From contig NZ_QXED01000001.1 in assembly GCF_003583365.1 (NCBI RefSeq), positions 124,001 through 188,000 on the forward strand: 64,000 bases of DNA, given 5' to 3'. The DNA is from Fibrisoma montanum. Lineage in GTDB: Bacteria; Bacteroidota; Bacteroidia; Cytophagales; Spirosomataceae. The number at the start of each line of letters is the position of its first letter. Position 1 is the first letter of the stretch. The position numbers and the translations under genes are program-made. Positions 1 through 64,000 of this stretch are shown here, in pieces. The notes below the pieces were generated by a model. The model ran no database searches. It was not told where the DNA came from and was given only the letters and a program-made list of their open reading frames with translations.

Positions 1-1
1 T

Positions 2-418
2 GCCGATGAAAAGCCACCCGGTGGTCGTCGGGTTGTCAAGACGAATGCCGAATGGAAGAAGATTCTGACACCGGATCAGTACGCCGTACTGCGCGAACAG
101 GGCACTGAACGGGCCTTTTCCAGCCCGCTCAACGACGTACACGACAAAGGCACCTTTTACTGCGCAGCCTGTCACAATCCATTGTTCAAGACCGAAACGA
201 AATTTAATTCCGGTACGGGCTGGCCAAGCTTTTACGCCCCAATTGCCAAAAACGCAGTGCGGGAAGATGCTGACAAGAGCTATGGCATGGTACGTACCGA
301 AGTTCTCTGCAATGTTTGTGGCGGTCATCTGGGGCATGTTTTTGACGACGGCCCGAAGCCAACGGGTCTGCGCTACTGCATGAATGGCGTTGCCATGACA
401 TTCGAAAAAGGCAAATAA
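2..418 (+). CDS. msrB: Peptide-methionine (R)-S-oxide reductase MsrB (5' partial)
   Basis: The reading frame is open from base 2, so the N-terminus lies outside the window and no start is visible. The product reduces methionine-R-sulfoxide in oxidised proteins. The visible part contains the whole SelR fold: CAAC and CNVCGG are the two zinc-binding CxxC pairs, GWPSF and [11 protein letters not shown] are family signatures, and the catalytic cysteine lies in RYCMNG (codon at 377-379). About 138 residues are seen, close to a complete MsrB domain, so the missing part is probably a signal peptide or short leader. A strong hairpin terminator follows at 492. I am sure of the family; whether the protein is cytoplasmic or exported cannot be told from here. 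Confidence 0.95.
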
Positions 419-491
419 ATGAGTCGTATAGCCTGAGACAGGAAACAGTCAGTCTATATACGAACTATTCTAAAATTCAGAGGGTTACTAT

Positions 492-524
492 GAAGCCGGG
501 CTGCCTAGCCCGGCTTCTTTATAT
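492..524 (+). terminator. Rho-independent terminator of msrB
   Basis: A perfect 10-bp GC-rich stem (492-501 with 508-517) with a 6-nt loop is followed by TTTATATT. It lies 73 bases after the msrB stop and before the penicillin-binding protein gene. The rest of the 419-655 gap shows no further gene or recognisable site. Confidence 0.8.
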
Positions 525-655
525 TACATCGGCCGAAAATGCGTTATATTTGGCGGCCATTCAGGAAGATTTATCAAGTTGGGAGGGGTAAGCAGGCCGC
601 GATATACAGCGCAACTTTTTGCGTAACCTCGTCCAGTTTTATCGAATAGAAACGC

Positions 656-3274
656 ATGAGTGAGTTTAGGGAACGATTCCGCGCCGTCCGACATGCCTAT
701 GGGGCGTTTCGGCAGCGAATCAGGCAACGCCAGGCTCATCTTGGCCACGTCAGGCGCGGAGTTGGTCGTCGATTATACAAACAAACCGTCCGGATTGCCG
801 GCGAAGAGCGCACAAATGCCGTGGCCCGGTCCTACCGCCAGGCCCGCGAACAACTGCGTTCGTTTATCCACCGCTTTATCGACCCCGACGCCTGGTATTA
901 TCCATACGTCAAGAACACGACCAAAGTCATTTTATGGCTGGCGCTGTTAACGGGTCTTTACGTCTTTACGCTGAACTACAATTTCCTGTACCTGACCGGC
1001 GAGATGCCGAGTGTAGAAGAGTTAAGTAATCCCAAACTGAATCAGTCTTCCGAGATTTATTCGCTCGACGGCGTACCCATCGGGAAGTTTTACGCCGAAA
1101 ACCGAACCCCGATCAAGTACGAGGACATTCCCAAACAGCTTATCAACGCCCTGATCGCTACTGAAGACGTTCGTTTTTATGATCATGGCGGGGTTGACAT
1201 GCGTTCGGTGGGCCGGGCCGTGGTGGGTGTGTTGACGGGGCGGAGTAATACCGGTGGTGGTAGTACCATTACGCAACAACTTGCCAAAAATCTGTTTAAA
1301 ACCCGGCGCAAAGCCCAGTCTGGTTTTTTAACGCGTATTCCTGTAGTCCGAACGATTATTTATAAATCGAAGGAGTGGCTGATGGCGCTGAAGCTGGAGC
1401 GCAACTTTTCGAAGGAAGAAATCATTACGTATTACTTCAATACGGTCGATTTTGGGAAGAACGCCTTTGGCCTGAAAACAGCGGCACGGACGTATTTTCG
1501 CAAGCAGCCCGATAGTCTGAGCATTCAGGAAGGAGCCGTACTGGTTGGCCTGCAAAAGGCGACAACCGCGTATAATCCCGTTAAAAATCCAAAACGCTCG
1601 AAGGAACGTCGGAATGTGGTACTGGCGCAGATGGCCAAATACGGGTATCTGACCCGCCAGCAGGCCGACTCGATCAGTAACCTGCCGCTGGTGGTTCGGT
1701 ATACTCCCGAGAATCCGGCGTCGGGTCCGGCCAGTTACCTTAAGAATGCGGTTGAGGATTTTGTCCAGAAATGGGCGGAACAATACAACGAGGAAAACCC
1801 TGGTTCGGAAATCAATCTGTATACGGGTGGCCTCAAAATCTATACGACCATCGACTCCCGTATGCAGGAATACGCCGAAGAAGCCACGCAGGAGAAGATG
1901 AAGCAACTCCAGCGCACCTTCGATAATCACTGGGGCAACCGCCCACCGTGGACGGACGAAGACGGGCGCGAAATCCCCGGCTTTATCGACTCCGTGGCCA
2001 AGCGTACGGAGCGGTACAAATCGCTGGTTCGCCGGTTTCCCACTCAGCCCGACTCCATCAACTACTACATGAAAGTTAAGAAGTACAAGATGCGGGTCTT
2101 CAGCTGGAAAAGCAAAACTGGCTACGATTCCACCCAGATGACGCCTTTCGACTCCATCGAATACTACAAGCATTTTCTGCAGGCCGGTATGGTAGCGATG
2201 GACCCGCATACGGGCTACATCCGGGCGTGGGTAGGCGGACTGGACTACGATTTCTTCAAGTACGATCACGTTAAGCAGGGTAAACGCCAGCCTGGATCCA
2301 CCTTCAAACCGTTTGTATACACGGCCGCTATCGACGACACGCTGATTAATCTCAGCCCCTGCGACCGGATTCAGGACCGGCCGTTCCGCAAGGAATTTAT
2401 CAACAGTGAAGGCGAAAAGGACGTTTGGGAACCGCGCAATTCGGTCGGCTACTATACCTATTCGAACATGACCCTTCGCCGGGCGCTAGCCCGTTCGGTC
2501 AATTCCATTACGGCCCAGTTAACCGACCGTGTAACGCCGGAGCGGGTCGCGCAATACGCCCACCGGATGGGGATTAACAGTCGCCTAGACCCTGTGCCGT
2601 CCATCGGTCTGGGCTCATCGGATGTGTCGTTGTATGAGCTGGTGGCTTCGTACTGTACGTTTGTCAACAACGGCCAGTACACCGAACCGCTGATTGTCCA
2701 GCGCATTGAAGACAGTGACGGCAAAGAAATTGAAACGTTCACCCCGAAGCGCCGGCAGGCGATCAGCCCGGAAACGGCTTTCCTGATGATTCACATGCTG
2801 AAGGGAGGCTTACAGGAATCCGGTGGTACATCGCAGAACCTGTGGTCGTTTAACCTGTTTAAAAACCGCCACGAAATGGGCGGGAAAACTGGTACGACCT
2901 CCAACAACTCAGACGGCTGGTTCGTCGGGGTATCGGATAAGCTGGTGGTGGGTGCCTGGGTTGGGGGCGACGATCGAAGTATTCACTTCCGATCCACGGA
3001 TTTAGGCGAAGGAGCCAAAACGGCTCTGCCTCTGGTTGGGGGCTTTCTTGAAAAAGTGTACGCTGACAATAAGTTCAAGAACTTACAGGGACCTTTCCCC
3101 AAGCCAACGGTGCCCATTACCAAAGAATACCTGAACTGCGGGTATGATGCATCGGAGGAAGAGGAAGAATCAGACTCAACCGATACGTCATTGGAAGGCA
3201 CCGGCGATTCACTCTTTATACCTGCTCCGCCCTCACCCGACCCCAGTGCTTCACCGGATTCGACAAATACATAA
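656..3274 (+). CDS. Class A penicillin-binding protein (PBP1A-like, bifunctional)
   Basis: An 872-residue murein polymerase with glycosyltransferase and transpeptidase activities, anchored in the inner membrane. A basic N-terminal region of about 90 residues precedes one membrane segment (about residues 91-110). The GT51 domain has the catalytic glutamate in ATEDVRFYDHGG (E170) and the GGSTITQQLAKN motif near residue 200. The transpeptidase domain has GSTFKP (Ser548, Lys551), SVN, and KTG (744-746) followed by TTSNNSDGWFVG. The C-terminus is a Glu/Ser/Pro-rich tail. ATG at 656 is the first start in frame, without a clear Shine-Dalgarno, as is usual in Bacteroidota. The basic N-terminal extension is longer than in most class A PBPs. 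Its stop codon lies inside the downstream terminator stem. Confidence 0.95.
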   Translation: MSEFRERFRAVRHAYGAFRQRIRQRQAHLGHVRRGVGRRLYKQTVRIAGEERTNAVARSYRQAREQLRSFIHRFIDPDAWYYPYVKNTTKVILWLALLTGLYVFTLNYNFLYLTGEMPSVEELSNPKLNQSSEIYSLDGVPIGKFYAENRTPIKYEDIPKQLINALIATEDVRFYDHGGVDMRSVGRAVVGVLTGRSNTGGGSTITQQLAKNLFKTRRKAQSGFLTRIPVVRTIIYKSKEWLMALKLERNFSKEEIITYYFNTVDFGKNAFGLKTAARTYFRKQPDSLSIQEGAVLVGLQKATTAYNPVKNPKRSKERRNVVLAQMAKYGYLTRQQADSISNLPLVVRYTPENPASGPASYLKNAVEDFVQKWAEQYNEENPGSEINLYTGGLKIYTTIDSRMQEYAEEATQEKMKQLQRTFDNHWGNRPPWTDEDGREIPGFIDSVAKRTERYKSLVRRFPTQPDSINYYMKVKKYKMRVFSWKSKTGYDSTQMTPFDSIEYYKHFLQAGMVAMDPHTGYIRAWVGGLDYDFFKYDHVKQGKRQPGSTFKPFVYTAAIDDTLINLSPCDRIQDRPFRKEFINSEGEKDVWEPRNSVGYYTYSNMTLRRALARSVNSITAQLTDRVTPERVAQYAHRMGINSRLDPVPSIGLGSSDVSLYELVASYCTFVNNGQYTEPLIVQRIEDSDGKEIETFTPKRRQAISPETAFLMIHMLKGGLQESGGTSQNLWSFNLFKNRHEMGGKTGTTSNNSDGWFVGVSDKLVVGAWVGGDDRSIHFRSTDLGEGAKTALPLVGGFLEKVYADNKFKNLQGPFPKPTVPITKEYLNCGYDASEEEEESDSTDTSLEGTGDSLFIPAPPSPDPSASPDSTNT

Positions 3275-3310
3275 CGAAGAAAGCGGCCGACTGGCCGCTT
3301 TCTTCGTTAT
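3271..3310. terminator. Bidirectional terminator, 18-bp perfect stem
   Basis: Bases 3271-3288 pair without mismatch with 3293-3310 around a 4-nt loop. The stem contains the TAA stop of the upstream PBP gene. It separates two convergent genes, and both arms carry A/T-rich ends, so it can act on both strands. Confidence 0.8.
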
Positions 3311-3331
3311 GTTGCGCTTACGTTCTGACAA

Positions 3332-4507
3332 TTAATTAGTCGTTGTTACGCCCGTAGCCGCTTTGATGGCCGCAACTTCCTGCGGATCGATGGGCGTACC
3401 ATCCGTTCGGTATACTTCGTGGAACCAGACAGCCGGCTCCCGACCATTCACATACGGCTTCTGCCAGCTATCCCACGGCAGGTAGGTCTGCGTTTTACCT
3501 GCTACAAAGCCCCAGTTGATCATCCCCACTTTGCTGTTTTTGGCAATGGGCAGGTGTGTCTGGAATTTACTGTTGACGCCCCGCGCCATGTACTCCGTGC
3601 AGATAACGGGTCGACCGTATTTCTGGAGTACCGGGATGATCTTTTCGAGTTCGGCGGGCGAAGCATACTGGTGAAACGTAATGACATCGGAGTTGTTGAA
3701 CTGTACGCGCTCCATGGGCGTCCATTTTTGCGGATTACCCCAATCATGGTCACCCGCAAAGATCCAGACGCCCGACGTCAGCGGCTGGCTCGGATTTACC
3801 GAACGTACCCACTGAAACACCTGAGGCAGCAGGTTGGTCACGATCTCGATTTTGCGCTGCTTGGGCAACTCCGTTTTAATCGTGTGGTTCTGACCGTAGC
3901 TGTTATCGTTGGCATTGTCCGGCTCGTTCCACATATCCCACATCAAAATGCGATCATCGTTCCTGAACGCGCTCACAACTCCCTTTACGTACGCTTCCAG
4001 ACGCGGGTATTGCGAGACATCCGACAGGGCATCGGCACCGGGGCTTTGCACCCAGCCTGAATTATGAATGCCCGGCATTGGCTCGCGTTGCTTCCCCAAC
4101 TTAGGCAGCGGGTCCCAGCAGGAATCGAACAACACCAGCATCGGCCGGATTTTATGTTTCTTACAGATGTCCAGAAACTGGTTCAGCCGTTTTTTAAAGC
4201 CTTCTGCGTCCTGTTGCCAAAGCAAATCATGCAGAAATACGCGCATGGTATTCATACCGATACGCTCGGCCATGGCCAGTTCATTGTCAATCGTTTTTGG
4301 ATCAAACGTGTCGGCCTGGAACATTTCCAGCTGATTGATGGCGTTGGCAGGGGCGTAATTGGCGCCGACCAGAAACGGTTGCTTTTTATACCAGTTGCTG
4401 GCTTTATCGGCCGACCAGCGGCCGGGCGCATCGGCCGTTCCGGCACTCGGCTGGGCAATGGCTACTGTTGAACACAACAGCAGTATCAAGAACGAAATAC
4501 GTCTCAT
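3332..4507 (-). CDS. Secreted clan GH-A glycoside hydrolase (cellulase/xylanase-like)
   Basis: An exported TIM-barrel glycosidase of about 391 residues. The ATG at 4507 is preferred to an in-frame TTG at 4534 because it starts a clean signal peptide (MRRISFLILLLCSTVAIAQ). WNEP in DMWNEPDNAND carries the probable acid/base glutamate, and ICTEYMARG carries the probable nucleophile; both are typical of clan GH-A (GH5-like) retaining enzymes. Similar Bacteroidota proteins are commonly annotated as cellulase or 1,4-beta-xylanase, but the substrate cannot be read from the sequence. It is the last gene of an operon with an aldose epimerase and a GH43 enzyme, which suggests plant hemicellulose or arabinan breakdown in the periplasm or outside the cell. 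Confidence 0.85.
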   Translation of the reverse strand: MRRISFLILLLCSTVAIAQPSAGTADAPGRWSADKASNWYKKQPFLVGANYAPANAINQLEMFQADTFDPKTIDNELAMAERIGMNTMRVFLHDLLWQQDAEGFKKRLNQFLDICKKHKIRPMLVLFDSCWDPLPKLGKQREPMPGIHNSGWVQSPGADALSDVSQYPRLEAYVKGVVSAFRNDDRILMWDMWNEPDNANDNSYGQNHTIKTELPKQRKIEIVTNLLPQVFQWVRSVNPSQPLTSGVWIFAGDHDWGNPQKWTPMERVQFNNSDVITFHQYASPAELEKIIPVLQKYGRPVICTEYMARGVNSKFQTHLPIAKNSKVGMINWGFVAGKTQTYLPWDSWQKPYVNGREPAVWFHEVYRTDGTPIDPQEVAAIKAATGVTTTN

Positions 4508-4589
4508 AACTTTATGGGTTGGGCTATTTATCAACTATGATAAAAGCAGGGGACGTTGGCTTTTATCCCTACGCAAGCCACTGCTGGCT

Positions 4590-5783
4590 TTATTTTACCG
4601 TCGAGAATCGATAGGTTGTTGTTTGTTTATAGGTCTGTCCTGGCTTTAGAATAGTAGTTGGGTAAGTCGGATGGTTAGGCGAATCGGGGTAATGCTGGGC
4701 CTCCAGTGCAAAAGCCTCGCGGTACTTAGTGGCTTTGCCGTACTTACCCGTATCGTTACCCGTGAAGAAATTGCCGCCGTAAAACTGCATGGCGGGCTCG
4801 GTGGTCAGCACTTCCATTTTGATACCCGACTTATCACCAATTATTTCAACCGCCTTTTCAACGCCGGCCCCTTTCCGGTTGAGGACGAAGTTATGATCAT
4901 AGCCACCGCCGAATGTTAACTGCTCGTTTTTCTCGTTTACCCGGGCACCGATGGCGGTTGGCTTGCGGAAGTCAAACGGTGTACCTTCCACCGAAACCGG
5001 TTCTCCCTGCGGAATAAGCCCCTTATCCACCACCGAGTAGCGGTCGGCATCGATCATCAGGACGTGGTTATTGATGGTTCCGCTCGCTTCGCCATTCAGG
5101 TTAAAAAAGCCGTGACTGGTCGGGTTGTAGGGCGTCGGCTTGTCGGTTGTGGCCGTGTAGTCAATTTGCAGCCCGTTGTTGTCGGTCAGCGTATACGTTA
5201 CGTTCGTCGTGACGGTACCGGGAAAGCCGCCTTCACCATCCTTTGATACGTAGCTCAGCTGAATCGATTTGTCGTCGGCCTGCTTTACGTCCCAGACCTG
5301 GTTGTGGAAGCCCGACGGGCCGCTGTGCAGCGTATTGCCGTTGTTGTTGATTTCGGTGGAGTACGTCTGGCCGTTGAGCGTGAATTTCCCGTTCGCGATT
5401 CGGTTGCCGAAACGCCCCACAATCGGTCCGTAGAACGGCTCGTTAGCTTTCTGATACGCCTGGGCCGTCGCAAAACCGGGTACTACGTCGGTGGGTACGC
5501 CATTTTTATCCGGCAGGATCAACCCGACGATCCGGGCGCCGTAGTTGGTGATCGCCACCTGCATGTCTTTGTTTCTCAGAATGTGCAGGCTGGCGGCTTT
5601 TCCGTTGATCGTATCAGCAAATGCCGACGGATCGGGTAGTTTAGCCGTGGCCATCGCCGTTGTATCGGACGTTGCGGCTGCTTCGGTTGAATCCAGCGCG
5701 GCTGATTCGGTTTTGTTGGCTTTCTGGCAACTGTTCAGAGATAGTACGGCCGCTACGGCCATTGAAACGAGGGTTTTGTACAT
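4590..5783 (-). CDS. Lipoprotein aldose 1-epimerase (galactose mutarotase)
   Basis: Interconverts alpha and beta anomers of aldoses. The ATG at 5783 begins a lipoprotein signal with lipobox LNSC (Cys19); an open extension upstream to 5936 has no signal and overlaps the upstream gene, so it is rejected. GalM signatures follow: NNGNTLHSG, NPTSHGFFNLNGE (catalytic His), GGYDHNFVL, QFYGGNF and ALEAQHYPDSPNHP (catalytic Glu). The protein therefore acts outside the cytoplasm, probably on sugars released by the two glycosidases of the same operon (28 bases after GH43, 82 bases before the GH-A gene). The linker after the lipid anchor is rich in Ala, Ser and Thr. Confidence 0.93.
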   Translation of the reverse strand: MYKTLVSMAVAAVLSLNSCQKANKTESAALDSTEAAATSDTTAMATAKLPDPSAFADTINGKAASLHILRNKDMQVAITNYGARIVGLILPDKNGVPTDVVPGFATAQAYQKANEPFYGPIVGRFGNRIANGKFTLNGQTYSTEINNNGNTLHSGPSGFHNQVWDVKQADDKSIQLSYVSKDGEGGFPGTVTTNVTYTLTDNNGLQIDYTATTDKPTPYNPTSHGFFNLNGEASGTINNHVLMIDADRYSVVDKGLIPQGEPVSVEGTPFDFRKPTAIGARVNEKNEQLTFGGGYDHNFVLNRKGAGVEKAVEIIGDKSGIKMEVLTTEPAMQFYGGNFFTGNDTGKYGKATKYREAFALEAQHYPDSPNHPTYPTTILKPGQTYKQTTTYRFSTVK

Positions 5784-5811
5784 AGGTATAAGCTTACTAA
5801 TCAGAAATGAC

Positions 5812-6858
5812 TCAATTATCGCCTGCCTGCAAAGCCGGTACGGTAACGGTCCGGACCGGCCGACCGAAGTTGGGGGTTCCGTCGGGGTTCCAGGTGAAGG
5901 GTTGTACGTGCGGAGCCCGTTTGTTGCCGCAGCCATCCGTAGCGCTGGGGTTGGCGTGGTAAATCATCCAGTTCTGCCGGCCGTCGGGCGACCGGAAAAA
6001 ACCGCCGTGACCGGGCGCGTAGATCCCTTCTTCGGGCGATTGGGTAAAGACCGGCTGCGGGTGTTTGCGCCAGTTTCCGGCCTTCAGCAGGCTGCCACCC
6101 GTATGCGTCAGCAGCCCGTAGCAGTAGTCGAGCCAGCAGGCATTGGCTGAGTAGACAATGAATCGATGGTTGCCGTTCTGCAAAAATTCCGGCCCTTCGT
6201 TGACGTAAATCTTCGGCACCTCACCGTTTTTCTGCCACGCCTGCGGTACGTCGCCGTGTCGTTCCCAGGCCAGTTCAGGCTGCGAAATCAGGACCCGTTT
6301 GCCTTTCATGGTCCAGGGGTTTTTAAGCCGGGCAATGTAAATATTCTGCTGGCCGTTGGTAGCTCCCTCCCAGCCCGACCAGATGGCGTACAGCTTCCCC
6401 TTGTGCTCAAACGTCGAGAGGTCGATAGCCCAGTGGTCGCCGGGGTCCGCCAGTTTACCTTTCAGCGTCCATTCGCCGTCCATAGGGTCGGCCGACGCGT
6501 TTTCCAGCACCCAGATCCGGTGGCCGATGTTGTTGAGGCTGTCGGCCGCGAAGTATACGTACCATTTCCCGCGCAGGTGATGAATTTCAGGTGCCCACAG
6601 CTCCCGGGAATAAGCCTTTCCCTTCGGTGGGGTATAAATCACTTTTTGCTGAGCCGTTGCCAGATCAGCCATGTTTCGCGTTTTCCAGAGCCTGAGATGA
6701 GTGCCGGTCGTGTTCATGTAATAATACCAGCCATCTTTCTGAAACACCCACGGATCAGGTCCCGACGACTTCACGGGGTTGGTAATGGTTCGTTGTGCCA
6801 ACACCAGTTGACTAACGCAGATCAGCACAAACAGCGTGAGCAGGCAGGTTCTTTTCAT
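5812..6858 (-). CDS. Secreted glycoside hydrolase family 43 (arabinosidase/xylosidase-like)
   Basis: A five-bladed beta-propeller glycosidase of about 348 residues with a signal peptide (MKRTCLLTLFVLICVSQLVLA). The ATG at 6858 is preferred to a TTG two codons earlier. The three acidic residues of GH43 are visible: Asp in SSGPDPWVFQ near the mature N-terminus (general base), Asp in HWAIDLSTF (pKa modulator), and Glu in VNEGPEFLQNG (general acid). Family members usually release arabinose or xylose from arabinan or arabinoxylan; the exact subfamily is not determined. It is the first gene of the three-gene minus-strand operon, and its exported location matches that of its two partners. Confidence 0.9.
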   Translation of the reverse strand: MKRTCLLTLFVLICVSQLVLAQRTITNPVKSSGPDPWVFQKDGWYYYMNTTGTHLRLWKTRNMADLATAQQKVIYTPPKGKAYSRELWAPEIHHLRGKWYVYFAADSLNNIGHRIWVLENASADPMDGEWTLKGKLADPGDHWAIDLSTFEHKGKLYAIWSGWEGATNGQQNIYIARLKNPWTMKGKRVLISQPELAWERHGDVPQAWQKNGEVPKIYVNEGPEFLQNGNHRFIVYSANACWLDYCYGLLTHTGGSLLKAGNWRKHPQPVFTQSPEEGIYAPGHGGFFRSPDGRQNWMIYHANPSATDGCGNKRAPHVQPFTWNPDGTPNFGRPVRTVTVPALQAGDN

Positions 6859-6986
6859 GAGCAAACGGACATTCGGTATGAGACAAAGCGAGTTCAGTAC
6901 ATACCGGGAAACAGTCCCGGCTTATAACGCAATTTGTCTATTAGGGAGAAAAGAACAATCCGGTTGATTTTACCCGTTCGAGGTTG

Positions 6987-9900
6987 TCAGAAACTGCTGC
7001 GGCCACTTCCGCTCAGCACCGGTACGGCTGGTACGGCTGCTCCCGACGATGTGGCTGGCTCGGTGGCGGCATTGTTGGGAACCAGACCGGGAGTCGTGCG
7101 GTTGCTGCCGCCGAACAACCGATTGAACGATCGGGTGTACAGAAAGCTCAGCCCGCCACCCGTCGTGATCGAGTTGGAGAGGTTGTACTGATTCAGAATG
7201 TTCTGCTGGTTCCGGTTGTATACCTTGGCCCGGAACCGCCCATCGGGGGTGATCCAGTATTCCAGCGTCCACTCACCCAGCAGACTGGCTGCGTTGTATT
7301 GACTCTGGCCGTACGTGAACCCACCGTCGCGGCTGATGCGCAGGCGGTCGTTCAGCAACCGGTACGAGAACCGTAGTTGCAGGTTGTTGAGCAGGTTTTC
7401 GTTCTGCGTACCACTTGTAAAGCCGCCAAATGACACCCCAACATCCAGGTTTTCATCCAGCGTAGACGCCAGCCGGCTGATCTGATTGGAAAGTAGTTCG
7501 CTTACGCTGTTGGCAACGCCGGTGTTTACCTGGTTCTGCTCAAACAGGCTGGCGCCCTCCGGCAACAACTGATTGAACAGCAGGATGCTGCTCACCTGCC
7601 GCGTCATTTCCTGCTCGTTGCTTTGTATTCGCGACTCAAACGCCGTTACGGCCTGCCGGAAATCCGACGATGCCGGGTATTCTTTTACGTCCAGATCGTA
7701 GCTGATAGCAGGCGACCCCAGCTCACCGTTGAGCTTAATCAGTAAATCTACCGGATACCGGCGGCTCTGATCGGCACTGGCACTTTGTACCGGCAACAAC
7801 GGTTTCAGGGACGTGTATTGCGTGTAGGCCGCCGTTACGTCCAGCAACGCACCGTAGGGGTCCCCCGTCCACGTAATGCGGCTGTTGGGCTGAATCTGAA
7901 ACCGCTTGTTGATGATATTCTGGAACGTAAAGGTGTAATCGCCCTCGGTGATCTCGTAATTACCGGTCATCGTGAAATCGCCCTTCGTATCGATCCGCAT
8001 ACCGATCCGGCCACGGCCATACGCCTTGATGATGTCGCCGGTCTGACGATCCAGCTGAATTTCGCAGTACGCGTCGGGCGTGATGTCAAAATTAAAGTCC
8101 ATCTGAATCCGCGACAGGTCGACGGGCGGCTGATTGGCAGCAACACCCGTACCGGCCGTGTTGGTGACGGATGACGGCCGCGATCCACCCTGGCTCCGAT
8201 TCACGAACCGGATGGCATTCTCATCGGCCACCGACGTAGCACCATCCAGCGGAATGTAGATGCGGGTTCCTTTGTTACCGGCCAGGTCGGCCTTGATCGT
8301 CAGGTTGTCCAGCGGGCCGTACAGCTCCGCCCTACCGGTCACCACCGCCTGACCGTAGAACAGCTCGTTATCCTTTACGCCCGTGTTGAGAATCTTGAAA
8401 TTCCTGAAATCGGCATCGAAGCCGAGCGTGAAATACCGGAATCCATCGTGATACACACCACCCCGGACCTGGGCCGTATTCCCTTCCGGATCGCGGAGAA
8501 CCAGGCGACGGGCAATGATTTCATTTTCGCCGAAATACACCTTATCCTCAAACGACAGGTCCGCCTTCAGGTAATCAAACCGGGCGCGGCCCCGCCGTAC
8601 GTCCACCTCTCCGCTCAAAACAGGGTAGCTGGGCGTACCCGTTATCGCAATTGTTCCTTTGGCCGTTCCGCCGATGTTCGAGAACAGGTCCTGGGTAAAG
8701 GGCTCCAGGAGGTTCAGTTCAACATCGTTCATCGCAGCTTTGAGGTCGAATGAATTTTCTTTTTTCTGGGGCGTATAGGTTCCCCGCAGCGTCATCACAT
8801 CCGCGCCACTCCGGTTGATACCGGCGTCTACGTTCAGCCGCTGCCGGGCCTGGTCCCATTCGCCTTTACCCTGTACATCGCCGATCAGTACGTTGTTGTA
8901 GGCCAGGTCCCGCACCGACAGTTCGCTTTCCAGAATGGGCGTCTGGTACACATCACGTACCGACAGGACCCCATTCAGGACCCCGGACATCGACGTATTG
9001 AGCAGCGGGTTGAGGGATTCCAGCAGGAAATTACGGGTTTCCAGTTCGAGCCGCTCCACCGAATCGGGGGCTAGCCGCCCCGACGCCAGAATGTACTGGT
9101 TCTGGTTCGAGACCATTACGTTCCGGATTGTGTACGTATCGCCAACCTTGCGAATCAGACTTTGCGGGTTAAGCGTCCAGTCAGCATCCAGCACACGCAC
9201 CTTCGATTGGCGGAACGTCAGGTCAATGGCATCGCCCTTGAACCGCAGTTCGCCGTTCAGATCGGCCCGGTTGGGCAGGCGCTGCCCTTCCGTGTTGATC
9301 CCAACCTGTTCCAGACTACTCGTAAAATCAATGTGATCAACATCCCATGATGCCTCAACCTGCAGGTTTTTAGTTGGGGTTTGTCGGGTAAATTCCTGCC
9401 GCTGCGACGACAGCACCGCCGACGCCAGTACGTCCTTACCGAACGTAAACTTCGACGTAGTGAGGTCCAGTTCGCTCGGGCCAAACCTGACCGATCCAAA
9501 TTCGAGCGAATCCGTTTTTACGTTTGCCGTAAAGAACGAGGTATTGTCGACGGTAAATTGTCCTTCGAGCCGCGTATTGGGGGCCACAAATACCGTGGGG
9601 CTCAGAAACGCCACCAGCGGAGCTATGTTTCGCGCTACCAGCACATAATCAATGCCGTAGCGGGGTAATGGACGTGCGATTACCGGACGATCCGGGGCTT
9701 GGGTAAAGATACTGGTAGCCGGGCTGTTTACCGGCGGAACGTACCCGAACTCGCGCTGTTTACGGTCATAATACGAGGCCAGTCCGGCGGCATCGCCCGC
9801 GAAATACAACTGATATTCCTTAGCCAGCCGGGTCAGATCATCCACCACCTGCTGCGGCTGGAAATTACCCTGGAACCGCGCGGTCAGAAAATCGGAAATC

Positions 9901-11732
9901 AGGTCGTAATACCGGACCGACTGCTGCGACTGGGTCTGACTCACCGACGATACCACCGAAACTGTATCGACGCTCAGACTGCGGCCGTTGAGGCTGAGGG
10001 TTGCATTCCGGAAGTTGGCCGTTCCGACCAGGTTATCCACCGTATTCCCTTCCAGTTCAACATCGAGCGCCGTCTGAACCGCCAGCGAATCGCTCAGGTA
10101 ACCAAGCGCCCGGAAATCCGCTTTTCTGATGTGTCCACGAACGTCGAAGCGGTTCTGAGGGCCACGCAGGTCAAACTCCCCGTCGAGCATAAAAGCCAGA
10201 TTTGGGTCGTTCAGGCTGAGCTGTCCGTGAAAAAAGGCCTTCTGTAAATTGCCGCGCACGTTTACCTGGCGATAATCGTAGCCCTGCAAACCAATGCGGG
10301 ACAGGCGGCTATCTACATCTACACTGGCCCGGTCGAGCGACAGCCCCTTCCCGACGATACGTCCCTGTCCATCAACGAGCTGAATCAGTTCGGGCCGGCC
10401 GATCAGTTGGCCCACGGCCAGCCGGGTAGCCGTCAGGTTGGCCGTGTAGGCCGTCAGCGCGGGGTTGTCGGCCAGTTTCAATGTCAGATCGCCCGCTACG
10501 CTACCGATAGCCGTGCGAAAAACACCTTTTGTGACAAAATCATCGAAAGCACCGGCAAAGGTGGCGTTGAACGCGACTGTCCCCAGTTGCCCGATCGTTT
10601 TGTTGAAGCTGGAATCCGGGTAGTACTGCCGGATGTCGGCCATGTTCACCAGCGACGGCGTGAAGTTAAAATCGACCGTAATGTGGTCTACGTCGGGCAA
10701 GCCTTTGAAGGCAATATCGCCGGCCAGCTTGCTGCGCCCTCCCTGACCAAAGCGCAGATCAGTACGGCTAAGCCGAAAATCCCTGACCGTACCGAGAAAA
10801 TTGCCCGACAGCTGCCAGGTTTCTTTCAATCCGCGCAGGTAGCTCGAAAAATACCCGAGGTCTTTCGACTGTACGCGGCTGTTGCGCAAATGCCCCTGCA
10901 TGACCACCCGGCTGTTAAAATCGCCGAAAGCCGATGGGCCGTCGTACAGAAACGTAACGCCGTCGCGAACGATGGAATTGTTGATGTGCGCGTGCAGATC
11001 AGCCATCTCCATCTTGGTAGCGCAGTACAGGAAACGTGTATCTAGCCGACGGATTTTAATGTCCGTATCGCGGTCATAACCGCGCAGCCGCTTCATATTC
11101 AGCGCGATGGTATCGCCGAGAATCAACAGATCACGCACGTCGGCGTGGAGATTCAGCAACCGGAAGTGGTTGTAATCGAAGCTTTTGCGGTCGCGCATGT
11201 ACGGCTCCCGCGGATCATCAAGCGAGAATGCGCCCTCGGCCAGCGTCACGTGACCGACCGTAAAAGGAACGTTCTGGTTAGGAATGCTCGGTTTGGTCGA
11301 ATCGGCCAGCAGTTCGTTGATGCGGGCAATAAACTCGTCGATATTCAGATCACCCGTCTTCGGATTTTTTATCAGCCGGACGTCGGGTCGGTACAGTACG
11401 ACTTCGTCCAGGTGGATGTTATGCGCCGACGAATCGATCAGGTTACGCAGGTTATAATCTACCTCAAGTCGCCCAACCTGAATCATGTCCCGTCGCTGCC
11501 GATCCTGAATGCGCACCCCTTCGAGCGTCAGCGAATCAAACCATTTGATGGAAACGCCCTTGATGTCGACCGGAAACTGCAGCGTTTTCGACACCCGTAT
11601 GGCCACTTCCTGCACCAGCCGCGTCTGAACGGCCGGTACCTGCAGCAGCAACATAACCCCCACCAACAACCCTACTACCACGATGGTCAGGTAGAGTAGT
11701 GTTTTCAGGAATATGTTGACCAATGAGCGCAT
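6987..11732 (-). CDS. tamB: Translocation and assembly module protein TamB (DUF490)
   Basis: A 1581-residue inner-membrane-anchored periplasmic protein. A single N-terminal membrane helix (about residues 8-31) is followed by about 1000 residues of repetitive beta-strand sequence typical of bridge-like AsmA/TamB proteins, then the TamB C-terminal domain (about residues 1050-1530) with the conserved NLDVGVSFGGF and LQLRFSYRLLNDRLRIS stretches. In known systems TamB spans the periplasm and works with a BamA-type partner in outer-membrane protein insertion or lipid transport. No TamA/BamA gene is next to it here. The C-terminus ends in an Ala/Pro/Thr/Ser-rich tail. It is divergent from tsaD. ATG at 11732 gives the membrane anchor directly. 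Confidence 0.92.
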   Translation of the reverse strand: MRSLVNIFLKTLLYLTIVVVGLLVGVMLLLQVPAVQTRLVQEVAIRVSKTLQFPVDIKGVSIKWFDSLTLEGVRIQDRQRRDMIQVGRLEVDYNLRNLIDSSAHNIHLDEVVLYRPDVRLIKNPKTGDLNIDEFIARINELLADSTKPSIPNQNVPFTVGHVTLAEGAFSLDDPREPYMRDRKSFDYNHFRLLNLHADVRDLLILGDTIALNMKRLRGYDRDTDIKIRRLDTRFLYCATKMEMADLHAHINNSIVRDGVTFLYDGPSAFGDFNSRVVMQGHLRNSRVQSKDLGYFSSYLRGLKETWQLSGNFLGTVRDFRLSRTDLRFGQGGRSKLAGDIAFKGLPDVDHITVDFNFTPSLVNMADIRQYYPDSSFNKTIGQLGTVAFNATFAGAFDDFVTKGVFRTAIGSVAGDLTLKLADNPALTAYTANLTATRLAVGQLIGRPELIQLVDGQGRIVGKGLSLDRASVDVDSRLSRIGLQGYDYRQVNVRGNLQKAFFHGQLSLNDPNLAFMLDGEFDLRGPQNRFDVRGHIRKADFRALGYLSDSLAVQTALDVELEGNTVDNLVGTANFRNATLSLNGRSLSVDTVSVVSSVSQTQSQQSVRYYDLISDFLTARFQGNFQPQQVVDDLTRLAKEYQLYFAGDAAGLASYYDRKQREFGYVPPVNSPATSIFTQAPDRPVIARPLPRYGIDYVLVARNIAPLVAFLSPTVFVAPNTRLEGQFTVDNTSFFTANVKTDSLEFGSVRFGPSELDLTTSKFTFGKDVLASAVLSSQRQEFTRQTPTKNLQVEASWDVDHIDFTSSLEQVGINTEGQRLPNRADLNGELRFKGDAIDLTFRQSKVRVLDADWTLNPQSLIRKVGDTYTIRNVMVSNQNQYILASGRLAPDSVERLELETRNFLLESLNPLLNTSMSGVLNGVLSVRDVYQTPILESELSVRDLAYNNVLIGDVQGKGEWDQARQRLNVDAGINRSGADVMTLRGTYTPQKKENSFDLKAAMNDVELNLLEPFTQDLFSNIGGTAKGTIAITGTPSYPVLSGEVDVRRGRARFDYLKADLSFEDKVYFGENEIIARRLVLRDPEGNTAQVRGGVYHDGFRYFTLGFDADFRNFKILNTGVKDNELFYGQAVVTGRAELYGPLDNLTIKADLAGNKGTRIYIPLDGATSVADENAIRFVNRSQGGSRPSSVTNTAGTGVAANQPPVDLSRIQMDFNFDITPDAYCEIQLDRQTGDIIKAYGRGRIGMRIDTKGDFTMTGNYEITEGDYTFTFQNIINKRFQIQPNSRITWTGDPYGALLDVTAAYTQYTSLKPLLPVQSASADQSRRYPVDLLIKLNGELGSPAISYDLDVKEYPASSDFRQAVTAFESRIQSNEQEMTRQVSSILLFNQLLPEGASLFEQNQVNTGVANSVSELLSNQISRLASTLDENLDVGVSFGGFTSGTQNENLLNNLQLRFSYRLLNDRLRISRDGGFTYGQSQYNAASLLGEWTLEYWITPDGRFRAKVYNRNQQNILNQYNLSNSITTGGGLSFLYTRSFNRLFGGSNRTTPGLVPNNAATEPATSSGAAVPAVPVLSGSGRSSF

Positions 11733-11835
11733 TAATTACTGGCTAACAGATGGGTAGAATGGGGTTTGTAAGGGTTAGACAACAGAGCCGGCACTTGGTT
11801 TACTCAGGTGGGAACCAATGTCGGCTTTACGCCAT

Positions 11836-11869
11836 TTTGTAAGCATTCCCCACCTGTAACGTAATTTTA
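11836..11869 (+). promoter_or_regulatory. Candidate tsaD promoter
   Basis: TTTG at 11836-11839 is followed after 22 bases by TAATTTTA (11862-11869), resembling the Bacteroidota -33/-7 pattern TTTG and TAnnTTTG with one mismatch. It lies 22 bases before the tsaD ATG in the divergent gap with tamB. Sequence match only. Confidence 0.35.
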
Positions 11870-11891
11870 CCAAATTAATGCCTATTTGCGC

Positions 11892-12890
11892 ATGAACATT
11901 TTAGCGATTGAATCATCCTGCGACGAAACATCGGCCGCTGTTTTATCAAACGGCCAATTGCTTTCGAATGTTATTGCCGCGCAGTTGATTCACGAGCAAT
12001 ATGGGGGCGTTGTTCCGGAACTGGCCTCCCGTGCTCACCAACAGCACATTCTGCCGGTTGTAGAACGCGCATTAACTGAGGCAAATATACCGAAAAACGC
12101 GTTATCGGCGGTTGCTTTTACCCGGGGCCCCGGCCTGTTGGGTTCGTTGCTTGTAGGCGCTTCGTTTGCCAAAGCACTGGCCCTGGGGCTAAACATCCCG
12201 CTGATTGAAGTCAATCACATGCAGGCTCACGTACTGGCCCATTTTATTGAAGACCCCGCTCCGGCATTTCCGTTTTTGTGCCTGACCGTCAGCGGAGGCC
12301 ACACGCAGATTGTGCTGGTTCGTAATCCGCTCGATATGGAGGTTATTGGCCAGACGCAGGACGACGCCGTTGGGGAAGCCTTCGACAAGTCGGCCAAGCT
12401 GCTGAACCTGCCTTATCCCGGTGGGCCCCTAATCGATCGTTATGCGAAAGCCGGTAATCCGCTGGCGTATCGGTTTCCGCTGGGCGAAATGCCCGGCCTC
12501 GACTATTCGTTCAGTGGCATTAAAACGGCCATTCTGTATTTCCTGCGCGATCGAACGTCGGATAATCCAGCCTTCATCTCAGAAAATATAGCTGATATTT
12601 GCGCCAGCATTCAGTACACGCTGGTTCAGATGCTGCTCATTAAACTAAAGCGGGCGAGCCGCGAAACGGGCATTAAGGAAATTGCCATTGCCGGGGGCGT
12701 ATCGGCCAACAGCGGTCTGCGGACGGCCCTGACCCAACTCGGCACGGAACTGGGCTGGAACGTGTACATCCCGCGTTTCGAATACTGTACCGACAATGCA
12801 GCCATGATTGCCAAAGCGGCTCAGTTCAAGTTTGAGCAGGGCGATTTCACCTCGCAGGCGGTAAGCCCGTTGCCCCGAATGGCCCTGTAA
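11892..12890 (+). CDS. tsaD: tRNA N6-adenosine threonylcarbamoyltransferase TsaD
   Basis: Transfers the threonylcarbamoyl group to A37 of ANN-decoding tRNAs in the t6A pathway, with TsaB and TsaE. The ATG at 11892 (MNILAIESSCDETSA) is the conserved family start; an in-frame TTG two codons earlier is rejected. The 332-residue protein has the metal-binding HxxxH in VNHMQAHVLAH, SGGHTQIV, DDAVGEAFDKSAKLL, AIAGGVSANSGLR and the metal-binding Asp in YCTDNAAMIA. The length is normal for the bacterial enzyme. TsaB and TsaE are not encoded nearby. The following MOSC gene begins 29 bases after the stop and may be co-transcribed. Confidence 0.97.
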   Translation: MNILAIESSCDETSAAVLSNGQLLSNVIAAQLIHEQYGGVVPELASRAHQQHILPVVERALTEANIPKNALSAVAFTRGPGLLGSLLVGASFAKALALGLNIPLIEVNHMQAHVLAHFIEDPAPAFPFLCLTVSGGHTQIVLVRNPLDMEVIGQTQDDAVGEAFDKSAKLLNLPYPGGPLIDRYAKAGNPLAYRFPLGEMPGLDYSFSGIKTAILYFLRDRTSDNPAFISENIADICASIQYTLVQMLLIKLKRASRETGIKEIAIAGGVSANSGLRTALTQLGTELGWNVYIPRFEYCTDNAAMIAKAAQFKFEQGDFTSQAVSPLPRMAL

Positions 12891-12919
12891 GCAAGTCCGA
12901 ACCAGCCCCGACAGAACTT

Positions 12920-13780
12920 ATGCTGACTATTCAGAACCTATACCTCTACCCCATCAAATCGCTCGGCGCGGTTTCGGTCACCGAAGCCATTGTCGAAGAA
13001 AAAGGCTTCCGGTACGACCGGCGCTATATGCTCGTCGATCCTACGGGCCAGTTTATCACCCAGCGGAGCAACCACCACATGGCGCTGATCGACGTAGCGA
13101 TAGCTGACACCACCCTACGTGTGTGGCACCGGGCCCGGCCCGAAAACGCACTGGAGCTGCCTGTAACGGCTCCGGAGCCAACCGGCCTGATGCCCGTCAA
13201 CATCTGGGACAGCCACGGCGTACAGGCCGTTACGGTCAGCGACGCAGCCGACCGCTGGTTTTCCGAAGCGCTCGGTCTGCCCTGCCGGCTGGTGTACATG
13301 CCCGAAACCACCCGTCGCCCCATCGACACCGACTACGCCCAAAACGATGAAGCGGTCAGTTTTGCGGACGGCTACCCCTACCTCTTCATAGGCCAGGCCT
13401 CCCTCAACCACCTGAATCAGCAACTGGATGAACCTTTGTCAATGGCGCGGTTCAGGCCGAGCATCGTCGTTTCGGGAAGCGGGCCCAATGAGGAAGACAC
13501 CTGGGCGCACATTCGTATTGGCGACGTGGATTTTTACGGCGTAAAACCCTGCGCCCGCTGCGTGCTCACCACCATCGACCCGGCAACCGGCGAGAAAGGA
13601 AAAGAACCCCTGAAAACGCTCGCTACGTACCGGCAGTGGAAACATAAAATCCTGTTTGGGCAGAACGTACTGGTTTCGCCGGGAACCACCGGTACAGTCC
13701 GGGTTGGGCAATCGATCAACGTTGTCAGCCGTCAGGAGCCGTGGTTATCTCCGCCCGTACCCGTCCCACCTGTTTTGTAG
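12920..13780 (+). CDS. MOSC domain protein (YcbX-like)
   Basis: A 286-residue protein with an N-terminal beta-barrel MOSC_N domain (about residues 1-120, starting LYLYPIKSLGAVSV) and a C-terminal MOSC domain (about 130-275). The conserved cysteine region reads GVKPCARCVLTTIDP, the probable molybdenum-cofactor or sulfur-carrying site. Related proteins (YcbX, mARC) reduce N-hydroxylated compounds using Moco with an electron partner; whether this one does is inference. No fused ferredoxin domain is present, unlike some YcbX proteins. A gene for a Moco enzyme (FdhF/YdeP-like) is present elsewhere in the window, so the cofactor is presumably made. Confidence 0.85.
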   Translation: MLTIQNLYLYPIKSLGAVSVTEAIVEEKGFRYDRRYMLVDPTGQFITQRSNHHMALIDVAIADTTLRVWHRARPENALELPVTAPEPTGLMPVNIWDSHGVQAVTVSDAADRWFSEALGLPCRLVYMPETTRRPIDTDYAQNDEAVSFADGYPYLFIGQASLNHLNQQLDEPLSMARFRPSIVVSGSGPNEEDTWAHIRIGDVDFYGVKPCARCVLTTIDPATGEKGKEPLKTLATYRQWKHKILFGQNVLVSPGTTGTVRVGQSINVVSRQEPWLSPPVPVPPVL

Positions 13781-13851
13781 ATCTTTGAACATTTCGCACT
13801 TTACCCTTGTCCTGCTCAAAGGGGCCCGGCTATCCGCGGCTATCCATTGGT

Positions 13852-14715
13852 ATGGTGCCAACTTTTGCTGCTTTGCTTACTCCGCTACGTAACGCCTATT
13901 ACCTGAGCTTCCCGGTTGTGCTGGGGGCCGTCTTATCGAACCGAATGGCCGTCCGGTTGTCCGACGTAGTGCCGGTTCACTGGGCTACGCCCATTGTGCT
14001 GGCTTTGGTCGTCTGGATGATTTACACGATTGATCGGCTCCTCGACGTACAGAAAGCAGCACCTGCTTCATCCACCCGCCTGCTGACACCACGCCACGCC
14101 TTTCACCGGCAACACGCCACTGACCTATGGCGCGGTATACTGGCGGCTGCATTGCTGGTCTTGGTTCTTTGCTTCTTCCTGCCCGGCTCAGTGATCCGTT
14201 TTGGTCTTGTTCTCGGGGCTGTCTGCGTCGGCTACGTCTTCATCGTTTTCCGGCTACCAACCCGGCATTCGGCCCTCCTGCTGAAAGAACCGCTGGTAGC
14301 GGTGTTGTTTTCCGCAGGCGTGTGGGGGAGCGTCTGGGTGCAGCGCCCAACCGTAAGCGGTGTGGAACTTACCGAATCCCTTATGTTTATGGCTATTGCT
14401 TTCCAGAACCTGGTGCTCTTTTCGGTGATGGAACAGTGGGAGAACCCCGCTCAGCCGCCGTTCTCGCTGGCAACTGCCTGGGGGATTGACCGTTGTATGA
14501 CCCTGCTTGGCTGGCTGACACTCGGCGTCGTGCTGACCGGTCTGACGCTCTGCTTCATTACCAGCGACCGGTTTGCCCAACGGGCTGCGTTGATGCTGGC
14601 TATCATGAGTCTGGTTCTGTACGTTATTCAACGGTTTCCGGCTTACTTTCTGCGCAATGAGCGGTATCGCTGGCTCGGCGATGGCGTATTCTGGCTCCCG
14701 GCGCTGGTACTTTGA
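13852..14715 (+). CDS. Polytopic membrane protein, UbiA-like
   Basis: A 287-residue membrane protein with about seven or eight hydrophobic segments. The ATG at 13852 is preferred to a TTG at 13807. The first loop carries YTIDRLLDVQ, followed by a basic, histidine-rich stretch (RHAFHRQHA), which resembles the Asp-rich prenyl-diphosphate-binding loop of UbiA prenyltransferases. The second Asp-rich motif of that family is not clear (AWGIDRC is the nearest). The function is therefore open: a divergent UbiA-superfamily member or an unrelated membrane protein. It sits 71 bases after the MOSC gene and 81 bases before a VOC gene on the same strand. Confidence 0.6.
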   Translation: MVPTFAALLTPLRNAYYLSFPVVLGAVLSNRMAVRLSDVVPVHWATPIVLALVVWMIYTIDRLLDVQKAAPASSTRLLTPRHAFHRQHATDLWRGILAAALLVLVLCFFLPGSVIRFGLVLGAVCVGYVFIVFRLPTRHSALLLKEPLVAVLFSAGVWGSVWVQRPTVSGVELTESLMFMAIAFQNLVLFSVMEQWENPAQPPFSLATAWGIDRCMTLLGWLTLGVVLTGLTLCFITSDRFAQRAALMLAIMSLVLYVIQRFPAYFLRNERYRWLGDGVFWLPALVL

Positions 14716-14784
14716 GTACGGCAATAAGGTAATGGAGTGCGTAACCCGGTTAATCCGGCTTCAGCAACTGTCGGAAACGCCCGT

Positions 14785-14796
14785 CATCTTTGCGGC
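14785..14796 (+). promoter_or_regulatory. Candidate start-proximal -7 box of the VOC gene
   Basis: CATCTTTG at 14785-14792 is one base from the Bacteroidota TAnnTTTG -7 element and ends only 4 bases before the ATG. If it is used, the transcript would start at or very near the start codon. No convincing -33 element is seen upstream. Confidence 0.25.
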
Positions 14797-15186
14797 ATGC
14801 GTATTGAACACATAGCCCTGTGGGTCCGCGACCTTGACGCCATGCGGACGTTTTACGAAACGTATTTCGGTGCCCAGTCCGGCGCGCAGTACGTGAACCC
14901 CTCCAGGCAGTTTACTTCCTATTTTCTGTCGTTTGCCGATGGGTGTCGGCTGGAGCTGATGGCTATGCCCGGCATTGACGACCGGACTTCCGGCCCGATG
15001 ACCCAATACCTGGGCCTGACTCACCTGGCGGTATCGGTTGGCAGCCAAAGCGCGGTTGATGAACTGACCGACCAGCTTCGGGCCGATGGGTACGTCGTTG
15101 CCGGACAACCCCGCTGGACCGGCGACGGTTACTACGAAAGTGTGGTGCTCGATCCTGAAAACAATCGGATTGAAATTACGATCTGA
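14797..15186 (+). CDS. VOC (glyoxalase/bleomycin resistance) family protein
   Basis: A 129-residue metal-binding VOC fold. The ATG at 14797 starts the domain directly (MRIEHIALWVRDLDAMRTFY); the GTG at 14737 would add an unsupported leader. The four usual metal ligands can be followed: His5 in EHIALW, Glu in CRLELMAMPG, His in LTHLAVSV and Glu in NRIEITI. The family includes lactoylglutathione lyase, dioxygenases and antibiotic-binding proteins; the intact ligand set favours an enzyme, but no substrate can be named. It is probably the last gene of the tsaD-side cluster. Confidence 0.85.
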   Translation: MRIEHIALWVRDLDAMRTFYETYFGAQSGAQYVNPSRQFTSYFLSFADGCRLELMAMPGIDDRTSGPMTQYLGLTHLAVSVGSQSAVDELTDQLRADGYVVAGQPRWTGDGYYESVVLDPENNRIEITI

Positions 15187-15282
15187 TTCGTTCGGAGACC
15201 AGCTTGTGCGTTTCGTCACGTCAAACCAGTCCGGGTAAAAGCTGTACAAAAAGGCAAGGCGTATAAGGCGTTCAGTCGGTAT

Positions 15283-15337
15283 CGAAAAAACGAGGAGACT
15301 CCGGTTGGGCGCTCACACGCTGCCCAAAGGAGCCTCC
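15283..15337 (-). terminator. Terminator of the alpha/beta hydrolase gene
   Basis: Bases 15294-15302 pair with 15329-15337 with one mismatch, and an inner TTGGGC/GCCCAA stem extends the hairpin. Read on the minus strand it is followed by CGTTTTTTCG, a good U-tract. It lies 39 bases beyond the hydrolase stop. Confidence 0.65.
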
Positions 15338-15375
15338 TGCTGCTGTCTGATACGAATAACTTTGCGGTTGACCAA

Positions 15376-16320
15376 TCAGGGCTGTACGGCCAGCGAATTG
15401 GTTTTCACCTGTTGTTTTACATCACGCCGGGTTAAAATATCAAGCAAAATCTCGGTCATGTACTCACGTTTATTGAAGACAATATCGTGCCGGTTTTCGG
15501 GCAGCAGAAATTGCTTTACCTGGGCATTGATCAGATGCTCCTGGGCGAACGTAACGTTGGTCGGATAGACCAGTTCATCGCGCTGACCGTGCAGCATGGT
15601 AATACCGGCTTTGATTTTTGGCCAGTCGGGCAGAATGGCCTCCAGCGCCTTGCGGTGGGATAACTTTTCATCGTTGGCCAACCGCAACAGGGGTGGAATC
15701 AGCCAGCGCAGGGGCGGCTTATCGAGGTAATAGCTGATCGGATACGTATACTCAAGCCCCGGCCCCAGCGCCGACGATACGAAGACCACATGGTCGACCA
15801 GGTTCGGATTATTCATAGCCAGCCGCGCCGACACCGAGCCGCCGTACGACGAACCCACCAGCATCAGATAAGGCGCGTTCCGGTACCGTTCGATCAGGGG
15901 CTGCAAAAACTTGGCCTGCCGAATGATCGAAGTTTCCACCCACCCGAAATCCGAATAGCCGTAGCCCGGCCGATCAACGGCGACCAGCCGCGCCCGATTC
16001 AGCAGGGCTGTATCCTTGAAAAATTTATTGAAAAACGACAGGGAGCTGGGTGCACCGTGAATAAAGATAACCACGGGCAGCGAATCGTTGGCCGGCGTTT
16101 CGATAAACCGGATGGTGCGCCAGGCCGTTTCTTCGTCATTTGGCCGGGTCGGCACCCGATAGCGGTGAATCGTCGGCTGGATTCGTTGTTTTTCAAACTC
16201 CTCCGTCAATTCTTCGTCAGTCTGCCGGAAATTAACCAGCCAGGACGCTCCCACCCCGCCGACCAGCAGTAATACTAAAACCAGTAAAGCCCAGCGAAGG
16301 GCACGCTTAAACGCTCTCAT
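15376..16320 (-). CDS. Membrane-anchored alpha/beta hydrolase
   Basis: A 314-residue alpha/beta-hydrolase with one N-terminal membrane helix (about residues 7-30), so the catalytic domain lies outside the cytoplasm or the helix is an uncleaved signal. HGAPSS forms the oxyanion region, the nucleophile elbow is VGSSYGGS, the acid is the Asp of LHGQRDELVYPTN and the catalytic His is in LPENRHDIVF. The triad is complete. The substrate is unknown; family members hydrolyse esters, peptides or lactones. It stands alone on the minus strand with its own terminator. Confidence 0.88.
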   Translation of the reverse strand: MRAFKRALRWALLVLVLLLVGGVGASWLVNFRQTDEELTEEFEKQRIQPTIHRYRVPTRPNDEETAWRTIRFIETPANDSLPVVIFIHGAPSSLSFFNKFFKDTALLNRARLVAVDRPGYGYSDFGWVETSIIRQAKFLQPLIERYRNAPYLMLVGSSYGGSVSARLAMNNPNLVDHVVFVSSALGPGLEYTYPISYYLDKPPLRWLIPPLLRLANDEKLSHRKALEAILPDWPKIKAGITMLHGQRDELVYPTNVTFAQEHLINAQVKQFLLPENRHDIVFNKREYMTEILLDILTRRDVKQQVKTNSLAVQP

Positions 16321-16447
16321 AACACAATCGTCTGCTCATATAACCACAAACCATCGGCCAAAGGTTTTCCCGATGGGCTGGAAACGAGCGTAGACCGCAA
16401 ACATTTTATGGAAGGGGGCGTTTCGAGAGAAACAGATTCAGAACGCT

Positions 16448-16645
16448 ATGAAAGAGAAAGCAGACAGCCCGGCGCAGGTGAGCGAAATTGATGTTGGCCA
16501 GCCAAACCGCGAAAATCCGGGCAATACGAGCATTGATTCGTTTGCCACCCGCGACGAAACTAAAGAAGCGCTCCAGGCAAATGATGCCGAGAAAATGACG
16601 CCCGACGAAGCGAATGAGCTAAGCTCAAACGAAGAAAACAAGTAA
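16448..16645 (+). CDS. Small acidic hydrophilic protein, unknown function
   Basis: A 65-residue protein rich in Glu, Asp, Asn, Ser and Lys with no hydrophobic segment, no cysteine and no signal peptide. It is probably disordered. ATG at 16448 follows a purine-rich stretch (cagaacgct preceded by gagagaaaca) and the gene stands alone between two minus-strand genes. The composition recalls small stress-related hydrophilic proteins, but no family is recognised. It could be a chance open frame, although its codon use resembles the neighbouring genes. Confidence 0.6.
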   Translation: MKEKADSPAQVSEIDVGQPNRENPGNTSIDSFATRDETKEALQANDAEKMTPDEANELSSNEENK

Positions 16646-16699
16646 GGAGAAACTGGTTGAGTAGATACGTGCAGTAGTTAACCAACGTACTATACGGGT

Positions 16700-17245
16700 C
16701 TACTCAGCCTTCACTTCACATTCTACCGCCAGGAAATGCGTTAGTTCGCCTTCCCCATTGTAAAGCGGATCAATGGCCACGCGACAGACGTACGCTTCGC
16801 CGTCTTTTCGGTAGTTTAGCAGATCGGCCTTAACCGATTCCTCCCGCTTCAACGACTCCCGAACGCGACGTACGGTTCTAAAATCCGTTTCGGGTCCCTG
16901 CAACATACGGGGCGTCTGACCCAGCACTTCACCCGGGATATACCCCGTCATACTCAGGAAGTTATTGCTCGTCCAGAGGATGGTCTTGGCCGGATCGGTC
17001 AAGACCAGAGTAAACCCAAGCCGCATGCTCTTGAGGTATCCGTTCCGTTGCCGCCGACTCAACTGCCAGTCGAAAATATCACCCAGCTTCCGGAACAGGG
17101 CAGCCTCCTTTCGTTTTGCCCGTTCCTGCGCCTGACTCAACAGAAAAACCTCGTATGAAGCCACGGGGTAGGCCCGGCTCCCTTCCTGTCGCGATCGACT
17201 GTAAACCCGGTTGATCAGTTCGACATATGATTCTGACGTATTCAT
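16700..17245 (-). CDS. PAS-domain protein (LOV-like fold without the flavin cysteine)
   Basis: A 181-residue protein with an N-terminal helical region (about residues 1-65) and a single PAS domain (about 70-178): SMTGYIPGEVLGQTPRMLQG, then YRKDGEAYVCRVAIDPLYN. The position that reads NCRFLQG in LOV photoreceptors is TPRMLQG here, so the flavin-binding cysteine is absent and light sensing by the LOV mechanism is unlikely. There is no kinase, DNA-binding or cyclase output domain, so it would have to act by protein contacts. It is a lone gene divergent from the tRNA region. Confidence 0.8.
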   Translation of the reverse strand: MNTSESYVELINRVYSRSRQEGSRAYPVASYEVFLLSQAQERAKRKEAALFRKLGDIFDWQLSRRQRNGYLKSMRLGFTLVLTDPAKTILWTSNNFLSMTGYIPGEVLGQTPRMLQGPETDFRTVRRVRESLKREESVKADLLNYRKDGEAYVCRVAIDPLYNGEGELTHFLAVECEVKAE

Positions 17246-17437
17246 ACCTGTGCGCCGTTAACGTTGTTATTCTTTTAGAAAGTAAGAACAACTATTGCAC
17301 AAAAACAAATCCATTTCCCCTGAAATAGGGCGTTTGCTATTATGAAATTATAAATTTTTTAAGATGCATAAGCTCATGACAGTCAGGTAAAAAACGTATA
17401 GTGTCGCAAAATCCAGAAAGTTTTTTTCAGAAAAAAG

Positions 17438-17468
17438 TTGCGCAGAATACCCATTCCGCCTACTTTTG
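17438..17468 (+). promoter_or_regulatory. Promoter of tRNA-Asp
   Basis: TTG at 17438-17440, a 20-base spacer and TACTTTTG at 17461-17468 match the Bacteroidota housekeeping promoter (TTG-N19/20-TAnnTTTG) exactly. The box ends 32 bases before the tRNA. Confidence 0.6.
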
Positions 17469-17500
17469 TGCCACGATTTCGGAAACGCAAGTCGCACAGT

Positions 17501-17574
17501 GGTCCGGTAGTTCAGTTGGTTAGAATACCTGCCTGTCACGCAGGGGGTCGCGGGTTCGAGTCCCGTCCGGACCG
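17501..17574 (+). tRNA. tRNA-Asp (anticodon GTC)
   Basis: A full cloverleaf can be drawn: acceptor stem 17501-17507 with 17567-17573, anticodon stem 17528-17532 with 17540-17544, anticodon GTC at 17535-17537, T-arm containing GGTTCGAGTCC, and discriminator G at 17574. The GTC anticodon reads Asp codons. CCA is not encoded (CA follows), so the 3' end needs the CCA-adding enzyme. It has its own promoter and terminator. No attachment-site duplication is visible. Confidence 0.97.
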
Positions 17575-17588
17575 CAGTTAAAAGTTCA

Positions 17589-17623
17589 AAGGGTTACGAC
17601 ATAAAACATCGTGACCCTTTTTT
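17589..17623 (+). terminator. Terminator of tRNA-Asp
   Basis: An 11-bp stem with one G-T pair (17589-17599 with 17609-17619) is followed by TTTT. It ends 31 bases before the SDR start codon. Confidence 0.75.
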
Positions 17624-17654
17624 CGTGCCCATCTTCCTACAGATCTGTCGGCTT

Positions 17655-18404
17655 ATGCATAAAACCATCCTTATCACCGGGGGCAGTCGGGGTATTGGCG
17701 CTGCTACCGCCCTGTTAGCAGCCGCGAAGGGGTATTCCGTTTGTATAAGCTATCAAACTAATCATAACGCGGCCGCAGAAACAGTTGACCGCATCCGGGC
17801 AGACGGAGGTCGGGCCTGGGCTTACCAAGCTGACGTAGCCAGTGAAGCCGACGTAGTGAACCTGTTTCAGGCGGTCGACCGGGAAGTGGGGCCACTGCAT
17901 GCTTTGGTCAATAACGCCGGTATTCTTGAGCAACAGTGTCGAGTAGAGGACCTGGATACCGCGCGGCTGCATCGCATTCTGCTTACGAACGTAGTCGGCA
18001 CCATCCTGTGCGCCCGGGAAGCCGTACGGCGCATGTCAACGCAACGTGGAGGAACGGGCGGAGGGATCGTCAACGTATCGTCTATCGCTGCCCGAACCGG
18101 ATCGCCGGGCGAGTACGTAGATTATGCCGCCAGCAAGGGAGCCATTGATAGCTTCACCCGGGGCTTAGCCCAGGAAGTGGCCGGTGAAGGGATCCGTGTG
18201 AATGCCGTTCGCCCTGGGTTTATCTACACTGATATTCATGCCAGCGGAGGAGAGCCCGGTCGGGTTGACCGCATCAAAGCCAACTTACCTCTCCAACGCG
18301 GTGGGCAACCCGCCGAAGTGGCTCAGGCCATCCTGTGGCTTTTATCAGAAGAATCATCGTACTCGACCGGTATTTTTATCGACGTAACGGGTGGCCGGTT
18401 CTAA
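17655..18404 (+). CDS. Short-chain dehydrogenase/reductase (SDR)
   Basis: A 249-residue classical SDR. The ATG at 17655 follows the tRNA terminator; a GTG at 17625 touches that terminator and is rejected. TGGSRGIG is the dinucleotide-binding glycine motif, NNAGIL the structural motif, Ser in NVSSIAAR and Tyr/Lys in YVDYAASKGA complete the catalytic set, and PGFIYTDIHASGG follows. The C-terminus IFIDVTGGRF is typical of FabG-like and sugar or steroid dehydrogenase relatives. The substrate cannot be assigned, and no pathway partner is adjacent. Confidence 0.88.
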   Translation: MHKTILITGGSRGIGAATALLAAAKGYSVCISYQTNHNAAAETVDRIRADGGRAWAYQADVASEADVVNLFQAVDREVGPLHALVNNAGILEQQCRVEDLDTARLHRILLTNVVGTILCAREAVRRMSTQRGGTGGGIVNVSSIAARTGSPGEYVDYAASKGAIDSFTRGLAQEVAGEGIRVNAVRPGFIYTDIHASGGEPGRVDRIKANLPLQRGGQPAEVAQAILWLLSEESSYSTGIFIDVTGGRF

Positions 18405-18724
18405 TGAACGAAGTCGGTTGCGCTGGTACTCCAAACCAAGGCTGAGCCGCCGGATCGTGTCAGCCACAAGGCTCTAAAACCGTTGCTACTCAAGCGGCCC
18501 ATACGCAAGTCAATTCATTGATAGTCTATATACTAACTCTCATTGCTACTACGATTAACAATTTGCCAAATTAAGAACCGATAATTCTCTCATTATTCGT
18601 AAATTATTAAATAACTATTCCTAAAAGTATATATTTTTTTATTATTGTTAATTTAATTATGTTTGTACAACCAGCTTGTACTATTCCACTATTACCAGCC
18701 CACGATTAACCTTTACCGTAACTC
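18405..18724. other. AT-rich intergenic region before the FIST operon
   Basis: A gap of 320 bases without an open frame of note. The first third has normal base composition; about 18530-18670 is strongly AT-rich with long A/T runs. TATGTTTG at 18658-18665 matches the TAnnTTTG -7 box and lies 59 bases before the FIST ATG, but a -33 TTG at the right distance is not seen. It probably carries the promoter of the FIST operon. Confidence 0.45.
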
Positions 18725-19864
18725 ATGAAGATTGGACAAGTCAGGTTTGCAGATGGCAACTGGGAAGCGGCCTTGCAAGCGGATGAGTTTAACCCGCAAA
18801 AAGCACACCTGGTGCTGGCGTTTGGCGGTCGCAACCTCCTGGATTCGCTTAAGCCCTACCCCTACCTTCGCCAATTATACCCCAACGCTCAGATTGTCGT
18901 AAATTCAACATCCGGCGAAATCTTTGCCGATCGGGTGTATGATGAAACGGTCGTGGCAACCGCCATTGAGTTCGAGAAAACGACCATCCAGACTAAGCTC
19001 GTCGATATTACCACCCATACTGAAAGCTACGAAGCCGGTCAGGCGATCGCCGATGCACTCGACGCTGAAGACCTGGCCGCTATTCTGCTCATCTCCGACG
19101 GAGGTATCGTGAACGGCAGTGATCTCACCGAAGCCGTTAATCAGCATTTAAGCCGGCCCGTTCCCGTTACGGGTGGCATGGCAGGCGACGCCGATCGTTT
19201 CGAACGTACCCTTGTTGGCCTGAACCAGGACCCGGCACCCGGCCGGATCGTCGGCGTTGGTTTCTACAGCAAGGCTCTGAAAGTGGGGCACGGCTCCAAA
19301 GGCGGCTGGGATGTATTCGGGCCGGAACGCGAGGTAACTCAGTCGAATTACAATACACTGTTTCAACTGGACGACCGCCTAGCACTTGACCTGTACAAAG
19401 ATTACCTGGGCAAATACGCCGATGACCTGCCCGGCTCAGCCCTGCTCTTTCCGCTCTCGATTCGTGCCACGAACGACTCCCCCACGCTGGTACGTACCAT
19501 CCTGACCATCGACGAAAAACGGAAGAGCATGACCTTTGCGGGCGACATACCACAGGGGGCCTGCGTACGCTTCATGCGGGCCAACCTCGACCGGCTCATC
19601 GACGCATCGGCCGTGGCCGCTCAACGAGCCCTGCAGCGTACCGAGTCACCACCGGAACTAGCCCTGCTCATCAGCTGTGTGGGTCGCAAGCTCGTGCTGG
19701 GTCAGCGAACCGAAGAAGAAATTGAAGTGGCCCGTGATATCTTCGGAGAGACCCCCGTTATGACCGGCTTTTACTCCTACGGCGAAATTGCTCCGGTCGG
19801 GCAGGAACTGCGGGGAGAATTACATAATCAGACCATGACCATCACCACCCTTTCGGAACGCTAA
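18725..19864 (+). CDS. FIST domain sensor protein
   Basis: A 379-residue soluble protein consisting of FIST N (about residues 30-220) and FIST C (about 230-365) domains, recognisable from HLVLAFGGRNLL, VVNSTSGEIF, GGMAGDADRF, GLNQDPAPGRIVGVGFY and the C-terminal TGFYSYGEIAPVG. FIST is a predicted ligand-sensing module found beside or fused to signalling domains. No enzymatic output domain is present, so it must signal through a partner. It is the first gene of a tight three-gene set with a hybrid histidine kinase (9 bases downstream) and an HPt protein, making that kinase the likely partner. It has no signal peptide and is probably cytoplasmic. Confidence 0.9.
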   Translation: MKIGQVRFADGNWEAALQADEFNPQKAHLVLAFGGRNLLDSLKPYPYLRQLYPNAQIVVNSTSGEIFADRVYDETVVATAIEFEKTTIQTKLVDITTHTESYEAGQAIADALDAEDLAAILLISDGGIVNGSDLTEAVNQHLSRPVPVTGGMAGDADRFERTLVGLNQDPAPGRIVGVGFYSKALKVGHGSKGGWDVFGPEREVTQSNYNTLFQLDDRLALDLYKDYLGKYADDLPGSALLFPLSIRATNDSPTLVRTILTIDEKRKSMTFAGDIPQGACVRFMRANLDRLIDASAVAAQRALQRTESPPELALLISCVGRKLVLGQRTEEEIEVARDIFGETPVMTGFYSYGEIAPVGQELRGELHNQTMTITTLSER

Positions 19865-19873
19865 GGCTTCATT

Positions 19874-21403
19874 ATGGATACCCAGCCCCTGCACAAGATC
19901 TTAAAGCGGCAGATTAACAAACACCTGACCGAAGACTGTCTTCAGTACGAACGCTTTCAGCAGTTTATCAAGGCTGTTAACGATTCCTACTACAATTTCG
20001 ACCGCGATAAGGAACTCCTCGAACATTCGGCTACGCTGAACGAGCGGGAATACGCCAAGATTAATCAGCAGCTGAAAGAAGAAATCAAGCAGCGCCGGGA
20101 GTCGGTTGAAAAGTTGATGCAGGCCATTCGGGTAATCGAAATCCCGGCGGAAGAAGACATGCCGGAATTTGCTCCCGACAATTCAGTAGCGCTGGTTAGC
20201 TTCCTGCAGAAGCAGATCGAATACCGCAAAACGATAGAAACCGAACTGCGCCATGCCAAAGAAGTGGCCGAAAACGCCACCCAGGCCAAATCGGAATTTC
20301 TGTCGATGATGAGCCATGAGATCCGGACACCCCTCAACGGCATCGTCGGTATGACGTACCTGATGATGCAGGAAGAGGTACCGGATACGCTGCTCGAAAA
20401 CCTGAAAACCCTCCAGTTTTCCATCGAACATCTACAGGCCCTGATCAACGACGTACTGGACTTCAGCAAGATTGAAGCCGGTCGGGTAGAACTGGACGAA
20501 ACACCGTTCAACCTCAAGCACCTCGTTTCGAACATCAAGCGGGCACAGCAGGCTAAAGCTCACGAAAATGGCAACCGGATTCGGGTCATGATCGATGATG
20601 ACATCCCGGAAGTGCTCATCGGCGACTCCCTCCGCATCGGGCAGGTGCTGACTAACCTGACCTCGAACGCCATCAAGTTTACCCGCGAGGGCACCATCAC
20701 CATCGAGCTGTCGCTGCAGCACCGAAACGACAAACGAGCTACCATCTACGTATCGGTTCAGGATACGGGCATCGGCATAGCCGCCGACCGCCACGAAGCT
20801 ATCTTTACCATGTTCACCCAGGCCGACTCGGCCACCACCCGCCAATTTGGGGGAACGGGTCTGGGTCTGGTGATTACCAAAAAACTGCTGCAGCTTCACG
20901 GCAGCAAGATTCAGGTCGACAGTGAGCCTGGCAAAGGCGCCCGGTTCTACTTCGAACTTGATCTGGCCATTGGGCACGAGATTACCGAAGCTCCGCTGGC
21001 TACCGACACGGTTGACGCTGAAACCCTGAAAGGTGTTCGTATCCTGCTGGTCGAAGATTACCCGGTCAATGTGAAAGTAGCCCTCAAATTTTTGCACAAG
21101 TGGGGCATCGAGGTCGATACGGCCGAAAACGGTCAGATCGCGCTGGATAAGTTCGTCGCGGGCCGATACGACATCATTCTGATGGATTTGCAGATGCCGG
21201 TCATGGATGGCTACACGGCAACCCAGGAAATCAGGAAAGTCAGCAGCTCGATTCCAATCATTGCCCTGACCGCATCGGCTACGTTCAGCAACAAAGACCG
21301 GGCGCTGAGCGTCGGAATGAATGATTATCTCACGAAACCGTTCAATCCTAAGGATCTTTTTAATAAAATTGCCCGCTACAGCCAGCGCCAGTTGCCGGTC
21401 TGA
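19874..21403 (+). CDS. Hybrid sensor histidine kinase/response regulator
   Basis: A 509-residue soluble hybrid kinase without membrane segments. An N-terminal coiled-coil region (about residues 35-130) precedes HisKA with the phospho-accepting His148 in MMSHEIRTPLNG, then HATPase_c with N-box NLTSNAIKFT, DTGIGIA and GTGLGLVITKK. A C-terminal receiver (about residues 385-505) has Asp438 in LMDLQMPVMDGY and the conserved Lys in YLTKPF. It lacks any sensory domain, so the FIST protein encoded 9 bases upstream is the probable input. Phosphate would flow His to Asp and then to the HPt protein encoded next. Confidence 0.95.
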   Translation: MDTQPLHKILKRQINKHLTEDCLQYERFQQFIKAVNDSYYNFDRDKELLEHSATLNEREYAKINQQLKEEIKQRRESVEKLMQAIRVIEIPAEEDMPEFAPDNSVALVSFLQKQIEYRKTIETELRHAKEVAENATQAKSEFLSMMSHEIRTPLNGIVGMTYLMMQEEVPDTLLENLKTLQFSIEHLQALINDVLDFSKIEAGRVELDETPFNLKHLVSNIKRAQQAKAHENGNRIRVMIDDDIPEVLIGDSLRIGQVLTNLTSNAIKFTREGTITIELSLQHRNDKRATIYVSVQDTGIGIAADRHEAIFTMFTQADSATTRQFGGTGLGLVITKKLLQLHGSKIQVDSEPGKGARFYFELDLAIGHEITEAPLATDTVDAETLKGVRILLVEDYPVNVKVALKFLHKWGIEVDTAENGQIALDKFVAGRYDIILMDLQMPVMDGYTATQEIRKVSSSIPIIALTASATFSNKDRALSVGMNDYLTKPFNPKDLFNKIARYSQRQLPV

Positions 21404-21429
21404 CACCCCAGCTTTTTTCAGCCATCTTT

Positions 21430-21801
21430 ATGCTCACGACACCCACTACCGTAACGCATACGATTGACCACGAACGCCTGAACCGACTGCACTCGGGCGA
21501 CCAGCAGCAGATTGTCAACGTACTCACCATCTTTATTGATGAAGTCATGCCGGATTTCGACGATCTTGAGGGAAGTATTCAGCAACAGGTCTGGGCGGAT
21601 GTGGTTGACAAGGCGCACAAGATTATACCCTGGATGGGCATGGCCGGTTTAACCTCCCTGGAAACCGAACTGCGCTCGCTTGAACAACTGGCCAAAACAA
21701 ACCCGGCCGCCGACGTACTGACCACCCATTGGAACCGGTTCAGGCAGGGACTTGGCGACACACTACCGCTTGTTATTCAGGAACGTAACCGGCTCAGATA
21801 A
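21430..21801 (+). CDS. HPt domain phosphotransfer protein
   Basis: A 123-residue helical protein with one HPt domain; the phosphoryl-accepting histidine is in VDKAHKIIPWMGMAGL. It lies 26 bases after the hybrid kinase and should accept phosphate from that receiver. The N-terminal 10-15 residues are Thr-rich. No downstream regulator is encoded in the cluster, so the final receiver must be elsewhere. A hairpin terminator closes the operon. Confidence 0.85.
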   Translation: MLTTPTTVTHTIDHERLNRLHSGDQQQIVNVLTIFIDEVMPDFDDLEGSIQQQVWADVVDKAHKIIPWMGMAGLTSLETELRSLEQLAKTNPAADVLTTHWNRFRQGLGDTLPLVIQERNRLR

Positions 21802-21825
21802 CCACTGCGGCAACCGGCTTCGCCT

Positions 21826-21870
21826 ACCACCAAAAGCCGTTCGGGTCACGATCCGGGCGGCTTTTGTGGT
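21826..21870 (+). terminator. Terminator of the FIST-kinase-HPt operon
   Basis: Bases 21831-21839 pair with 21858-21866 (9 bp), extended by 4 bp after a bulged C. The 3' arm carries TTTT. It begins 25 bases after the HPt stop. Confidence 0.55.
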
Positions 21871-21944
21871 ATCGGGTCGTCTGACTACGTACCGACTAAC
21901 GCGCTAAATCCAGTAGATTCGCGCAGGCTTTACTCTTATTAACT

Positions 21945-23045
21945 ATGGTTCAAGTTCGTTCACTTGCCCGTTACCTGGAAGCGTTTGCGCCCCTTGCCTA
22001 TCAGGAATCCTACGATAACGCCGGATTGATTGTGGGCGACCCCGACATGGAAGTTACCGGCGTCCTGGTTTCGCTCGATGCCACCGAAACCGTAATCGAC
22101 GAAGCCATTGCCAAAGGCTGCAACGTTGTGGTGGCCCACCATCCTATCGTTTTCAAAGGCCTTAAAAAACTGAACGGCAGAAACTACGTGGAGCGGACCG
22201 TCATCAAAGCCATCCGCAACGACGTGGCCGTCTATGCAGCCCATACCAACCTCGACAACGTAGCGGGCGGGGTTAATTTCAAAATCGCCGAAAAACTGGG
22301 CTTACAACAGGTCCGGATTCTGGCTCCTAAAACCCAAATCCTCAGCAAACTGGTCGTTTTCGTGCCGGACAATGACCTCCAGGCCGTACTGTCGGCGATT
22401 TACGACGCCGGCGCGGGGCGTATCGGCACCTACGAACACTGCTCGTTCCGGGTGGGCGGTACGGGTTCGTTTAAACCGCTCGATGGCGCCAATCCGACCG
22501 TAGGTGAGATTGGCCGGGACGAAACGGTCGGCGAACACCGGCTGGAGGTCATTCTACCCGCTTACCTCGAAAGCAGCGTTGTAGCCGCCATGCAGAAAGC
22601 CCATTCGTACGAGGTTCCGGCTTATGACCTATATCCGCTCAATAACGCGAATCAGGAGGTTGGCTCGGGAGCCATTGGCGAACTACCCGAAGCCATGAAT
22701 CTGCAGGACTGGCTCGGCTATCTGAAAGGGCAGATGCAGCTGAACGTCATCCGTTACACACCGTGGCGCGGTACGCCGATCAAACGCATAGCGGTTTGTG
22801 GTGGGGTGGGTAGTTTTTTGCTGAACGACGCCGTTCGGGCCGGGGCCGATGTGTTCGTAACGGCCGATTACAAATACCACGAATTTTTCGATGCCGACGG
22901 CCGGATTGTGATCTGCGACATCGGTCATTACGAGAGCGAAGTTTTCACGAAAGACCTGATTGCACAGCATTTGTCAAAACAATTCCGTACTTTTGCGGTA
23001 ATTTTATCTGATACGGTCACTAATCCCGTTCAGTACTTCACGTAG
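21945..23045 (+). CDS. Nif3-like dinuclear metal centre protein
   Basis: A 366-residue member of the Nif3/YqfO family (often named GTP cyclohydrolase I type 2 homologue). Metal ligands are visible in VVAHHPIVFKG, AAHTNLDN and the C-terminal DIGHYESEVF. A middle insertion (about residues 125-235), with KLVVFVPDNDLQAVLSAIYDAGAG, is the PII/CutA-like domain seen in the longer members. The physiological role of the family is unsettled; hexamers with two metal ions per subunit are known. It is followed 17 bases later by the zinc-ribbon protein, a pairing very common in bacteria. Confidence 0.93.
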   Translation: MVQVRSLARYLEAFAPLAYQESYDNAGLIVGDPDMEVTGVLVSLDATETVIDEAIAKGCNVVVAHHPIVFKGLKKLNGRNYVERTVIKAIRNDVAVYAAHTNLDNVAGGVNFKIAEKLGLQQVRILAPKTQILSKLVVFVPDNDLQAVLSAIYDAGAGRIGTYEHCSFRVGGTGSFKPLDGANPTVGEIGRDETVGEHRLEVILPAYLESSVVAAMQKAHSYEVPAYDLYPLNNANQEVGSGAIGELPEAMNLQDWLGYLKGQMQLNVIRYTPWRGTPIKRIAVCGGVGSFLLNDAVRAGADVFVTADYKYHEFFDADGRIVICDIGHYESEVFTKDLIAQHLSKQFRTFAVILSDTVTNPVQYFT

Positions 23046-23062
23046 CACCAAATATACTCCGA

Positions 23063-23818
23063 ATGGAACTAACGATTGCGCAAAAGTTAGAGGCTCTCCT
23101 GAAACTGCAATCCCTTGATTCTCAATTAGACGAACTCATAAAAATTCGTGGTGGCCTGCCTGAGGAAGTGCGCGACCTGGAAGATGACATCGCCGGTTTT
23201 GAAACACGGATCGGGAAGTTCAACGCCGAAATCAAGACGCTGGAAGAGGAAATTGAGCGCAACCGCATGGTAAAAAAAGACGCTGAAAAGCTGATCACCA
23301 AATACAAGGATCAGCAGATGAACGTCCGTAATAACCGTGAGTACGACGCCATTTCAAAAGAGATCGAACTCCAGTCGCTGGAGATCGAGCTGGCCGAAAA
23401 ACGCATTAACGAAGCCTCGTTCCGCATTCGTGGCAAAGAAGAGGAAATCAAAAGCACGCAGAATGCTCTCAACGAACGGAAGGAAGATCTGAAAGCCAAG
23501 AAACAGGAACTGGATCAGATTACGTCCGAAAGTCAGGAAGAGGAAAAGGCCATTAAAGATCAGCGCGAAGAGCAGTCGACCCATATCGAGTCGCGTCTGC
23601 TGAATTCGTACAACAAGATTCGTGGCAATGCACTCAACGGTCTGGCCGTTGTAATGGTAAAGCGCGGAGCCTGCGGTGGCTGTTTCAACGTAGTGCCGCC
23701 CCAGCGCCAGGCCGATATTAAGGACAAAAAGAAGATCATTGTCTGCGAACACTGCGGCCGGATTTTCGCCGATGTAGAAGGCGTACCCGAGCCGGCACCG
23801 GTTGGTCGCGGCCGGTAG
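23063..23818 (+). CDS. C4-type zinc ribbon coiled-coil protein (CT398/CdsZ-like)
   Basis: A 251-residue protein with a long antiparallel coiled coil (about residues 10-180, heptad-rich in Glu, Lys, Leu and Ile) and a C-terminal zinc ribbon with CGGCFNVVPPQ and CEHCGRIF supplying four cysteines. Homologues in Chlamydia (CT398) and Helicobacter bind partners such as sigma-54 or type III secretion parts, but in most bacteria the role is unknown. It is coupled to the Nif3-like gene upstream. The ribbon resembles nucleic-acid-binding zinc ribbons. Confidence 0.9.
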   Translation: MELTIAQKLEALLKLQSLDSQLDELIKIRGGLPEEVRDLEDDIAGFETRIGKFNAEIKTLEEEIERNRMVKKDAEKLITKYKDQQMNVRNNREYDAISKEIELQSLEIELAEKRINEASFRIRGKEEEIKSTQNALNERKEDLKAKKQELDQITSESQEEEKAIKDQREEQSTHIESRLLNSYNKIRGNALNGLAVVMVKRGACGGCFNVVPPQRQADIKDKKKIIVCEHCGRIFADVEGVPEPAPVGRGR

Positions 23819-23829
23819 GTCTTTTGACG

Positions 23830-23924
23830 GATCAGCACACGGATGACACAGTTTATAACGGATTGGCGCGGATTGACTTCCGTGGGTTTCCGTTCGATCT
23901 GTATCATCCGTGTGCTTTTTTTTT
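23830..23924. repeat. Long hairpin repeat element with a T-tract
   Basis: Bases 23835-23851 pair with 23899-23915 (16 of 17), with inner short stems AACGGA/TCCGTT and CGGA/TCCG. The motif CGGATT/ATCCG recurs, as in dispersed ATCCGTG-type palindromic repeats. Nine T residues follow (23916-23924), so it could also act as a terminator for the zinc-ribbon gene. The ATG of the next gene lies inside the left arm. Confidence 0.65.
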
Positions 23925-25354
23925 CCTTGTCGGCCACCGCGCAGGACTTTGCCTGGACTCCCGGTTTGCAGCGGGCCTACTCGGATGCGCAGAAGCTCAA
24001 AGTGCAGCCGGCCCGTCGGCTGTTGGCGAATGAACCATCTGCTACCAATGGCATCCGGATCTTCGTCGAGGATTTTTCCGACATGGTTACGCTGCTCGTA
24101 TCCGACGACGACAAAGCCTTTGCGCAGGCCAAAAACCGGGAGGATGACCGGCTCAACGCCCTGCAGAAACTCAGCGATCAGTCACCCTGGCAGCGTTTTG
24201 CCCAGGCCGAAGTACGGCTGCACTGGGCCTTTGTCAAGCTCAAATTTGGCAAGGAAGTCAGCGCTTGCTGGGATGTGATTCGGGCGTATCGGCTGCTTGT
24301 CGATAACCGGAACCGGTTCCCCAACTTTCTGCCGACGTACAAATCGCTGGGAACGCTGCACATCCTGATTGGCTCCGTACCCGAAAATTATACGTGGGTT
24401 ACGAAACTGCTCGGGCTCCAGGGCACCATTCGGCAGGGCCAGCAGGAGTTAGCCAAAGCGCAGCAGGACCCACTCATGCGCACCGAGGCCCAACTGATCG
24501 ATCTGCTCGTGCGGGCCTACATCCTGAAGTTTACGGATGCCGACGGCCGTAGTTTACAACGGCTGGTGAGCAACAACCCAGACAACCTCCTGATTCATTT
24601 TCTGGCCGCTACCACCGAACAAAAGAATGGCCACAGTGCCCAGGCGCTGGCTTACCTGGCTAATCGGCCAGCCGGGGGCGACTACCTACCCATGCCCATC
24701 ATTGACAATATACTGGGCGACGTGTACCTTCAGCAGGGAGAATACAACAGCGCGGGCGAACACCTTCGGCAGTTTCTCCGAACGTACAAAGGCCAGAATT
24801 TCTTGAAAGACGCTTACTACAAACTGTTTCTTTGCTACTGGCTCACCAACCAGGACGAACAGGCCCGGCCTTATCTGCAAAAAGCCGCCACGGTCGGACG
24901 AGTGGTGGTTGAGGCCGACAAAGCCGCCCAAAAATTTGCCGAAGTCTATTTAAGCAGGGGAACATCGCCCAGCCAGAAAGTGCTGATGCGGGCCCGGCTG
25001 GCGTCGGATGGTGGTTTTACTGACAGTGCCCTGGCGTATCTGCGTCCTTATTCGGAAGTACGCTTTGCGCTTCCCGCCGAAAAAGCCGAGTACAATTATC
25101 GGCTGGGCCGTATCTACCAGCGCCGGAATGATCCGGAAACGGCCATTCCGTATCTTAAACGCGCCGTCTCGCTGAGTGAAACCGGGCAGTTGTCGTTTGG
25201 GGCAACGGCTTCGCTCCAACTGGGTTATATCTACCAGCAAAAAAATGACCGGGACACCGCCCGGTCGTATTTTCAAAAAGCCCTCCGCTACAAAAATCAC
25301 GAGTACAAAAACAGCGTCGACAACAAGGCGCGGGCAGCTTTGAATGGTTTGTAG
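23843..25354 (+). CDS. Exported tetratricopeptide repeat protein
   Basis: A protein of up to 503 residues made of helical TPR-like repeats; clear copies near the C-terminus are YRLGRIYQRRNDPETAIPYL and LQLGYIYQQKNDRDTARSYF. The N-terminus is unusual: the first 27 codons are read through a hairpin repeat, and the T-tract encodes the hydrophobic part of the signal peptide (VLFFSLSATAQ, then DFAWTPG). An in-frame GTG at codon 14 (23882) would give a shorter, more ordinary signal peptide and is an alternative start. The product probably acts in the periplasm or outer membrane as a scaffold. It begins 24 bases after the zinc-ribbon gene. Confidence 0.8.
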   Translation: MTQFITDWRGLTSVGFRSICIIRVLFFSLSATAQDFAWTPGLQRAYSDAQKLKVQPARRLLANEPSATNGIRIFVEDFSDMVTLLVSDDDKAFAQAKNREDDRLNALQKLSDQSPWQRFAQAEVRLHWAFVKLKFGKEVSACWDVIRAYRLLVDNRNRFPNFLPTYKSLGTLHILIGSVPENYTWVTKLLGLQGTIRQGQQELAKAQQDPLMRTEAQLIDLLVRAYILKFTDADGRSLQRLVSNNPDNLLIHFLAATTEQKNGHSAQALAYLANRPAGGDYLPMPIIDNILGDVYLQQGEYNSAGEHLRQFLRTYKGQNFLKDAYYKLFLCYWLTNQDEQARPYLQKAATVGRVVVEADKAAQKFAEVYLSRGTSPSQKVLMRARLASDGGFTDSALAYLRPYSEVRFALPAEKAEYNYRLGRIYQRRNDPETAIPYLKRAVSLSETGQLSFGATASLQLGYIYQQKNDRDTARSYFQKALRYKNHEYKNSVDNKARAALNGL

Positions 25355-25415
25355 TTGTAGTTTGTAGTTAGTGGTTAGTAGTTTGTGGTTAGACGGCAAC
25401 TACAAACCACAAACC
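25346..25415. repeat. GTAGTTTG/GGTTAG-type simple repeat with inverted copies
   Basis: The gap between two convergent genes is built of degenerate repeats of GTAGTTTG and GTTAGTGG. Bases 25346-25357 pair exactly with 25397-25408, and 25381-25390 can pair with 25405-25414 in an alternative hairpin. It overlaps the TPR gene stop and may serve as a terminator. Confidence 0.5.
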
Positions 25416-25418
25416 ACC

Positions 25419-26606
25419 TTACTCCAACGCGGCTACGCCCGGCAGGGTTTTGCCCTCCATGTATTCCAGCAGGGCACCGCCCCCGGTTGATACGTAGCTG
25501 ACGCGGTCGCCGTAGCCGGCCTGGTTGACAGCCGACGCCGAGTCGCCACCCCCGATGAGCGAAAAAGCCCCGTTTTCTTCTGTAGCTTTCACAACGGCTT
25601 CGGCAATTGCGTTTGTTCCGGTGGCAAAGTTCGGGAACTCAAACACCCCCATTGGACCGTTCCACAGAATGGTTTTCGATTGCAGAACAACATCCGCAAA
25701 CAGCTTGATCGTTTCCGGTCCGATGTCCAATCCCTCCCAGTTGTCGGGGATGTTGCCGGTTTTTACTACGTCACGGTTCGCGTCGTTCTTGAAATCGTCG
25801 GCAATGACGTTATCAACGGGCATGTAAATTTTCACGCCTTTCTCTTCGGCTTTTTTCAGCAGTTCCAGCGCCAGGTCCTGCTTATCAGCTTCCAGCAGAG
25901 ATTTACCGATGCTGCCGCCCTGCGCCTTAGTGAAAGTGTAGGTCATACCGCCACCAATAATGAGGTTATCTACGGTATCAAGCAGGCGCTCAATGATCAG
26001 GATTTTGTCCGAAATTTTCGCCCCACCCATGATGGCGGTGAAAGGTCGCTCGGCTTTGTTGAGAATTTTTTCGGCATTGTCTAGCTCGGCCTGCATCACA
26101 TAGCCGCAAACGCGATCCTGGAAAAACTGCCCCATAACGGCCGTAGATGCGTGGGCCCGGTGAGCCGTTCCGAAGGCGTCGTTAACCCATACGTCGCCCA
26201 GCTTCGACAGCTTTTCGGCAAACGCGACGTCGCCTTTTTCTTCTTCCTTATAGAACCGCAGGTTTTCGAGCAACAGGATTTCGCCCGGCTGCAGGGCTGC
26301 CGCCTGGTCAACAGCCGACTGACCAATGCAGTCGTCGGCAAACTTCACCTCCCGTCCGAACGTTTCCGACAGCGTTGGCAGCAGGTGTTTGAGCGAATAT
26401 TTTTCTTCGGGGCCACCTTTTGGCCGACCGAGGTGCGACATCAGGATAGCCGAGCCGCCGTCGTTCAGAATCTTCTGGATGGTCGGGACAGTGGCTTTGA
26501 TGCGGGTATCATCGGTGATACGGTACTGGTCATCGAGGGGTACGTTAAAATCGACCCGGACGAGTGCCTTTTTACCGGCGAAATTGTAGGAATCAACCGT
26601 TTTCAT
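25419..26606 (-). CDS. pgk: Phosphoglycerate kinase
   Basis: A 395-residue glycolytic enzyme that converts 1,3-bisphosphoglycerate and ADP to 3-phosphoglycerate and ATP. Signatures: [18 protein letters not shown], the catalytic-loop [18 protein letters not shown] and the C-terminal nucleotide-site [11 protein letters not shown] with [13 protein letters not shown]. The length is normal for bacterial Pgk. It is monocistronic here, not joined to gap or tpiA, and divergent from the S41 peptidase gene. ATG at 26606 is the family start. Confidence 0.98.
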
Positions 26607-26817
26607 GCGATGGACGTATCGTCGTTGGTTTGCGGGGCCAAACTTAGCGGTTTTTTGGAAGATGGGACACGAAATCTAGCAGGTGAAACTGTTCTGAATG
26701 GTCGGGAACCGTAAAGCGCGGCTTTGTCGGTCGACTGGGGCGCTTCGTCAACCTTTACTGGCCCACGCCTGAACACCAGCGTAGCTTTGACCCATCAAAT
26801 CAGAACCACGAACTGCC

Positions 26818-28245
26818 ATGAAAACGATACTTACATCAGCGCTGCTGGCTGCCCTGCTCGTCGGCAACACTCCGCTGCTAGCCCAGCAGAGTACGGAACA
26901 GAAGGAAATTGCCAAGGCCGCTTACTTTGGCCCGCAGCTTTCGGGTACGCTCTACGAGCAGGGCGCCCGCTGGAACAGTAAAGTCTGGCAGACGCCCTAC
27001 CGCGAAAACCTGACCGACGATGAAAAACGCACCGGCCTCGCCCTGCTCTGGTCGGAGGTAAAATACAACTTCGCTTATTTCGACCACGTACCAAACCTCG
27101 ACTGGGACAGCCTGTACGTAGCGTACCAGCCTAAGGTTGTGGCAACCAAATCGACGGCGGAGTACTACTACCTGCTCCGGACGATGGTGGCTCAGTTGCA
27201 GGACGGACACACGGCCGTGATGACCCCGATGGAAATTTCGAAAGACTGGATGAAACCCGACTTCAACACGTCGCTGATTGAAAACCGGGTTCTGGTTACT
27301 AAAGTCTTCAACCCCGATCTGGTTAAGCAAGGCATTGTGCCGGGTGTGGAAATCACGCAGGTCAACGGTGAGGAAGTCCACGCCTATGCAGACCGCGTTA
27401 TCCGTCCGACGGTGTGCAGCTCGACCGAGCAGAACCGACTGGTACACATGTACGACTATCACTTTCTGGTAACGCAACGGGGCGAAGCAATCAACTTAGC
27501 CTTCCGGGATACCAAGGGCAAACCTTTCAACCGCACCATAACGCCCACCCGGCAGTGGTTTGAAGCCGCCAGCAACGCCCGTACGTTTGAGTACAAACTA
27601 CTGCCGGGCGGCATTGCCTACGTAGCGCTCAACTACTTCGACCATGAGAGCATTGAAGCCCGGTTCGACTCGATTTATCCGCAGCTCAAAGCCGCAAAAG
27701 CCCTGATTCTGGATGTGCGCAACAATGGGGGCGGCAACAGCCAGCACGGCTGGAACATCGTGGCCAAGCTGACCAACAAGGATTTTCCGATGGGAAAATG
27801 GCAGACCCGCAACTACAAACCCACGTATCGGGCCTGGGGCAACAAACAGGAATGGTCGGGCGATCAGTACATCTATACCATCACCCGCAAAGACACTGCC
27901 GATTATTTCCACGGTCCGGTGGCAGTACTGACCAGCGGCAAAACCAACTCGGCAGCCGAGGACTTTCTGTCGGCTTTCACTCAGGCCAAACGGGGTAAGC
28001 TCATCGGCGAACCTTCGTCGGGCAGCACGGGTCAGCCGCTGTTTGTGGCCATGCCGGGCGGTGGCGCAGCCATTATCTGCACCAAACGCGACGCCCTCTA
28101 CGACGGTACCGAATGGGTAGGTAAAGGTTTCCAGCCCGACGTACTGGTTCGGCCAACGGTAGCGGATATGCAGCAGGGCAAAGACACCGTTCTGCAAAAG
28201 GCCGTCGAGGTGTTGAACCAGGCGGGTAAGCCAACCAAACTATGA
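26818..28245 (+). CDS. Exported S41 family peptidase
   Basis: A 475-residue protein with a signal peptide (MKTILTSALLAALLVGNTPLLAQ). The middle has a PDZ-like segment (PGVEITQVNGEEVHAYADR) and the C-terminal S41 core: LILDVRNNGGGNS, then TSGKTNSAAEDFLSAF with the probable nucleophile Ser in NSAAE, and GEPSSGSTGQPL. This resembles the tricorn/CtpA-like tail-specific proteases that Bacteroidota export to the periplasm. The substrate is unknown. It is alone on its strand and ends before a long bidirectional terminator. Confidence 0.9.
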   Translation: MKTILTSALLAALLVGNTPLLAQQSTEQKEIAKAAYFGPQLSGTLYEQGARWNSKVWQTPYRENLTDDEKRTGLALLWSEVKYNFAYFDHVPNLDWDSLYVAYQPKVVATKSTAEYYYLLRTMVAQLQDGHTAVMTPMEISKDWMKPDFNTSLIENRVLVTKVFNPDLVKQGIVPGVEITQVNGEEVHAYADRVIRPTVCSSTEQNRLVHMYDYHFLVTQRGEAINLAFRDTKGKPFNRTITPTRQWFEAASNARTFEYKLLPGGIAYVALNYFDHESIEARFDSIYPQLKAAKALILDVRNNGGGNSQHGWNIVAKLTNKDFPMGKWQTRNYKPTYRAWGNKQEWSGDQYIYTITRKDTADYFHGPVAVLTSGKTNSAAEDFLSAFTQAKRGKLIGEPSSGSTGQPLFVAMPGGGAAIICTKRDALYDGTEWVGKGFQPDVLVRPTVADMQQGKDTVLQKAVEVLNQAGKPTKL

Positions 28246-28410
28246 GCCAGCGTTCGCTTACTCTGGCGCTCCGATTTTGCAGGAATTGTAAGCCCTGGAC
28301 GCCTTAGGCACCTGTGGCTGGTAGTTTACGGACCTAGCCTGATAACGTTCTGGCCGTCGGCGTTACGCTGTAGGGGCCATTTACTCGGCTCACCGGGGCA
28401 GGTAGTCTGA

Positions 28411-28456
28411 ACAGCAGAGCCGCAGCTAACGAAATAGCTGCGGCTCTGCTGTGTTT
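28411..28456. terminator. Bidirectional terminator, 18-bp perfect stem
   Basis: Bases 28411-28428 pair perfectly with 28435-28452 around a 6-nt loop, followed on the plus strand by GTTTTAA. It lies between the convergent S41 peptidase and HxlR genes. The rest of 28246-28492 shows no gene. Confidence 0.75.
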
Positions 28457-28492
28457 TAACGCTGGTATGAATTGAACCGCGCATAATGCTGC

Positions 28493-28888
28493 TTACTCGC
28501 TCAGGATTCGCTGCCGATGGATCATCCCCCATTCCCGTATCTCCAGGATGAGCTTCTCCAGTGTCCGGCCATAGGGCGTCAGTTCGTATTCCACCGTGAT
28601 GGGCGAAGTGTCATAAACCGTCCGGGTGATAATGCCATTCTGTTCGAGGTCTTTCAGGTCGTTAGAAAGCACCTTGCCCGTAATGCCGGGGATGCTCTTC
28701 TGCAACTGCTTGAAGCGGGTTTTGCCGCCATACAGCAAACCCAGCACAATCAGCAGCTTCCACTTGCCACCCAGTAGTTCGAGGGTGTCCATGGCCGGCA
28801 TCAGGTGACGGGCACATTCAGCGGGGCGGTCCAGTTCGGGCATACTTGTGCTGGAAGCTTTCTGATCTATTTTCTTGTTCGAAGCCAT
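28493..28888 (-). CDS. HxlR family transcriptional regulator
   Basis: A 131-residue winged-helix regulator. The HxlR core starts at LLGGKWKLLIVLGLLYG, continues RFKQLQKSIPGITGKVLSNDLKDLE (helix-turn-helix) and ends in the wing YELTPYGRTLEKLI. A single cysteine in PAECARHLMP, just before the domain, is at the place where redox-sensing HxlR proteins (YodB, HypR) have their reactive cysteine. It is divergent from a DoxX-like membrane gene, and the shared gap contains two palindromes, so it probably controls that gene and itself. Confidence 0.92.
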   Translation of the reverse strand: MASNKKIDQKASSTSMPELDRPAECARHLMPAMDTLELLGGKWKLLIVLGLLYGGKTRFKQLQKSIPGITGKVLSNDLKDLEQNGIITRTVYDTSPITVEYELTPYGRTLEKLILEIREWGMIHRQRILSE

Positions 28889-28922
28889 CGTCAGTTAGTA
28901 GCTGGTTTCCTGTAGGATACTG

Positions 28923-28973
28923 GTTTCCTTAAGGAAACTGTTATCTTTTGGTAACCAAAGGTAGGTAGTTTTG
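28923..28973 (+). promoter_or_regulatory. Candidate HxlR operators and DoxX-like gene promoter
   Basis: A perfect 16-bp palindrome GTTTCCTTAAGGAAAC lies at 28923-28938, and a second, TTTGGT-A-ACCAAA, at 28947-28959. TAGTTTTG at 28966-28973 matches the TAnnTTTG -7 box. The palindromes cover the expected -33 area, where a repressor would block polymerase. A partial copy, GGTTTCC, lies just upstream. Confidence 0.5.
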
Positions 28974-28996
28974 TCCGGTCATCAACACCGAAAAAA

Positions 28997-29086
28997 ATGA
29001 AAATCCGTATGGCGCCCATTGAGGAGTGGGTGCAACAACATACAGCTGCATTTTCCTCATCCGCTTATTCAATTTCAGGTATCTAA
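28997..29086 (+). CDS. Possible 29-residue leader peptide
   Basis: A short open frame begins ATG at 28997 directly after an A-rich stretch, 23 bases past the candidate -7 box, and stops 13 bases before the DoxX-like ATG. The predicted peptide starts MKIRMAPIEEWVQQH and has no known family. It could be a translated leader for the downstream gene or a chance frame. Confidence 0.3.
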   Translation: MKIRMAPIEEWVQQHTAAFSSSAYSISGI

Positions 29087-29099
29087 CCAACGTAAAATT

Positions 29100-29507
29100 A
29101 TGGTCAATCAAGTTTCAGTGCCCCCTACCGGGCGCACCCTTCGGGTTACGTACTGGATCGTTACGGTCCTGTTGAGTCTGAATCTGTTCGCGGGTGTTTT
29201 CGATATTCTGCTTGTGGATGCCATCCGCCAAAGCTCGCAGAGCATCGGCTTTCCGCTGACAATGCTACCCCTGCTAGGAAGTTTGAAGATCGCCGGGGCG
29301 CTGGTGATTTTGTTTGTCAGAAACCCCGTTCTGAAAATAGCGGCCTACGCGGGAGTTATCTTTTACTTCATCGGAGCTACGTACGCACATGTATCGGTGG
29401 GGCAACCGGTGAGCGCTGCACTTCCGGCCCTGATCACACTGGCATTGAGCGTAGCCTCCTACGCCTTGTGGCAGCGGGTGTCGGGCGTTCACGTAAAAGC
29501 CATTTAA
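29100..29507 (+). CDS. DoxX-like four-helix membrane protein
   Basis: A 135-residue protein with four predicted membrane segments (about residues 14-36, 50-70, 75-95, 102-122) and the charged N-terminus MVNQVSVPPTGRTLRVTYW. The pattern FAGVFDILLVDA and LPLLGSLKIAGALVILF is typical of DoxX_2-type proteins, which are often paired with HxlR, MarR or TetR regulators. The ATG at 29100 is preferred to a frame opening at 29019 with no hydrophobic start. Function in this subgroup is unproven; redox or quinone-related roles have been proposed for DoxX relatives. Confidence 0.8.
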   Translation: MVNQVSVPPTGRTLRVTYWIVTVLLSLNLFAGVFDILLVDAIRQSSQSIGFPLTMLPLLGSLKIAGALVILFVRNPVLKIAAYAGVIFYFIGATYAHVSVGQPVSAALPALITLALSVASYALWQRVSGVHVKAI

Positions 29508-29514
29508 ACCGAAA

Positions 29515-29599
29515 ATCAGCGGGTTCCGCACACAGGAACCGTCGAACCCGCTGATAAATAATAACAGTGCCCGACAACGTCAAAGATTGTCGGGCACTG
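29515..29599. terminator. Two tandem hairpins after the DoxX-like gene
   Basis: Hairpin 1: 29515-29526 pairs perfectly with 29544-29555. Hairpin 2: 29565-29577 pairs perfectly with 29587-29599. The AT-rich spacer between them (AAATAATAA) gives a weak T-tract only on the minus strand. They probably end both the DoxX-like transcript and the minus-strand SGNH/pseudogene transcript. Confidence 0.5.
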
Positions 29600-29601
29600 C
29601 A

Positions 29602-29902
29602 TTGGTTGTAACCCATAAACATCCGGCGGCTTTCTCAACGGTTTCATCCTTACGCTTGGCCCTGATCCATGCACAAACAGATCGGCCTGCTCAAACGCCT
29701 TTTTATGTTAGGGCGTTGCGGGGTTGCCCTGAATGATAATCAACCTGGGGAAGTACCTCTTGATCAGTTCGGTCCCGCCGTTGTCAACGCTCGATGGTCA
29801 GCGAATTACGTTGGTATCAGCGGGTAAACAGCCCTTAAACACCTGCACGGCACCGGGGGTATGCTCAATGGCACCAATGTTGACCGTCGGCCACAACGAT
29901 CG
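29602..29902 (-). pseudogene. Decayed polysaccharide pyruvyl transferase-like gene fragment
   Basis: The minus-strand frame starting at 29902 reads RSLWPTVNIGAIEHTPGAVQ, then a TGA stop, SVDNGGTELIKRYFPRLII, a TAA stop, KKAFEQADLFVHGSGPSV and, after a disturbed stretch, KPPDVYGL. This order matches the N-terminal part of exported polysaccharide pyruvyl transferase-family proteins (RSxWQTVNIGDIxHTPG, a VDNG-FP segment, ADLFxHGSGPS, KPxGVYG). Two in-frame stops, no start and loss of the C-terminal part show that it is a remnant. It lies directly downstream of the SGNH hydrolase gene on the same strand. The family call is from memory of the motif pattern. Confidence 0.55.
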
Positions 29903-29920
29903 GTTTTAAGTTTGATTTTC

Positions 29921-30763
29921 TCAATCCATCTGTTTCAAAACCTTCACCAACTGCCGGGTAATCAGCTCATACCCCTTGTCGGACGGGTGCAGGCCGTCGT
30001 ACGTCATTCGGATGGATTCGACCGGATAAGGATACTCGTCCGTTTCAGGATTAAACGGTACGTCGATAAAGTCGGGGTACCTGTAGTTTCGGTACTGACC
30101 CGTTTGCGGATCTTTCAGCCGCTTGAATCTGACCAGTTTATTCAGCCCTAACCCTTTCAGGTGATACAGGTCCACGACGGGTATCTTCTCGTAACGGCCA
30201 ATGGAATCAATTGCCAGGGCAAAAGACTCAAGTAACTGGCCATTTTTTGGTTTGTACGACCCGTACGCGTTGTTTTTGTAGTTGGTAATGTACACAAAAT
30301 CGACCCGCTGCAGGGGGGTAATCAAGACAATAGGTGCTTCCGGATTCAGACTTCTAAGTTTATCTATGATCTGCCGAAAGGCCCCGTACACGGTTCCGTT
30401 GCCGGTGTTGGTCTGATAGTCCTGAAAACGGCCCAGCGGCCGGCCCGACCACCAGTCGTTGGTTCCGAGAAAGACTGAATACAGATCGGCTTTTGTTAAC
30501 CCCAGGTTTTCGATTTCCTGCGCGATGCGAACGGCTGTCCAGCCATTGTGACCCTGATTAACGTAGCGCAGATGGGGCAACTTTTCGACCACGCGGGTCA
30601 TGTAGCCTTTGGTGATTCGGTTGCCGGTTTCATTCGGGTGATCGTTCAGGTACGTGATGGAATCGCCGATGGCCACCCAGGTTAACGCCCGGGGCTCGAA
30701 CGAACAGAACAGGCAGACGATCGCTACCAGCAGAAGCCCTTGTGTCAGTATCGTTTGTTTCAT
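29921..30763 (-). CDS. Exported SGNH/GDSL hydrolase
   Basis: A 280-residue SGNH-fold esterase/lipase-like enzyme. The ATG at 30763 gives a hydrophobic N-terminus (MKQTILTQGLLLVAIVCLF). Block I is AIGDSITYL (nucleophile Ser35), the block III Asn is in FLGTNDWW, and block V DGLHPSDKGYE supplies the Asp/His pair. An upstream extension to 30793 lacks a good start. Such enzymes in Bacteroidota deacylate polysaccharides or glycosides; no substrate is visible. The pseudogene fragment directly downstream suggests that this was once part of a larger polysaccharide-related locus. Confidence 0.87.
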   Translation of the reverse strand: MKQTILTQGLLLVAIVCLFCSFEPRALTWVAIGDSITYLNDHPNETGNRITKGYMTRVVEKLPHLRYVNQGHNGWTAVRIAQEIENLGLTKADLYSVFLGTNDWWSGRPLGRFQDYQTNTGNGTVYGAFRQIIDKLRSLNPEAPIVLITPLQRVDFVYITNYKNNAYGSYKPKNGQLLESFALAIDSIGRYEKIPVVDLYHLKGLGLNKLVRFKRLKDPQTGQYRNYRYPDFIDVPFNPETDEYPYPVESIRMTYDGLHPSDKGYELITRQLVKVLKQMD

Positions 30764-31040
30764 GATACGATTATTGCCATAAAATGAAAACAACCGGCCG
30801 ATTCTACTGCATGAGCGATGAACGACGGATTGCGGGCTGCATGTCCGTCGGTATTACGTCGGCTGAACGAACGGGTCGCTGCGGCTTTCTTCCGGAAATT
30901 TTACGACTCTTCGGGCCATTCGGCGGTTTCGTCCGGAGTTAGTTGAGCCGGTACGTGTAAAGCTGTAGCTTGCACTAGCTTCGTAAGCAGAAGCGTGCTC
31001 AACGTAGTTAACAACTGATCAGCCCTTGATCGTAGCCCCC

Positions 31041-31652
31041 ATGTTTGAAAACAACCCGTTGCCGAACGAGCATTTTCAAGCTCAGTTCGCAGCTCTGAGA
31101 GACCAGATCAGCCCGCATTTTCTGTTCAACAGCCTGAGTGTGCTGTCGTCGCTGGTGCGGAAAGACCCTGATTTATCCGAGCGCTTCATTGACCATCTGG
31201 CCAGGGTGTATCGCTATTTGCTGGAGCACAAAGACGACGAACGGCTGGCGCTGTCGGCCGAACTGGAATTTGCCCGCTCGTTCGCGTTTCTGCTGGAAGT
31301 GCGGTTTGTCCGAAAATTTCGGGTTGAGTTTCCGGCGTCGGATCCGGCAACTACGTACGCGGTTCTGCCTTTCACCCTGCAACTGCTGATCGAAAACGCC
31401 ATCCGCCACAACCGGATGTCGGCCAGCGCACCACTCGTCATCTCAATCGATCTGGAAGAGAATCAGTACATGCGGGTGTCGAACAACTGCCAGTTGCGTA
31501 CCCAGCCCGAGAGTTTTCAGCCGGGGTCTACGTACCGAAACCTGGCCGGCATTCAACAGCGCTACGCCATGCTGACGGGTATGCCCGTGCAGGTTGACGA
31601 CACCGACGAACAGTTTACGGTTCGGATTCCGCTGCTCAAACCAACCCGCTGA
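31041..31652 (+). CDS. LytS-type (His_kinase family) histidine kinase without sensor
   Basis: A 203-residue cytoplasmic protein containing only a His_kinase domain, with the phospho-accepting His in ALRDQISPHFLFNSLS, and a short ATPase domain with N-box LLIENAIRHNRMS. No membrane segment or sensory domain precedes it, unlike most LytS/YehU kinases with several helices. The ATG at 31041 is preferred to a TTG at 31026. The G-boxes of the ATPase are weak (LAGIQQRY is the nearest), as is usual for this family. The LytTR response regulator encoded at 33.3 kb is of the type such kinases usually phosphorylate. Confidence 0.85.
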   Translation: MFENNPLPNEHFQAQFAALRDQISPHFLFNSLSVLSSLVRKDPDLSERFIDHLARVYRYLLEHKDDERLALSAELEFARSFAFLLEVRFVRKFRVEFPASDPATTYAVLPFTLQLLIENAIRHNRMSASAPLVISIDLEENQYMRVSNNCQLRTQPESFQPGSTYRNLAGIQQRYAMLTGMPVQVDDTDEQFTVRIPLLKPTR

Positions 31653-31751
31653 GATACGAACGAACGCTGTTAGGCAAATCGGTTTCTATCCGTTTATTTT
31701 GAAGCCCTGTTTTGATAGACAACACGATTTTACCGTACACTCACTAAACTA

Positions 31752-33338
31752 ATGCAAGACAATACGTCGGCCATTCACAAACCGGTCGAGGAAGCGTTCA
31801 CCAGTCAGCTGGCAATCTTTCGGGCGCTCATCGAACACAGTTCGGATGTGATCATTATCTCCGACGAAAACGGGATTGAACGCTACATCAGCCCCTCAAT
31901 CACCAACGTACTGGGTTATCAGCCGGAAGAGTTGCTCTCGAAAAGCCAGTACCTGCTGCACCACCCCGACGACCGGGATCGGGTGCGCGACATTTTTTTC
32001 GGATTCGTGAAAAGCCGGAGTGCTACGCCCATTACGTTCAGCTGGCGGTTTCTGCACAAAGACGGAAGCTGGCGCTGGATTGAAGCCACAGCATCCAACC
32101 AGCTCGACAACCCGCTGATCCGGGGGATCATTCTGAATTTCCGGGACATCTCGGAGCGCAAGGCCCTCGAAGCCCGCATCGAACGTGACAGCATCCGGTT
32201 CCGGGCCATGATGGACGCCATTCACGACCAGATTGAGATCTATGACACCAACGGCAAGGTGCTGTTTGCCAGCAAAATTCCTGAGTACCTGGTGTCGAGT
32301 ACCGATGAGCTTAACAAACGCGACGAACTGCTCTGGTGGGTACATCCGGACGATCGGCCGCGCGTTGTGCAGCAGTTTACCGAGCTGGTCAGCGGGCAAA
32401 CGCATGAGGTCCTGTCGGAATACCGGGTGCTGGCCGACGACGGCTGCCTGCGATACGTAGAGACCTTCGCCACCAACCAGGTTGACAACGAAGCCATTGG
32501 CGGTATTCTGGCCAACGTCCGCGACATTACCGAGCGCAAGCAGTTTGAAGAAAGTCTGCGGCTGGCCAAAGAAAAAGCCGAGGCCGACGCCCTCGAAATT
32601 GAGCGGAGCAACCTGGAAATCCGCCTGCGCAACCGCGATCTCAAGAAGCTCAACGAAGAAAAAAACGAACTGCTTCAGGTAGTGTCGCACGACCTCAAAA
32701 ATCCGCTGTATAACATTCAGCACGAAGCCCGTGCCATCCTGACATCGCCGGACGAAGCCGAACGACACGCCGGCGGAGTGCTCCAATGCGCCGATAAGAT
32801 GCTCCGGCTGATCACGAATTTTCTGAGTATTCACGCCATCGAAGCCGGTCGGATTACTCTGCAGATTGAACCGGTTGACGTCAGCGAAAAACTCAACCGG
32901 GTGCTGACGAGCTATCAGGAAACGGTGCGGCACAAGACCATTCGTGTGCAGACTGACCTGCCCGGGCAGCCCGTTTTTACCCTCGCCGACCGGGCCGCTC
33001 TTTACCAGATTCTGGATAATCTGATCTCGAACGCCATTAAATATTCTCCTACAGGAGGGCAGGTACACCTCAGCGTATCGGCTTCGGCGGGGGCGGTTAT
33101 GGTACGTATTCAGGATGAGGGCGTCGGGGTTCCGCTCGACGAGGTAGACCGGCTGTTTCAGAAATTCACCAAACTATCCACCAGGCCGACCGCGGGCGAA
33201 AGCTCCAGCGGTCTGGGCCTGGCCATTGCCCGCAAACTCGTCAAGCTGCTCCACGGCGACATCTGGTACGAACACCACCCCGGCCAAGGCGCTACGTTTG
33301 TCATTGAATTACCCATTGCTCTTACCCTTGCATCATGA
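31752..33338 (+). CDS. PAS-PAS sensor histidine kinase
   Basis: A 528-residue soluble kinase. Two PAS/PAC units (about residues 20-145 and 150-275; IIISDENGIERYISPSI and ILANVRDITERKQFEE) precede a coiled coil, then HisKA with His313 in VVSHDLKNPLYNI, and HATPase_c with NLISNAIKYSPTGG, QDEGVGVP and GLGLAIARKLVKLL. There are no membrane segments, so it senses an internal or diffusible signal. Its stop overlaps the start of the LytTR regulator (ATGA), showing tight translational coupling. Confidence 0.95.
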   Translation: MQDNTSAIHKPVEEAFTSQLAIFRALIEHSSDVIIISDENGIERYISPSITNVLGYQPEELLSKSQYLLHHPDDRDRVRDIFFGFVKSRSATPITFSWRFLHKDGSWRWIEATASNQLDNPLIRGIILNFRDISERKALEARIERDSIRFRAMMDAIHDQIEIYDTNGKVLFASKIPEYLVSSTDELNKRDELLWWVHPDDRPRVVQQFTELVSGQTHEVLSEYRVLADDGCLRYVETFATNQVDNEAIGGILANVRDITERKQFEESLRLAKEKAEADALEIERSNLEIRLRNRDLKKLNEEKNELLQVVSHDLKNPLYNIQHEARAILTSPDEAERHAGGVLQCADKMLRLITNFLSIHAIEAGRITLQIEPVDVSEKLNRVLTSYQETVRHKTIRVQTDLPGQPVFTLADRAALYQILDNLISNAIKYSPTGGQVHLSVSASAGAVMVRIQDEGVGVPLDEVDRLFQKFTKLSTRPTAGESSSGLGLAIARKLVKLLHGDIWYEHHPGQGATFVIELPIALTLAS

Positions 33339-34105
33339 ACCTGCTGATCATTGAAGACGAAGACCTGACGGCCGACCGGCTCGAAGAACTGGTTCTCCAG
33401 TACGACCCAACCATCAACATACTCGCCAAGCTGCCGTCGGTCCGCGAAACGGTGCAGTGGCTGAAAGAAACCCGCTCGTCGGGTCGCCCGCAGCCCGACC
33501 TGATTCTGATGGATATCCACCTCGAAGACGACCTTTGTTTTCGCATCTTCGAGCAGGTCGATTTACCAGTACCCATCATTTTCACGACCGCGTTCGACGA
33601 GTACATGATCAAGGCCTTCAAGGTTAACAGCATTGATTACCTGCTCAAACCGGTCAACTACGATAGTCTGGCGGCTGCCCTGCAGAAATACCAGTCCATG
33701 AAGCGTCAGTTCTCACAGGCCGACCTCGAATCGCTCCGAGAGGCAATGGGCATCAGGAAAGTAGAGTATAAAACCCGCTTCCTGATTAACGTCGGCACCC
33801 GGCTCCGCACCATCGAAACCGCGGACGTGGCGTATTTCTACAGCGAGGAGAAAATCACGTTTCTGGTCACGAAAGACAACCAGCGGCTCCCCATCGACTA
33901 CAGCCTCGACAAGCTGACACCCATTCTGAACCCAACCGACTTTTTCCGGGCGAACCGGCAGTTCCTGCTGTCGCTGCCGGCCATTAAGAACATCCACACG
34001 TACTCGAACAGCAAACTCAAGCTGGAACTTCAGCCAGACCCGAAAACCGAAGTGTTCATCAGCAAGGAGAAGGTGTCGAGCTTCAAGGACTGGCTGGATG
34101 CCTGA
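33335..34105 (+). CDS. LytTR family response regulator
   Basis: A 256-residue regulator with an N-terminal receiver (acidic cluster EDED at residues 7-10, phospho-acceptor Asp60 in LMDIHLEDD, Lys in YLLKPVNYD) and a C-terminal LytTR DNA-binding domain (about residues 150-255: RFLINVGTRLRTIETADVAY, NPTDFFRANRQFLLS). LytTR proteins bind direct repeats upstream of target genes. It overlaps the PAS kinase gene by 4 bases, while a LytS-type kinase lies two genes upstream, so two kinases may feed one regulator. No target sites are identified. Confidence 0.95.
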   Translation: MNLLIIEDEDLTADRLEELVLQYDPTINILAKLPSVRETVQWLKETRSSGRPQPDLILMDIHLEDDLCFRIFEQVDLPVPIIFTTAFDEYMIKAFKVNSIDYLLKPVNYDSLAAALQKYQSMKRQFSQADLESLREAMGIRKVEYKTRFLINVGTRLRTIETADVAYFYSEEKITFLVTKDNQRLPIDYSLDKLTPILNPTDFFRANRQFLLSLPAIKNIHTYSNSKLKLELQPDPKTEVFISKEKVSSFKDWLDA

Positions 34106-34283
34106 CACCGGACGTTACGGGGTTGTTGCCAGCTAAATCCACATCGGCACGGCGGAAAGCAGCGTCAGGCCGTGCCGTACCGGGAGTTCGGGGTTAGGAA
34201 TCGGGTGGTTCTTGTCAGCATAGGAAGCGGGATGATCAGAATCATTGGTTATATTGAGCACTAATTGATTCTAAACCCGCGCG

Positions 34284-34943
34284 ATGAATTATAAACTGGT
34301 CATTTTCGATTTTGACGGCACGCTGGCTAACTCCTTTCCTTTTTTTGTGAGTAACATCAACGTTCTGGCCGAGACCTACAACTTCAAACGGGTAGAGCCG
34401 GACGATATCGATACGTTACGTGGTCTGGATGCCCGGCAAATGATCAGTCTGGCCGGCCTGCCCGCCTGGAAAATTCCGTTTGTCGCCCGGACGTTCATTC
34501 GGCTGATGGCCCGGTCGATTGACCAGATTACCCTGTTCGACGGCGTATCCAGGCTGCTGACGCAGTTATCGGCCAACGGTGTTCAGCTGGCAATCGTTAG
34601 TTCCAATTCAAAAGACAATGTCCGGCAGGTGCTGGGCCCCGACAATGCGGCCCTGATCCGGCATTACGAATGCGGTACGGCCCTGTTCGGTAAGCAGCGA
34701 AAATTCAGGAAGGTCATGGCAAAGAGTGGCGTAGCTCCATCTGAAACCCTCTGCGTGGGCGACGAACTCCGCGACATTGAAGCCGCCCGACTCGTACATT
34801 CCGCGTTTGGCGCTGTTTCGTGGGGCTTCACCCGGCCTGATGCGTTACAGGCCCAGCCAAATATTCTGTTCTTTAAAACCGTTGACGACATTACGTCGGC
34901 CGTGCTGGGGGATCAGTTTGCCAACAAACCCCAGACTGTGTAA
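34284..34943 (+). CDS. HAD family hydrolase (phosphoglycolate phosphatase-like)
   Basis: A 219-residue HAD phosphatase with motif I VIFDFDGTLAN (Asp9 nucleophile, Asp11), a helical cap (about residues 20-85), motif II AIVSSNS, the motif III Lys in GKQRKFRKV and motif IV CVGDELRDIEAA. The fold and cap match Gph/PpaX-type phosphatases acting on small phosphorylated metabolites. The substrate cannot be set. It is separated by 178 bases without a recognisable site from the LytTR regulator and is convergent with the DUF membrane genes. Confidence 0.9.
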   Translation: MNYKLVIFDFDGTLANSFPFFVSNINVLAETYNFKRVEPDDIDTLRGLDARQMISLAGLPAWKIPFVARTFIRLMARSIDQITLFDGVSRLLTQLSANGVQLAIVSSNSKDNVRQVLGPDNAALIRHYECGTALFGKQRKFRKVMAKSGVAPSETLCVGDELRDIEAARLVHSAFGAVSWGFTRPDALQAQPNILFFKTVDDITSAVLGDQFANKPQTV

Positions 34944-34967
34944 GTCGCGGCCGCTACGTACTCCGAT

Positions 34968-36146
34968 TCAGGAATACCCTCCCCCTGCGCCACCACCGCC
35001 GAATTTTCCACCGCCAAATTTTACATCGTCGGGCTGGTCGCGGCCCGTCGTTCCGGCTGCGGTCTGGGCGATTGTACCAACGGCCGAACTGACCAGAAAC
35101 TCGTCCGGCGAATCCTCATCCGGTACGTCGGTGAACCCGTAGCGGGGCGACCGCAGGTAACGAATCCCCCCAACAGCCATGCTGATCAGTACTAGCCCGC
35201 AGAGCGTCAGGTGGACGTTCAGCGGCAGGATACCAACGTAGTACCGGATGGTAGCCACGGCCCCGGCAACCCCCAGTACCCCCAGGATTATCAGCATCCG
35301 GTTCTTCCGGACAAATCCCTGCCACAGATACACAAGGGGTAGCCCAACGGTCAGCAACCAGAACAACCAGGGCAGATTGATTTCCGGCGGAGACAAAACC
35401 CCCGACCGAATCAGCGTAGAGCGCACGATTAGCCAGTTCGTTTCCCGCACGACGTAGTAGTTACCACAGGCCAGTACCATACCCAGCGCCACCCACTGCG
35501 TCAGGCTCACCGCGTCGTCGTAGTACGCCCGTTGCCGGCTTCGTTGGGTAGCCAGAAACAAGCCGCTCGACACGGCCAGCCCCACAAACGGCAGCAGCGT
35601 TCGGCCGAAACTGGCTTCCAGCGTCAGATCAAACAGGAACGTGTATAACACGGCCAGTGCGATGAATGTAACGAGCGTATCGCCGTAGTACCACACCACG
35701 GCCGCGAGGAGTGGCAACGCAACCAGACACCATAGCCACAAGGAGCTGTCGGCCAGAAACTGGCTGTTAAAGCCACCAACCAGCAACGCCGTCGTAGCCA
35801 TCACCAGCGCGTTGTCTACCCCGTTGCGGTAAAACTTATGCCGCCGAATCAGGACATTATTCAAGATACCCAGACCAGTACCAAAGATCAGGCAGTACAG
35901 GCCGAAAACAGATGAGTCATCGATCGAAAGAAGCTCCACAAACAGCAGAAACACGCCCCCCGTAGCGATGATCGTGAAGATGAACAGACCAATCTCCAGG
36001 AAGCCGTTCATGGTCTGAAACCCGACCGGATACGTTTTGCGTACGGTCGCCAGCTGCTCATCGGTCAGCAGACTACGGCTGTGCCAGCGTTCGGCCTGGC
36101 CGACCACGTTCTTATTTTCAATCCACGTTTCGTTATATGCTCTCAT
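34968..36146 (-). CDS. Polytopic membrane protein (partner of DUF2157 protein)
   Basis: A 392-residue protein with a soluble N-terminus of about 50 residues and about ten membrane helices, ending in a soluble tail rich in Asp and Gly (VKFGGGKFGGGGAGGGYS). Its start overlaps the end of the DUF2157 gene by 14 bases, so the two are translationally coupled. Paired DUF2157/DUF4401-type membrane genes occur in many bacteria without known function, and this is the likely assignment. The Gly-rich C-terminus recalls tails of TPM/LemA-neighbour membrane proteins. Confidence 0.75.
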   Translation of the reverse strand: MRAYNETWIENKNVVGQAERWHSRSLLTDEQLATVRKTYPVGFQTMNGFLEIGLFIFTIIATGGVFLLFVELLSIDDSSVFGLYCLIFGTGLGILNNVLIRRHKFYRNGVDNALVMATTALLVGGFNSQFLADSSLWLWCLVALPLLAAVVWYYGDTLVTFIALAVLYTFLFDLTLEASFGRTLLPFVGLAVSSGLFLATQRSRQRAYYDDAVSLTQWVALGMVLACGNYYVVRETNWLIVRSTLIRSGVLSPPEINLPWLFWLLTVGLPLVYLWQGFVRKNRMLIILGVLGVAGAVATIRYYVGILPLNVHLTLCGLVLISMAVGGIRYLRSPRYGFTDVPDEDSPDEFLVSSAVGTIAQTAAGTTGRDQPDDVKFGGGKFGGGGAGGGYS

Positions 36147-37122
36147 GCAAAACTGATCGCCGTTGGTACAGCAGATACGCGATTAGGACGATACCAGACA
36201 CGATGAAATACACGTAGCCGGCCACAGCATTACCACTGGGATGCAGGTATTTGAAATACAGGTACGTCAGGCCAATGTAGCCGTAGACAGCGCTCATCAG
36301 CAGAAACAGGAATGATCCGGCGCGGTTCCGCTGTTCCTGCCGTGCGTAGCGATCGGCCAGCCAGCACCCCGCAGCCAGGCCTGCCATGAACCACGGCAAC
36401 AGGCCTTCAAAATTGAATAGACCTGCCAGCAGCGCTACCAGCAACAGATTACCGGCAAAGGTGAGATGGGTCAGCGTGAAATGCGACTTAATCCGCTGCC
36501 GTTCCAGCACCAGCGCCACCGCCCCGATCACCAGCGCGAGCCCGATGGCTGAAAAAACCACTTTCTGATCAAAGAAGTTGGTTTTGAAGTAAAAGTTTAG
36601 CGGCCGTACCGTTATGCCAACCCACGAAATAAGCGCCGTCAGGGCCATACTCAACACCCCCTTGTGATCAAATCGATAAGCCAGCGCCAGAAACAGCATG
36701 GCAGGCACGAACGTAACCAGTCCGTAGCGCGTCCCGAAAACGTTGTACTGATACTGCGCATACCCTTCGAGCGTCAGGAAAAGCAGACAGGCCAGCAAGA
36801 GCGCGTAGGCCCCGAATGCCGACCGGCTGGTGGCCTGTTCGGTTGTCCAGGGCGGTCGATTAAGCCACGCAAACACAAACGAGACGACACAGGCTGCGGC
36901 AATGATAAGCAGCAGAATCCCATGTCCAACGTGATCAAAATTGTCGTATACGAGCAGCCCCAGTCCCGAACTCAACAGCAGAATACCGGCGTAGAGCAAG
37001 GCCCGCAATTCCCAGTGCAACGAAAACGGCCGGCTACGTTCGGAGGCTGCGATGCGCTGACGCTGCTCGTCGTTCAGAATGGACCGTTGGCGTAAGTCGT
37101 TCAGCAGGTCGTCCGGGGACAT
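36133..37122 (-). CDS. DUF2157 domain membrane protein
   Basis: A 329-residue membrane protein. The cytoplasmic N-terminus (about residues 1-40, MSPDDLLNDLRQRSILNDEQ) and the first two helices (RALLYAGILLLSSGLGLLVYDNFDHVG) match DUF2157. About nine further hydrophobic segments follow, with conserved-looking FYFKTNFFDQKVVFSAIGLAL. The function is unknown. It forms a two-gene operon with the downstream membrane gene. Confidence 0.82.
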   Translation of the reverse strand: MSPDDLLNDLRQRSILNDEQRQRIAASERSRPFSLHWELRALLYAGILLLSSGLGLLVYDNFDHVGHGILLLIIAAACVVSFVFAWLNRPPWTTEQATSRSAFGAYALLLACLLFLTLEGYAQYQYNVFGTRYGLVTFVPAMLFLALAYRFDHKGVLSMALTALISWVGITVRPLNFYFKTNFFDQKVVFSAIGLALVIGAVALVLERQRIKSHFTLTHLTFAGNLLLVALLAGLFNFEGLLPWFMAGLAAGCWLADRYARQEQRNRAGSFLFLLMSAVYGYIGLTYLYFKYLHPSGNAVAGYVYFIVSGIVLIAYLLYQRRSVLHESI

Positions 37123-37200
37123 AATTGTTTGTTTTTTTGTTGTATTTACGGGCCTTCAGCGGTTACTAAACCAATAACGCGCTAATACCCCTTCATACGT

Positions 37201-38889
37201 ATGGTCGGTCGTCAGCAAGTTGTTCTAACCCCTCGCTATTACCTTAACAATTTCCGCTACGTGCTGGATTTTGTAAAACGACTGTACGGCAGCCTGCTCA
37301 ACGAGGCCGAATGGAACTTCGTCCGTCAATTTGAAGCCTTAAGCGTTGACGCCCAGTGTTTGTTTGTGCGCCTGAGCAACCGGAAAGGAATTTTCTTTAG
37401 GGTCAATAAGCTGCAGTACAATGAGATTACGGATTTGCCGGCGGCTTTGGGCGAATTGTTGCAGCAGGGATTCGTTGAGCGTCTGAATCCGCACCACGAA
37501 GTCATGGGCGACGATGCCCTTTGTACATTTACCAAACCCGAGTTGCTCGAACTCCTGCCGCTCGAACCGGAAGAACTCAGGCCGTTGTCGAAGCAGAAGA
37601 AAGAAGAGGTGATCCGATACGCGCTGCATGAACTCGACTTCGGCGAAATTGTTACGAGCCTGACCACCCGCGAAACGGTCGTCAGAATGAACTTTGAGGC
37701 CGAGGTCATGATGGTCAAATACCTGTTCTTCGGCAACCGGTCGTCGGACATGACCGAGTTTGTCATCCGCGACCTCGGCATGGTGAACTTTGAGCGCTAC
37801 GATGAGTCGAAGCTCACGGCCCGCTTCCGGACCCGTAAGGAGGTAGAAGACAAGCTGCTTATCTCGTTGACTAACGAAGAGTTTTACGAGTTAAAAGAAG
37901 CCGAAACACCCGCCGAGGATATATACAACTGGTTTCTGAACTGGAACGAAACCCGCCCCGAACTTACTGAGATCGCTATTCCCGGCTACCAGAAGCTGGT
38001 TTGCCGCGTGGGGGCGTATCTGGAGCGCCAGAAACATCCGGACCAGGCAATGGCCGTATACCAGTTGTCGGATCGTGTTCCGGCCCGCGAACGGCGCGTT
38101 CGGCTGTTATTTAAAAACGGCCTGATCGACGAAGCCCTGGCCCTATGCGACGAGATTGCCACCAATCCGCAGAACGCTGACGAACGCTATTTTGCGCATG
38201 ACTTCCGGGAGAAGATTCTGAGTGCGGGCGAGAAAAAACGAAGCAAAAAAACGACCACGCGTTTCCTCTCCGATGCCGAGAGCGTGAACATTCCGGCCGC
38301 CTACCGACACCATGTCGAAGCGGGCGTGATGAACCATTACCTCGAACAGGACTACGACGCAGCTTTTACCGAAAACTACCCGTGGCGCGGGCTTTTCGGG
38401 CTGGTGTTCTGGGACATCATCTACGACGCCAACGTACAGGCCATTCACCACCCGCTGCAACGCACTCCGTCTGATTTTTACCTGCCCGATTTTTACCTGA
38501 AGCGCGAAGACCTGCTCCGGAAGCGGCTGGCCGACCTGGACACGAAAGACGCCTGGCGGCTGCACACCGGCCGGATGTTCAACGCCAAATACGGCATTAC
38601 GAACGTACTGGTCGACTGGAGCGACGAACTCCTGGGGCTGGTTCATCGGCTTGTCGACCTCATCGACATGGAGCAGTTGCGGCTGATTCTGCTCGAAATG
38701 GCCCGCAACGTTCGGGAGCATACCCGCGGTTTTCCGGATCTGCTGATCTGGAACGAGCAGGGACAGTACGAATTCGTAGAAGTTAAATCCCCGACCGATC
38801 ACCTCGGCCCGCAGCAGTTACACTGGCTGCAATTTTTCCAGACCATCGGTGTGCCGGGCAAAGTGGTTCGGGTCATCTGGGAGGCTTAG
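37201..38889 (+). CDS. FAN1-type structure-specific nuclease (VRR-NUC)
   Basis: A 562-residue protein whose length and layout match bacterial FAN1: an N-terminal winged-helix DNA-binding region (about residues 1-150), a helical/TPR-like middle (about 230-360), and a C-terminal VRR-NUC domain (about 450-560). The PD-(D/E)XK active site is clear: GFPDLLIW with the catalytic Asp and FVEVKSPTDHL with Glu and Lys, followed by QQLHWLQFF. FAN1 cuts flap and cross-linked DNA and is linked to interstrand crosslink repair in human and Pseudomonas proteins. No other repair gene is adjacent. Cytoplasmic. Confidence 0.92.
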   Translation: MVGRQQVVLTPRYYLNNFRYVLDFVKRLYGSLLNEAEWNFVRQFEALSVDAQCLFVRLSNRKGIFFRVNKLQYNEITDLPAALGELLQQGFVERLNPHHEVMGDDALCTFTKPELLELLPLEPEELRPLSKQKKEEVIRYALHELDFGEIVTSLTTRETVVRMNFEAEVMMVKYLFFGNRSSDMTEFVIRDLGMVNFERYDESKLTARFRTRKEVEDKLLISLTNEEFYELKEAETPAEDIYNWFLNWNETRPELTEIAIPGYQKLVCRVGAYLERQKHPDQAMAVYQLSDRVPARERRVRLLFKNGLIDEALALCDEIATNPQNADERYFAHDFREKILSAGEKKRSKKTTTRFLSDAESVNIPAAYRHHVEAGVMNHYLEQDYDAAFTENYPWRGLFGLVFWDIIYDANVQAIHHPLQRTPSDFYLPDFYLKREDLLRKRLADLDTKDAWRLHTGRMFNAKYGITNVLVDWSDELLGLVHRLVDLIDMEQLRLILLEMARNVREHTRGFPDLLIWNEQGQYEFVEVKSPTDHLGPQQLHWLQFFQTIGVPGKVVRVIWEA

Positions 38890-38907
38890 AACCAGCGCTA
38901 TCGGCAT

Positions 38908-39645
38908 CTAAACTCGGCCTGTCCGCAAAAATATCGGAAACTGCACCGCCAGTTCGTCCGGTGTCCATAGTGGCTTGAGCCGTTCGCCCAGCACCGTTAC
39001 CGGATCCTCCTCGTTTTCGTACAGGTACTGCCGCACCGCTGACCAGGTTCGGAGGTAATTCAGAAACCGGTCCAGCGACCACGACCGCCGGGCGACAAAA
39101 TTGAACCGCTGCGCCTGTTCAAAGGGAAATGGCAGCGTCGTATACGCTTCGTCAACGTATCGGCGCTGCGGGTCCCAGTACGGCCCAATCAGGTTTCGGT
39201 AGAAATCCAGAATGATCGGATCCAGATGCTCCGATACCTGCACCATGCCGTAGCCCCACTCAGCCAGGACGGCTCCCGGCTTCGCCACCCGCCTGACTTC
39301 CTGGTGAAACGCATCCACATTGAACCAGTGCAGGGCCTGCGCCACCGTGATCAGATCGAACGTATGGTTAGCAAACGGCGTCTGTTCGGCCGGGCAAACC
39401 TGGTAGCGGATGTTCGGGCGCTGCACGGCCTGAGCGAGTTGTTTTTCACTGATATCAGTCGCTTCAACGCGGTCGAACGAATCGGCCAGCGCCCCGGCTA
39501 CCTGTCCGTTGCCCGTAGCACAATCCCAGGCTGTGCCGCGCTGGGGTACCTGCGCCAGCACAACGTCGTATAAATCAGCGGGGTAATCAATCCGGTACTG
39601 GGCGTACAAATCAGCATGACCGGAAAAACGATCGACAGGCATCAT
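38908..39645 (-). CDS. Class I SAM-dependent methyltransferase
   Basis: A 245-residue Methyltransf_11-type enzyme. The SAM-binding motif I is AWDCATGNGQVAGAL, motif II acid in VEATDISEKQL, then VCPAEQTPF and FDLITVAQALHWF, and post motif KPGAVLAEWGYG. This resembles the bacterial and fungal group with HWF after motif III, whose substrates are mostly unknown (small molecules, trans-aconitate-like). Two adjacent ATG codons exist; either could start. It is convergent with the FAN1 gene. Confidence 0.88.
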   Translation of the reverse strand: MMPVDRFSGHADLYAQYRIDYPADLYDVVLAQVPQRGTAWDCATGNGQVAGALADSFDRVEATDISEKQLAQAVQRPNIRYQVCPAEQTPFANHTFDLITVAQALHWFNVDAFHQEVRRVAKPGAVLAEWGYGMVQVSEHLDPIILDFYRNLIGPYWDPQRRYVDEAYTTLPFPFEQAQRFNFVARRSWSLDRFLNYLRTWSAVRQYLYENEEDPVTVLGERLKPLWTPDELAVQFPIFLRTGRV

Positions 39646-39733
39646 TTTTTAAAGAATTGAACTGCTAATTTTAAACGTTTTGCAGTAATTATTGTCATAC
39701 TGATGATTTAGGTAGTAAAAAGCTAAGCTACAA

Positions 39734-39764
39734 TTGGCTTATGTTGTGAATCAGCCTATTTTTG
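39734..39764 (+). promoter_or_regulatory. Promoter of the cytochrome c gene
   Basis: TTG at 39734-39736, a 20-base spacer and TATTTTTG at 39757-39764 match the Bacteroidota promoter exactly, with the same spacing as the tRNA-Asp promoter. It lies 59 bases before the ATG. Confidence 0.55.
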
Positions 39765-39823
39765 TAGAATTAGATACAACCTGCTTTACATTGTTTTACC
39801 CATTTATTGATTACCCGTTTGTC

Positions 39824-40222
39824 ATGAAAAAAACGTTTGGATTTCTCTTCGCTACGGCTTTGCTGACTGTAGCTTCGTACAATGCCAACGCTCAGGCGTC
39901 TACGGCCGAAATTCCGGCTGACATGAACGCTCTGATGCAGAAATATACGTGCATTGCCTGCCACCGTCCTGACCAGCGACTGGTTGGCCCAGCCTACAAA
40001 GACGTAGCTAAGAAAAACTACACAAACGAAAAAATCGTCGAACTGATCTATAACCCGGTTCCGAGCAACTGGCCCGGTTATCCGCCGATGGCTCCGATGA
40101 AGCAGGTGCCGAAAGAAGACGCGCTGAAACTGGCAGCCTGGATCAACTCGCTGGATGGTACGCCCGGTGGTGGAGCCAAAAAATCAAGCACGGCCAAGAA
40201 ACCAGCTGCTAAAAAATCATAA
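39824..40222 (+). CDS. Periplasmic small c-type cytochrome
   Basis: A 132-residue exported monohaem cytochrome c. The ATG at 39824 starts a signal peptide (MKKTFGFLFATALLTVASYNANAQ); a longer frame from 39734 overlaps the promoter and is rejected. Haem attaches at CIACH (Cys43, Cys46, His47), and the axial methionine is probably in GYPPMAPMKQVP, as in cytochrome c551/c552 types. The C-terminus is an unusual Lys/Ser/Ala tail (about residues 112-132, KKSSTAKKPAAKK), strongly basic. It probably shuttles electrons to an oxidase or another periplasmic enzyme. Monocistronic, with its own terminator. Confidence 0.93.
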   Translation: MKKTFGFLFATALLTVASYNANAQASTAEIPADMNALMQKYTCIACHRPDQRLVGPAYKDVAKKNYTNEKIVELIYNPVPSNWPGYPPMAPMKQVPKEDALKLAAWINSLDGTPGGGAKKSSTAKKPAAKKS

Positions 40223-40240
40223 ATGGGCTGCTGGCCCTGT

Positions 40241-40278
40241 CAACAAAAAGCCCCTTCGCATGAAGGGGCTTTTTGTTG
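40241..40278. terminator. Bidirectional terminator, 17-bp perfect stem
   Basis: Bases 40241-40257 pair perfectly with 40262-40278 around the tetraloop GCAT. CTTTTT in the 3' arm and AAAAAG in the 5' arm give U-tracts on both strands. It separates the cytochrome c gene from the convergent rlmB. Confidence 0.85.
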
Positions 40279-40295
40279 GTATCGTACCAGATAAA

Positions 40296-41276
40296 CTACC
40301 GACCCGTGCTCCGCTGCCGAACCGCTTCGTACAGCACCACACCCGTCGCCACCGAAACGTTCAGCGAACCGACTTCGCCCAGCAGCGGAATCCGGACATG
40401 GGTATCCACCATCCGAAGCAGTTCAGGCGAGATGCCGTCTTCTTCCGACCCCATGATCACGGCCAGCGGACCGGTCATATCGGTTGCGTAGAGGTCACGG
40501 TACGTCTTTTCCGTACACGCAATCACCCGTATGCCTGAGTCCTGCAAATACTTTATGGTATCGGCGAGGTCGTATTCGCGGCAGACGGAAATATGGTTCA
40601 GCGCCCCCGACGAAGTTTTCATCGCGTCGGAGTTAATCGCAGCCGCCCCACGCCCCGGAATCACAATGCACTGCACACCGGAACATTCGGCCGTACGGGC
40701 AATGGCCCCAAAATTCCGAACGTCCGTGATGCGGTCAAGAAGCAGCAAAAACGGCGTTTCGCCCCGCTCGTGTACGTCGGCAATGACGTTCGATAGTTTG
40801 ACGTAGTGAATCGGCGACACCAGGCAGATAACACCCTGGTGGTTTTTGCGCGTCATCCGGTCCAGTTTCTCAATCGGCACCCGCTGGATCGTTACCCGGT
40901 TCTGAAAAGCCAGATTCTGGATGTCGGGATTACTGAGCCCTTTCTCCATATACAGCTTATCGATCTGCTGATCGGATTTCAGCGTTTCGATCACCGACTG
41001 AATCCCAAACACCATCTCCTCGGGTGCGGGCTTAAACTGAGGCCGCGGGCCGCCGGGCCGCCCCCCACCCGAACGGGTATACGATTTCCGGCCAGACGAG
41101 GTCCGGTCCGACGGCTCTCGGTCTGAGAGCCCGTCTGACCGTGTCTCCTCAGATCTATACTCCCGGTCGGATGCACCCCGGTCTGACGGTGCGTCAGACC
41201 TAGAGTCGCGGTCGGATTCGTCCGATCGGTTTGACTTGTTGAAACGATTTATTCGCGGATTGCGCCGGTTCTCCAT
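40296..41276 (-). CDS. rlmB: 23S rRNA 2'-O-ribose methyltransferase RlmB-like (SpoU/TrmH family)
   Basis: A 326-residue SPOUT methyltransferase expected to methylate G2251 of 23S rRNA. The substrate-binding domain starts at EEMVFGIQSVIETLKS, followed by DRITDVRNFGAIARTAE (motif 1), VIMGSEEDGISPELL (motif 2) and RIPLLGEVGSLNVSVATG (motif 3), which form the trefoil knot and SAM site. About 75 N-terminal residues are an Arg/Ser/Asp-rich low-complexity tail absent from Escherichia coli RlmB. The ATG at 41276 is preferred to a TTG at 41297. It overlaps the upstream GWxTD gene by 28 bases. TrmH-like tRNA specificity cannot be fully excluded. Confidence 0.88.
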   Translation of the reverse strand: MENRRNPRINRFNKSNRSDESDRDSRSDAPSDRGASDREYRSEETRSDGLSDREPSDRTSSGRKSYTRSGGGRPGGPRPQFKPAPEEMVFGIQSVIETLKSDQQIDKLYMEKGLSNPDIQNLAFQNRVTIQRVPIEKLDRMTRKNHQGVICLVSPIHYVKLSNVIADVHERGETPFLLLLDRITDVRNFGAIARTAECSGVQCIVIPGRGAAAINSDAMKTSSGALNHISVCREYDLADTIKYLQDSGIRVIACTEKTYRDLYATDMTGPLAVIMGSEEDGISPELLRMVDTHVRIPLLGEVGSLNVSVATGVVLYEAVRQRSTGR

Positions 41277-42640
41277 GCTTCGACTATCGGGTACCAAATC
41301 GGCTGGTATTCAATATAGCGCACCAGTTCATAATGATCCTCGACAAATTGGTTTGGTTTTTTCGTAAAGGTAAAGGTAATCTCCGACACATTGGCCCGCC
41401 GGTTATATACCCATACCTCGCGCTCGCGATTGCGTTGAACGCGGTCGGGCGGACCGAGTACGATGTAGATCATCCCTTTATCGGTTTTCCACCCCTCTTT
41501 ATAACTCGTGAACAACCGGTTGGCTTCCTCTACGCGGTCAAAGTACGCTTTGATGGTGCGCCGGGCCACGTCTTCGTTACCCGACATCAGGCTCAGCCAA
41601 TACCGGTCAAAGGCTTTCTTGGTATCCTGCGCCTGGTTCAGTTCGCTGATTTCAGAGCCGGTACTCATGTACAGCACGGGCTTGATGAGCTTATCGGGCC
41701 GGGTCATTTTCGGAAAACGCTTGTCCGTCACGACCAAGCCAATACCATACGCGTCGGTGGTATCTTCCATGAAGTAATACAGCCCTTCCCTAGGCAGGGT
41801 AAACGGCTGATTGGCGGTGATCGTCAGGGTTGAGTCGACCGACAGGGACCGGGGTGCCGGGCGGGTAGACGTATTCATCGGTGACGAAGCCGCGTCGAAA
41901 TCATGCTTATAGCGGAAAGCGAACAAGGGCTTACTGCTCCCGTCAACGCTCCGGATGACCACCGTATCGCCAATATTCACGTAGTTACGCAACTGCGGCA
42001 ACTGGCCATTCTTATCGAAAAGGGCATACCGATCGCTCAGCTTTACGGCTTTGAACCGCACCGGCAGGTCGTTGCGGGCCTTGGCCCCGGTGCTGACTTC
42101 GGTCAGTTCGGTCAGCAGTACAGCACTGACCACATCCTTCGGGCGCTTGACGTCAAACGTCAGCGTCAGATGGTCGCCCTCACGCACCAGGGTCTGGTCG
42201 TTGAGCGGTACGTTACCATATCCCAGCCGCTCACGGTTGTTGTAGTCGGGATACAGTACGTAAGCAATCTGGAACCGACCCGACAAATCAGAAGGGTTCG
42301 TAACCGGGCTGCCATCGGGCTGCCGGGCCGTCAGATTCATGTACACCCGAACCGTTGAGCTGTCAATGATGAGGTATTTCCCCTTTATTGATGTAACGGC
42401 CCAATCGCCGGCGGCTCTGGGGGCATTCTGCGCGGCTGCCGGTGAAGACACAGGAGCAACCTGCCGCGAATCCGACGGCGCAGCCTGTCGCGAACTAGCC
42501 TGCCGGGAGCCGGAACTCGGCGGATCAGCCTGCCGGCTGCCTCCCTTTTCTTTGACGCGAGCATCGTACTCCTGGGTCGGTTTGGTTGTCGAGCAGGCCG
42601 ACAGAGCACTAATTAACGCTAAAGCATATAGTAAACGCAT
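41249..42640 (-). CDS. GWxTD domain lipoprotein
   Basis: A 463-residue outer-envelope lipoprotein of a family found mainly in Bacteroidota. The ATG at 42640 gives a signal with lipobox LSAC (Cys16). A Ser/Gln/Arg/Pro-rich linker (about residues 30-80) with repeated SRQ precedes the folded part. The name-giving motif is YKEGWKTDKGMIYIVLGPPD near residue 395. Function is unknown. It is transcribed just before rlmB and overlaps it, an odd pairing of an envelope protein with an rRNA methyltransferase. Confidence 0.88.
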   Translation of the reverse strand: MRLLYALALISALSACSTTKPTQEYDARVKEKGGSRQADPPSSGSRQASSRQAAPSDSRQVAPVSSPAAAQNAPRAAGDWAVTSIKGKYLIIDSSTVRVYMNLTARQPDGSPVTNPSDLSGRFQIAYVLYPDYNNRERLGYGNVPLNDQTLVREGDHLTLTFDVKRPKDVVSAVLLTELTEVSTGAKARNDLPVRFKAVKLSDRYALFDKNGQLPQLRNYVNIGDTVVIRSVDGSSKPLFAFRYKHDFDAASSPMNTSTRPAPRSLSVDSTLTITANQPFTLPREGLYYFMEDTTDAYGIGLVVTDKRFPKMTRPDKLIKPVLYMSTGSEISELNQAQDTKKAFDRYWLSLMSGNEDVARRTIKAYFDRVEEANRLFTSYKEGWKTDKGMIYIVLGPPDRVQRNREREVWVYNRRANVSEITFTFTKKPNQFVEDHYELVRYIEYQPIWYPIVEAWRTGAIRE

Positions 42641-42852
42641 AAACAACGATCAAAAACGCTATCCCTAAGTTGTTTATATCTAACGAAAAACCGGCGATAG
42701 TTTGGTTAATACCCCCTCCATTTTTCTTTAGCTTTACAAAAGACTAACTTTACTACTTGTTTTGCAAGTTAGGTTTCTATTGGACGTTAGATTCCAGACA
42801 TTGGCTGATCAGGTTGCCCAATGTCCAGCATTCAGCATCCGACACCCCGAAT

Positions 42853-43620
42853 ATGTACAAAACCACCGAAATAACCTCGGCCGAAATTGCGTCTGATAAT
42901 CCTGTTCACCAGCGGCTGTTGTTCCCCTACGTTGAAGCGGCCAGTATGGTCAGTGGCCAGGTGCTCGAAATTGGCTGCGGCTGGGGTCGTGGGCTACAGT
43001 TACTTACGCAGGCTGCCAGCCACTATACCGGCATTGATAAAAATAACGACCTGATTGCGGCTTTGCGTCAGGAATATCCTCAGGCTACGTTCATGGCAGC
43101 GAACATTCCCCCGCTTACGGACCTGGCCGACAATACGTTCGACTACATCGTTACGTTCCAGGTCATTGAGCACATCGAGAACGATGACCTGTTTGTCAGG
43201 GAAGCGCATCGGGTACTGAAGCCGGGCGGCAAATTGTTGCTGACAACCGTCAACCGGAAATTCTCCCTCACGCGCAATCCGTGGCACGTCCGGGAGTACT
43301 ACGCCGATGAGCTGAAAAACCTGATGGGCACGTATTTCAGGACCGTCGATACGCGGGGCATTCACGGCAACGACAAGGTGATGACGTATTACGAGCAGAA
43401 TAAAGAGTCGGTCCGTAAACTGACCCGCTTCGATATTTTTAACTTGCAATACCGCCTGCCACGTCGCCTGCTTCAGGTACCGTATGATCTGATGAACCGC
43501 CTGAACCGCAACCGGCTCCTGCAGCAGGATGGTTTGGCAGCCGAAATCCGGCACACCGATTATCTGGTCAGCAACGATCCGGCCGGAAGCCTCGATTTCT
43601 TCTACGTAGCAACAAAGTAG
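42853..43620 (+). CDS. Class I SAM-dependent methyltransferase
   Basis: A 255-residue enzyme with motif I VLEIGCGWGRGLQLL, motif II YTGIDKNNDLIAAL, FDYIVTFQVIEHIEND and the post motif KPGGKLLLTTVNRKFS. The VIEHIEN element is typical of UbiE/UbiG-like and sugar or lipid methyltransferases. The C-terminal third (about 175-255), rich in Arg, Leu and Asn, is specific and gives no clue to substrate. The ATG at 42853 is preferred to an earlier frame at 42757 that has no conserved residues. It is divergent from the GWxTD gene. Confidence 0.88.
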   Translation: MYKTTEITSAEIASDNPVHQRLLFPYVEAASMVSGQVLEIGCGWGRGLQLLTQAASHYTGIDKNNDLIAALRQEYPQATFMAANIPPLTDLADNTFDYIVTFQVIEHIENDDLFVREAHRVLKPGGKLLLTTVNRKFSLTRNPWHVREYYADELKNLMGTYFRTVDTRGIHGNDKVMTYYEQNKESVRKLTRFDIFNLQYRLPRRLLQVPYDLMNRLNRNRLLQQDGLAAEIRHTDYLVSNDPAGSLDFFYVATK

Positions 43621-43645
43621 CGTGGTCGGCAACCTCGCTACGTAG
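43602..43645. terminator. Possible inverted repeat between convergent genes
   Basis: CTACGTAGC at 43602-43610 is the reverse complement of GCTACGTAG at 43637-43645, and GTAGCG/CGCTAC makes an inner stem. It overlaps both gene ends; there is no T-tract, so terminator function is doubtful. Confidence 0.3.
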
Positions 43646-45929
43646 CGGGAGTAACCGTAACGACAATCGATTTGGAAGTCGGTGTATTGCTTTTTTCCGC
43701 TACTGAATCGATAGGCACCAGCACGTTTGTTTCGGGGAAGTAGGCAGCTGCACAGCCGCGGGGTATGCTGTACGGTACGATGATGAACCGATGAGCCGTA
43801 CGCTGCTGACCATCGTACCGGCTGTGCAGATCGATTACCTGCCCGGCCGCCAGCCCCCGACTGGTAATATCATCCGCATTCAGGAATACGACACGTCGTT
43901 CGCCGTAGATACCCCGGTAGCGATCGTCGTTGCCGTACACCGTCGTGTTGAACTGATCGTGGCTGCGCACCGTCATCAACAGCAGTTCGCCGGGTTTCAG
44001 GTCGTGGCTGGTCGGCGTATTGATGGAAAAGTGAGCCTTCCCGTCTGGGGTCGTAAACGTGCGCTTCCGCGGACCGTTGGGAAGATAGAAACCGCCCGGT
44101 TGCCGTACCCGCTCGTTGTAGCGATCAAACCCCTCGACGGTTTGCTCAATCAGGTCGCGGATGTGGTCGTAGTTGCTGATCAGGGCATCCCAGTCTACCG
44201 TCGTTCTGCCGGCCAGCGTCGCTTTGGCCACTCCGGCTACGATAGCCGGCTCGCTCAGCAGATGCGAAGACACCGGCTCTACTACCCCCTTCGACAGATG
44301 AACAACGCCGGTGGTATTTTCCATGCTGACAAACTGCTCGCCGGTTGCCTGCCGGTCGATATCGGAATGGCCAAGACAAGGTAAAATCAGGGCCGTTTCG
44401 CCGTGTATCAGGTGGCTGCGATTCAGCTTGGTCGATACGTGTACGGTCAGTTTACACCGGCGCAAAGCCTCTGCGTTGTAATTAGTATCCGAAGTCGCCA
44501 TCGCAAAGTTGCCGCCCATGCCGAAGAAAACGGTAGCCCGCCCTTCGTGCATCGCTTTCACGGCCGCCACCGTATCGTAGCCATGTTCGCGGGGCGGCTC
44601 AAACTTGAATACCGCGGCCAGTTTATCCAGAAACGCCGGTTTCGGCTTTTCATAAATGCCCATTGTCCGGTCGCCCTGTACGTTGCTGTGCCCCCGAATG
44701 GGCGCGGCTCCCCCACCCTCAATGCCAATACTCCCCTTCAGCAAAAGGACATTGATTACTTCCCGGATCGTCTCAACAGCGTTGCGGTGCTGGGTGAGGC
44801 CCATCGCCCAGCAAATAATGATCTTCTTTTTGAACTTCAGCGCATCCACTACAGCCTGCACGTCTTCGCGTACGAGGCCTGTCTGACTAATCAGTTCATC
44901 GACGTCATATCGGGCGAGATCGGCCAGAAAAGCCTCGTAGCCGGCTGTTTGACCCTCAATAAACGGTTTGTCCAGCACCTGCCCCGGCGCTTTCTGCTCT
45001 TCCTCCAGCAGCAGTTTCGCGATGGCTTTGAGCAGGGCCAAATCGGTGTTGATCCGTATCTGCAGGTAGATATCGGTCAGTTTCTGCCCACCCAGCAGCA
45101 TATCGCGCGGACTCTGCGGGTACTTAAACGCCAGCAGCCCTGTCTCGACCAGCGGGTTTACGGCAATGATCGTTGCGCCGTTCCGTTTGGCCTCCTCCAG
45201 CGGGGTCAGCATCCGCGGGGCATTGGTGCCAGGGTTCTGGCCCATGATTATAATGACGTCGGCCCTGGCAAAATCATCGTATACGATCGAAGCCTTGCCC
45301 AAACCAATGGTTTCGCCCAGGGCCACACCGGTCGATTCGTGGCACATGTTGGAGCAATCGGGCAGGTTGTTCGTGCCGTATTGCCGAACGAATAACTGGT
45401 ACAGAAAGGCCGTTTCATTGGCCGTTCGGCCGGAAGTATAGAAAATCGCTTCGTCCGGCGACGCCAGCCCGTTCAGCGTATCGCCGATGAGTTGAAAGGC
45501 CTCGTTCCAGTCGATAGGAACGTAATGCGTATCACCGGGCCGGATGATCATCGGCTGCGTTAACCGCCCCTGCTGCCCAAGCCAGAAATCTGTTTTTTGC
45601 CGCAGTTCCGCTACCGAATACCGCTGGAATAGCACCGGTGAGGCCGTGTGCTTGGTCATAATTTCGTCGGCCACGGCCTTAGCGCCATTTTCGCAGTACT
45701 CAGCAACAGCCGACCGGTGGCCGTCCGGATCAGGCCAGGCACAGGACGGGCAGTCGTAGCCGTCTTTCTGGTTCAGGTTGACCAGCGCTTTCCAGCCCCG
45801 TCCGATATCAGTGCCACGCAGTACGTGTTCAAATGATTTGACCACCGCCGTCAGGCCGGCGGCTTCGGTTTTGGGCTGACCAACGTTCAGGTTTCCGGTC
45901 AGTTCTTCGGGGGGCGTGTTTTGCTGCAT
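43638..45929 (-). CDS. FdhF/YdeP family molybdopterin oxidoreductase
   Basis: A 763-residue Moco-dependent oxidoreductase related to formate dehydrogenase alpha chain, of the YdeP/CbbBc subgroup. DGYDCPSCAWPDPDG and EYCENGAK near residues 58-80 are the probable iron-sulfur ligands of this subgroup. SNMCHESTGVALGETIG lies at the position of the active-site Cys/SeCys region. IIIMGQNPGTNAPRM, EGGGAAPIRGHSNVQGDRTMG and the C-terminal molydop_binding part (MTVRSHDQFNTTVYGNDDRYRG split over two strands) complete the fold. It lies 21 bases after fdhD, which fits FdhD-dependent sulfuration of its cofactor. YdeP has been linked to acid resistance; the real substrate is unknown. Confidence 0.9.
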   Translation of the reverse strand: MQQNTPPEELTGNLNVGQPKTEAAGLTAVVKSFEHVLRGTDIGRGWKALVNLNQKDGYDCPSCAWPDPDGHRSAVAEYCENGAKAVADEIMTKHTASPVLFQRYSVAELRQKTDFWLGQQGRLTQPMIIRPGDTHYVPIDWNEAFQLIGDTLNGLASPDEAIFYTSGRTANETAFLYQLFVRQYGTNNLPDCSNMCHESTGVALGETIGLGKASIVYDDFARADVIIIMGQNPGTNAPRMLTPLEEAKRNGATIIAVNPLVETGLLAFKYPQSPRDMLLGGQKLTDIYLQIRINTDLALLKAIAKLLLEEEQKAPGQVLDKPFIEGQTAGYEAFLADLARYDVDELISQTGLVREDVQAVVDALKFKKKIIICWAMGLTQHRNAVETIREVINVLLLKGSIGIEGGGAAPIRGHSNVQGDRTMGIYEKPKPAFLDKLAAVFKFEPPREHGYDTVAAVKAMHEGRATVFFGMGGNFAMATSDTNYNAEALRRCKLTVHVSTKLNRSHLIHGETALILPCLGHSDIDRQATGEQFVSMENTTGVVHLSKGVVEPVSSHLLSEPAIVAGVAKATLAGRTTVDWDALISNYDHIRDLIEQTVEGFDRYNERVRQPGGFYLPNGPRKRTFTTPDGKAHFSINTPTSHDLKPGELLLMTVRSHDQFNTTVYGNDDRYRGIYGERRVVFLNADDITSRGLAAGQVIDLHSRYDGQQRTAHRFIIVPYSIPRGCAAAYFPETNVLVPIDSVAEKSNTPTSKSIVVTVTPAT

Positions 45930-45950
45930 AACAGGTTACGGTTTGGGACC

Positions 45951-46799
45951 TCAGACAATGGCCACGGGCCGGTTGATACGTTCCGGGGATGTATAAAGAT
46001 TAAATCGTTCGTCGCGCAGAAAGCCAATGAGCGTCATACCGGCTTCCTGGGCCATCTCGACCGCCAGGCTTGACGGTGCCCCCACGGCCGCGAGCAGCGG
46101 CACACCCACCATCCAGCTTTTCTGCACCAGCTCGACGCCAATCCGGCCGCTTAGCAGTATGCCATACTGGGTAAGTGGCAACCAACGGCTCCAGAAAGCC
46201 GCGCCGATTACTTTGTCCAGCGCGTTGTGTCGACCAATGTCTTCACGTACCAGCAGGAGCCGGCCCGCTTCGTCGAACAAGGCAGCCGCGTGGAGTCCGC
46301 CCGTATAGGCAAACGCCCGCTGCGCATCGCGTACCTGATCCGGCAAAGCCAGCAGTTGATCCGTCGAAAGGTGAAACGAAGAGACAATGGGGCCGGGCGT
46401 GAGCGCCTGCACCGCTTCGATGGTCGCTTTGCCGCACAGGCCACAGCTCGACGAAGTAAACGTATGCCGTTCCAGCCGCTGCCAGTCCACCACTACGCCG
46501 GGGTTCAGCTCCACCCGCAGGACGTTCCCTTGCTTGGTTGCATCCTGAACGCAGTGTCGGCAGGACACGATGTCGGCCGGTTGTTGAATGATGCCTTCGG
46601 TTACTAAAAAGCCAAACGCCAGTTCTTCGTCATGGCCGGGCGTCCGCATGGTTACGGCCAGGCTCCGCTGCTGTCGGTCGTCGACCGGACCAAAGCCGAG
46701 TCGAATCTCCAGCGGCTCTTCCACCGCCAGCAGGTCGGGCGTTTCGGCAACGGTATCACGCTGAATCTTATGAACGGTGACGGGAGCGACCAGAGCCAT
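45951..46799 (-). CDS. fdhD: Formate dehydrogenase accessory sulfurtransferase FdhD
   Basis: A 282-residue protein that passes sulfur from a cysteine desulfurase to the Moco of formate dehydrogenase-type enzymes. Signatures: AVEEPLEIRL, HDEELAFGFLVTEGI, the sulfur-carrying CxxC in SSSCGLCGK, GGLHAAALFD and REDIGRHNALDKVIG. The ATG at 46799 fits the family; a GTG at 46859 would add a non-conserved leader. It is directly upstream of the FdhF/YdeP gene (21 bases), so this enzyme is the obvious client. A second CxxC-like pair (CRHC) is also present. Confidence 0.95.
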   Translation of the reverse strand: MALVAPVTVHKIQRDTVAETPDLLAVEEPLEIRLGFGPVDDRQQRSLAVTMRTPGHDEELAFGFLVTEGIIQQPADIVSCRHCVQDATKQGNVLRVELNPGVVVDWQRLERHTFTSSSCGLCGKATIEAVQALTPGPIVSSFHLSTDQLLALPDQVRDAQRAFAYTGGLHAAALFDEAGRLLLVREDIGRHNALDKVIGAAFWSRWLPLTQYGILLSGRIGVELVQKSWMVGVPLLAAVGAPSSLAVEMAQEAGMTLIGFLRDERFNLYTSPERINRPVAIV

Positions 46800-46870
46800 A
46801 CGTACGCGGGGTTTGTGTGTATGATAACGATCTGTGCAGGCAAAAAGATTGATACACACCCAAAGTCTGG

Positions 46871-47410
46871 CTACCCAACCAGCCAGATCCGATCCGCTTC
46901 GGCCCCCTGCTCAGTCCATTCGACCAGGACCCGCTGCGATTCCAGGGTATTGACGCGTTTGCCGGTATAGTCTGGCTTGATGGGCAGATCGCGGTTGTAG
47001 CGCCGGTCGACCAGAACGAGTAACTCCACCTGACGCGGCCGGCCGAAGGCCGTCATCGCATCCAGCGCGGCCCTGACCATCCGGCCCGTTGCCAGTACAT
47101 CGTCGATCAGAATAACGCGTTTATCTTCAATCAAAAACGGTACATGAGTCGTATTGGGCCGCAGTGGAGAATCGCGCCGGCGAAAGTCGTCGCGGTAGAA
47201 CGTAGCATCCAGATAGCCCAGCGGCACCTCGCGCCCCAGCGTACGGTTCAACTCCCGGCTTACCCGCTCGGCAAAATAAATACCGCGGGGCTGCATACCC
47301 AGCAGCACGGAATGGGCGAAATCCTGGTGTTTTTCGATCAGTTCCTGCGTGAGCCGACTGATAACAATCTCCAGCAGCGGACTGGAAAGGATAAGGCGTT
47401 GTTGATTCAT
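46871..47410 (-). CDS. pyrR: PyrR-like bifunctional regulator/uracil phosphoribosyltransferase
   Basis: A 179-residue type I phosphoribosyltransferase. The PRPP-binding loop is VILIDDVLATGRMVRAALDA, and QPRGIYFAERVSREL and LVDRRYNRDLPIKPDYTGK are PyrR signatures. In Gram-positive bacteria PyrR binds pyr leader RNA; in Bacteroidota that role is uncertain and the protein may act mainly as a phosphoribosyltransferase. No pyr biosynthetic gene is adjacent. It lies 71 bases upstream of fdhD on the same strand and is divergent from pth. Confidence 0.9.
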   Translation of the reverse strand: MNQQRLILSSPLLEIVISRLTQELIEKHQDFAHSVLLGMQPRGIYFAERVSRELNRTLGREVPLGYLDATFYRDDFRRRDSPLRPNTTHVPFLIEDKRVILIDDVLATGRMVRAALDAMTAFGRPRQVELLVLVDRRYNRDLPIKPDYTGKRVNTLESQRVLVEWTEQGAEADRIWLVG

Positions 47411-47552
47411 GAGGTAAAAATAGTCAATCAGTTAGTCAATTAGTTCGTTCTTGTGGGCGAAGACAAGTAGTAAGGTATGACGGCCCGCGTTGAAAATAGT
47501 ACGAAGTTTGCGGCTGATTAGGTCTTGATTAACGCATCCACTGATCTGGATT

Positions 47553-48116
47553 ATGACTAAATTCCTGCTTGTGGGCCTCGGAAACATCGGCCCGGAATAC
47601 GCACTCACCCGCCATAACGCGGGCTTTATGGTACTTGACCGCCTGGCGGCTCAGCATGACTTTGCCTTCTCGATGACCCGTCTGGCCTATACCGCCAAAT
47701 GGCAGCACAAAGGCAAGCAGTTGTTTTTTGTGAAACCCACTACGTACATGAATCTCAGCGGCCGGGCGGTTCAGTACTACCTGAAGCAGGAAAACATCCC
47801 GGTCGACAACCTGCTGGTTATCACCGACGACAAAGATTTGCCCTTTGGCAAGCTGCGCCTGAAGCCCAAAGGATCGCCGGGGGGACACAACGGGTTGCGC
47901 CACATCGACGAGGTGCTGGGCACCCAAGAGTACGCCCGGCTTCGGGTCGGAATCGGCAATAATTTTTCGAAAGGCCGTCAGGTAGATTTCGTATTGGGGC
48001 AGTTTCCTGAGGATGAACTGATCCAATTACCGGACTATCTGGACCGGGCAGGCAATGCAGCCCTCGCGTTTTGCACTATGGGAATACAATTTGCTATGAA
48101 CAATTTTAACCAATAA
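47553..48116 (+). CDS. pth: Peptidyl-tRNA hydrolase
   Basis: A 187-residue enzyme releasing tRNA from stalled peptidyl-tRNA. The family start MTKFLLVGLGNIGPEY leads to the catalytic His21 in TRHNAGF, FVKPTTYMNLSG, the catalytic Asp in VITDDKDLPFGKLRLK, GSPGGHNGLRHI and RLRVGIGN. Length is normal. It is often beside rplY (ctc) in Bacteroidota; here only unrelated genes flank it. An AT-rich island follows directly after its stop. Confidence 0.97.
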   Translation: MTKFLLVGLGNIGPEYALTRHNAGFMVLDRLAAQHDFAFSMTRLAYTAKWQHKGKQLFFVKPTTYMNLSGRAVQYYLKQENIPVDNLLVITDDKDLPFGKLRLKPKGSPGGHNGLRHIDEVLGTQEYARLRVGIGNNFSKGRQVDFVLGQFPEDELIQLPDYLDRAGNAALAFCTMGIQFAMNNFNQ

Positions 48117-48356
48117 TATAATTTAATAAAGAACTTTTAAAAATATCAATTAAATTTTTTATACAAATCAATAGTTATTGGTATAAAATATTATTCTGTA
48201 TAAATGATATTTACGTCGAATTTTTTCGATATAATAACTAAACACAATCTATTATTCAAAATAAAATTCTATACCGTCCTATACGAACCTTTGTATTCAA
48301 AGAATTTATTAAGATATTTGTGCGTTCAATAACTGAAACCAAAATAGAACAAATCA
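48117..48356. other. Strongly AT-rich island
   Basis: About 240 bases between pth and the exported protein gene consist mostly of A and T, in sharp contrast to the GC-rich surroundings. No open frame, no clear hairpin terminator and no complete TAnnTTTG box are seen. GATATTTG at 48313-48320 and ACCTTTG at 48286-48292 are partial matches. It probably carries the promoter of the next gene and may mark an acquired segment. Confidence 0.6.
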
Positions 48357-48794
48357 ATGAAATCGCGTGTTATCTTTGTGTCGCTGGTTCTTGCATTAGG
48401 ACTGGCGGTCGAACAGGCAACCGCGGCTACCACCTTCACCGATGATAGCCCGGCAGCAAACAAGCCGGCAACCGCCTTGCTGGTCAATGGAACTGAGAAG
48501 CAATTTGCTTCCTACATTGAACAGCGTGTAAGTCGATTCGCTCGTAAATCAGATTGGCAAAACTACATAAGTGTAGTTACGTTGTATAACCAGAATCCAG
48601 TAGCGGTGCTAAGCCTCGATAAGGCCACCCGGGATTCATTCAACGAAGCCGCTGATCGGTTGAACGAGCAACTGGCTAAACGTAGTGATTCCGGAGCCAG
48701 CCGCTGGTTGACTCAGGCTAATTACACGACCCGGATGATCAATTTCCTTTGGGATACTGATCGGAGAGCCAGCGAACCACTTGAGCTAGAGTAG
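48357..48794 (+). CDS. Small exported protein of unknown function
   Basis: A 145-residue protein with a clear signal peptide (MKSRVIFVSLVLALGLAVEQATA) and a mature part of about 120 residues without cysteines or further hydrophobic helices. The middle (QFASYIEQRVSRFARKSDWQ) and C-terminal half (AADRLNEQLAKRS) look helical. No family is recognised. It follows the AT-rich island and ends before a hairpin terminator, so it is a single transcription unit. Its codon use is less GC-biased than that of its neighbours. Confidence 0.7.
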   Translation: MKSRVIFVSLVLALGLAVEQATAATTFTDDSPAANKPATALLVNGTEKQFASYIEQRVSRFARKSDWQNYISVVTLYNQNPVAVLSLDKATRDSFNEAADRLNEQLAKRSDSGASRWLTQANYTTRMINFLWDTDRRASEPLELE

Positions 48795-48894
48795 TTGAAA
48801 ATTATACCAAATTGCTCAGGTTTTTTGGAACAGAAATGGGTAAAAGTTAGTTTTTCATGTAGAAAAGGTTAAGGGTTTAGGAATAGTCAGTATA

Positions 48895-48932
48895 GGGTCC
48901 TCTGCTTCGATCAGGGGACCTTATCTTTTTTA
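48895..48932 (+). terminator. Terminator after the small exported protein gene
   Basis: A 9-bp stem with one G-T pair (48896-48904 with 48912-48920) is followed by TTATCTTTTTT. It ends 17 bases before the nucleotidyltransferase ATG. Confidence 0.65.
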
Positions 48933-48948
48933 TGGGTATTTTGGCCCC

Positions 48949-50031
48949 ATGACTATCCAGGAACTGCGCGAACGTAACCTTATTCTGTTTGAGTGCATCA
49001 GTGGCAGCAAGGCCTACGGCACCGATCTTCCTACGTCCGATACCGATATCCGGGGCGTTTTTGTGATGCCCCAGGATGAGTTGTACGGCCTGCATTACGT
49101 TGAGCAGATCAACGACGACCGCAACGATGTGGTCTTTTACGAACTTCGCCGGTTTGTCGAGCTCCTCGCTAAAAATAATCCGAACATCCTGGAATTACTC
49201 TGCACTCCGGCCGACTGTGTGCTGTACCGCCACCCACTCATGGATCGGCTTCGGCCGGACGTTTTTCTGTCACGTTTGTGTAAGGTTACGTTCGCGGGCT
49301 ATGCGGTAAGCCAGATCAAAAAAGCCCGTGGTCTCAATAAGAAGATTCTGAATCCGATTCCGAAAGAACGTAAGTCGCTGCTTCACTTCTGCTACGTTCT
49401 GGCCGAACAGAACAACTTGTCATCAGCTTCCCGGCCGCTCCTCGATTTTTTGGCCGAACGCCACTGGCAGCAGGCGCAGTGCGGCCTGGTCAGCATTCCG
49501 CACGCCCGCGATCTATACGCCCTCTATTATGATCCCACCGGCACCCTGAGGTTCAAGGGCGTTATAAAATACCCCGAAGCCGACGAGGTGACGCTCAGCA
49601 GCGTTCCGAAGGACATGGCTCCTTCTGCCTTTCTCTCCGTTAATCACGACGGATATTCGAGTTACTGTAAAGACTACCGGGAATACTGGGAATGGGTGGA
49701 AAAGCGAAACGAAGTCCGTTTCCAGAATACCCTCGAACACGGCAAACAATACGATGCCAAAAACATGATGCATACGTTCCGGCTGCTCGATATGGCCGCC
49801 GAAATTCTGCGGGCCGGCCAGGTAATCGTGCGTCGACCCAACCGCGATGAACTGCTCCGCATCCGGGCCGGTGCCTACGACTACGACGACCTGATTGCTC
49901 GGGCCGAGCAGAAAGTAGCGGCAGTTGAAGCGGCTGCCAACACCAGCCCCCTACCCGACCACCCGGACCTGGAACGTATTGAGCGCCTGTTGATTGAGAT
50001 GCGGAAAGCGTGGTACGCCAGCGTAGCCTGA
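48949..50031 (+). CDS. RlaP-like nucleotidyltransferase (DNA polymerase beta superfamily)
   Basis: A 360-residue nucleotidyltransferase. The active site is near the N-terminus: GSKAYGTDLPTSDTDIRG with Gly19-Ser20 and metal-binding Asp31 and Asp33, followed by GVFVMP. This arrangement is that of the RlaP family (PF10127), named for association with RNA-repair ligase clusters. The C-terminal half is helical with RRPNRDELLRIRAGAYDYDDL. No RNA ligase, RtcB or Hen1 gene is adjacent, so the link to RNA repair is not supported here. It could also be a toxin-type or tRNA-modifying nucleotidyltransferase. Cytoplasmic. Confidence 0.85.
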   Translation: MTIQELRERNLILFECISGSKAYGTDLPTSDTDIRGVFVMPQDELYGLHYVEQINDDRNDVVFYELRRFVELLAKNNPNILELLCTPADCVLYRHPLMDRLRPDVFLSRLCKVTFAGYAVSQIKKARGLNKKILNPIPKERKSLLHFCYVLAEQNNLSSASRPLLDFLAERHWQQAQCGLVSIPHARDLYALYYDPTGTLRFKGVIKYPEADEVTLSSVPKDMAPSAFLSVNHDGYSSYCKDYREYWEWVEKRNEVRFQNTLEHGKQYDAKNMMHTFRLLDMAAEILRAGQVIVRRPNRDELLRIRAGAYDYDDLIARAEQKVAAVEAAANTSPLPDHPDLERIERLLIEMRKAWYASVA

Positions 50032-50132
50032 TTCTGACATTACGGCTTACTTCCCTAACAATCAAAGCAAAGCTACGTAACAGCTAGTTTGAAGGTCTGA
50101 CCGCGACCACTTGTACCAGACTATCAACCAAC

Positions 50133-50175
50133 AAAAAAGCCAGCCCTCAATGCGGGACTGGCTTTCACGTTTTCT
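50133..50175. terminator. Bidirectional terminator
   Basis: AAAGCCAG (50136-50143) pairs with CTGGCTTT (50158-50165), with a CCC/GGG inner pair after a bulge. Runs of A upstream and CGTTTTCTT downstream give U-tracts on both strands. It lies between the convergent nucleotidyltransferase and receptor genes. Confidence 0.7.
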
Positions 50176-50231
50176 TAACCTAAACTAAACTCTATGCTCT
50201 TTAGTATCTGTGTCCGTCTGTTCCAGCAGGC

Positions 50232-52685
50232 TTAGTTGCTGCCACCACCGGCCCGGTTGCGTTCGGCTTCCGTACTGGTGCTGCGCTGGCGGGCAGCTTT
50301 TACGTTCTGGTTACCGAAACGGTAGGTGAACGTAACACGGGCGACCCGGCTCTCCCAGCGGGAGGTGATTCGGAAATCAATATCCTGGTATTTGGCGTAT
50401 CCTTTGAACTGGTTCAGCCAGAAAGGATCGTTTACGTTCAGTTTCAGCGTACCCTTCTTGTTCAGGACCGTCTTCTGCAAGCCGACACTGAAGGCGCCCT
50501 GTGGCTGGTAGCGGTAGAAACCATACAGCCCCTTCGAGTTGTACCAGCCCGCCAGTTCGGCCGAGAACCCTTTGCCCAGCGTGAACGTGTTCGATGAGTA
50601 CAGGTTGTAGGCGACAAAGTCTACGTTGTACTGCGCACCGAGGTAGGGCGAATCAAACTTGTTGTAGAACACCGTAATGTTGTTCTGCATGTTCCACCAC
50701 TTCCGGATCGGCAGCGGGAAACTCATCGTCAGGCTCACATTATCCTGCGTCGCCAGGTTGTCGGACGTAACGTAGGTAATGTTCTGCTCCGGAATCTGGC
50801 CCGGCACCTCGTTTACGATTACGTCCGTAGTGCGGCTGTACGACAGCGAGGTTGAGAACGATCCCTTATACACGTGCGTCAACTGGTACGAGTTCGTGAA
50901 CTGTGGTTTCAGGTACGGGTTGCCCTGCTGGTACGTGTACGGATCGAGGTAGAACCGGAACGGATTCAGGTTCTGATAGTTCGGGCGGTCGATCCGGCGG
51001 CTGTACGAAAAGTTCAGTACGTTGCTGGTATCGAGCTGCCGCGACAGGAACAGCGTCGGGAACAGGTTGGTATAGTTCCGGTCCACAACGCGGTTCAGCG
51101 TTACCGAATTACCTTTTGAGTGCGTCTGCTCAACCCGCAGGCCAAACTGCAAACTCGTTTTCTTATCCAGCTTACCTGAGTAATTGGCATACACTGCGTT
51201 GATATTTTCCTGGTATTTAAACCGGTTACTCTGGTTTTCATTCAATACCCAGCGGTTATCGAGCAGATTCTCGAACACCAGGTTGTTGTCTGACTGTACG
51301 TAGCTGCTCTTGATACCAGTTTCCCATTTTCCTTTCTTCGTCGGGTGCACGTAGTCTGACTTGAATGCCCAGATGTCGATCACCGACGGCATATCATTGC
51401 GAACCGTTTCGGTTGGCTGCTCAATTTCGTCCTGCGCGTTCCGGTACGTCGTCACCAGATTATTGTACGAATCGCCGTTATAGCGCGAGTAATCCATGTC
51501 GGCGGTCAGCTCACGGCCTTTGCCGTTGAATTCGTATTTATAGTTCAGATTCCCGGTCAGGTTCGTCCACTTGTTCTGAACCGTTACGGCAGTGGTCGGC
51601 TTCAACGTAATCTCACCGGCCGCGTTCCGAATGATGGTGTTGTTGACGGCATTGTACTGATTCCAGTCGTTGATAAATCCTGTAGCCAGTACCCCGATCG
51701 TGCTTTTCTTACTGACGAAATAGTCCAACCCGGCCCGGTAGGTATGTCCGTCGAAGCGGTTCGGGCGGTACGATTTCTGGTCGAAGTACGTAACCGTACC
51801 GTTGAACGGAATAAGCCGGTTCAGTTCATTCTCCTGAAAACGCCGGTTGTGGAAGTAGCTGTAATTACCGAATACGTTGATCTTTCCTTCGCGGTGGTTC
51901 AGGTTCAGGCTCGTGTTGTATTTTTCGAAGCGGCCCATTCCCAATCCGGCGACCCACGTACCATTCGTGCCGAAGTTCTTGTTTTTCTTCATCTTGATGT
52001 TGATGATCCCCGAGTTACCGGCCGCGTCGTATTTAGAACCGGGGTTCGTGATGATCTCAATTTTCTCGATGTTATCACTCGGCGTGTTTTTCAGCAGATT
52101 GGCCACCTCCTGCCCCGACAGATACGTCTGCTTGCCGTCGATATAAACAATTACCCCTGATTTACCTTTCAGCTGAATCTGATCGTTCTGGCGGTCAATA
52201 GTTACGCCCGGTGCTTTTTCGAGCACTTCCAGGGCGGTATTGCCGCTGGCAACGATGCTGTTTTCAACATTTACGACCGTACGGTCTACCTGCTGTTCAA
52301 TGAACGGTTTTTTGGCTACCACCTTTACTTCCGACAGGTTTTGGGTCTCATCGGTCATGGCCAGCGCCGGTACTTCAACGGCTGGCCGGGCCTCATCCAA
52401 TGCAAACCGCTGACTGTACGCCTTGCGGTATCCTATCTGCTGCGCAGCCACCAGGTATTCGCCGGCGCCTACGTTTTCAAATTCATAATGACCAACGGCA
52501 TCACTGACAGCCCCTTTTACCAGGGTCGAGTCTTTTGCCTTAAGTAACATCATGGTCGTAAACTCAAGCGGTTTACCGGCCACTGTTCCAACCTGCCCGT
52601 ATACTTTACCGCGGGTTGGAATCTGCCCGAATGCGGTGGTTACCGTTACCAGAACAACCGCTAAAAAAGTACATATCGATTTCAT
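50232..52685 (-). CDS. TonB-dependent receptor-like outer-membrane beta-barrel protein (OMP_b-brl_3)
   Basis: An 817-residue outer-membrane protein. The ATG at 52685 gives a clean signal peptide (MKSICTFLAVVLVTVTTAFG); an ATG 30 bases upstream is less likely. A carboxypeptidase regulatory-like Ig domain (about residues 25-105) precedes a plug-like domain (about 110-225; LEVLEKAPGVTIDRQNDQI, KNTPSDNIEKIEIITNPGSK) and a large barrel typical of the OMP_b-brl_3 family. The C-terminus is a Gly/Asn-rich tail without the usual terminal aromatic residue. Such proteins resemble TonB receptors but their ligands are mostly unknown. No SusD partner is adjacent. Confidence 0.9.
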   Translation of the reverse strand: MKSICTFLAVVLVTVTTAFGQIPTRGKVYGQVGTVAGKPLEFTTMMLLKAKDSTLVKGAVSDAVGHYEFENVGAGEYLVAAQQIGYRKAYSQRFALDEARPAVEVPALAMTDETQNLSEVKVVAKKPFIEQQVDRTVVNVENSIVASGNTALEVLEKAPGVTIDRQNDQIQLKGKSGVIVYIDGKQTYLSGQEVANLLKNTPSDNIEKIEIITNPGSKYDAAGNSGIINIKMKKNKNFGTNGTWVAGLGMGRFEKYNTSLNLNHREGKINVFGNYSYFHNRRFQENELNRLIPFNGTVTYFDQKSYRPNRFDGHTYRAGLDYFVSKKSTIGVLATGFINDWNQYNAVNNTIIRNAAGEITLKPTTAVTVQNKWTNLTGNLNYKYEFNGKGRELTADMDYSRYNGDSYNNLVTTYRNAQDEIEQPTETVRNDMPSVIDIWAFKSDYVHPTKKGKWETGIKSSYVQSDNNLVFENLLDNRWVLNENQSNRFKYQENINAVYANYSGKLDKKTSLQFGLRVEQTHSKGNSVTLNRVVDRNYTNLFPTLFLSRQLDTSNVLNFSYSRRIDRPNYQNLNPFRFYLDPYTYQQGNPYLKPQFTNSYQLTHVYKGSFSTSLSYSRTTDVIVNEVPGQIPEQNITYVTSDNLATQDNVSLTMSFPLPIRKWWNMQNNITVFYNKFDSPYLGAQYNVDFVAYNLYSSNTFTLGKGFSAELAGWYNSKGLYGFYRYQPQGAFSVGLQKTVLNKKGTLKLNVNDPFWLNQFKGYAKYQDIDFRITSRWESRVARVTFTYRFGNQNVKAARQRSTSTEAERNRAGGGSN

Positions 52686-52739
52686 ACCAGCTGCTTTAAA
52701 AAGGAAAGGTTTCATTAGACTTGCTGCGTAAGTACATGG

Positions 52740-52747
52740 CAAAAGTA
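52740..52747 (-). promoter_or_regulatory. Candidate -7 box of the receptor gene
   Basis: Read on the minus strand, TACTTTTG matches TAnnTTTG exactly and lies 54 bases before the receptor ATG. No TTG is found at the expected -33 distance. Confidence 0.35.
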
Positions 52748-53062
52748 GGTAGTATGCATCACCGGGTACCTGTTCTTACACAAGCGGTCTATTGAGCTGT
52801 ATGAACGGATTATGCAACGGGCTTACTGATTGATGAAGGGAATTTGGGTAAAGAGTGAAGTCAGTTACCCAACGTTGCATCCGGGTGCAATTATTTTTCA
52901 GGAAAATTTAAGACCGCTTATTATTGGTACCGGGTGATGCGGATAAGTGCCTTGATGGCTGACCCCTAAGTGGCGTATCGGAAACTTTTGGATGCCCGCA
53001 CGATCCAATCGTACGTCGTGCGGGCCATCCAGTCTGGGTTCTTTTAAGAGCCTACTGCCAGA
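52748..53062. other. Intergenic region with one hairpin
   Basis: A gap of 315 bases. Bases 52990-53003 pair with 53016-53030 (14 bp with one bulged base); this GC-rich hairpin lies downstream of the OM barrel gene and may end its transcript, although the T-tract is poor. The part next to the receptor gene probably holds its promoter. No open frame is supported. Confidence 0.45.
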
Positions 53063-53767
53063 TCACAGCTTAATTCCTGCCGACCAGACGTTCATGTCCG
53101 GCCCCTCACCTGCTTTGAATAGACTGCCCGGCTCGTAGCGAACGAACAATCGGGTTTGGCGGCAGAAGCCCAACTCGGTAGTCAGGCCCCAGCGTAGCGG
53201 GTTCAGGTTAAAGGAGCCGTGTGTCCGGACGGCCGACCCACCAACCGGCTTCACTTTGGTGTAGCTGTCGAGCCGAAGTCCGGCATACGCCCCGACGCCC
53301 AGCGACAGGCCCGACCGGAACGTTACGTTCAGAATAACCGGCAGGTTGAGCTGCGCCGTGGTTAACTTGGACTTTTTCAGTTCTTCGGCAGCCGGTTCCA
53401 CAACGAGCTGGTTGTTGCGCTCGACCAGGGTGTTCTGCCCGTCGAACATAAAGTTGTTCCAGGCTACTTCGGGTCCGGTGAAGAGCCGGAGTTTCGTGCT
53501 GCCCTTGACGGCCAGCGGAACCCGATATTGCCACGACAGGGCTACGAAGCGGGACCCAACCGGCCGAAACTCGTAGCTCGTTGGAACAGCGCCCCCGACA
53601 TTGTTGAAACCAACGTAGATGTGCAGATCGTCGGCGATACGTTCAACGGTTCGCGAAGGACTTGCTTTAGTTTTGATTTCGGTCCTGATAGTGTCGCTTT
53701 GCTGAGCGAACGCGAAGGTTGAAGCAAAGAGGAAGGATGCGGTCAGGATGTGTTTAGCGGTTTTCAT
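53063..53767 (-). CDS. Outer-membrane beta-barrel protein (PorT/OMP_b-brl type)
   Basis: A 234-residue protein with a signal peptide (MKTAKHILTASFLFASTFAFAQ) and alternating hydrophobic strands typical of a small eight-stranded barrel: FVALSWQYRVPL, LNLPVILNVTF, LSLGVGAYAGLRL and TRLFVRYEPGSLF, ending NVWSAGIKL. This fits the OMP_b-brl_2 family common in Bacteroidota. Function is unknown. It is a single gene between the receptor and rodA. Confidence 0.82.
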   Translation of the reverse strand: MKTAKHILTASFLFASTFAFAQQSDTIRTEIKTKASPSRTVERIADDLHIYVGFNNVGGAVPTSYEFRPVGSRFVALSWQYRVPLAVKGSTKLRLFTGPEVAWNNFMFDGQNTLVERNNQLVVEPAAEELKKSKLTTAQLNLPVILNVTFRSGLSLGVGAYAGLRLDSYTKVKPVGGSAVRTHGSFNLNPLRWGLTTELGFCRQTRLFVRYEPGSLFKAGEGPDMNVWSAGIKL

Positions 53768-53913
53768 GGTTCAGTTGTATTTGTTGTCTACTGTTGTCTG
53801 GGTGAATACGAAAAGTAAGGGTTTAGGAAACGGGTCTCACTGCGTATTCTGACCAGTAGATGATAAGCAGGCCGGGGCTGGTTGCATGCGTTGCCTGATT
53901 TTTTTTGATGGCC

Positions 53914-53960
53914 TAAAAAAACTGGGGCGGGTAAGCATTTAATGCCTACCCGCCCCAGTT
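53914..53960 (-). terminator. Terminator of mrdA-rodA
   Basis: A 14-bp GC-rich stem (53920-53933 with 53946-53959) with CATT/AATG continuing towards the loop is followed on the minus strand by TTTTTTT. It starts 14 bases beyond the rodA stop. Confidence 0.8.
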
Positions 53961-53973
53961 TACAACTTGCCAC

Positions 53974-55254
53974 TTAAACCCTTGACAGCATGCTCGTTCG
54001 TCGCGAATCGAGTTTCAGGAAGATGAACAGCAGAATGGAGAATGACCAGAGCGACGAACCGCCGTAACTGAAAAATGGCAGCGGAATACCGATTACGGGC
54101 ATCAGACCGATGGTCATACCGACGTTTACCAGCACGTGGAAGAAAATAATCCCTACGACGCAATAGCCGTAGACACGGGCGAATTTGTTCCGCTGCTTTT
54201 CGGCCAGAATTACAATCCGGCACAGCAGGCCAATGAATAGCCCAATCACGATGGCACTGCCGATGAAGCCGTGCTCTTCGCCGATGGTGCAGAAGATAAA
54301 GTCGGTGCTTTGCTCCGGCACGAAGTCAAACTTAGTCTGCGTCCCTTCCAGAAATCCTTTCCCCTGGAGCCGCCCTGAACCAATGGCAATTTTGGCCTGC
54401 GTTACGTTCCAGCCTACTCCCAGCGGATCGATGGTCGGATCGAGCAGCACTTTGATCCGGTTCCGCTGGTGTTTTTCCAGTACGTTCTCCACCAGGAATT
54501 CGGTACTGGTAGCGTAGGCCATGGCCAGCAAACCAATACCGGCAATGATCAGCATGTTGCGGGGCGTCCGGTTGTAGCGCGGCAGCAGCAGGATAACCAA
54601 ACCGCACACCGCTACCAGTCCGATGAATAACACCAGATTGGGAAGCGCCAGTCCCAGAATCAGCAGAGCAGCCGCGGCAATCACCGTCATTGGAATCCAG
54701 CCGGGCAGCCCTTCACGGTACAGCACCACCAGAAACGAGGCAAAAACGAGCATCTGCCCGGCCTCGTGCGACGCCAGAATCAGCACACAGGGCAGCAGAA
54801 TGATCCCGCCGATGTAAAGTAAATCTTTCTGTTTTGCCAGGTTGATCGTCGGACTGTCGAGATACCTGGCAATGGCCAGCGACGTAGCCACCTTGGCAAA
54901 CTCAGCCGGCTGGATGGTGAATGAACCTAGTTTGAACCACGACCGCGACCCGTTGATGTTGCTACCGGCCACAAGCACCAGCAGCAGCATTAGAATCACA
55001 AAACCGTAGATGATATACGCAAACGAGTCATAAAACCGGTGGTGGATAACCAGCACACAAATGACCAGGATCACCGTGGTGCCAATCCACATAAGCTGCT
55101 TGCCGGCGTTCGTTGTCAAATCGAACAAACTGGTATGATCTTCGGGACTGTATACGGCCGCGTAGACATTGAGCCAGCCGATCATAACGCAACCCAGGTA
55201 CAGAATCAGCGTCAGCCAGTCAATATTGCGGGTAAAAGGATCGGTCCGATTCAT
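53974..55254 (-). CDS. rodA: Rod shape-determining SEDS peptidoglycan polymerase RodA
   Basis: A 426-residue SEDS glycosyltransferase with about ten membrane helices that polymerises glycan strands for cell elongation. Signatures: GSRSWFKLGSFTIQPAEFAKV, the catalytic-region Asp of PEQSTDFIFCTIGEEHGF, and the C-terminal GIPLPFFSYGGSS. The ATG at 55254 (MNRTDPF) starts 1 base after the mrdA stop; a GTG at 55266 is rejected. It is the second gene of the mrdA-rodA pair, whose products form one elongasome synthase. Confidence 0.96.
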   Translation of the reverse strand: MNRTDPFTRNIDWLTLILYLGCVMIGWLNVYAAVYSPEDHTSLFDLTTNAGKQLMWIGTTVILVICVLVIHHRFYDSFAYIIYGFVILMLLLVLVAGSNINGSRSWFKLGSFTIQPAEFAKVATSLAIARYLDSPTINLAKQKDLLYIGGIILLPCVLILASHEAGQMLVFASFLVVLYREGLPGWIPMTVIAAAALLILGLALPNLVLFIGLVAVCGLVILLLPRYNRTPRNMLIIAGIGLLAMAYATSTEFLVENVLEKHQRNRIKVLLDPTIDPLGVGWNVTQAKIAIGSGRLQGKGFLEGTQTKFDFVPEQSTDFIFCTIGEEHGFIGSAIVIGLFIGLLCRIVILAEKQRNKFARVYGYCVVGIIFFHVLVNVGMTIGLMPVIGIPLPFFSYGGSSLWSFSILLFIFLKLDSRRTSMLSRV

Positions 55255-55255
55255 A

Positions 55256-57217
55256 TTAATTACCACTCGCGACTGCGGGCGCGGTAACCGATTTCGGTTT
55301 GGTTGTGGTCATCAGCGGCTTTGACGAAGCCGAATCCGCCGATTTACGGCCTGAATCTTTTTTCGGAGCAGGCAGTTTCGGTTTTGGGGCCTGCGTGATA
55401 GGCGGCAAACTGGCAGTAGCCATTACCTTCTCCTCCAGCTTTTTAGCTTCGGTCCGGCGTTTCAGATACCGTTCAGCCACCAGAGCCGCCACGGATGCCG
55501 CTGCGCCCCCACCCCAGCCGGCCCGCTCAACGAACACGGCAATCGCAATCTTCGGGTTATTCATCGGGGCGAACCCAACGAAGATGGAGTGGTCATATTT
55601 ATGACCGTATTTAGCATTCTGCGACGTACCGGTTTTGCCGCACAGGTCAATGTTGGTTGTATTAACGAGGGGGGTTACCGTACCGGCCACCACCGCCCGG
55701 CGCATACCGTCGATGACGGGCAGGTAGTATTCCCGGTTAATTCCCATGTCGTGGTGCTTGACGTATTCGGCCGGCACACCAACCCCCGCTTTCCCAAAGC
55801 CTTTGATGTAATGAGGGGTGATGTAGTAGCCACGATTGGCAATAATGGCGGCCAGGTTAGCCAGCTTCAGCGGACTGATGAGCAGTTCGCCTTCGCCGAT
55901 ACTGAGCGAGTAGACGTTAGAGAATTTCCAGCGGTTCTGCCCTCCGTACACCTTGTTGTAGTAGTTGACCGTGGGCAGGTTCCCTTTCAGTTCGCTCGGC
56001 AGGTCGACGCCCAGCCGCTCCCCAATGCCGAACTTTTCAACCCAGTCGTGCCACTCCTGCAGACCGATGGCCGAAGCCCGGAACGTGTTCTGTTCGCCGT
56101 TGTTGTAGATCATCCGGCGGAATACGTTATAGAAATACGGATTGCAGGAATACTGCACGGCTCCGCGCAGGTCCTGCCCACCGCGGCAGTGGCAGCGCAT
56201 GGGTGAGCCGCCGTGCCCGTATACCGTATGCGTCGTCAGGGTTCCCTGCTGCTGCGCCACCAGGGCCTGAATCAACTTGAACGTTGACCCCGGCCGGTAG
56301 CTCGCCATGATCGGTCGGTTAATCAGCGGCTTATACGGATTTTTCATCAACGCCCGGTAGTTCTTCGAAAAGAACCGGCTCGACAGCATATTGGGGTCGT
56401 AGGTCGGGGCGGACACCGACACCAGAATTTCGCCCGTCGATGGTTCGATGGCGATTACGCTGCCTACTTTATTGTGCATCAGGCTGTCGGCGTATCGCTG
56501 AGCTTCCAGATCGATACCGGTAATAAGGTTCTGCCCAGCCACAGCCAGCGTATCAAATGCGCCGTCCTTCCAGGAGCCCTTGTTCACCCCCCGCACGTTC
56601 TGCATAATAAACTTTACGCCCCGCCGGCCACGGAGCTGTTCTTCATACTGCTCTTCGAGCCCGTTGTGCCCAATGTAATCACCCTGCCGGTAATAGGGGG
56701 TTTCCTGATCGTCCAGTTGCTTCTTGGTAACCTCGCTGACGTAGCCGAGCGCATTGGCCAGCGTCCGGGCGGGATACGTTCGCATGGAACTGATGACCGG
56801 TTCAAAACCCCGGTAGTCGACCAGGGCATCCTGAATACGGGCGAAATCTTCTTTGGACAACTGCCGCAAGAACAGCGACGGCTTAACGGGCGAGTAGTTT
56901 TTGGCCAGCCCCATAATGCTGTCGAACTCCGATACGGAGATGTCCATCATCCGGCAGAACGCTAGCGTATCCGGAATCCTCACTTTCTTGGGCGTAACAT
57001 ACAAGTCGTAAACGGGGGTGTTATACACAATTAATTGCCCGCTACGATCATATATCTGCCCCCGGTACGGTATTTCGATGACCCGTTTGATTGAGTTCTT
57101 CGACGAACCCAGCGAATAACTATCATCCAATACCTGCAGGTAAAATAAACGAGTTAAATACGTCAGTCCGACGAGGCAGAAAACGCCGATTATGACATAC
57201 TTCCGATTCTCCAACAT
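55256..57217 (-). CDS. mrdA: Penicillin-binding protein 2 (class B transpeptidase)
   Basis: A 653-residue monofunctional transpeptidase for cell elongation. One N-terminal membrane helix (about residues 7-28), a pedestal/dimerisation domain (about 50-220 with IPYRGQIYDRSGQLIVYN) and the transpeptidase domain with PGSTFK (Ser311), SCN in VQYSCNPYFY and KTG beginning at Lys528. A basic Pro/Lys/Ser-rich tail (about residues 605-653) is an addition compared with Escherichia coli PBP2. It pairs with RodA encoded immediately downstream. mreB, mreC and mreD, which often precede it, are not next to it here. Confidence 0.96.
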   Translation of the reverse strand: MLENRKYVIIGVFCLVGLTYLTRLFYLQVLDDSYSLGSSKNSIKRVIEIPYRGQIYDRSGQLIVYNTPVYDLYVTPKKVRIPDTLAFCRMMDISVSEFDSIMGLAKNYSPVKPSLFLRQLSKEDFARIQDALVDYRGFEPVISSMRTYPARTLANALGYVSEVTKKQLDDQETPYYRQGDYIGHNGLEEQYEEQLRGRRGVKFIMQNVRGVNKGSWKDGAFDTLAVAGQNLITGIDLEAQRYADSLMHNKVGSVIAIEPSTGEILVSVSAPTYDPNMLSSRFFSKNYRALMKNPYKPLINRPIMASYRPGSTFKLIQALVAQQQGTLTTHTVYGHGGSPMRCHCRGGQDLRGAVQYSCNPYFYNVFRRMIYNNGEQNTFRASAIGLQEWHDWVEKFGIGERLGVDLPSELKGNLPTVNYYNKVYGGQNRWKFSNVYSLSIGEGELLISPLKLANLAAIIANRGYYITPHYIKGFGKAGVGVPAEYVKHHDMGINREYYLPVIDGMRRAVVAGTVTPLVNTTNIDLCGKTGTSQNAKYGHKYDHSIFVGFAPMNNPKIAIAVFVERAGWGGGAAASVAALVAERYLKRRTEAKKLEEKVMATASLPPITQAPKPKLPAPKKDSGRKSADSASSKPLMTTTKPKSVTAPAVASGN

Positions 57218-57395
57218 GAGAATATAGTTCCTAAATCCAAGCTACGCAGCTCAATCCCTTACAAAGATAACAAAAGCAAAGACGAATGTTTCCTGCTGTT
57301 TGGTAATGTTAGGGTAATCCAGTAATTCATTCAATACTTGCAATTTACCGGTCTTAGCTAAGCTCCCGCCTGACCGGAACTGGGCAGCCCGGATG

Positions 57396-58403
57396 TTACC
57401 AGCCTTTCGCTGTGGTCCTGACCCGACAGAGGTACATGTCGGCGGTGATGTACAGCGTTGAGCCATCGTCGCCCCAGGCGCAGTTGGCCGTTGCGCCCCC
57501 GATGTTGATGTGCCCCAGAAACTCGCCTTTCGGCGACAGCACCAGCACCCCGCCCGGTCCCGTGGTCCAGATGTTACCGTCGCGGTCCAATTTCATGCCA
57601 TCGAAACCGCCCCGAAGGCCCTGTTTCTGCAGTCCGTCGGGGCCAAAGATCATTGTCCCCTTGCCGATGGTTCCGTCGGCCTGAATGGGATACGCCATAA
57701 TGACGGGCTTCTCAGGGTCTGACTGAGCTACGTACAGCGTCTTTTCATCGGGCGACAGGGCGATGCCGTTCGGCCGGGTCAGGTCATCGACCAGCATCGA
57801 TACGGTGCCGTTGGGCGCGATGCGATAAACGCCAAACTTGTCGATCTCCCGCGACGGATCTTTTTCTTTTTTAGGTAAGCCGTAGGGCGGATCGGTGAAA
57901 TAGTAACTGCCGTTGGAATGAGCCACTACGTCGTTGGGGCTGTTGAACCGCTTGCCTCCGAAGGTATCAGCCAGCGTTTTTTTGCCTCCACTCCCGCTCA
58001 GAGGCATAGCCGTTACACGCCGGTCGCCGTGTTCGCAGGCGATGAGCTGTCCCTGCGCATCAATGGTCAGGCCGTTGGAACCCGGTTCGTCACCGTAGGG
58101 CAGCAGGCCGGTGTAGCCCGAAGGCTTCAGGAACGGCTGGCAGCCTTCTTTTTCGGTCCATTTGTAAATGGTGTTGGCCGGTACATCGGAGAACAGCAGG
58201 TAGCTGCCGTTTTTAACCCAGACCGGCCCTTCCGACCACTCGAATCCGGTGGCCAGCACCTCAATTTTCGCGTCTTTGGGGATAAGTTTATCAATTCGGG
58301 GGTCAGTACGTACAATATGACCAATCGTAGGGTAATTTGGCGCCTGGGCCAGTGTACCTGCCGCAGCCAGGAGGAAAGCCGGAATCAGTAGGTTTGCGTT
58401 CAT
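57396..58403 (-). CDS. Exported SMP-30/gluconolactonase family protein
   Basis: A 335-residue six-bladed beta-propeller lactonase-like enzyme. The ATG at 58403 begins the signal peptide MNANLLIPAFLLAAAGTLAQ; longer frames have no added support. Metal ligands of the family are visible: Glu in FEWSEGPVW, Asn in RFNSPNDVV and Asp in TRPNGIALSPD or DGMKLDRDGNIW. Members hydrolyse sugar lactones such as gluconolactone. The periplasmic location suggests action on extracellular sugar oxidation products. It stands alone between mrdA and the curli operon. Confidence 0.88.
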   Translation of the reverse strand: MNANLLIPAFLLAAAGTLAQAPNYPTIGHIVRTDPRIDKLIPKDAKIEVLATGFEWSEGPVWVKNGSYLLFSDVPANTIYKWTEKEGCQPFLKPSGYTGLLPYGDEPGSNGLTIDAQGQLIACEHGDRRVTAMPLSGSGGKKTLADTFGGKRFNSPNDVVAHSNGSYYFTDPPYGLPKKEKDPSREIDKFGVYRIAPNGTVSMLVDDLTRPNGIALSPDEKTLYVAQSDPEKPVIMAYPIQADGTIGKGTMIFGPDGLQKQGLRGGFDGMKLDRDGNIWTTGPGGVLVLSPKGEFLGHINIGGATANCAWGDDGSTLYITADMYLCRVRTTAKGW

Positions 58404-58462
58404 AAGGTTAACCGTAGGAATGTACAACAACATTACAAACGTTTGACCGGCCGCGCAAGCCA

Positions 58463-58508
58463 CAAAAAGTTCTGGCACCGCCAACGCTCAGGAAGGGGCA
58501 GTGCCAGA
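58463..58508 (-). terminator. Terminator of the curli operon
   Basis: TCTGGCAC (58471-58478) is the reverse complement of GTGCCAGA (58501-58508). On the minus strand the hairpin is followed by ACTTTTTGTG. It lies 64 bases beyond the last gene of the operon. Confidence 0.55.
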
Positions 58509-58572
58509 TACTGCATTATTAGCTATAAAGTCTATTCGCGCCGGATTAGCCGTCCGGCGTGGATAGCACGCT

Positions 58573-60081
58573 TTACCGCCAGTACGGCATTTCTGCCTGA
58601 GAAAGTGCCTGCGTCCGGTTACCGCCGGTGATGTCCAGCACGAACACGTTCCGCTGACCGGTGCCGGTATTATCGGTATTAGTAAAAATTACGCGCGAAC
58701 CATTCGGTGAGAAACGCGGGTCAAGATCATTGGTGCCGGTGGGTTTCACGTTGACATTCTGGTTGTTGACCCGCAGCGTCGACAGATCCACTAGTTCACC
58801 CGTCGCCAGCGTCAATAGGGTAAGTCGTGCATCGAGCTGCCGGCCCTGCTCATTCGAAAAATCACTTACGTCGTACGAGAACAGCACTTGCCGGCCATCA
58901 ACGGAAAACACGGGATTGCTCACCCGACTGTTCGGCCGACTGAAGACCAGGTCGGGTTGCCCGCCATCCGGCGAAAAGAGCAGCAGATTATTATTGTACA
59001 GATTACCGTTTGTTATCCGGGCGATGATGCGATTCCCTACGCCGGTCCAGTCGCAGCCGGCAAACGTCTGTCCCGGAGCCGCCTGCCCCACCAGCCGCAG
59101 CCCGGTTCCGTCAGTCCGGACGGCATACAGCTTATCGTTGCTCGGATAGAGCAGTTGTGTTCCGTCCGGCGACCAGCAGAATGACAGATCCGTGGCCGAC
59201 AGACCCGCCACCGGTACGTTCGTTACCCGGCGCAGGCCACTGCCGTCGCGGTTCATTATGTACAGATGCAGGTCAGTTTCGGCGTTGGAAATAAACGCAA
59301 TCTGCTCCCGATTCGGGCTCACAATAGGCCGCCAGTTGCTGCCCACGCTGGTCAGCTGAATGGCATCGCGGTCTGTGTTCGCCGTAAAAATCTGGTAACG
59401 CCCGTCGATGCGCCGGGCAAACACGTAGGCAAAATCCGGGAACGGGATCGTCCGGAACGACCATACGTCGCTGTTGACGGTGTTGACGCCGTCTTTAACG
59501 ATCACCTGCCAGTAGTACGTCGCGTTGTAGGCCAGGTTGTCGACCACCAGCGTATCCTGCCGGACGCCCGTGTACGACCGGGTTGGGGTCGTGCTGCCTT
59601 CGCGGAACAGCAATACGTCGTACGTCAGCGTATCGCGGTTGGGGTCAGTTGCTTTCCAGCGCAATATTGGCCGGATCGGTACCTGCGTAGCACCGGGTGC
59701 CGGACTGGGCTGCGATGCGGCCGTGGGCGGACGGTTCTGCGCCCGGTCGTTCACGAGCAACACCGTCACAACGGCAATCAGCGACTGGTCCGATTCGACC
59801 GTTACGACCTCCGACCGGAAGCCTTCTTTCGTTACCTGGATGGTGTATTTACCGGCCAGTACGCTGTCAAATCGAAAATTACCCGTTGAGTCGGTTTCGG
59901 TAATCCGGCCGGCCGGACTGAGCCTCACCAGCGCATCCCTGACCGGCTGACGATCAGTGTTAAGCAGCACCTGGCCCCGAACGGAGCCTACCTGCCGCGG
60001 TTCAACAAACGTGTCTTCTTCGCACCCCCACAGGAGCACCAGATTGGCAAGAATGCCAAGCACTACGATCAAATATCTCAT
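58573..60081 (-). CDS. Curli-operon lipoprotein with Ig, FN3-like and TolB-like propeller domains
   Basis: A 502-residue lipoprotein (lipobox LWGC, Cys20). Domains in order: carboxypeptidase regulatory-like Ig (about residues 30-110, VRGQVLLNTDRQPVRDALV), a fibronectin III-like domain (about 120-215, TYDVLLFREG and ATYYWQVIVKDG), and a PD40/WD40-like beta-propeller (about 220-500) with blades marked RRIDGRYQIFTAN, LHLYIMNRDGSGLRRVT, SWSPDG-like CWSPDGTQLLY and DPRFSPNGSRVIFTN. It is 56 bases after csgG as the last gene of the curli operon. Nothing equivalent exists in the Escherichia coli csg operons. It is probably an envelope-anchored accessory protein of the curli system; that role is inference. 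Confidence 0.85.
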   Translation of the reverse strand: MRYLIVVLGILANLVLLWGCEEDTFVEPRQVGSVRGQVLLNTDRQPVRDALVRLSPAGRITETDSTGNFRFDSVLAGKYTIQVTKEGFRSEVVTVESDQSLIAVVTVLLVNDRAQNRPPTAASQPSPAPGATQVPIRPILRWKATDPNRDTLTYDVLLFREGSTTPTRSYTGVRQDTLVVDNLAYNATYYWQVIVKDGVNTVNSDVWSFRTIPFPDFAYVFARRIDGRYQIFTANTDRDAIQLTSVGSNWRPIVSPNREQIAFISNAETDLHLYIMNRDGSGLRRVTNVPVAGLSATDLSFCWSPDGTQLLYPSNDKLYAVRTDGTGLRLVGQAAPGQTFAGCDWTGVGNRIIARITNGNLYNNNLLLFSPDGGQPDLVFSRPNSRVSNPVFSVDGRQVLFSYDVSDFSNEQGRQLDARLTLLTLATGELVDLSTLRVNNQNVNVKPTGTNDLDPRFSPNGSRVIFTNTDNTGTGQRNVFVLDITGGNRTQALSQAEMPYWR

Positions 60082-60137
60082 TTATAGCTAAGTAAATCGG
60101 CCAAAGCCGGAATGATTGTGGATGACGTAATCTGGCC

Positions 60138-61553
60138 CTACTTCTTCGCCACATTTTTCGGTGTGGGGGGTGTAAAACGGCCCAGGTTCAATACCAGCCC
60201 CAGCGACGCCCGGAGGTAATAGTCGTTGAAGCGACCAGCCGTGATGCCGTCGAGGTCGTCGGTGAGGGGCTGGGCGTACTCCAGCGTGGTCCGGAAGCTG
60301 ATGGCCTTAGCGGGGGTGTACTGAAGCCCGATACCGCTGTTGATCTTATAATAACGACTTCCCTCCAGCTCGAAAGCCGTATTGCCGCGCCGGGAGATCA
60401 TTCCCGCCCCGACGTAGAAGAACGGCGTTGTGCGCTGGAACGGCAGCATCCGGAAAAACAGGTTGGCATCCAGCGTACTGACGTTTGACCGGAAGGTTTC
60501 GCGGCTGGCCAGCGTCCCCACTCCGCCGTTAAGCTGAAGGGCGAACACCGGTGTGATGTGGAAATCGAACGAGGCACCGTAGCCCGTTTCGAGCACCCGC
60601 CGACCGTAGTCGCCCGAGTAGCGCCAGACCGCTCCGTAGGGTTGCAGACACCAGAACGGGGCATTCATGGGATATTTCCGGACCCCATATACGTCCGTCT
60701 CGCTCATCTCGGTCTTTTCCTTGTCGTAGGCGTCGAGCAGCGGTTTGGTCTGCGCGACCGCTTTGTCGTTTACGGCCCACAGCCCATCGCGGATCCCCTC
60801 GATCACCAGTGAGTGAACCGCCTTTTCAATAGCCTCCGTTACGGCCATCTGCGCCGGTTCGTTGGTGGTAAAACCCGTTTCAGCTTCCAGCAGCCGCTTG
60901 AACCGGACGTAACGGAAAATTCCGGCATCGACCGACTGCGACAGGATGGTTTTCGACGTGTACACCGTTTTGAGAATCTTGCCCGACCGGGTTGCTACGG
61001 CCCGCAGATACACCGTTACGCGGTCCTGCCGGTACTGCGTGGAACCACCCGTGGCGAAATACTTCAGACCCGCCCCGCCCGTGATGATGTTGGCGTCGTA
61101 GGAAACCACGCCCCCTTCCAGAATAACACCCGCGAACAGCAGCGGGGGCAGGTTTTCGCCGTCTTTGTACTGTGCTACGCTGGACCGTACGATCTTCCGT
61201 TCGTTCAGAAGGTTACCAACGTTTTCGCGCTCGATGGGCGTAAACCAGCCGCTTTCTTCGAGGGCCTTCAGCAGAATGTTGGTCGTACCCTGCGATACGG
61301 CCGTCGAGAACGTAGAGCCGACCTCCGACTGCTTGTACTGACCGGTCTGATCACGGAATTTGTAGACGGCCGCTACCACCTTTTCCTTGGCGGGGGGCAG
61401 TCGACGCAGTTCAGTTGTGATGGCCGTTTCTTCGCCCAGCCGGGCGGCCCGGGGACGGGTTGGCTGATGAAAATAGGGGCTACACCCGGTTAGTACCCAG
61501 CCCAATGCCGAGACGATTACCCAGGGTAATGCTCTTCCCTGTAGGAATGACAT
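60138..61553 (-). CDS. csgG: Curli secretion channel CsgG with C-terminal beta-barrel-like extension
   Basis: A 471-residue outer-membrane lipoprotein (lipobox LTGC, Cys24). The CsgG domain (about residues 45-275) shows VVAAVYKFRDQTGQYK, ALEESGWFTPIERENVGNLL, LLFAGVILEGGVVSYDANI and QYRQDRVTVYLRAVATRSG, matching the nonameric secretion pore of curli systems. Escherichia coli CsgG ends at 277 residues; here about 190 residues follow (about 290-465) with barrel-like strands such as ASFDFHITPVFALQLNGGVG, FFYVGAGMISRRG and YLRASLGLVLNLGRF, resembling a small OM beta-barrel protein. It follows csgF by 37 bases. Confidence 0.93.
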   Translation of the reverse strand: MSFLQGRALPWVIVSALGWVLTGCSPYFHQPTRPRAARLGEETAITTELRRLPPAKEKVVAAVYKFRDQTGQYKQSEVGSTFSTAVSQGTTNILLKALEESGWFTPIERENVGNLLNERKIVRSSVAQYKDGENLPPLLFAGVILEGGVVSYDANIITGGAGLKYFATGGSTQYRQDRVTVYLRAVATRSGKILKTVYTSKTILSQSVDAGIFRYVRFKRLLEAETGFTTNEPAQMAVTEAIEKAVHSLVIEGIRDGLWAVNDKAVAQTKPLLDAYDKEKTEMSETDVYGVRKYPMNAPFWCLQPYGAVWRYSGDYGRRVLETGYGASFDFHITPVFALQLNGGVGTLASRETFRSNVSTLDANLFFRMLPFQRTTPFFYVGAGMISRRGNTAFELEGSRYYKINSGIGLQYTPAKAISFRTTLEYAQPLTDDLDGITAGRFNDYYLRASLGLVLNLGRFTPPTPKNVAKK

Positions 61554-61590
61554 GATATACTAAGAAAAGAAGTGGATAGAAAGACCCCGA

Positions 61591-62013
61591 TCAGAAATAT
61601 GGAACCGTAACGGTGGTTTCGCCCCCGCGGCCATCCGTGATGCGGATAATGATGCCGTCGGTTCCGTTGGTAATATCGACCTGAAAATCGCCGAACCGGT
61701 ACGTACCCTCCTTAATATCCTCTTCGCCGAACTGCTGGTTAACGAGGTTGTTGGTGATCCGGCTTAACAACTGCCGCTGTAAACTTTCGGCAAAGCTGTT
61801 GAGGGTATTCTGGCTCGTGTTGGTCGACGTTGTCGTACGCTGAATGCTGGGGTCTTTGAGCTTATCCTGCGCCTGGGCAGAGCTGAGCATCCAGGCGTAA
61901 TTGAAGGTGTTGCCGCCGAACGATGGGTTCACCGGGCGGTAGATCAACTGCTGACCGTGGGCCATAGGCAGACCCAGCAGAAGCCAGCAGCTCCACTGTA
62001 GAACTCGTTTCAT
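61591..62013 (-). CDS. csgF: Curli assembly protein CsgF
   Basis: A 140-residue secreted protein with a signal peptide (MKRVLQWSCWLLLGLPMAHG). The mature N-terminus QQLIYRPVNPSFGGNTFNY is the conserved CsgF segment that plugs into the CsgG pore in known structures, and YRFGDFQVDITNGTDG is the second family signature. CsgF couples secretion to nucleation on the cell surface. It lies 44 bases after csgE and 37 before csgG. Confidence 0.95.
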   Translation of the reverse strand: MKRVLQWSCWLLLGLPMAHGQQLIYRPVNPSFGGNTFNYAWMLSSAQAQDKLKDPSIQRTTTSTNTSQNTLNSFAESLQRQLLSRITNNLVNQQFGEEDIKEGTYRFGDFQVDITNGTDGIIIRITDGRGGETTVTVPYF

Positions 62014-62057
62014 GGAAAGGAATTTTTAAAACTTTATAGCTTGCTATTGGCACTAAC

Positions 62058-62576
62058 TCAAAAAATACCGGACCCTCGCTGGTCCTCATCACCCAGTTGC
62101 TGCTGAGTGTCCCGGTAACTGATAATGTACTGACGGATCGTTTCGACCGCATTCAGCGCGTACTCTTCGATCACATCCTGCCGGGCCTGCACGAACTGCT
62201 GCCAGAGGAGCTGATCATTGACCGACACCGATACGATGTTGCCGATTCCCGATGTAGAAGGCAGTTCCTCGATGGTGACCAGAAACACATCCAGTTCAAA
62301 ATCCAGGGGTTTGCGGGCCAGTTGACTCGTGTCGGCCGGGGCCGAGGGCGGAGCGTTGACGTAGGCTTTATAGAACGTTTCGTAGAAATCGCGACCAATC
62401 TTGCTGCGGGTATTGTCGAGCAGCAGACTCTCGGCGCCTTCTTCGGTGAGCGTTTCTTCCTTCAGCACTTCATTCAGATCGCCCATACCTTCTACTTCCG
62501 GGTCCTGCGCCAGGCAGAAACTGCTGACGAATACGCCCAGCAGAAAGGCCACAAACCGGACGTAGCGGTGATTCAT
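62058..62576 (-). CDS. csgE: Curli assembly protein CsgE
   Basis: A 172-residue periplasmic protein with a signal peptide (MNHRYVRFVAFLLGVFVSSFCLA). The CsgE domain starts near residue 50: LLLDNTRSKIGRDFYETFY, then FELDVFLVTIEELP, IVSVSVNDQLLWQQFVQ and a C-terminal TIRQYI helix. CsgE caps the CsgG pore and delivers subunits. An acidic stretch (about residues 25-48) before the domain is longer than in Escherichia coli. Its ATG overlaps the stop of the upstream curlin-like gene by 4 bases. Confidence 0.93.
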   Translation of the reverse strand: MNHRYVRFVAFLLGVFVSSFCLAQDPEVEGMGDLNEVLKEETLTEEGAESLLLDNTRSKIGRDFYETFYKAYVNAPPSAPADTSQLARKPLDFELDVFLVTIEELPSTSGIGNIVSVSVNDQLLWQQFVQARQDVIEEYALNAVETIRQYIISYRDTQQQLGDEDQRGSGIF

Positions 62577-63070
62577 CGGACGTTGGTGATTTGTAACTGC
62601 ATCCCACCCGACTGCTCTACCTTGATGGGCACGCCCGTCGCGAACGGATAGCCGTCGCTGGTCAGGCGGTTGCCGTCGCCCCGCTGGGTGATCTCAAGCT
62701 GCTCGTTGCTGGCCCGTACGTTGCGCAGGTCCAGCGTGTTGCTGTTGCCGAGCTGCCCAAACGTGAAGGTGTTCTGATCGCCGAGCAACTCCAGACCCAG
62801 CTGATTGCCATTCCCGTTCTGCGTAAAACTCAGGCGATTGCCGGTTCCTCCTCCCGACAGGTTCACGCCGTTGCCCGCGCCGGTCTGGCTGATGGCAATC
62901 TCCGGTGAGCCGCCCGTGGTGGTCTGCCCCGGCGTAAACTGCGACAGCACGGCCTGCGTCTCATCGGAGAACTGCACGCCCGGCCGCCATAAGGCTTCTG
63001 ACTGGACCTGCGACTGTGCGCAAACCCCAAACGGCAGGAACGCGATCAACCAAACTAGATTACGTATCAT
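62573..63070 (-). CDS. CsgB-like minor curlin subunit
   Basis: A 165-residue exported protein (signal peptide MIRNLVWLIAFLPFGVCAQ from the ATG at 63070). Its central part (about residues 55-145) has curlin-type repeats with Gln and Gly-Asn pairs: EIAISQTGAGNGVNLSG, RLSFTQNGNGNQLGLEL, FTFGQLGNSNTLDL and LEITQRGDGNRL. Non-repetitive segments flank the repeats at both ends. Its length and position, second after the large curlin gene and overlapping csgE, suggest a nucleator like CsgB, but it could be another structural subunit. Confidence 0.8.
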   Translation of the reverse strand: MIRNLVWLIAFLPFGVCAQSQVQSEALWRPGVQFSDETQAVLSQFTPGQTTTGGSPEIAISQTGAGNGVNLSGGGTGNRLSFTQNGNGNQLGLELLGDQNTFTFGQLGNSNTLDLRNVRASNEQLEITQRGDGNRLTSDGYPFATGVPIKVEQSGGMQLQITNVR

Positions 63071-63172
63071 GATTCTCTGGAAGTTAGGGTTAAAAACGGC
63101 CACCGGGTCAACATTCTGCAACACGAACCCGATGAACCGTTTTAACCATCCACACTGGTTACCTGTTTGCGA

Positions 63173-64000
63173 TTAGGGGTTGACCTGCTGCGAAATGACC
63201 AGGTTACCGGCTCCGGTCTGGTTCAGCAGCATGCTGTTGCTTGAAGTACCAACACCCGTCTGCGTAATGTTGGCCTCATTGTTCCCACCGTTCTGCGTAG
63301 CAAACGTATCGACACCGCCAAGGCCACCGACTTTGTTCCCGTCCCCGTTTTGGGTGATGGTTGCAATCTGGTTACCGGTTCCCTGATCGATCAATACGCG
63401 GTTAGCTGTGCTGGTAGCGCCGTTCTGCTGCTTTACGGTAAGCTGATCGCCACCGTTCTGCTTGGCTTTCGTTTCGTCGCCACCATCCTGCGTGATATTC
63501 ACTTTGTTCGAGTTGCCCGAAACATAAAGACCACGTGCCGAGGTAAGATCAACGATTGTGCCACCACCGCCACTGGTACCAACTTTGTTACCGTCACCAT
63601 TCTGGGTGATTTTAACCTCATTTTTGTTACCAACGCCAGTTGCATTACTTTCAATGGCCATGTTTACCTGATTGGCACTGGTAGCTCCATTAGAGCCACC
63701 ACCCGTCTGAGATATAGTAACCTCGTTATAGTCACCACTAATAAACAGGCCACGCCGGGAGTTGGAAATTCCAGTACCTGTTTCAGCACCACTGTTGTCT
63801 CTACCAATCCAGTTCCCAGCGCTTCCGCCTTGTGAATCCTGATTGACTGTTACAGTGTTGTTATCACCGTTGATTTCGGCGTTTACACGGTTACGAGTAA
63901 ACGCTTGACCATTTTGACCAATCTGAGTTATGAACACTTTATTATCCATACCAGGCGTTCCAGTTGGAGACCCGTTGTCTCCGTAGACCCGTACACTTGC
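63173..64000 (-). CDS. Curlin-repeat major subunit (CsgA-like), 5' part outside the window
   Basis: At least 275 residues of curlin-type repeats; the frame is still open at base 64000 (upstream of an internal ATG at 63949 it reads VRVYGDNGSPTGTPG), so the start and signal peptide are missing. Repeats have the pattern N-x-(V/I)-x-I-(T/S)-Q-x-G-x-G-N: NKVFITQIGQNG, NEVTISQTGGGS, NEVKITQNGDGNKVG, NKVNITQDGG, ATITQNGDGNKVG and NEANITQTGVG. Glycine-rich loops of variable length separate them. Such subunits form functional amyloid outside the cell. It is the first visible gene of the curli operon, 102 bases before the CsgB-like gene. Larger than the 151-residue Escherichia coli CsgA. Confidence 0.88.
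   Translation of the reverse strand, partial: ASVRVYGDNGSPTGTPGMDNKVFITQIGQNGQAFTRNRVNAEINGDNNTVTVNQDSQGGSAGNWIGRDNSGAETGTGISNSRRGLFISGDYNEVTISQTGGGSNGATSANQVNMAIESNATGVGNKNEVKITQNGDGNKVGTSGGGGTIVDLTSARGLYVSGNSNKVNITQDGGDETKAKQNGGDQLTVKQQNGATSTANRVLIDQGTGNQIATITQNGDGNKVGGLGGVDTFATQNGGNNEANITQTGVGTSSNSMLLNQTGAGNLVISQQVNP

Follow-up and report, generated by a model that had tools for sequence, protein, structure and literature searches.

What does a lipoprotein gene do at the end of a curli operon? In the 64,000-nucleotide stretch of Fibrisoma montanum DNA analysed here (the window), the strand order is curlin, short curlin, csgE, csgF, csgG and then a lipoprotein gene, and a sequence-only reading had proposed that this last gene, 56 bases after csgG, encodes an extra curli component. 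The open reading frame coordinates, which give a 56-bp gap, and matches to csgE, csgF, csgG and curlin models agree with that placement:

58573-60081, minus strand: lipoprotein gene, 502 aa, last in the curli run (ORF with ATG start, domains, conserved linkage)
58576-59442, minus strand: six-bladed TolB-like propeller, residues 214-502 (Foldseek, VIA-align)
59449-59721, minus strand: FN3-like domain, residues about 121-211 (AlphaFold2 strands; profile match to solved FN3 domains)
59773-59985, minus strand: CarboxypepD_reg-like domain, residues 33-103 (Pfam PF13620, 8.9e-12)
60007-60024, minus strand: Cys20 plus EEDTF, an acidic stretch at +2 to +6 resembling a lipoprotein export signal (LES; motif compared with PMC5080379)
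60025-60081, minus strand: signal peptide, residues 1-19, lipobox LLWG/C (sequence)
60138-61553, minus strand: csgG, 471 aa (Pfam CsgG, 6.9e-64)
about 60177-60659, minus strand: C-terminal 8-stranded OmpA/NspA-like barrel of CsgG, residues 299-459 (AlphaFold2, Foldseek)
61591-62013, minus strand: csgF (Pfam CsgF, 2e-44)
62058-62576, minus strand: csgE (Pfam CsgE, 1.3e-12)
62573-63124, minus strand: short curlin, minor-subunit (CsgB)-like (NCBIfam CsgA/CsgB models, 1e-6 and 8e-6)
63173-64000, minus strand: major curlin, truncated at the end of the window (Pfam Curlin_rpt, 9.9e-12)

The major curlin continues beyond the window, as an 850-aa open reading frame in L092. The AlphaFold2 model of CsgG has moderate overall confidence (74) and high confidence within the barrel; the same C-terminal 8-stranded OmpA/NspA-like barrel is seen in the alignment of Bacteroidota CsgG proteins (A3). 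An operon terminator had also been proposed and was not borne out: 3′ of the lipoprotein stop codon lies a 7-bp G+C-rich hairpin without a T-run, the predicted folding of this stretch is not significantly stronger than that of shuffled sequences (z −1.5), and terminator and promoter scans gave results no better than shuffles. In the nearest named genome, Fibrisoma limi (L099, CsgF 96%), the lipoprotein gene is followed by a gluconolactonase-like gene as in the window, a neighbour that is not common to the remaining curli loci.

The lipidated cysteine, Cys20, is nearly invariant across the lipoprotein alignment (A2). Behind it, the FN3-like domain and the TolB-like propeller assigned by the sequence-only reading were both recovered, but its 'Ig' segment proved to be the CarboxypepD_reg-like domain. 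Single-sequence searches of the lipoprotein against solved structures gave weak matches and the profile was more useful; short-form relatives have a Pfam fn3 match. PD40 repeats were detected by Pfam (2.3e-9), and the AlphaFold2 model has a pLDDT of 92.6. The best structural match to the propeller is TolB (Z 28.6, 2.6 Å over 250 residues, 18% identity), although the protein scores 62.2 bits against the TolB equivalog TIGR02800, below its 343-bit cut-off. None of the named Csg families (CsgC, CsgE, CsgF, CsgG, CsgH and curlin) matched it in Pfam or NCBIfam, so that, if it is a curli component, it is a new one. The next-best match to it in the F. montanum genome scores 32 bits, against 1130.

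The sequence-only reading had named a survey of csgEFG neighbourhoods in Cytophagales as the check on its proposal, and the outcome strongly supports an extra curli component through conserved linkage and co-occurrence. CsgF is present in 28 of 241 Cytophagales genomes; in all 28 the lipoprotein gene follows csgEFG, in the same orientation. A full-length lipoprotein was found in none of the 213 CsgF-negative genomes. Weak matches in two genomes (G119 and G047) were general PD40 propeller proteins and were set aside. The naive Fisher p value for the co-occurrence is below 1e-32, inflated because related organisms share history. The lipoprotein gene is the final gene of the curli run, on the same strand, in 29 loci, and the gene that follows is rarely shared; it also follows csgG in each of the six loci fetched for further families of the class. 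We then have 80 named Bacteroidota loci, fetched with CsgF as an independent marker, of which 78 carry the lipoprotein gene downstream on the same strand; in the other two (L103 and L105) the contig ends before the gene could appear. It lies at most 566 bp from csgG in 68 of the 78 loci (median 30 bp) and farther downstream in ten. The Cytophagales, other-family and named-locus sets overlap, and their counts are not additive.

Genomes with two curli loci have a lipoprotein copy at each (G230; Spirosoma fluviale, L107 and L123). In a decayed locus (G060, L086) csgE adjoins a fragment of the lipoprotein propeller, and csgF and csgG were not found in that genome. Lipoprotein and CsgG distances correlate at 0.91, a value inflated by the same kinship, with a maximum of 0.13 in 300 permutations. 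By sequence comparison, the lipoprotein has been inherited and duplicated together with CsgEFG.

The association extends to other classes of the phylum. An operon-end lipoprotein is encoded in 15 of 20 loci fetched from them. Profile searches placed it within the curli region in G766 and as the last gene of a curlin run 180 kb from csgEFG in G782 (L209); in G707 the curli locus is on a short contig and the lipoprotein match on another. The remaining two loci belong to family f101, which has a divergent CsgF: no clear lipoprotein copy was found in the three f101 genomes searched, and their CsgG matches stop before the C-terminal barrel. The usual neighbour of the lipoprotein gene is a short curlin in the outer classes and csgG in most Bacteroidia. 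Because CarboxypepD_reg domains are common in the phylum, gene position is part of the case for homology in the outer classes. The lipoprotein thus closes essentially every Bacteroidota curli cluster examined, the divergent family f101 excepted, and for this reason we consider it, on genomic evidence, very likely to be an overlooked part of the Bacteroidota fibre-making machine.

The propeller is less constant than the gene. Among the 78 lipoproteins, 63 are long, with the propeller, and 15 are short (211-225 aa) and lack it. The short forms come from Cyclobacteriaceae and from Carboxylicivirga, Seramator and one Prolixibacteraceae genome. Trees of CsgG and of the lipoprotein, thinned to 57 loci, each require a single long/short change. 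In both trees the short-form loci of Bacteroidales fall with Cyclobacteriaceae, a placement that would be consistent with transfer of the whole operon. Outer-class forms mostly have the lipid anchor and CarboxypepD_reg and, behind these, another kind of domain, about 90 residues long; one (L192, 134 aa) has nothing beyond anchor and CarboxypepD_reg, and two (L182, cut by the edge of the fetched region, and L195) are of the propeller form. The module common to all forms in the phylum is the CarboxypepD_reg-like domain. To judge from its absence from 15 of 78 loci, the propeller is dispensable; this absence, and the different C-terminal domains of the other classes, argue against a core role for it and against the suggestion that the propeller is the functional hub.

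The N terminus bears on where the protein acts. Surface-lipoprotein export signals in this phylum consist of a polar or basic residue and then acidic residues after the lipid cysteine (PMC5080379). The F. montanum protein fits this pattern: with CEEDTF, positions +2 to +6 relative to the lipobox cysteine are polar and acidic. At least two acidic residues occupy these positions in 55 of 62 lipoprotein homologues, with fewer in seven, and in 0 of 45 CsgG proteins of these operons, which provide an internal contrast. The motif predicts that the lipoprotein is probably exposed on the cell surface. The lipoprotein has the LES-like signal and its operon partner CsgG does not, which speaks for surface exposure and against a link from the pore to peptidoglycan, the role suggested by the sequence-only reading.

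Our preferred explanation, to which we give about an even chance of being right, is that the lipoprotein is an obligate, surface-anchored accessory of Bacteroidota curli, with an N-terminal module for tethering either the fibre or the secretion complex and with exchangeable C-terminal heads. The lipoprotein would be flipped to the outer leaflet. There its CarboxypepD_reg-like base would hold the amyloid on the cell as it grows, by binding either the minor curlin at the base of the fibre or the CsgG-CsgF complex at its extracellular rim. The C-terminal head differs between lineages (FN3, FN3 plus TolB-like propeller, or another β domain) and may lengthen this contact or make it more specialised. 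Contact with the fibre is suggested by the short curlin as the usual outer-class neighbour and by the split cluster of G782; contact with the pore by the closeness of csgG in most Bacteroidia and by the joint absence of barrel and lipoprotein in f101, which is one clade. The two contacts are not mutually exclusive. Anchoring of the fibre by the lipoprotein is plausible; with csgG as the neighbour in most Bacteroidia, a role in the secretion complex fits equally well.

Such a role is the first competing explanation. If the lipoprotein bound the OmpA-like barrel of CsgG and helped to assemble, stabilise or gate the pore, the proximity of csgG in 68 of 78 loci would be expected; CsgG of this group has an 8-stranded barrel, other surface lipoproteins of the phylum are known to partner outer-membrane barrels, and family f101 lacks both barrel and lipoprotein. 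However, the f101 contrast comes from a single clade, and in G782 and most outer-class loci the lipoprotein goes with curlins rather than csgG; we regard a secretion-complex partner as unlikely, though the strongest of the competing explanations. Small β-sandwich modules encoded beside curlins also bring to mind a fibre-quality factor, in which the CarboxypepD_reg/FN3 base would work outside the cell as a chaperone like CsgC/CsgH, preventing curlin polymerisation or setting its timing. This is improbable, given that the lipoprotein has no match to CsgC or CsgH in Pfam at E 0.001 and that Hymenobacteraceae and Flavobacterium also have a separate CsgH-like protein.

The closest fold to the propeller is TolB, as would be predicted for a periplasmic linker that joins the curli pore to peptidoglycan or Pal, but the LES-like N terminus, the shortfall against the TolB equivalog (62 bits for a cut-off of 343) and the lack of a propeller in 15 of 78 loci make such a linker still less probable than a chaperone. 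Least credible of all is a surface lipoprotein with nothing but the transcript in common with curli. The curli role is read from sequence, which leaves room for a chance neighbour, but linkage across the phylum, copies kept in duplicated loci, decay together with the operon and a history in common with CsgG speak heavily against one.

Comparison with known systems places the obligate accessory proposed here in context. CsgE, CsgF, CsgG and the curlins belong to the same families as in E. coli curli (type VIII secretion, CsgBAC-DEFG). The match to solved CsgG spans profile residues 11-279; E. coli CsgG has 277 aa and no C-terminal barrel, whereas Bacteroidota CsgG has one. To our knowledge, the E. 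coli curli system has no lipoprotein other than CsgG. TolB of the Tol-Pal system shares the six-bladed propeller, but our protein differs in its lipid-anchored CarboxypepD_reg-FN3 base, its curli gene context and its 18% identity. Like LES-bearing Bacteroidota surface lipoproteins (PMC5080379), it has polar and acidic residues directly behind the cysteine; unlike them it is linked to curli genes, and its surface exposure is predicted. As a parallel to barrel-paired BtuG (PMC10404256), the operon of our lipoprotein encodes a barrel-bearing protein; pairing between the two is putative. CsgH of Alphaproteobacteria is an earlier case of an extra gene that became a fixture of curli clusters in a single bacterial group (PMC3521004, PMC4838910); our lipoprotein, lipid-anchored and multi-domain, gives no match to PF21112, the Pfam family specific to CsgH.

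CsgH-like sequences also occur in these operons. In a group of Flavobacterium-titled loci (one titled [Flexibacter]), CsgH-like and CsgE sequences lie in two frames in 18 of 18 loci (L137, L142, L146, L149-L152, L155, L157-L159, L163, L164, L166, L168, L171, L174 and L177; for example L163 9254-9984), overlapping at a run of exactly ten A, possibly a site of programmed slippage to judge from the sequence. Four loci (L154, L172, L173 and L175) have one long CsgH-like/CsgE frame without the ten-A run. CsgE of L094 (10497-11228) and L095 (9948-10679) has an extra N-terminal part resembling the Hymenobacteraceae CsgH-like protein, and in f12 genomes CsgH-like genes adjoin the lipoprotein gene (L075 11532-11939, PF21112 2.5e-7; L079, L080, L081 and L084).

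In the literature searched, mostly open-licence papers, we found no published mention of this curli lipoprotein. The curli surveys searched were built on models of CsgA to CsgH. By term search, the word lipoprotein is absent from one of 2012 and from a 2025 review, which describes the operons by CsgA to CsgH. Most Bacteroidota may have a distinct curli machine, a picture we hold tentatively and at clearly less than even chances: a CsgG ring with an OmpA-like barrel per subunit and an obligate surface lipoprotein with interchangeable heads, holding the fibre base outside the cell. A phylum-wide extra component, if true, would alter the definition of a complete curli operon and give a specific marker for it, and attachment of the amyloid fibre would become testable in Flavobacterium johnsoniae, which has a copy of the lipoprotein (in L163).
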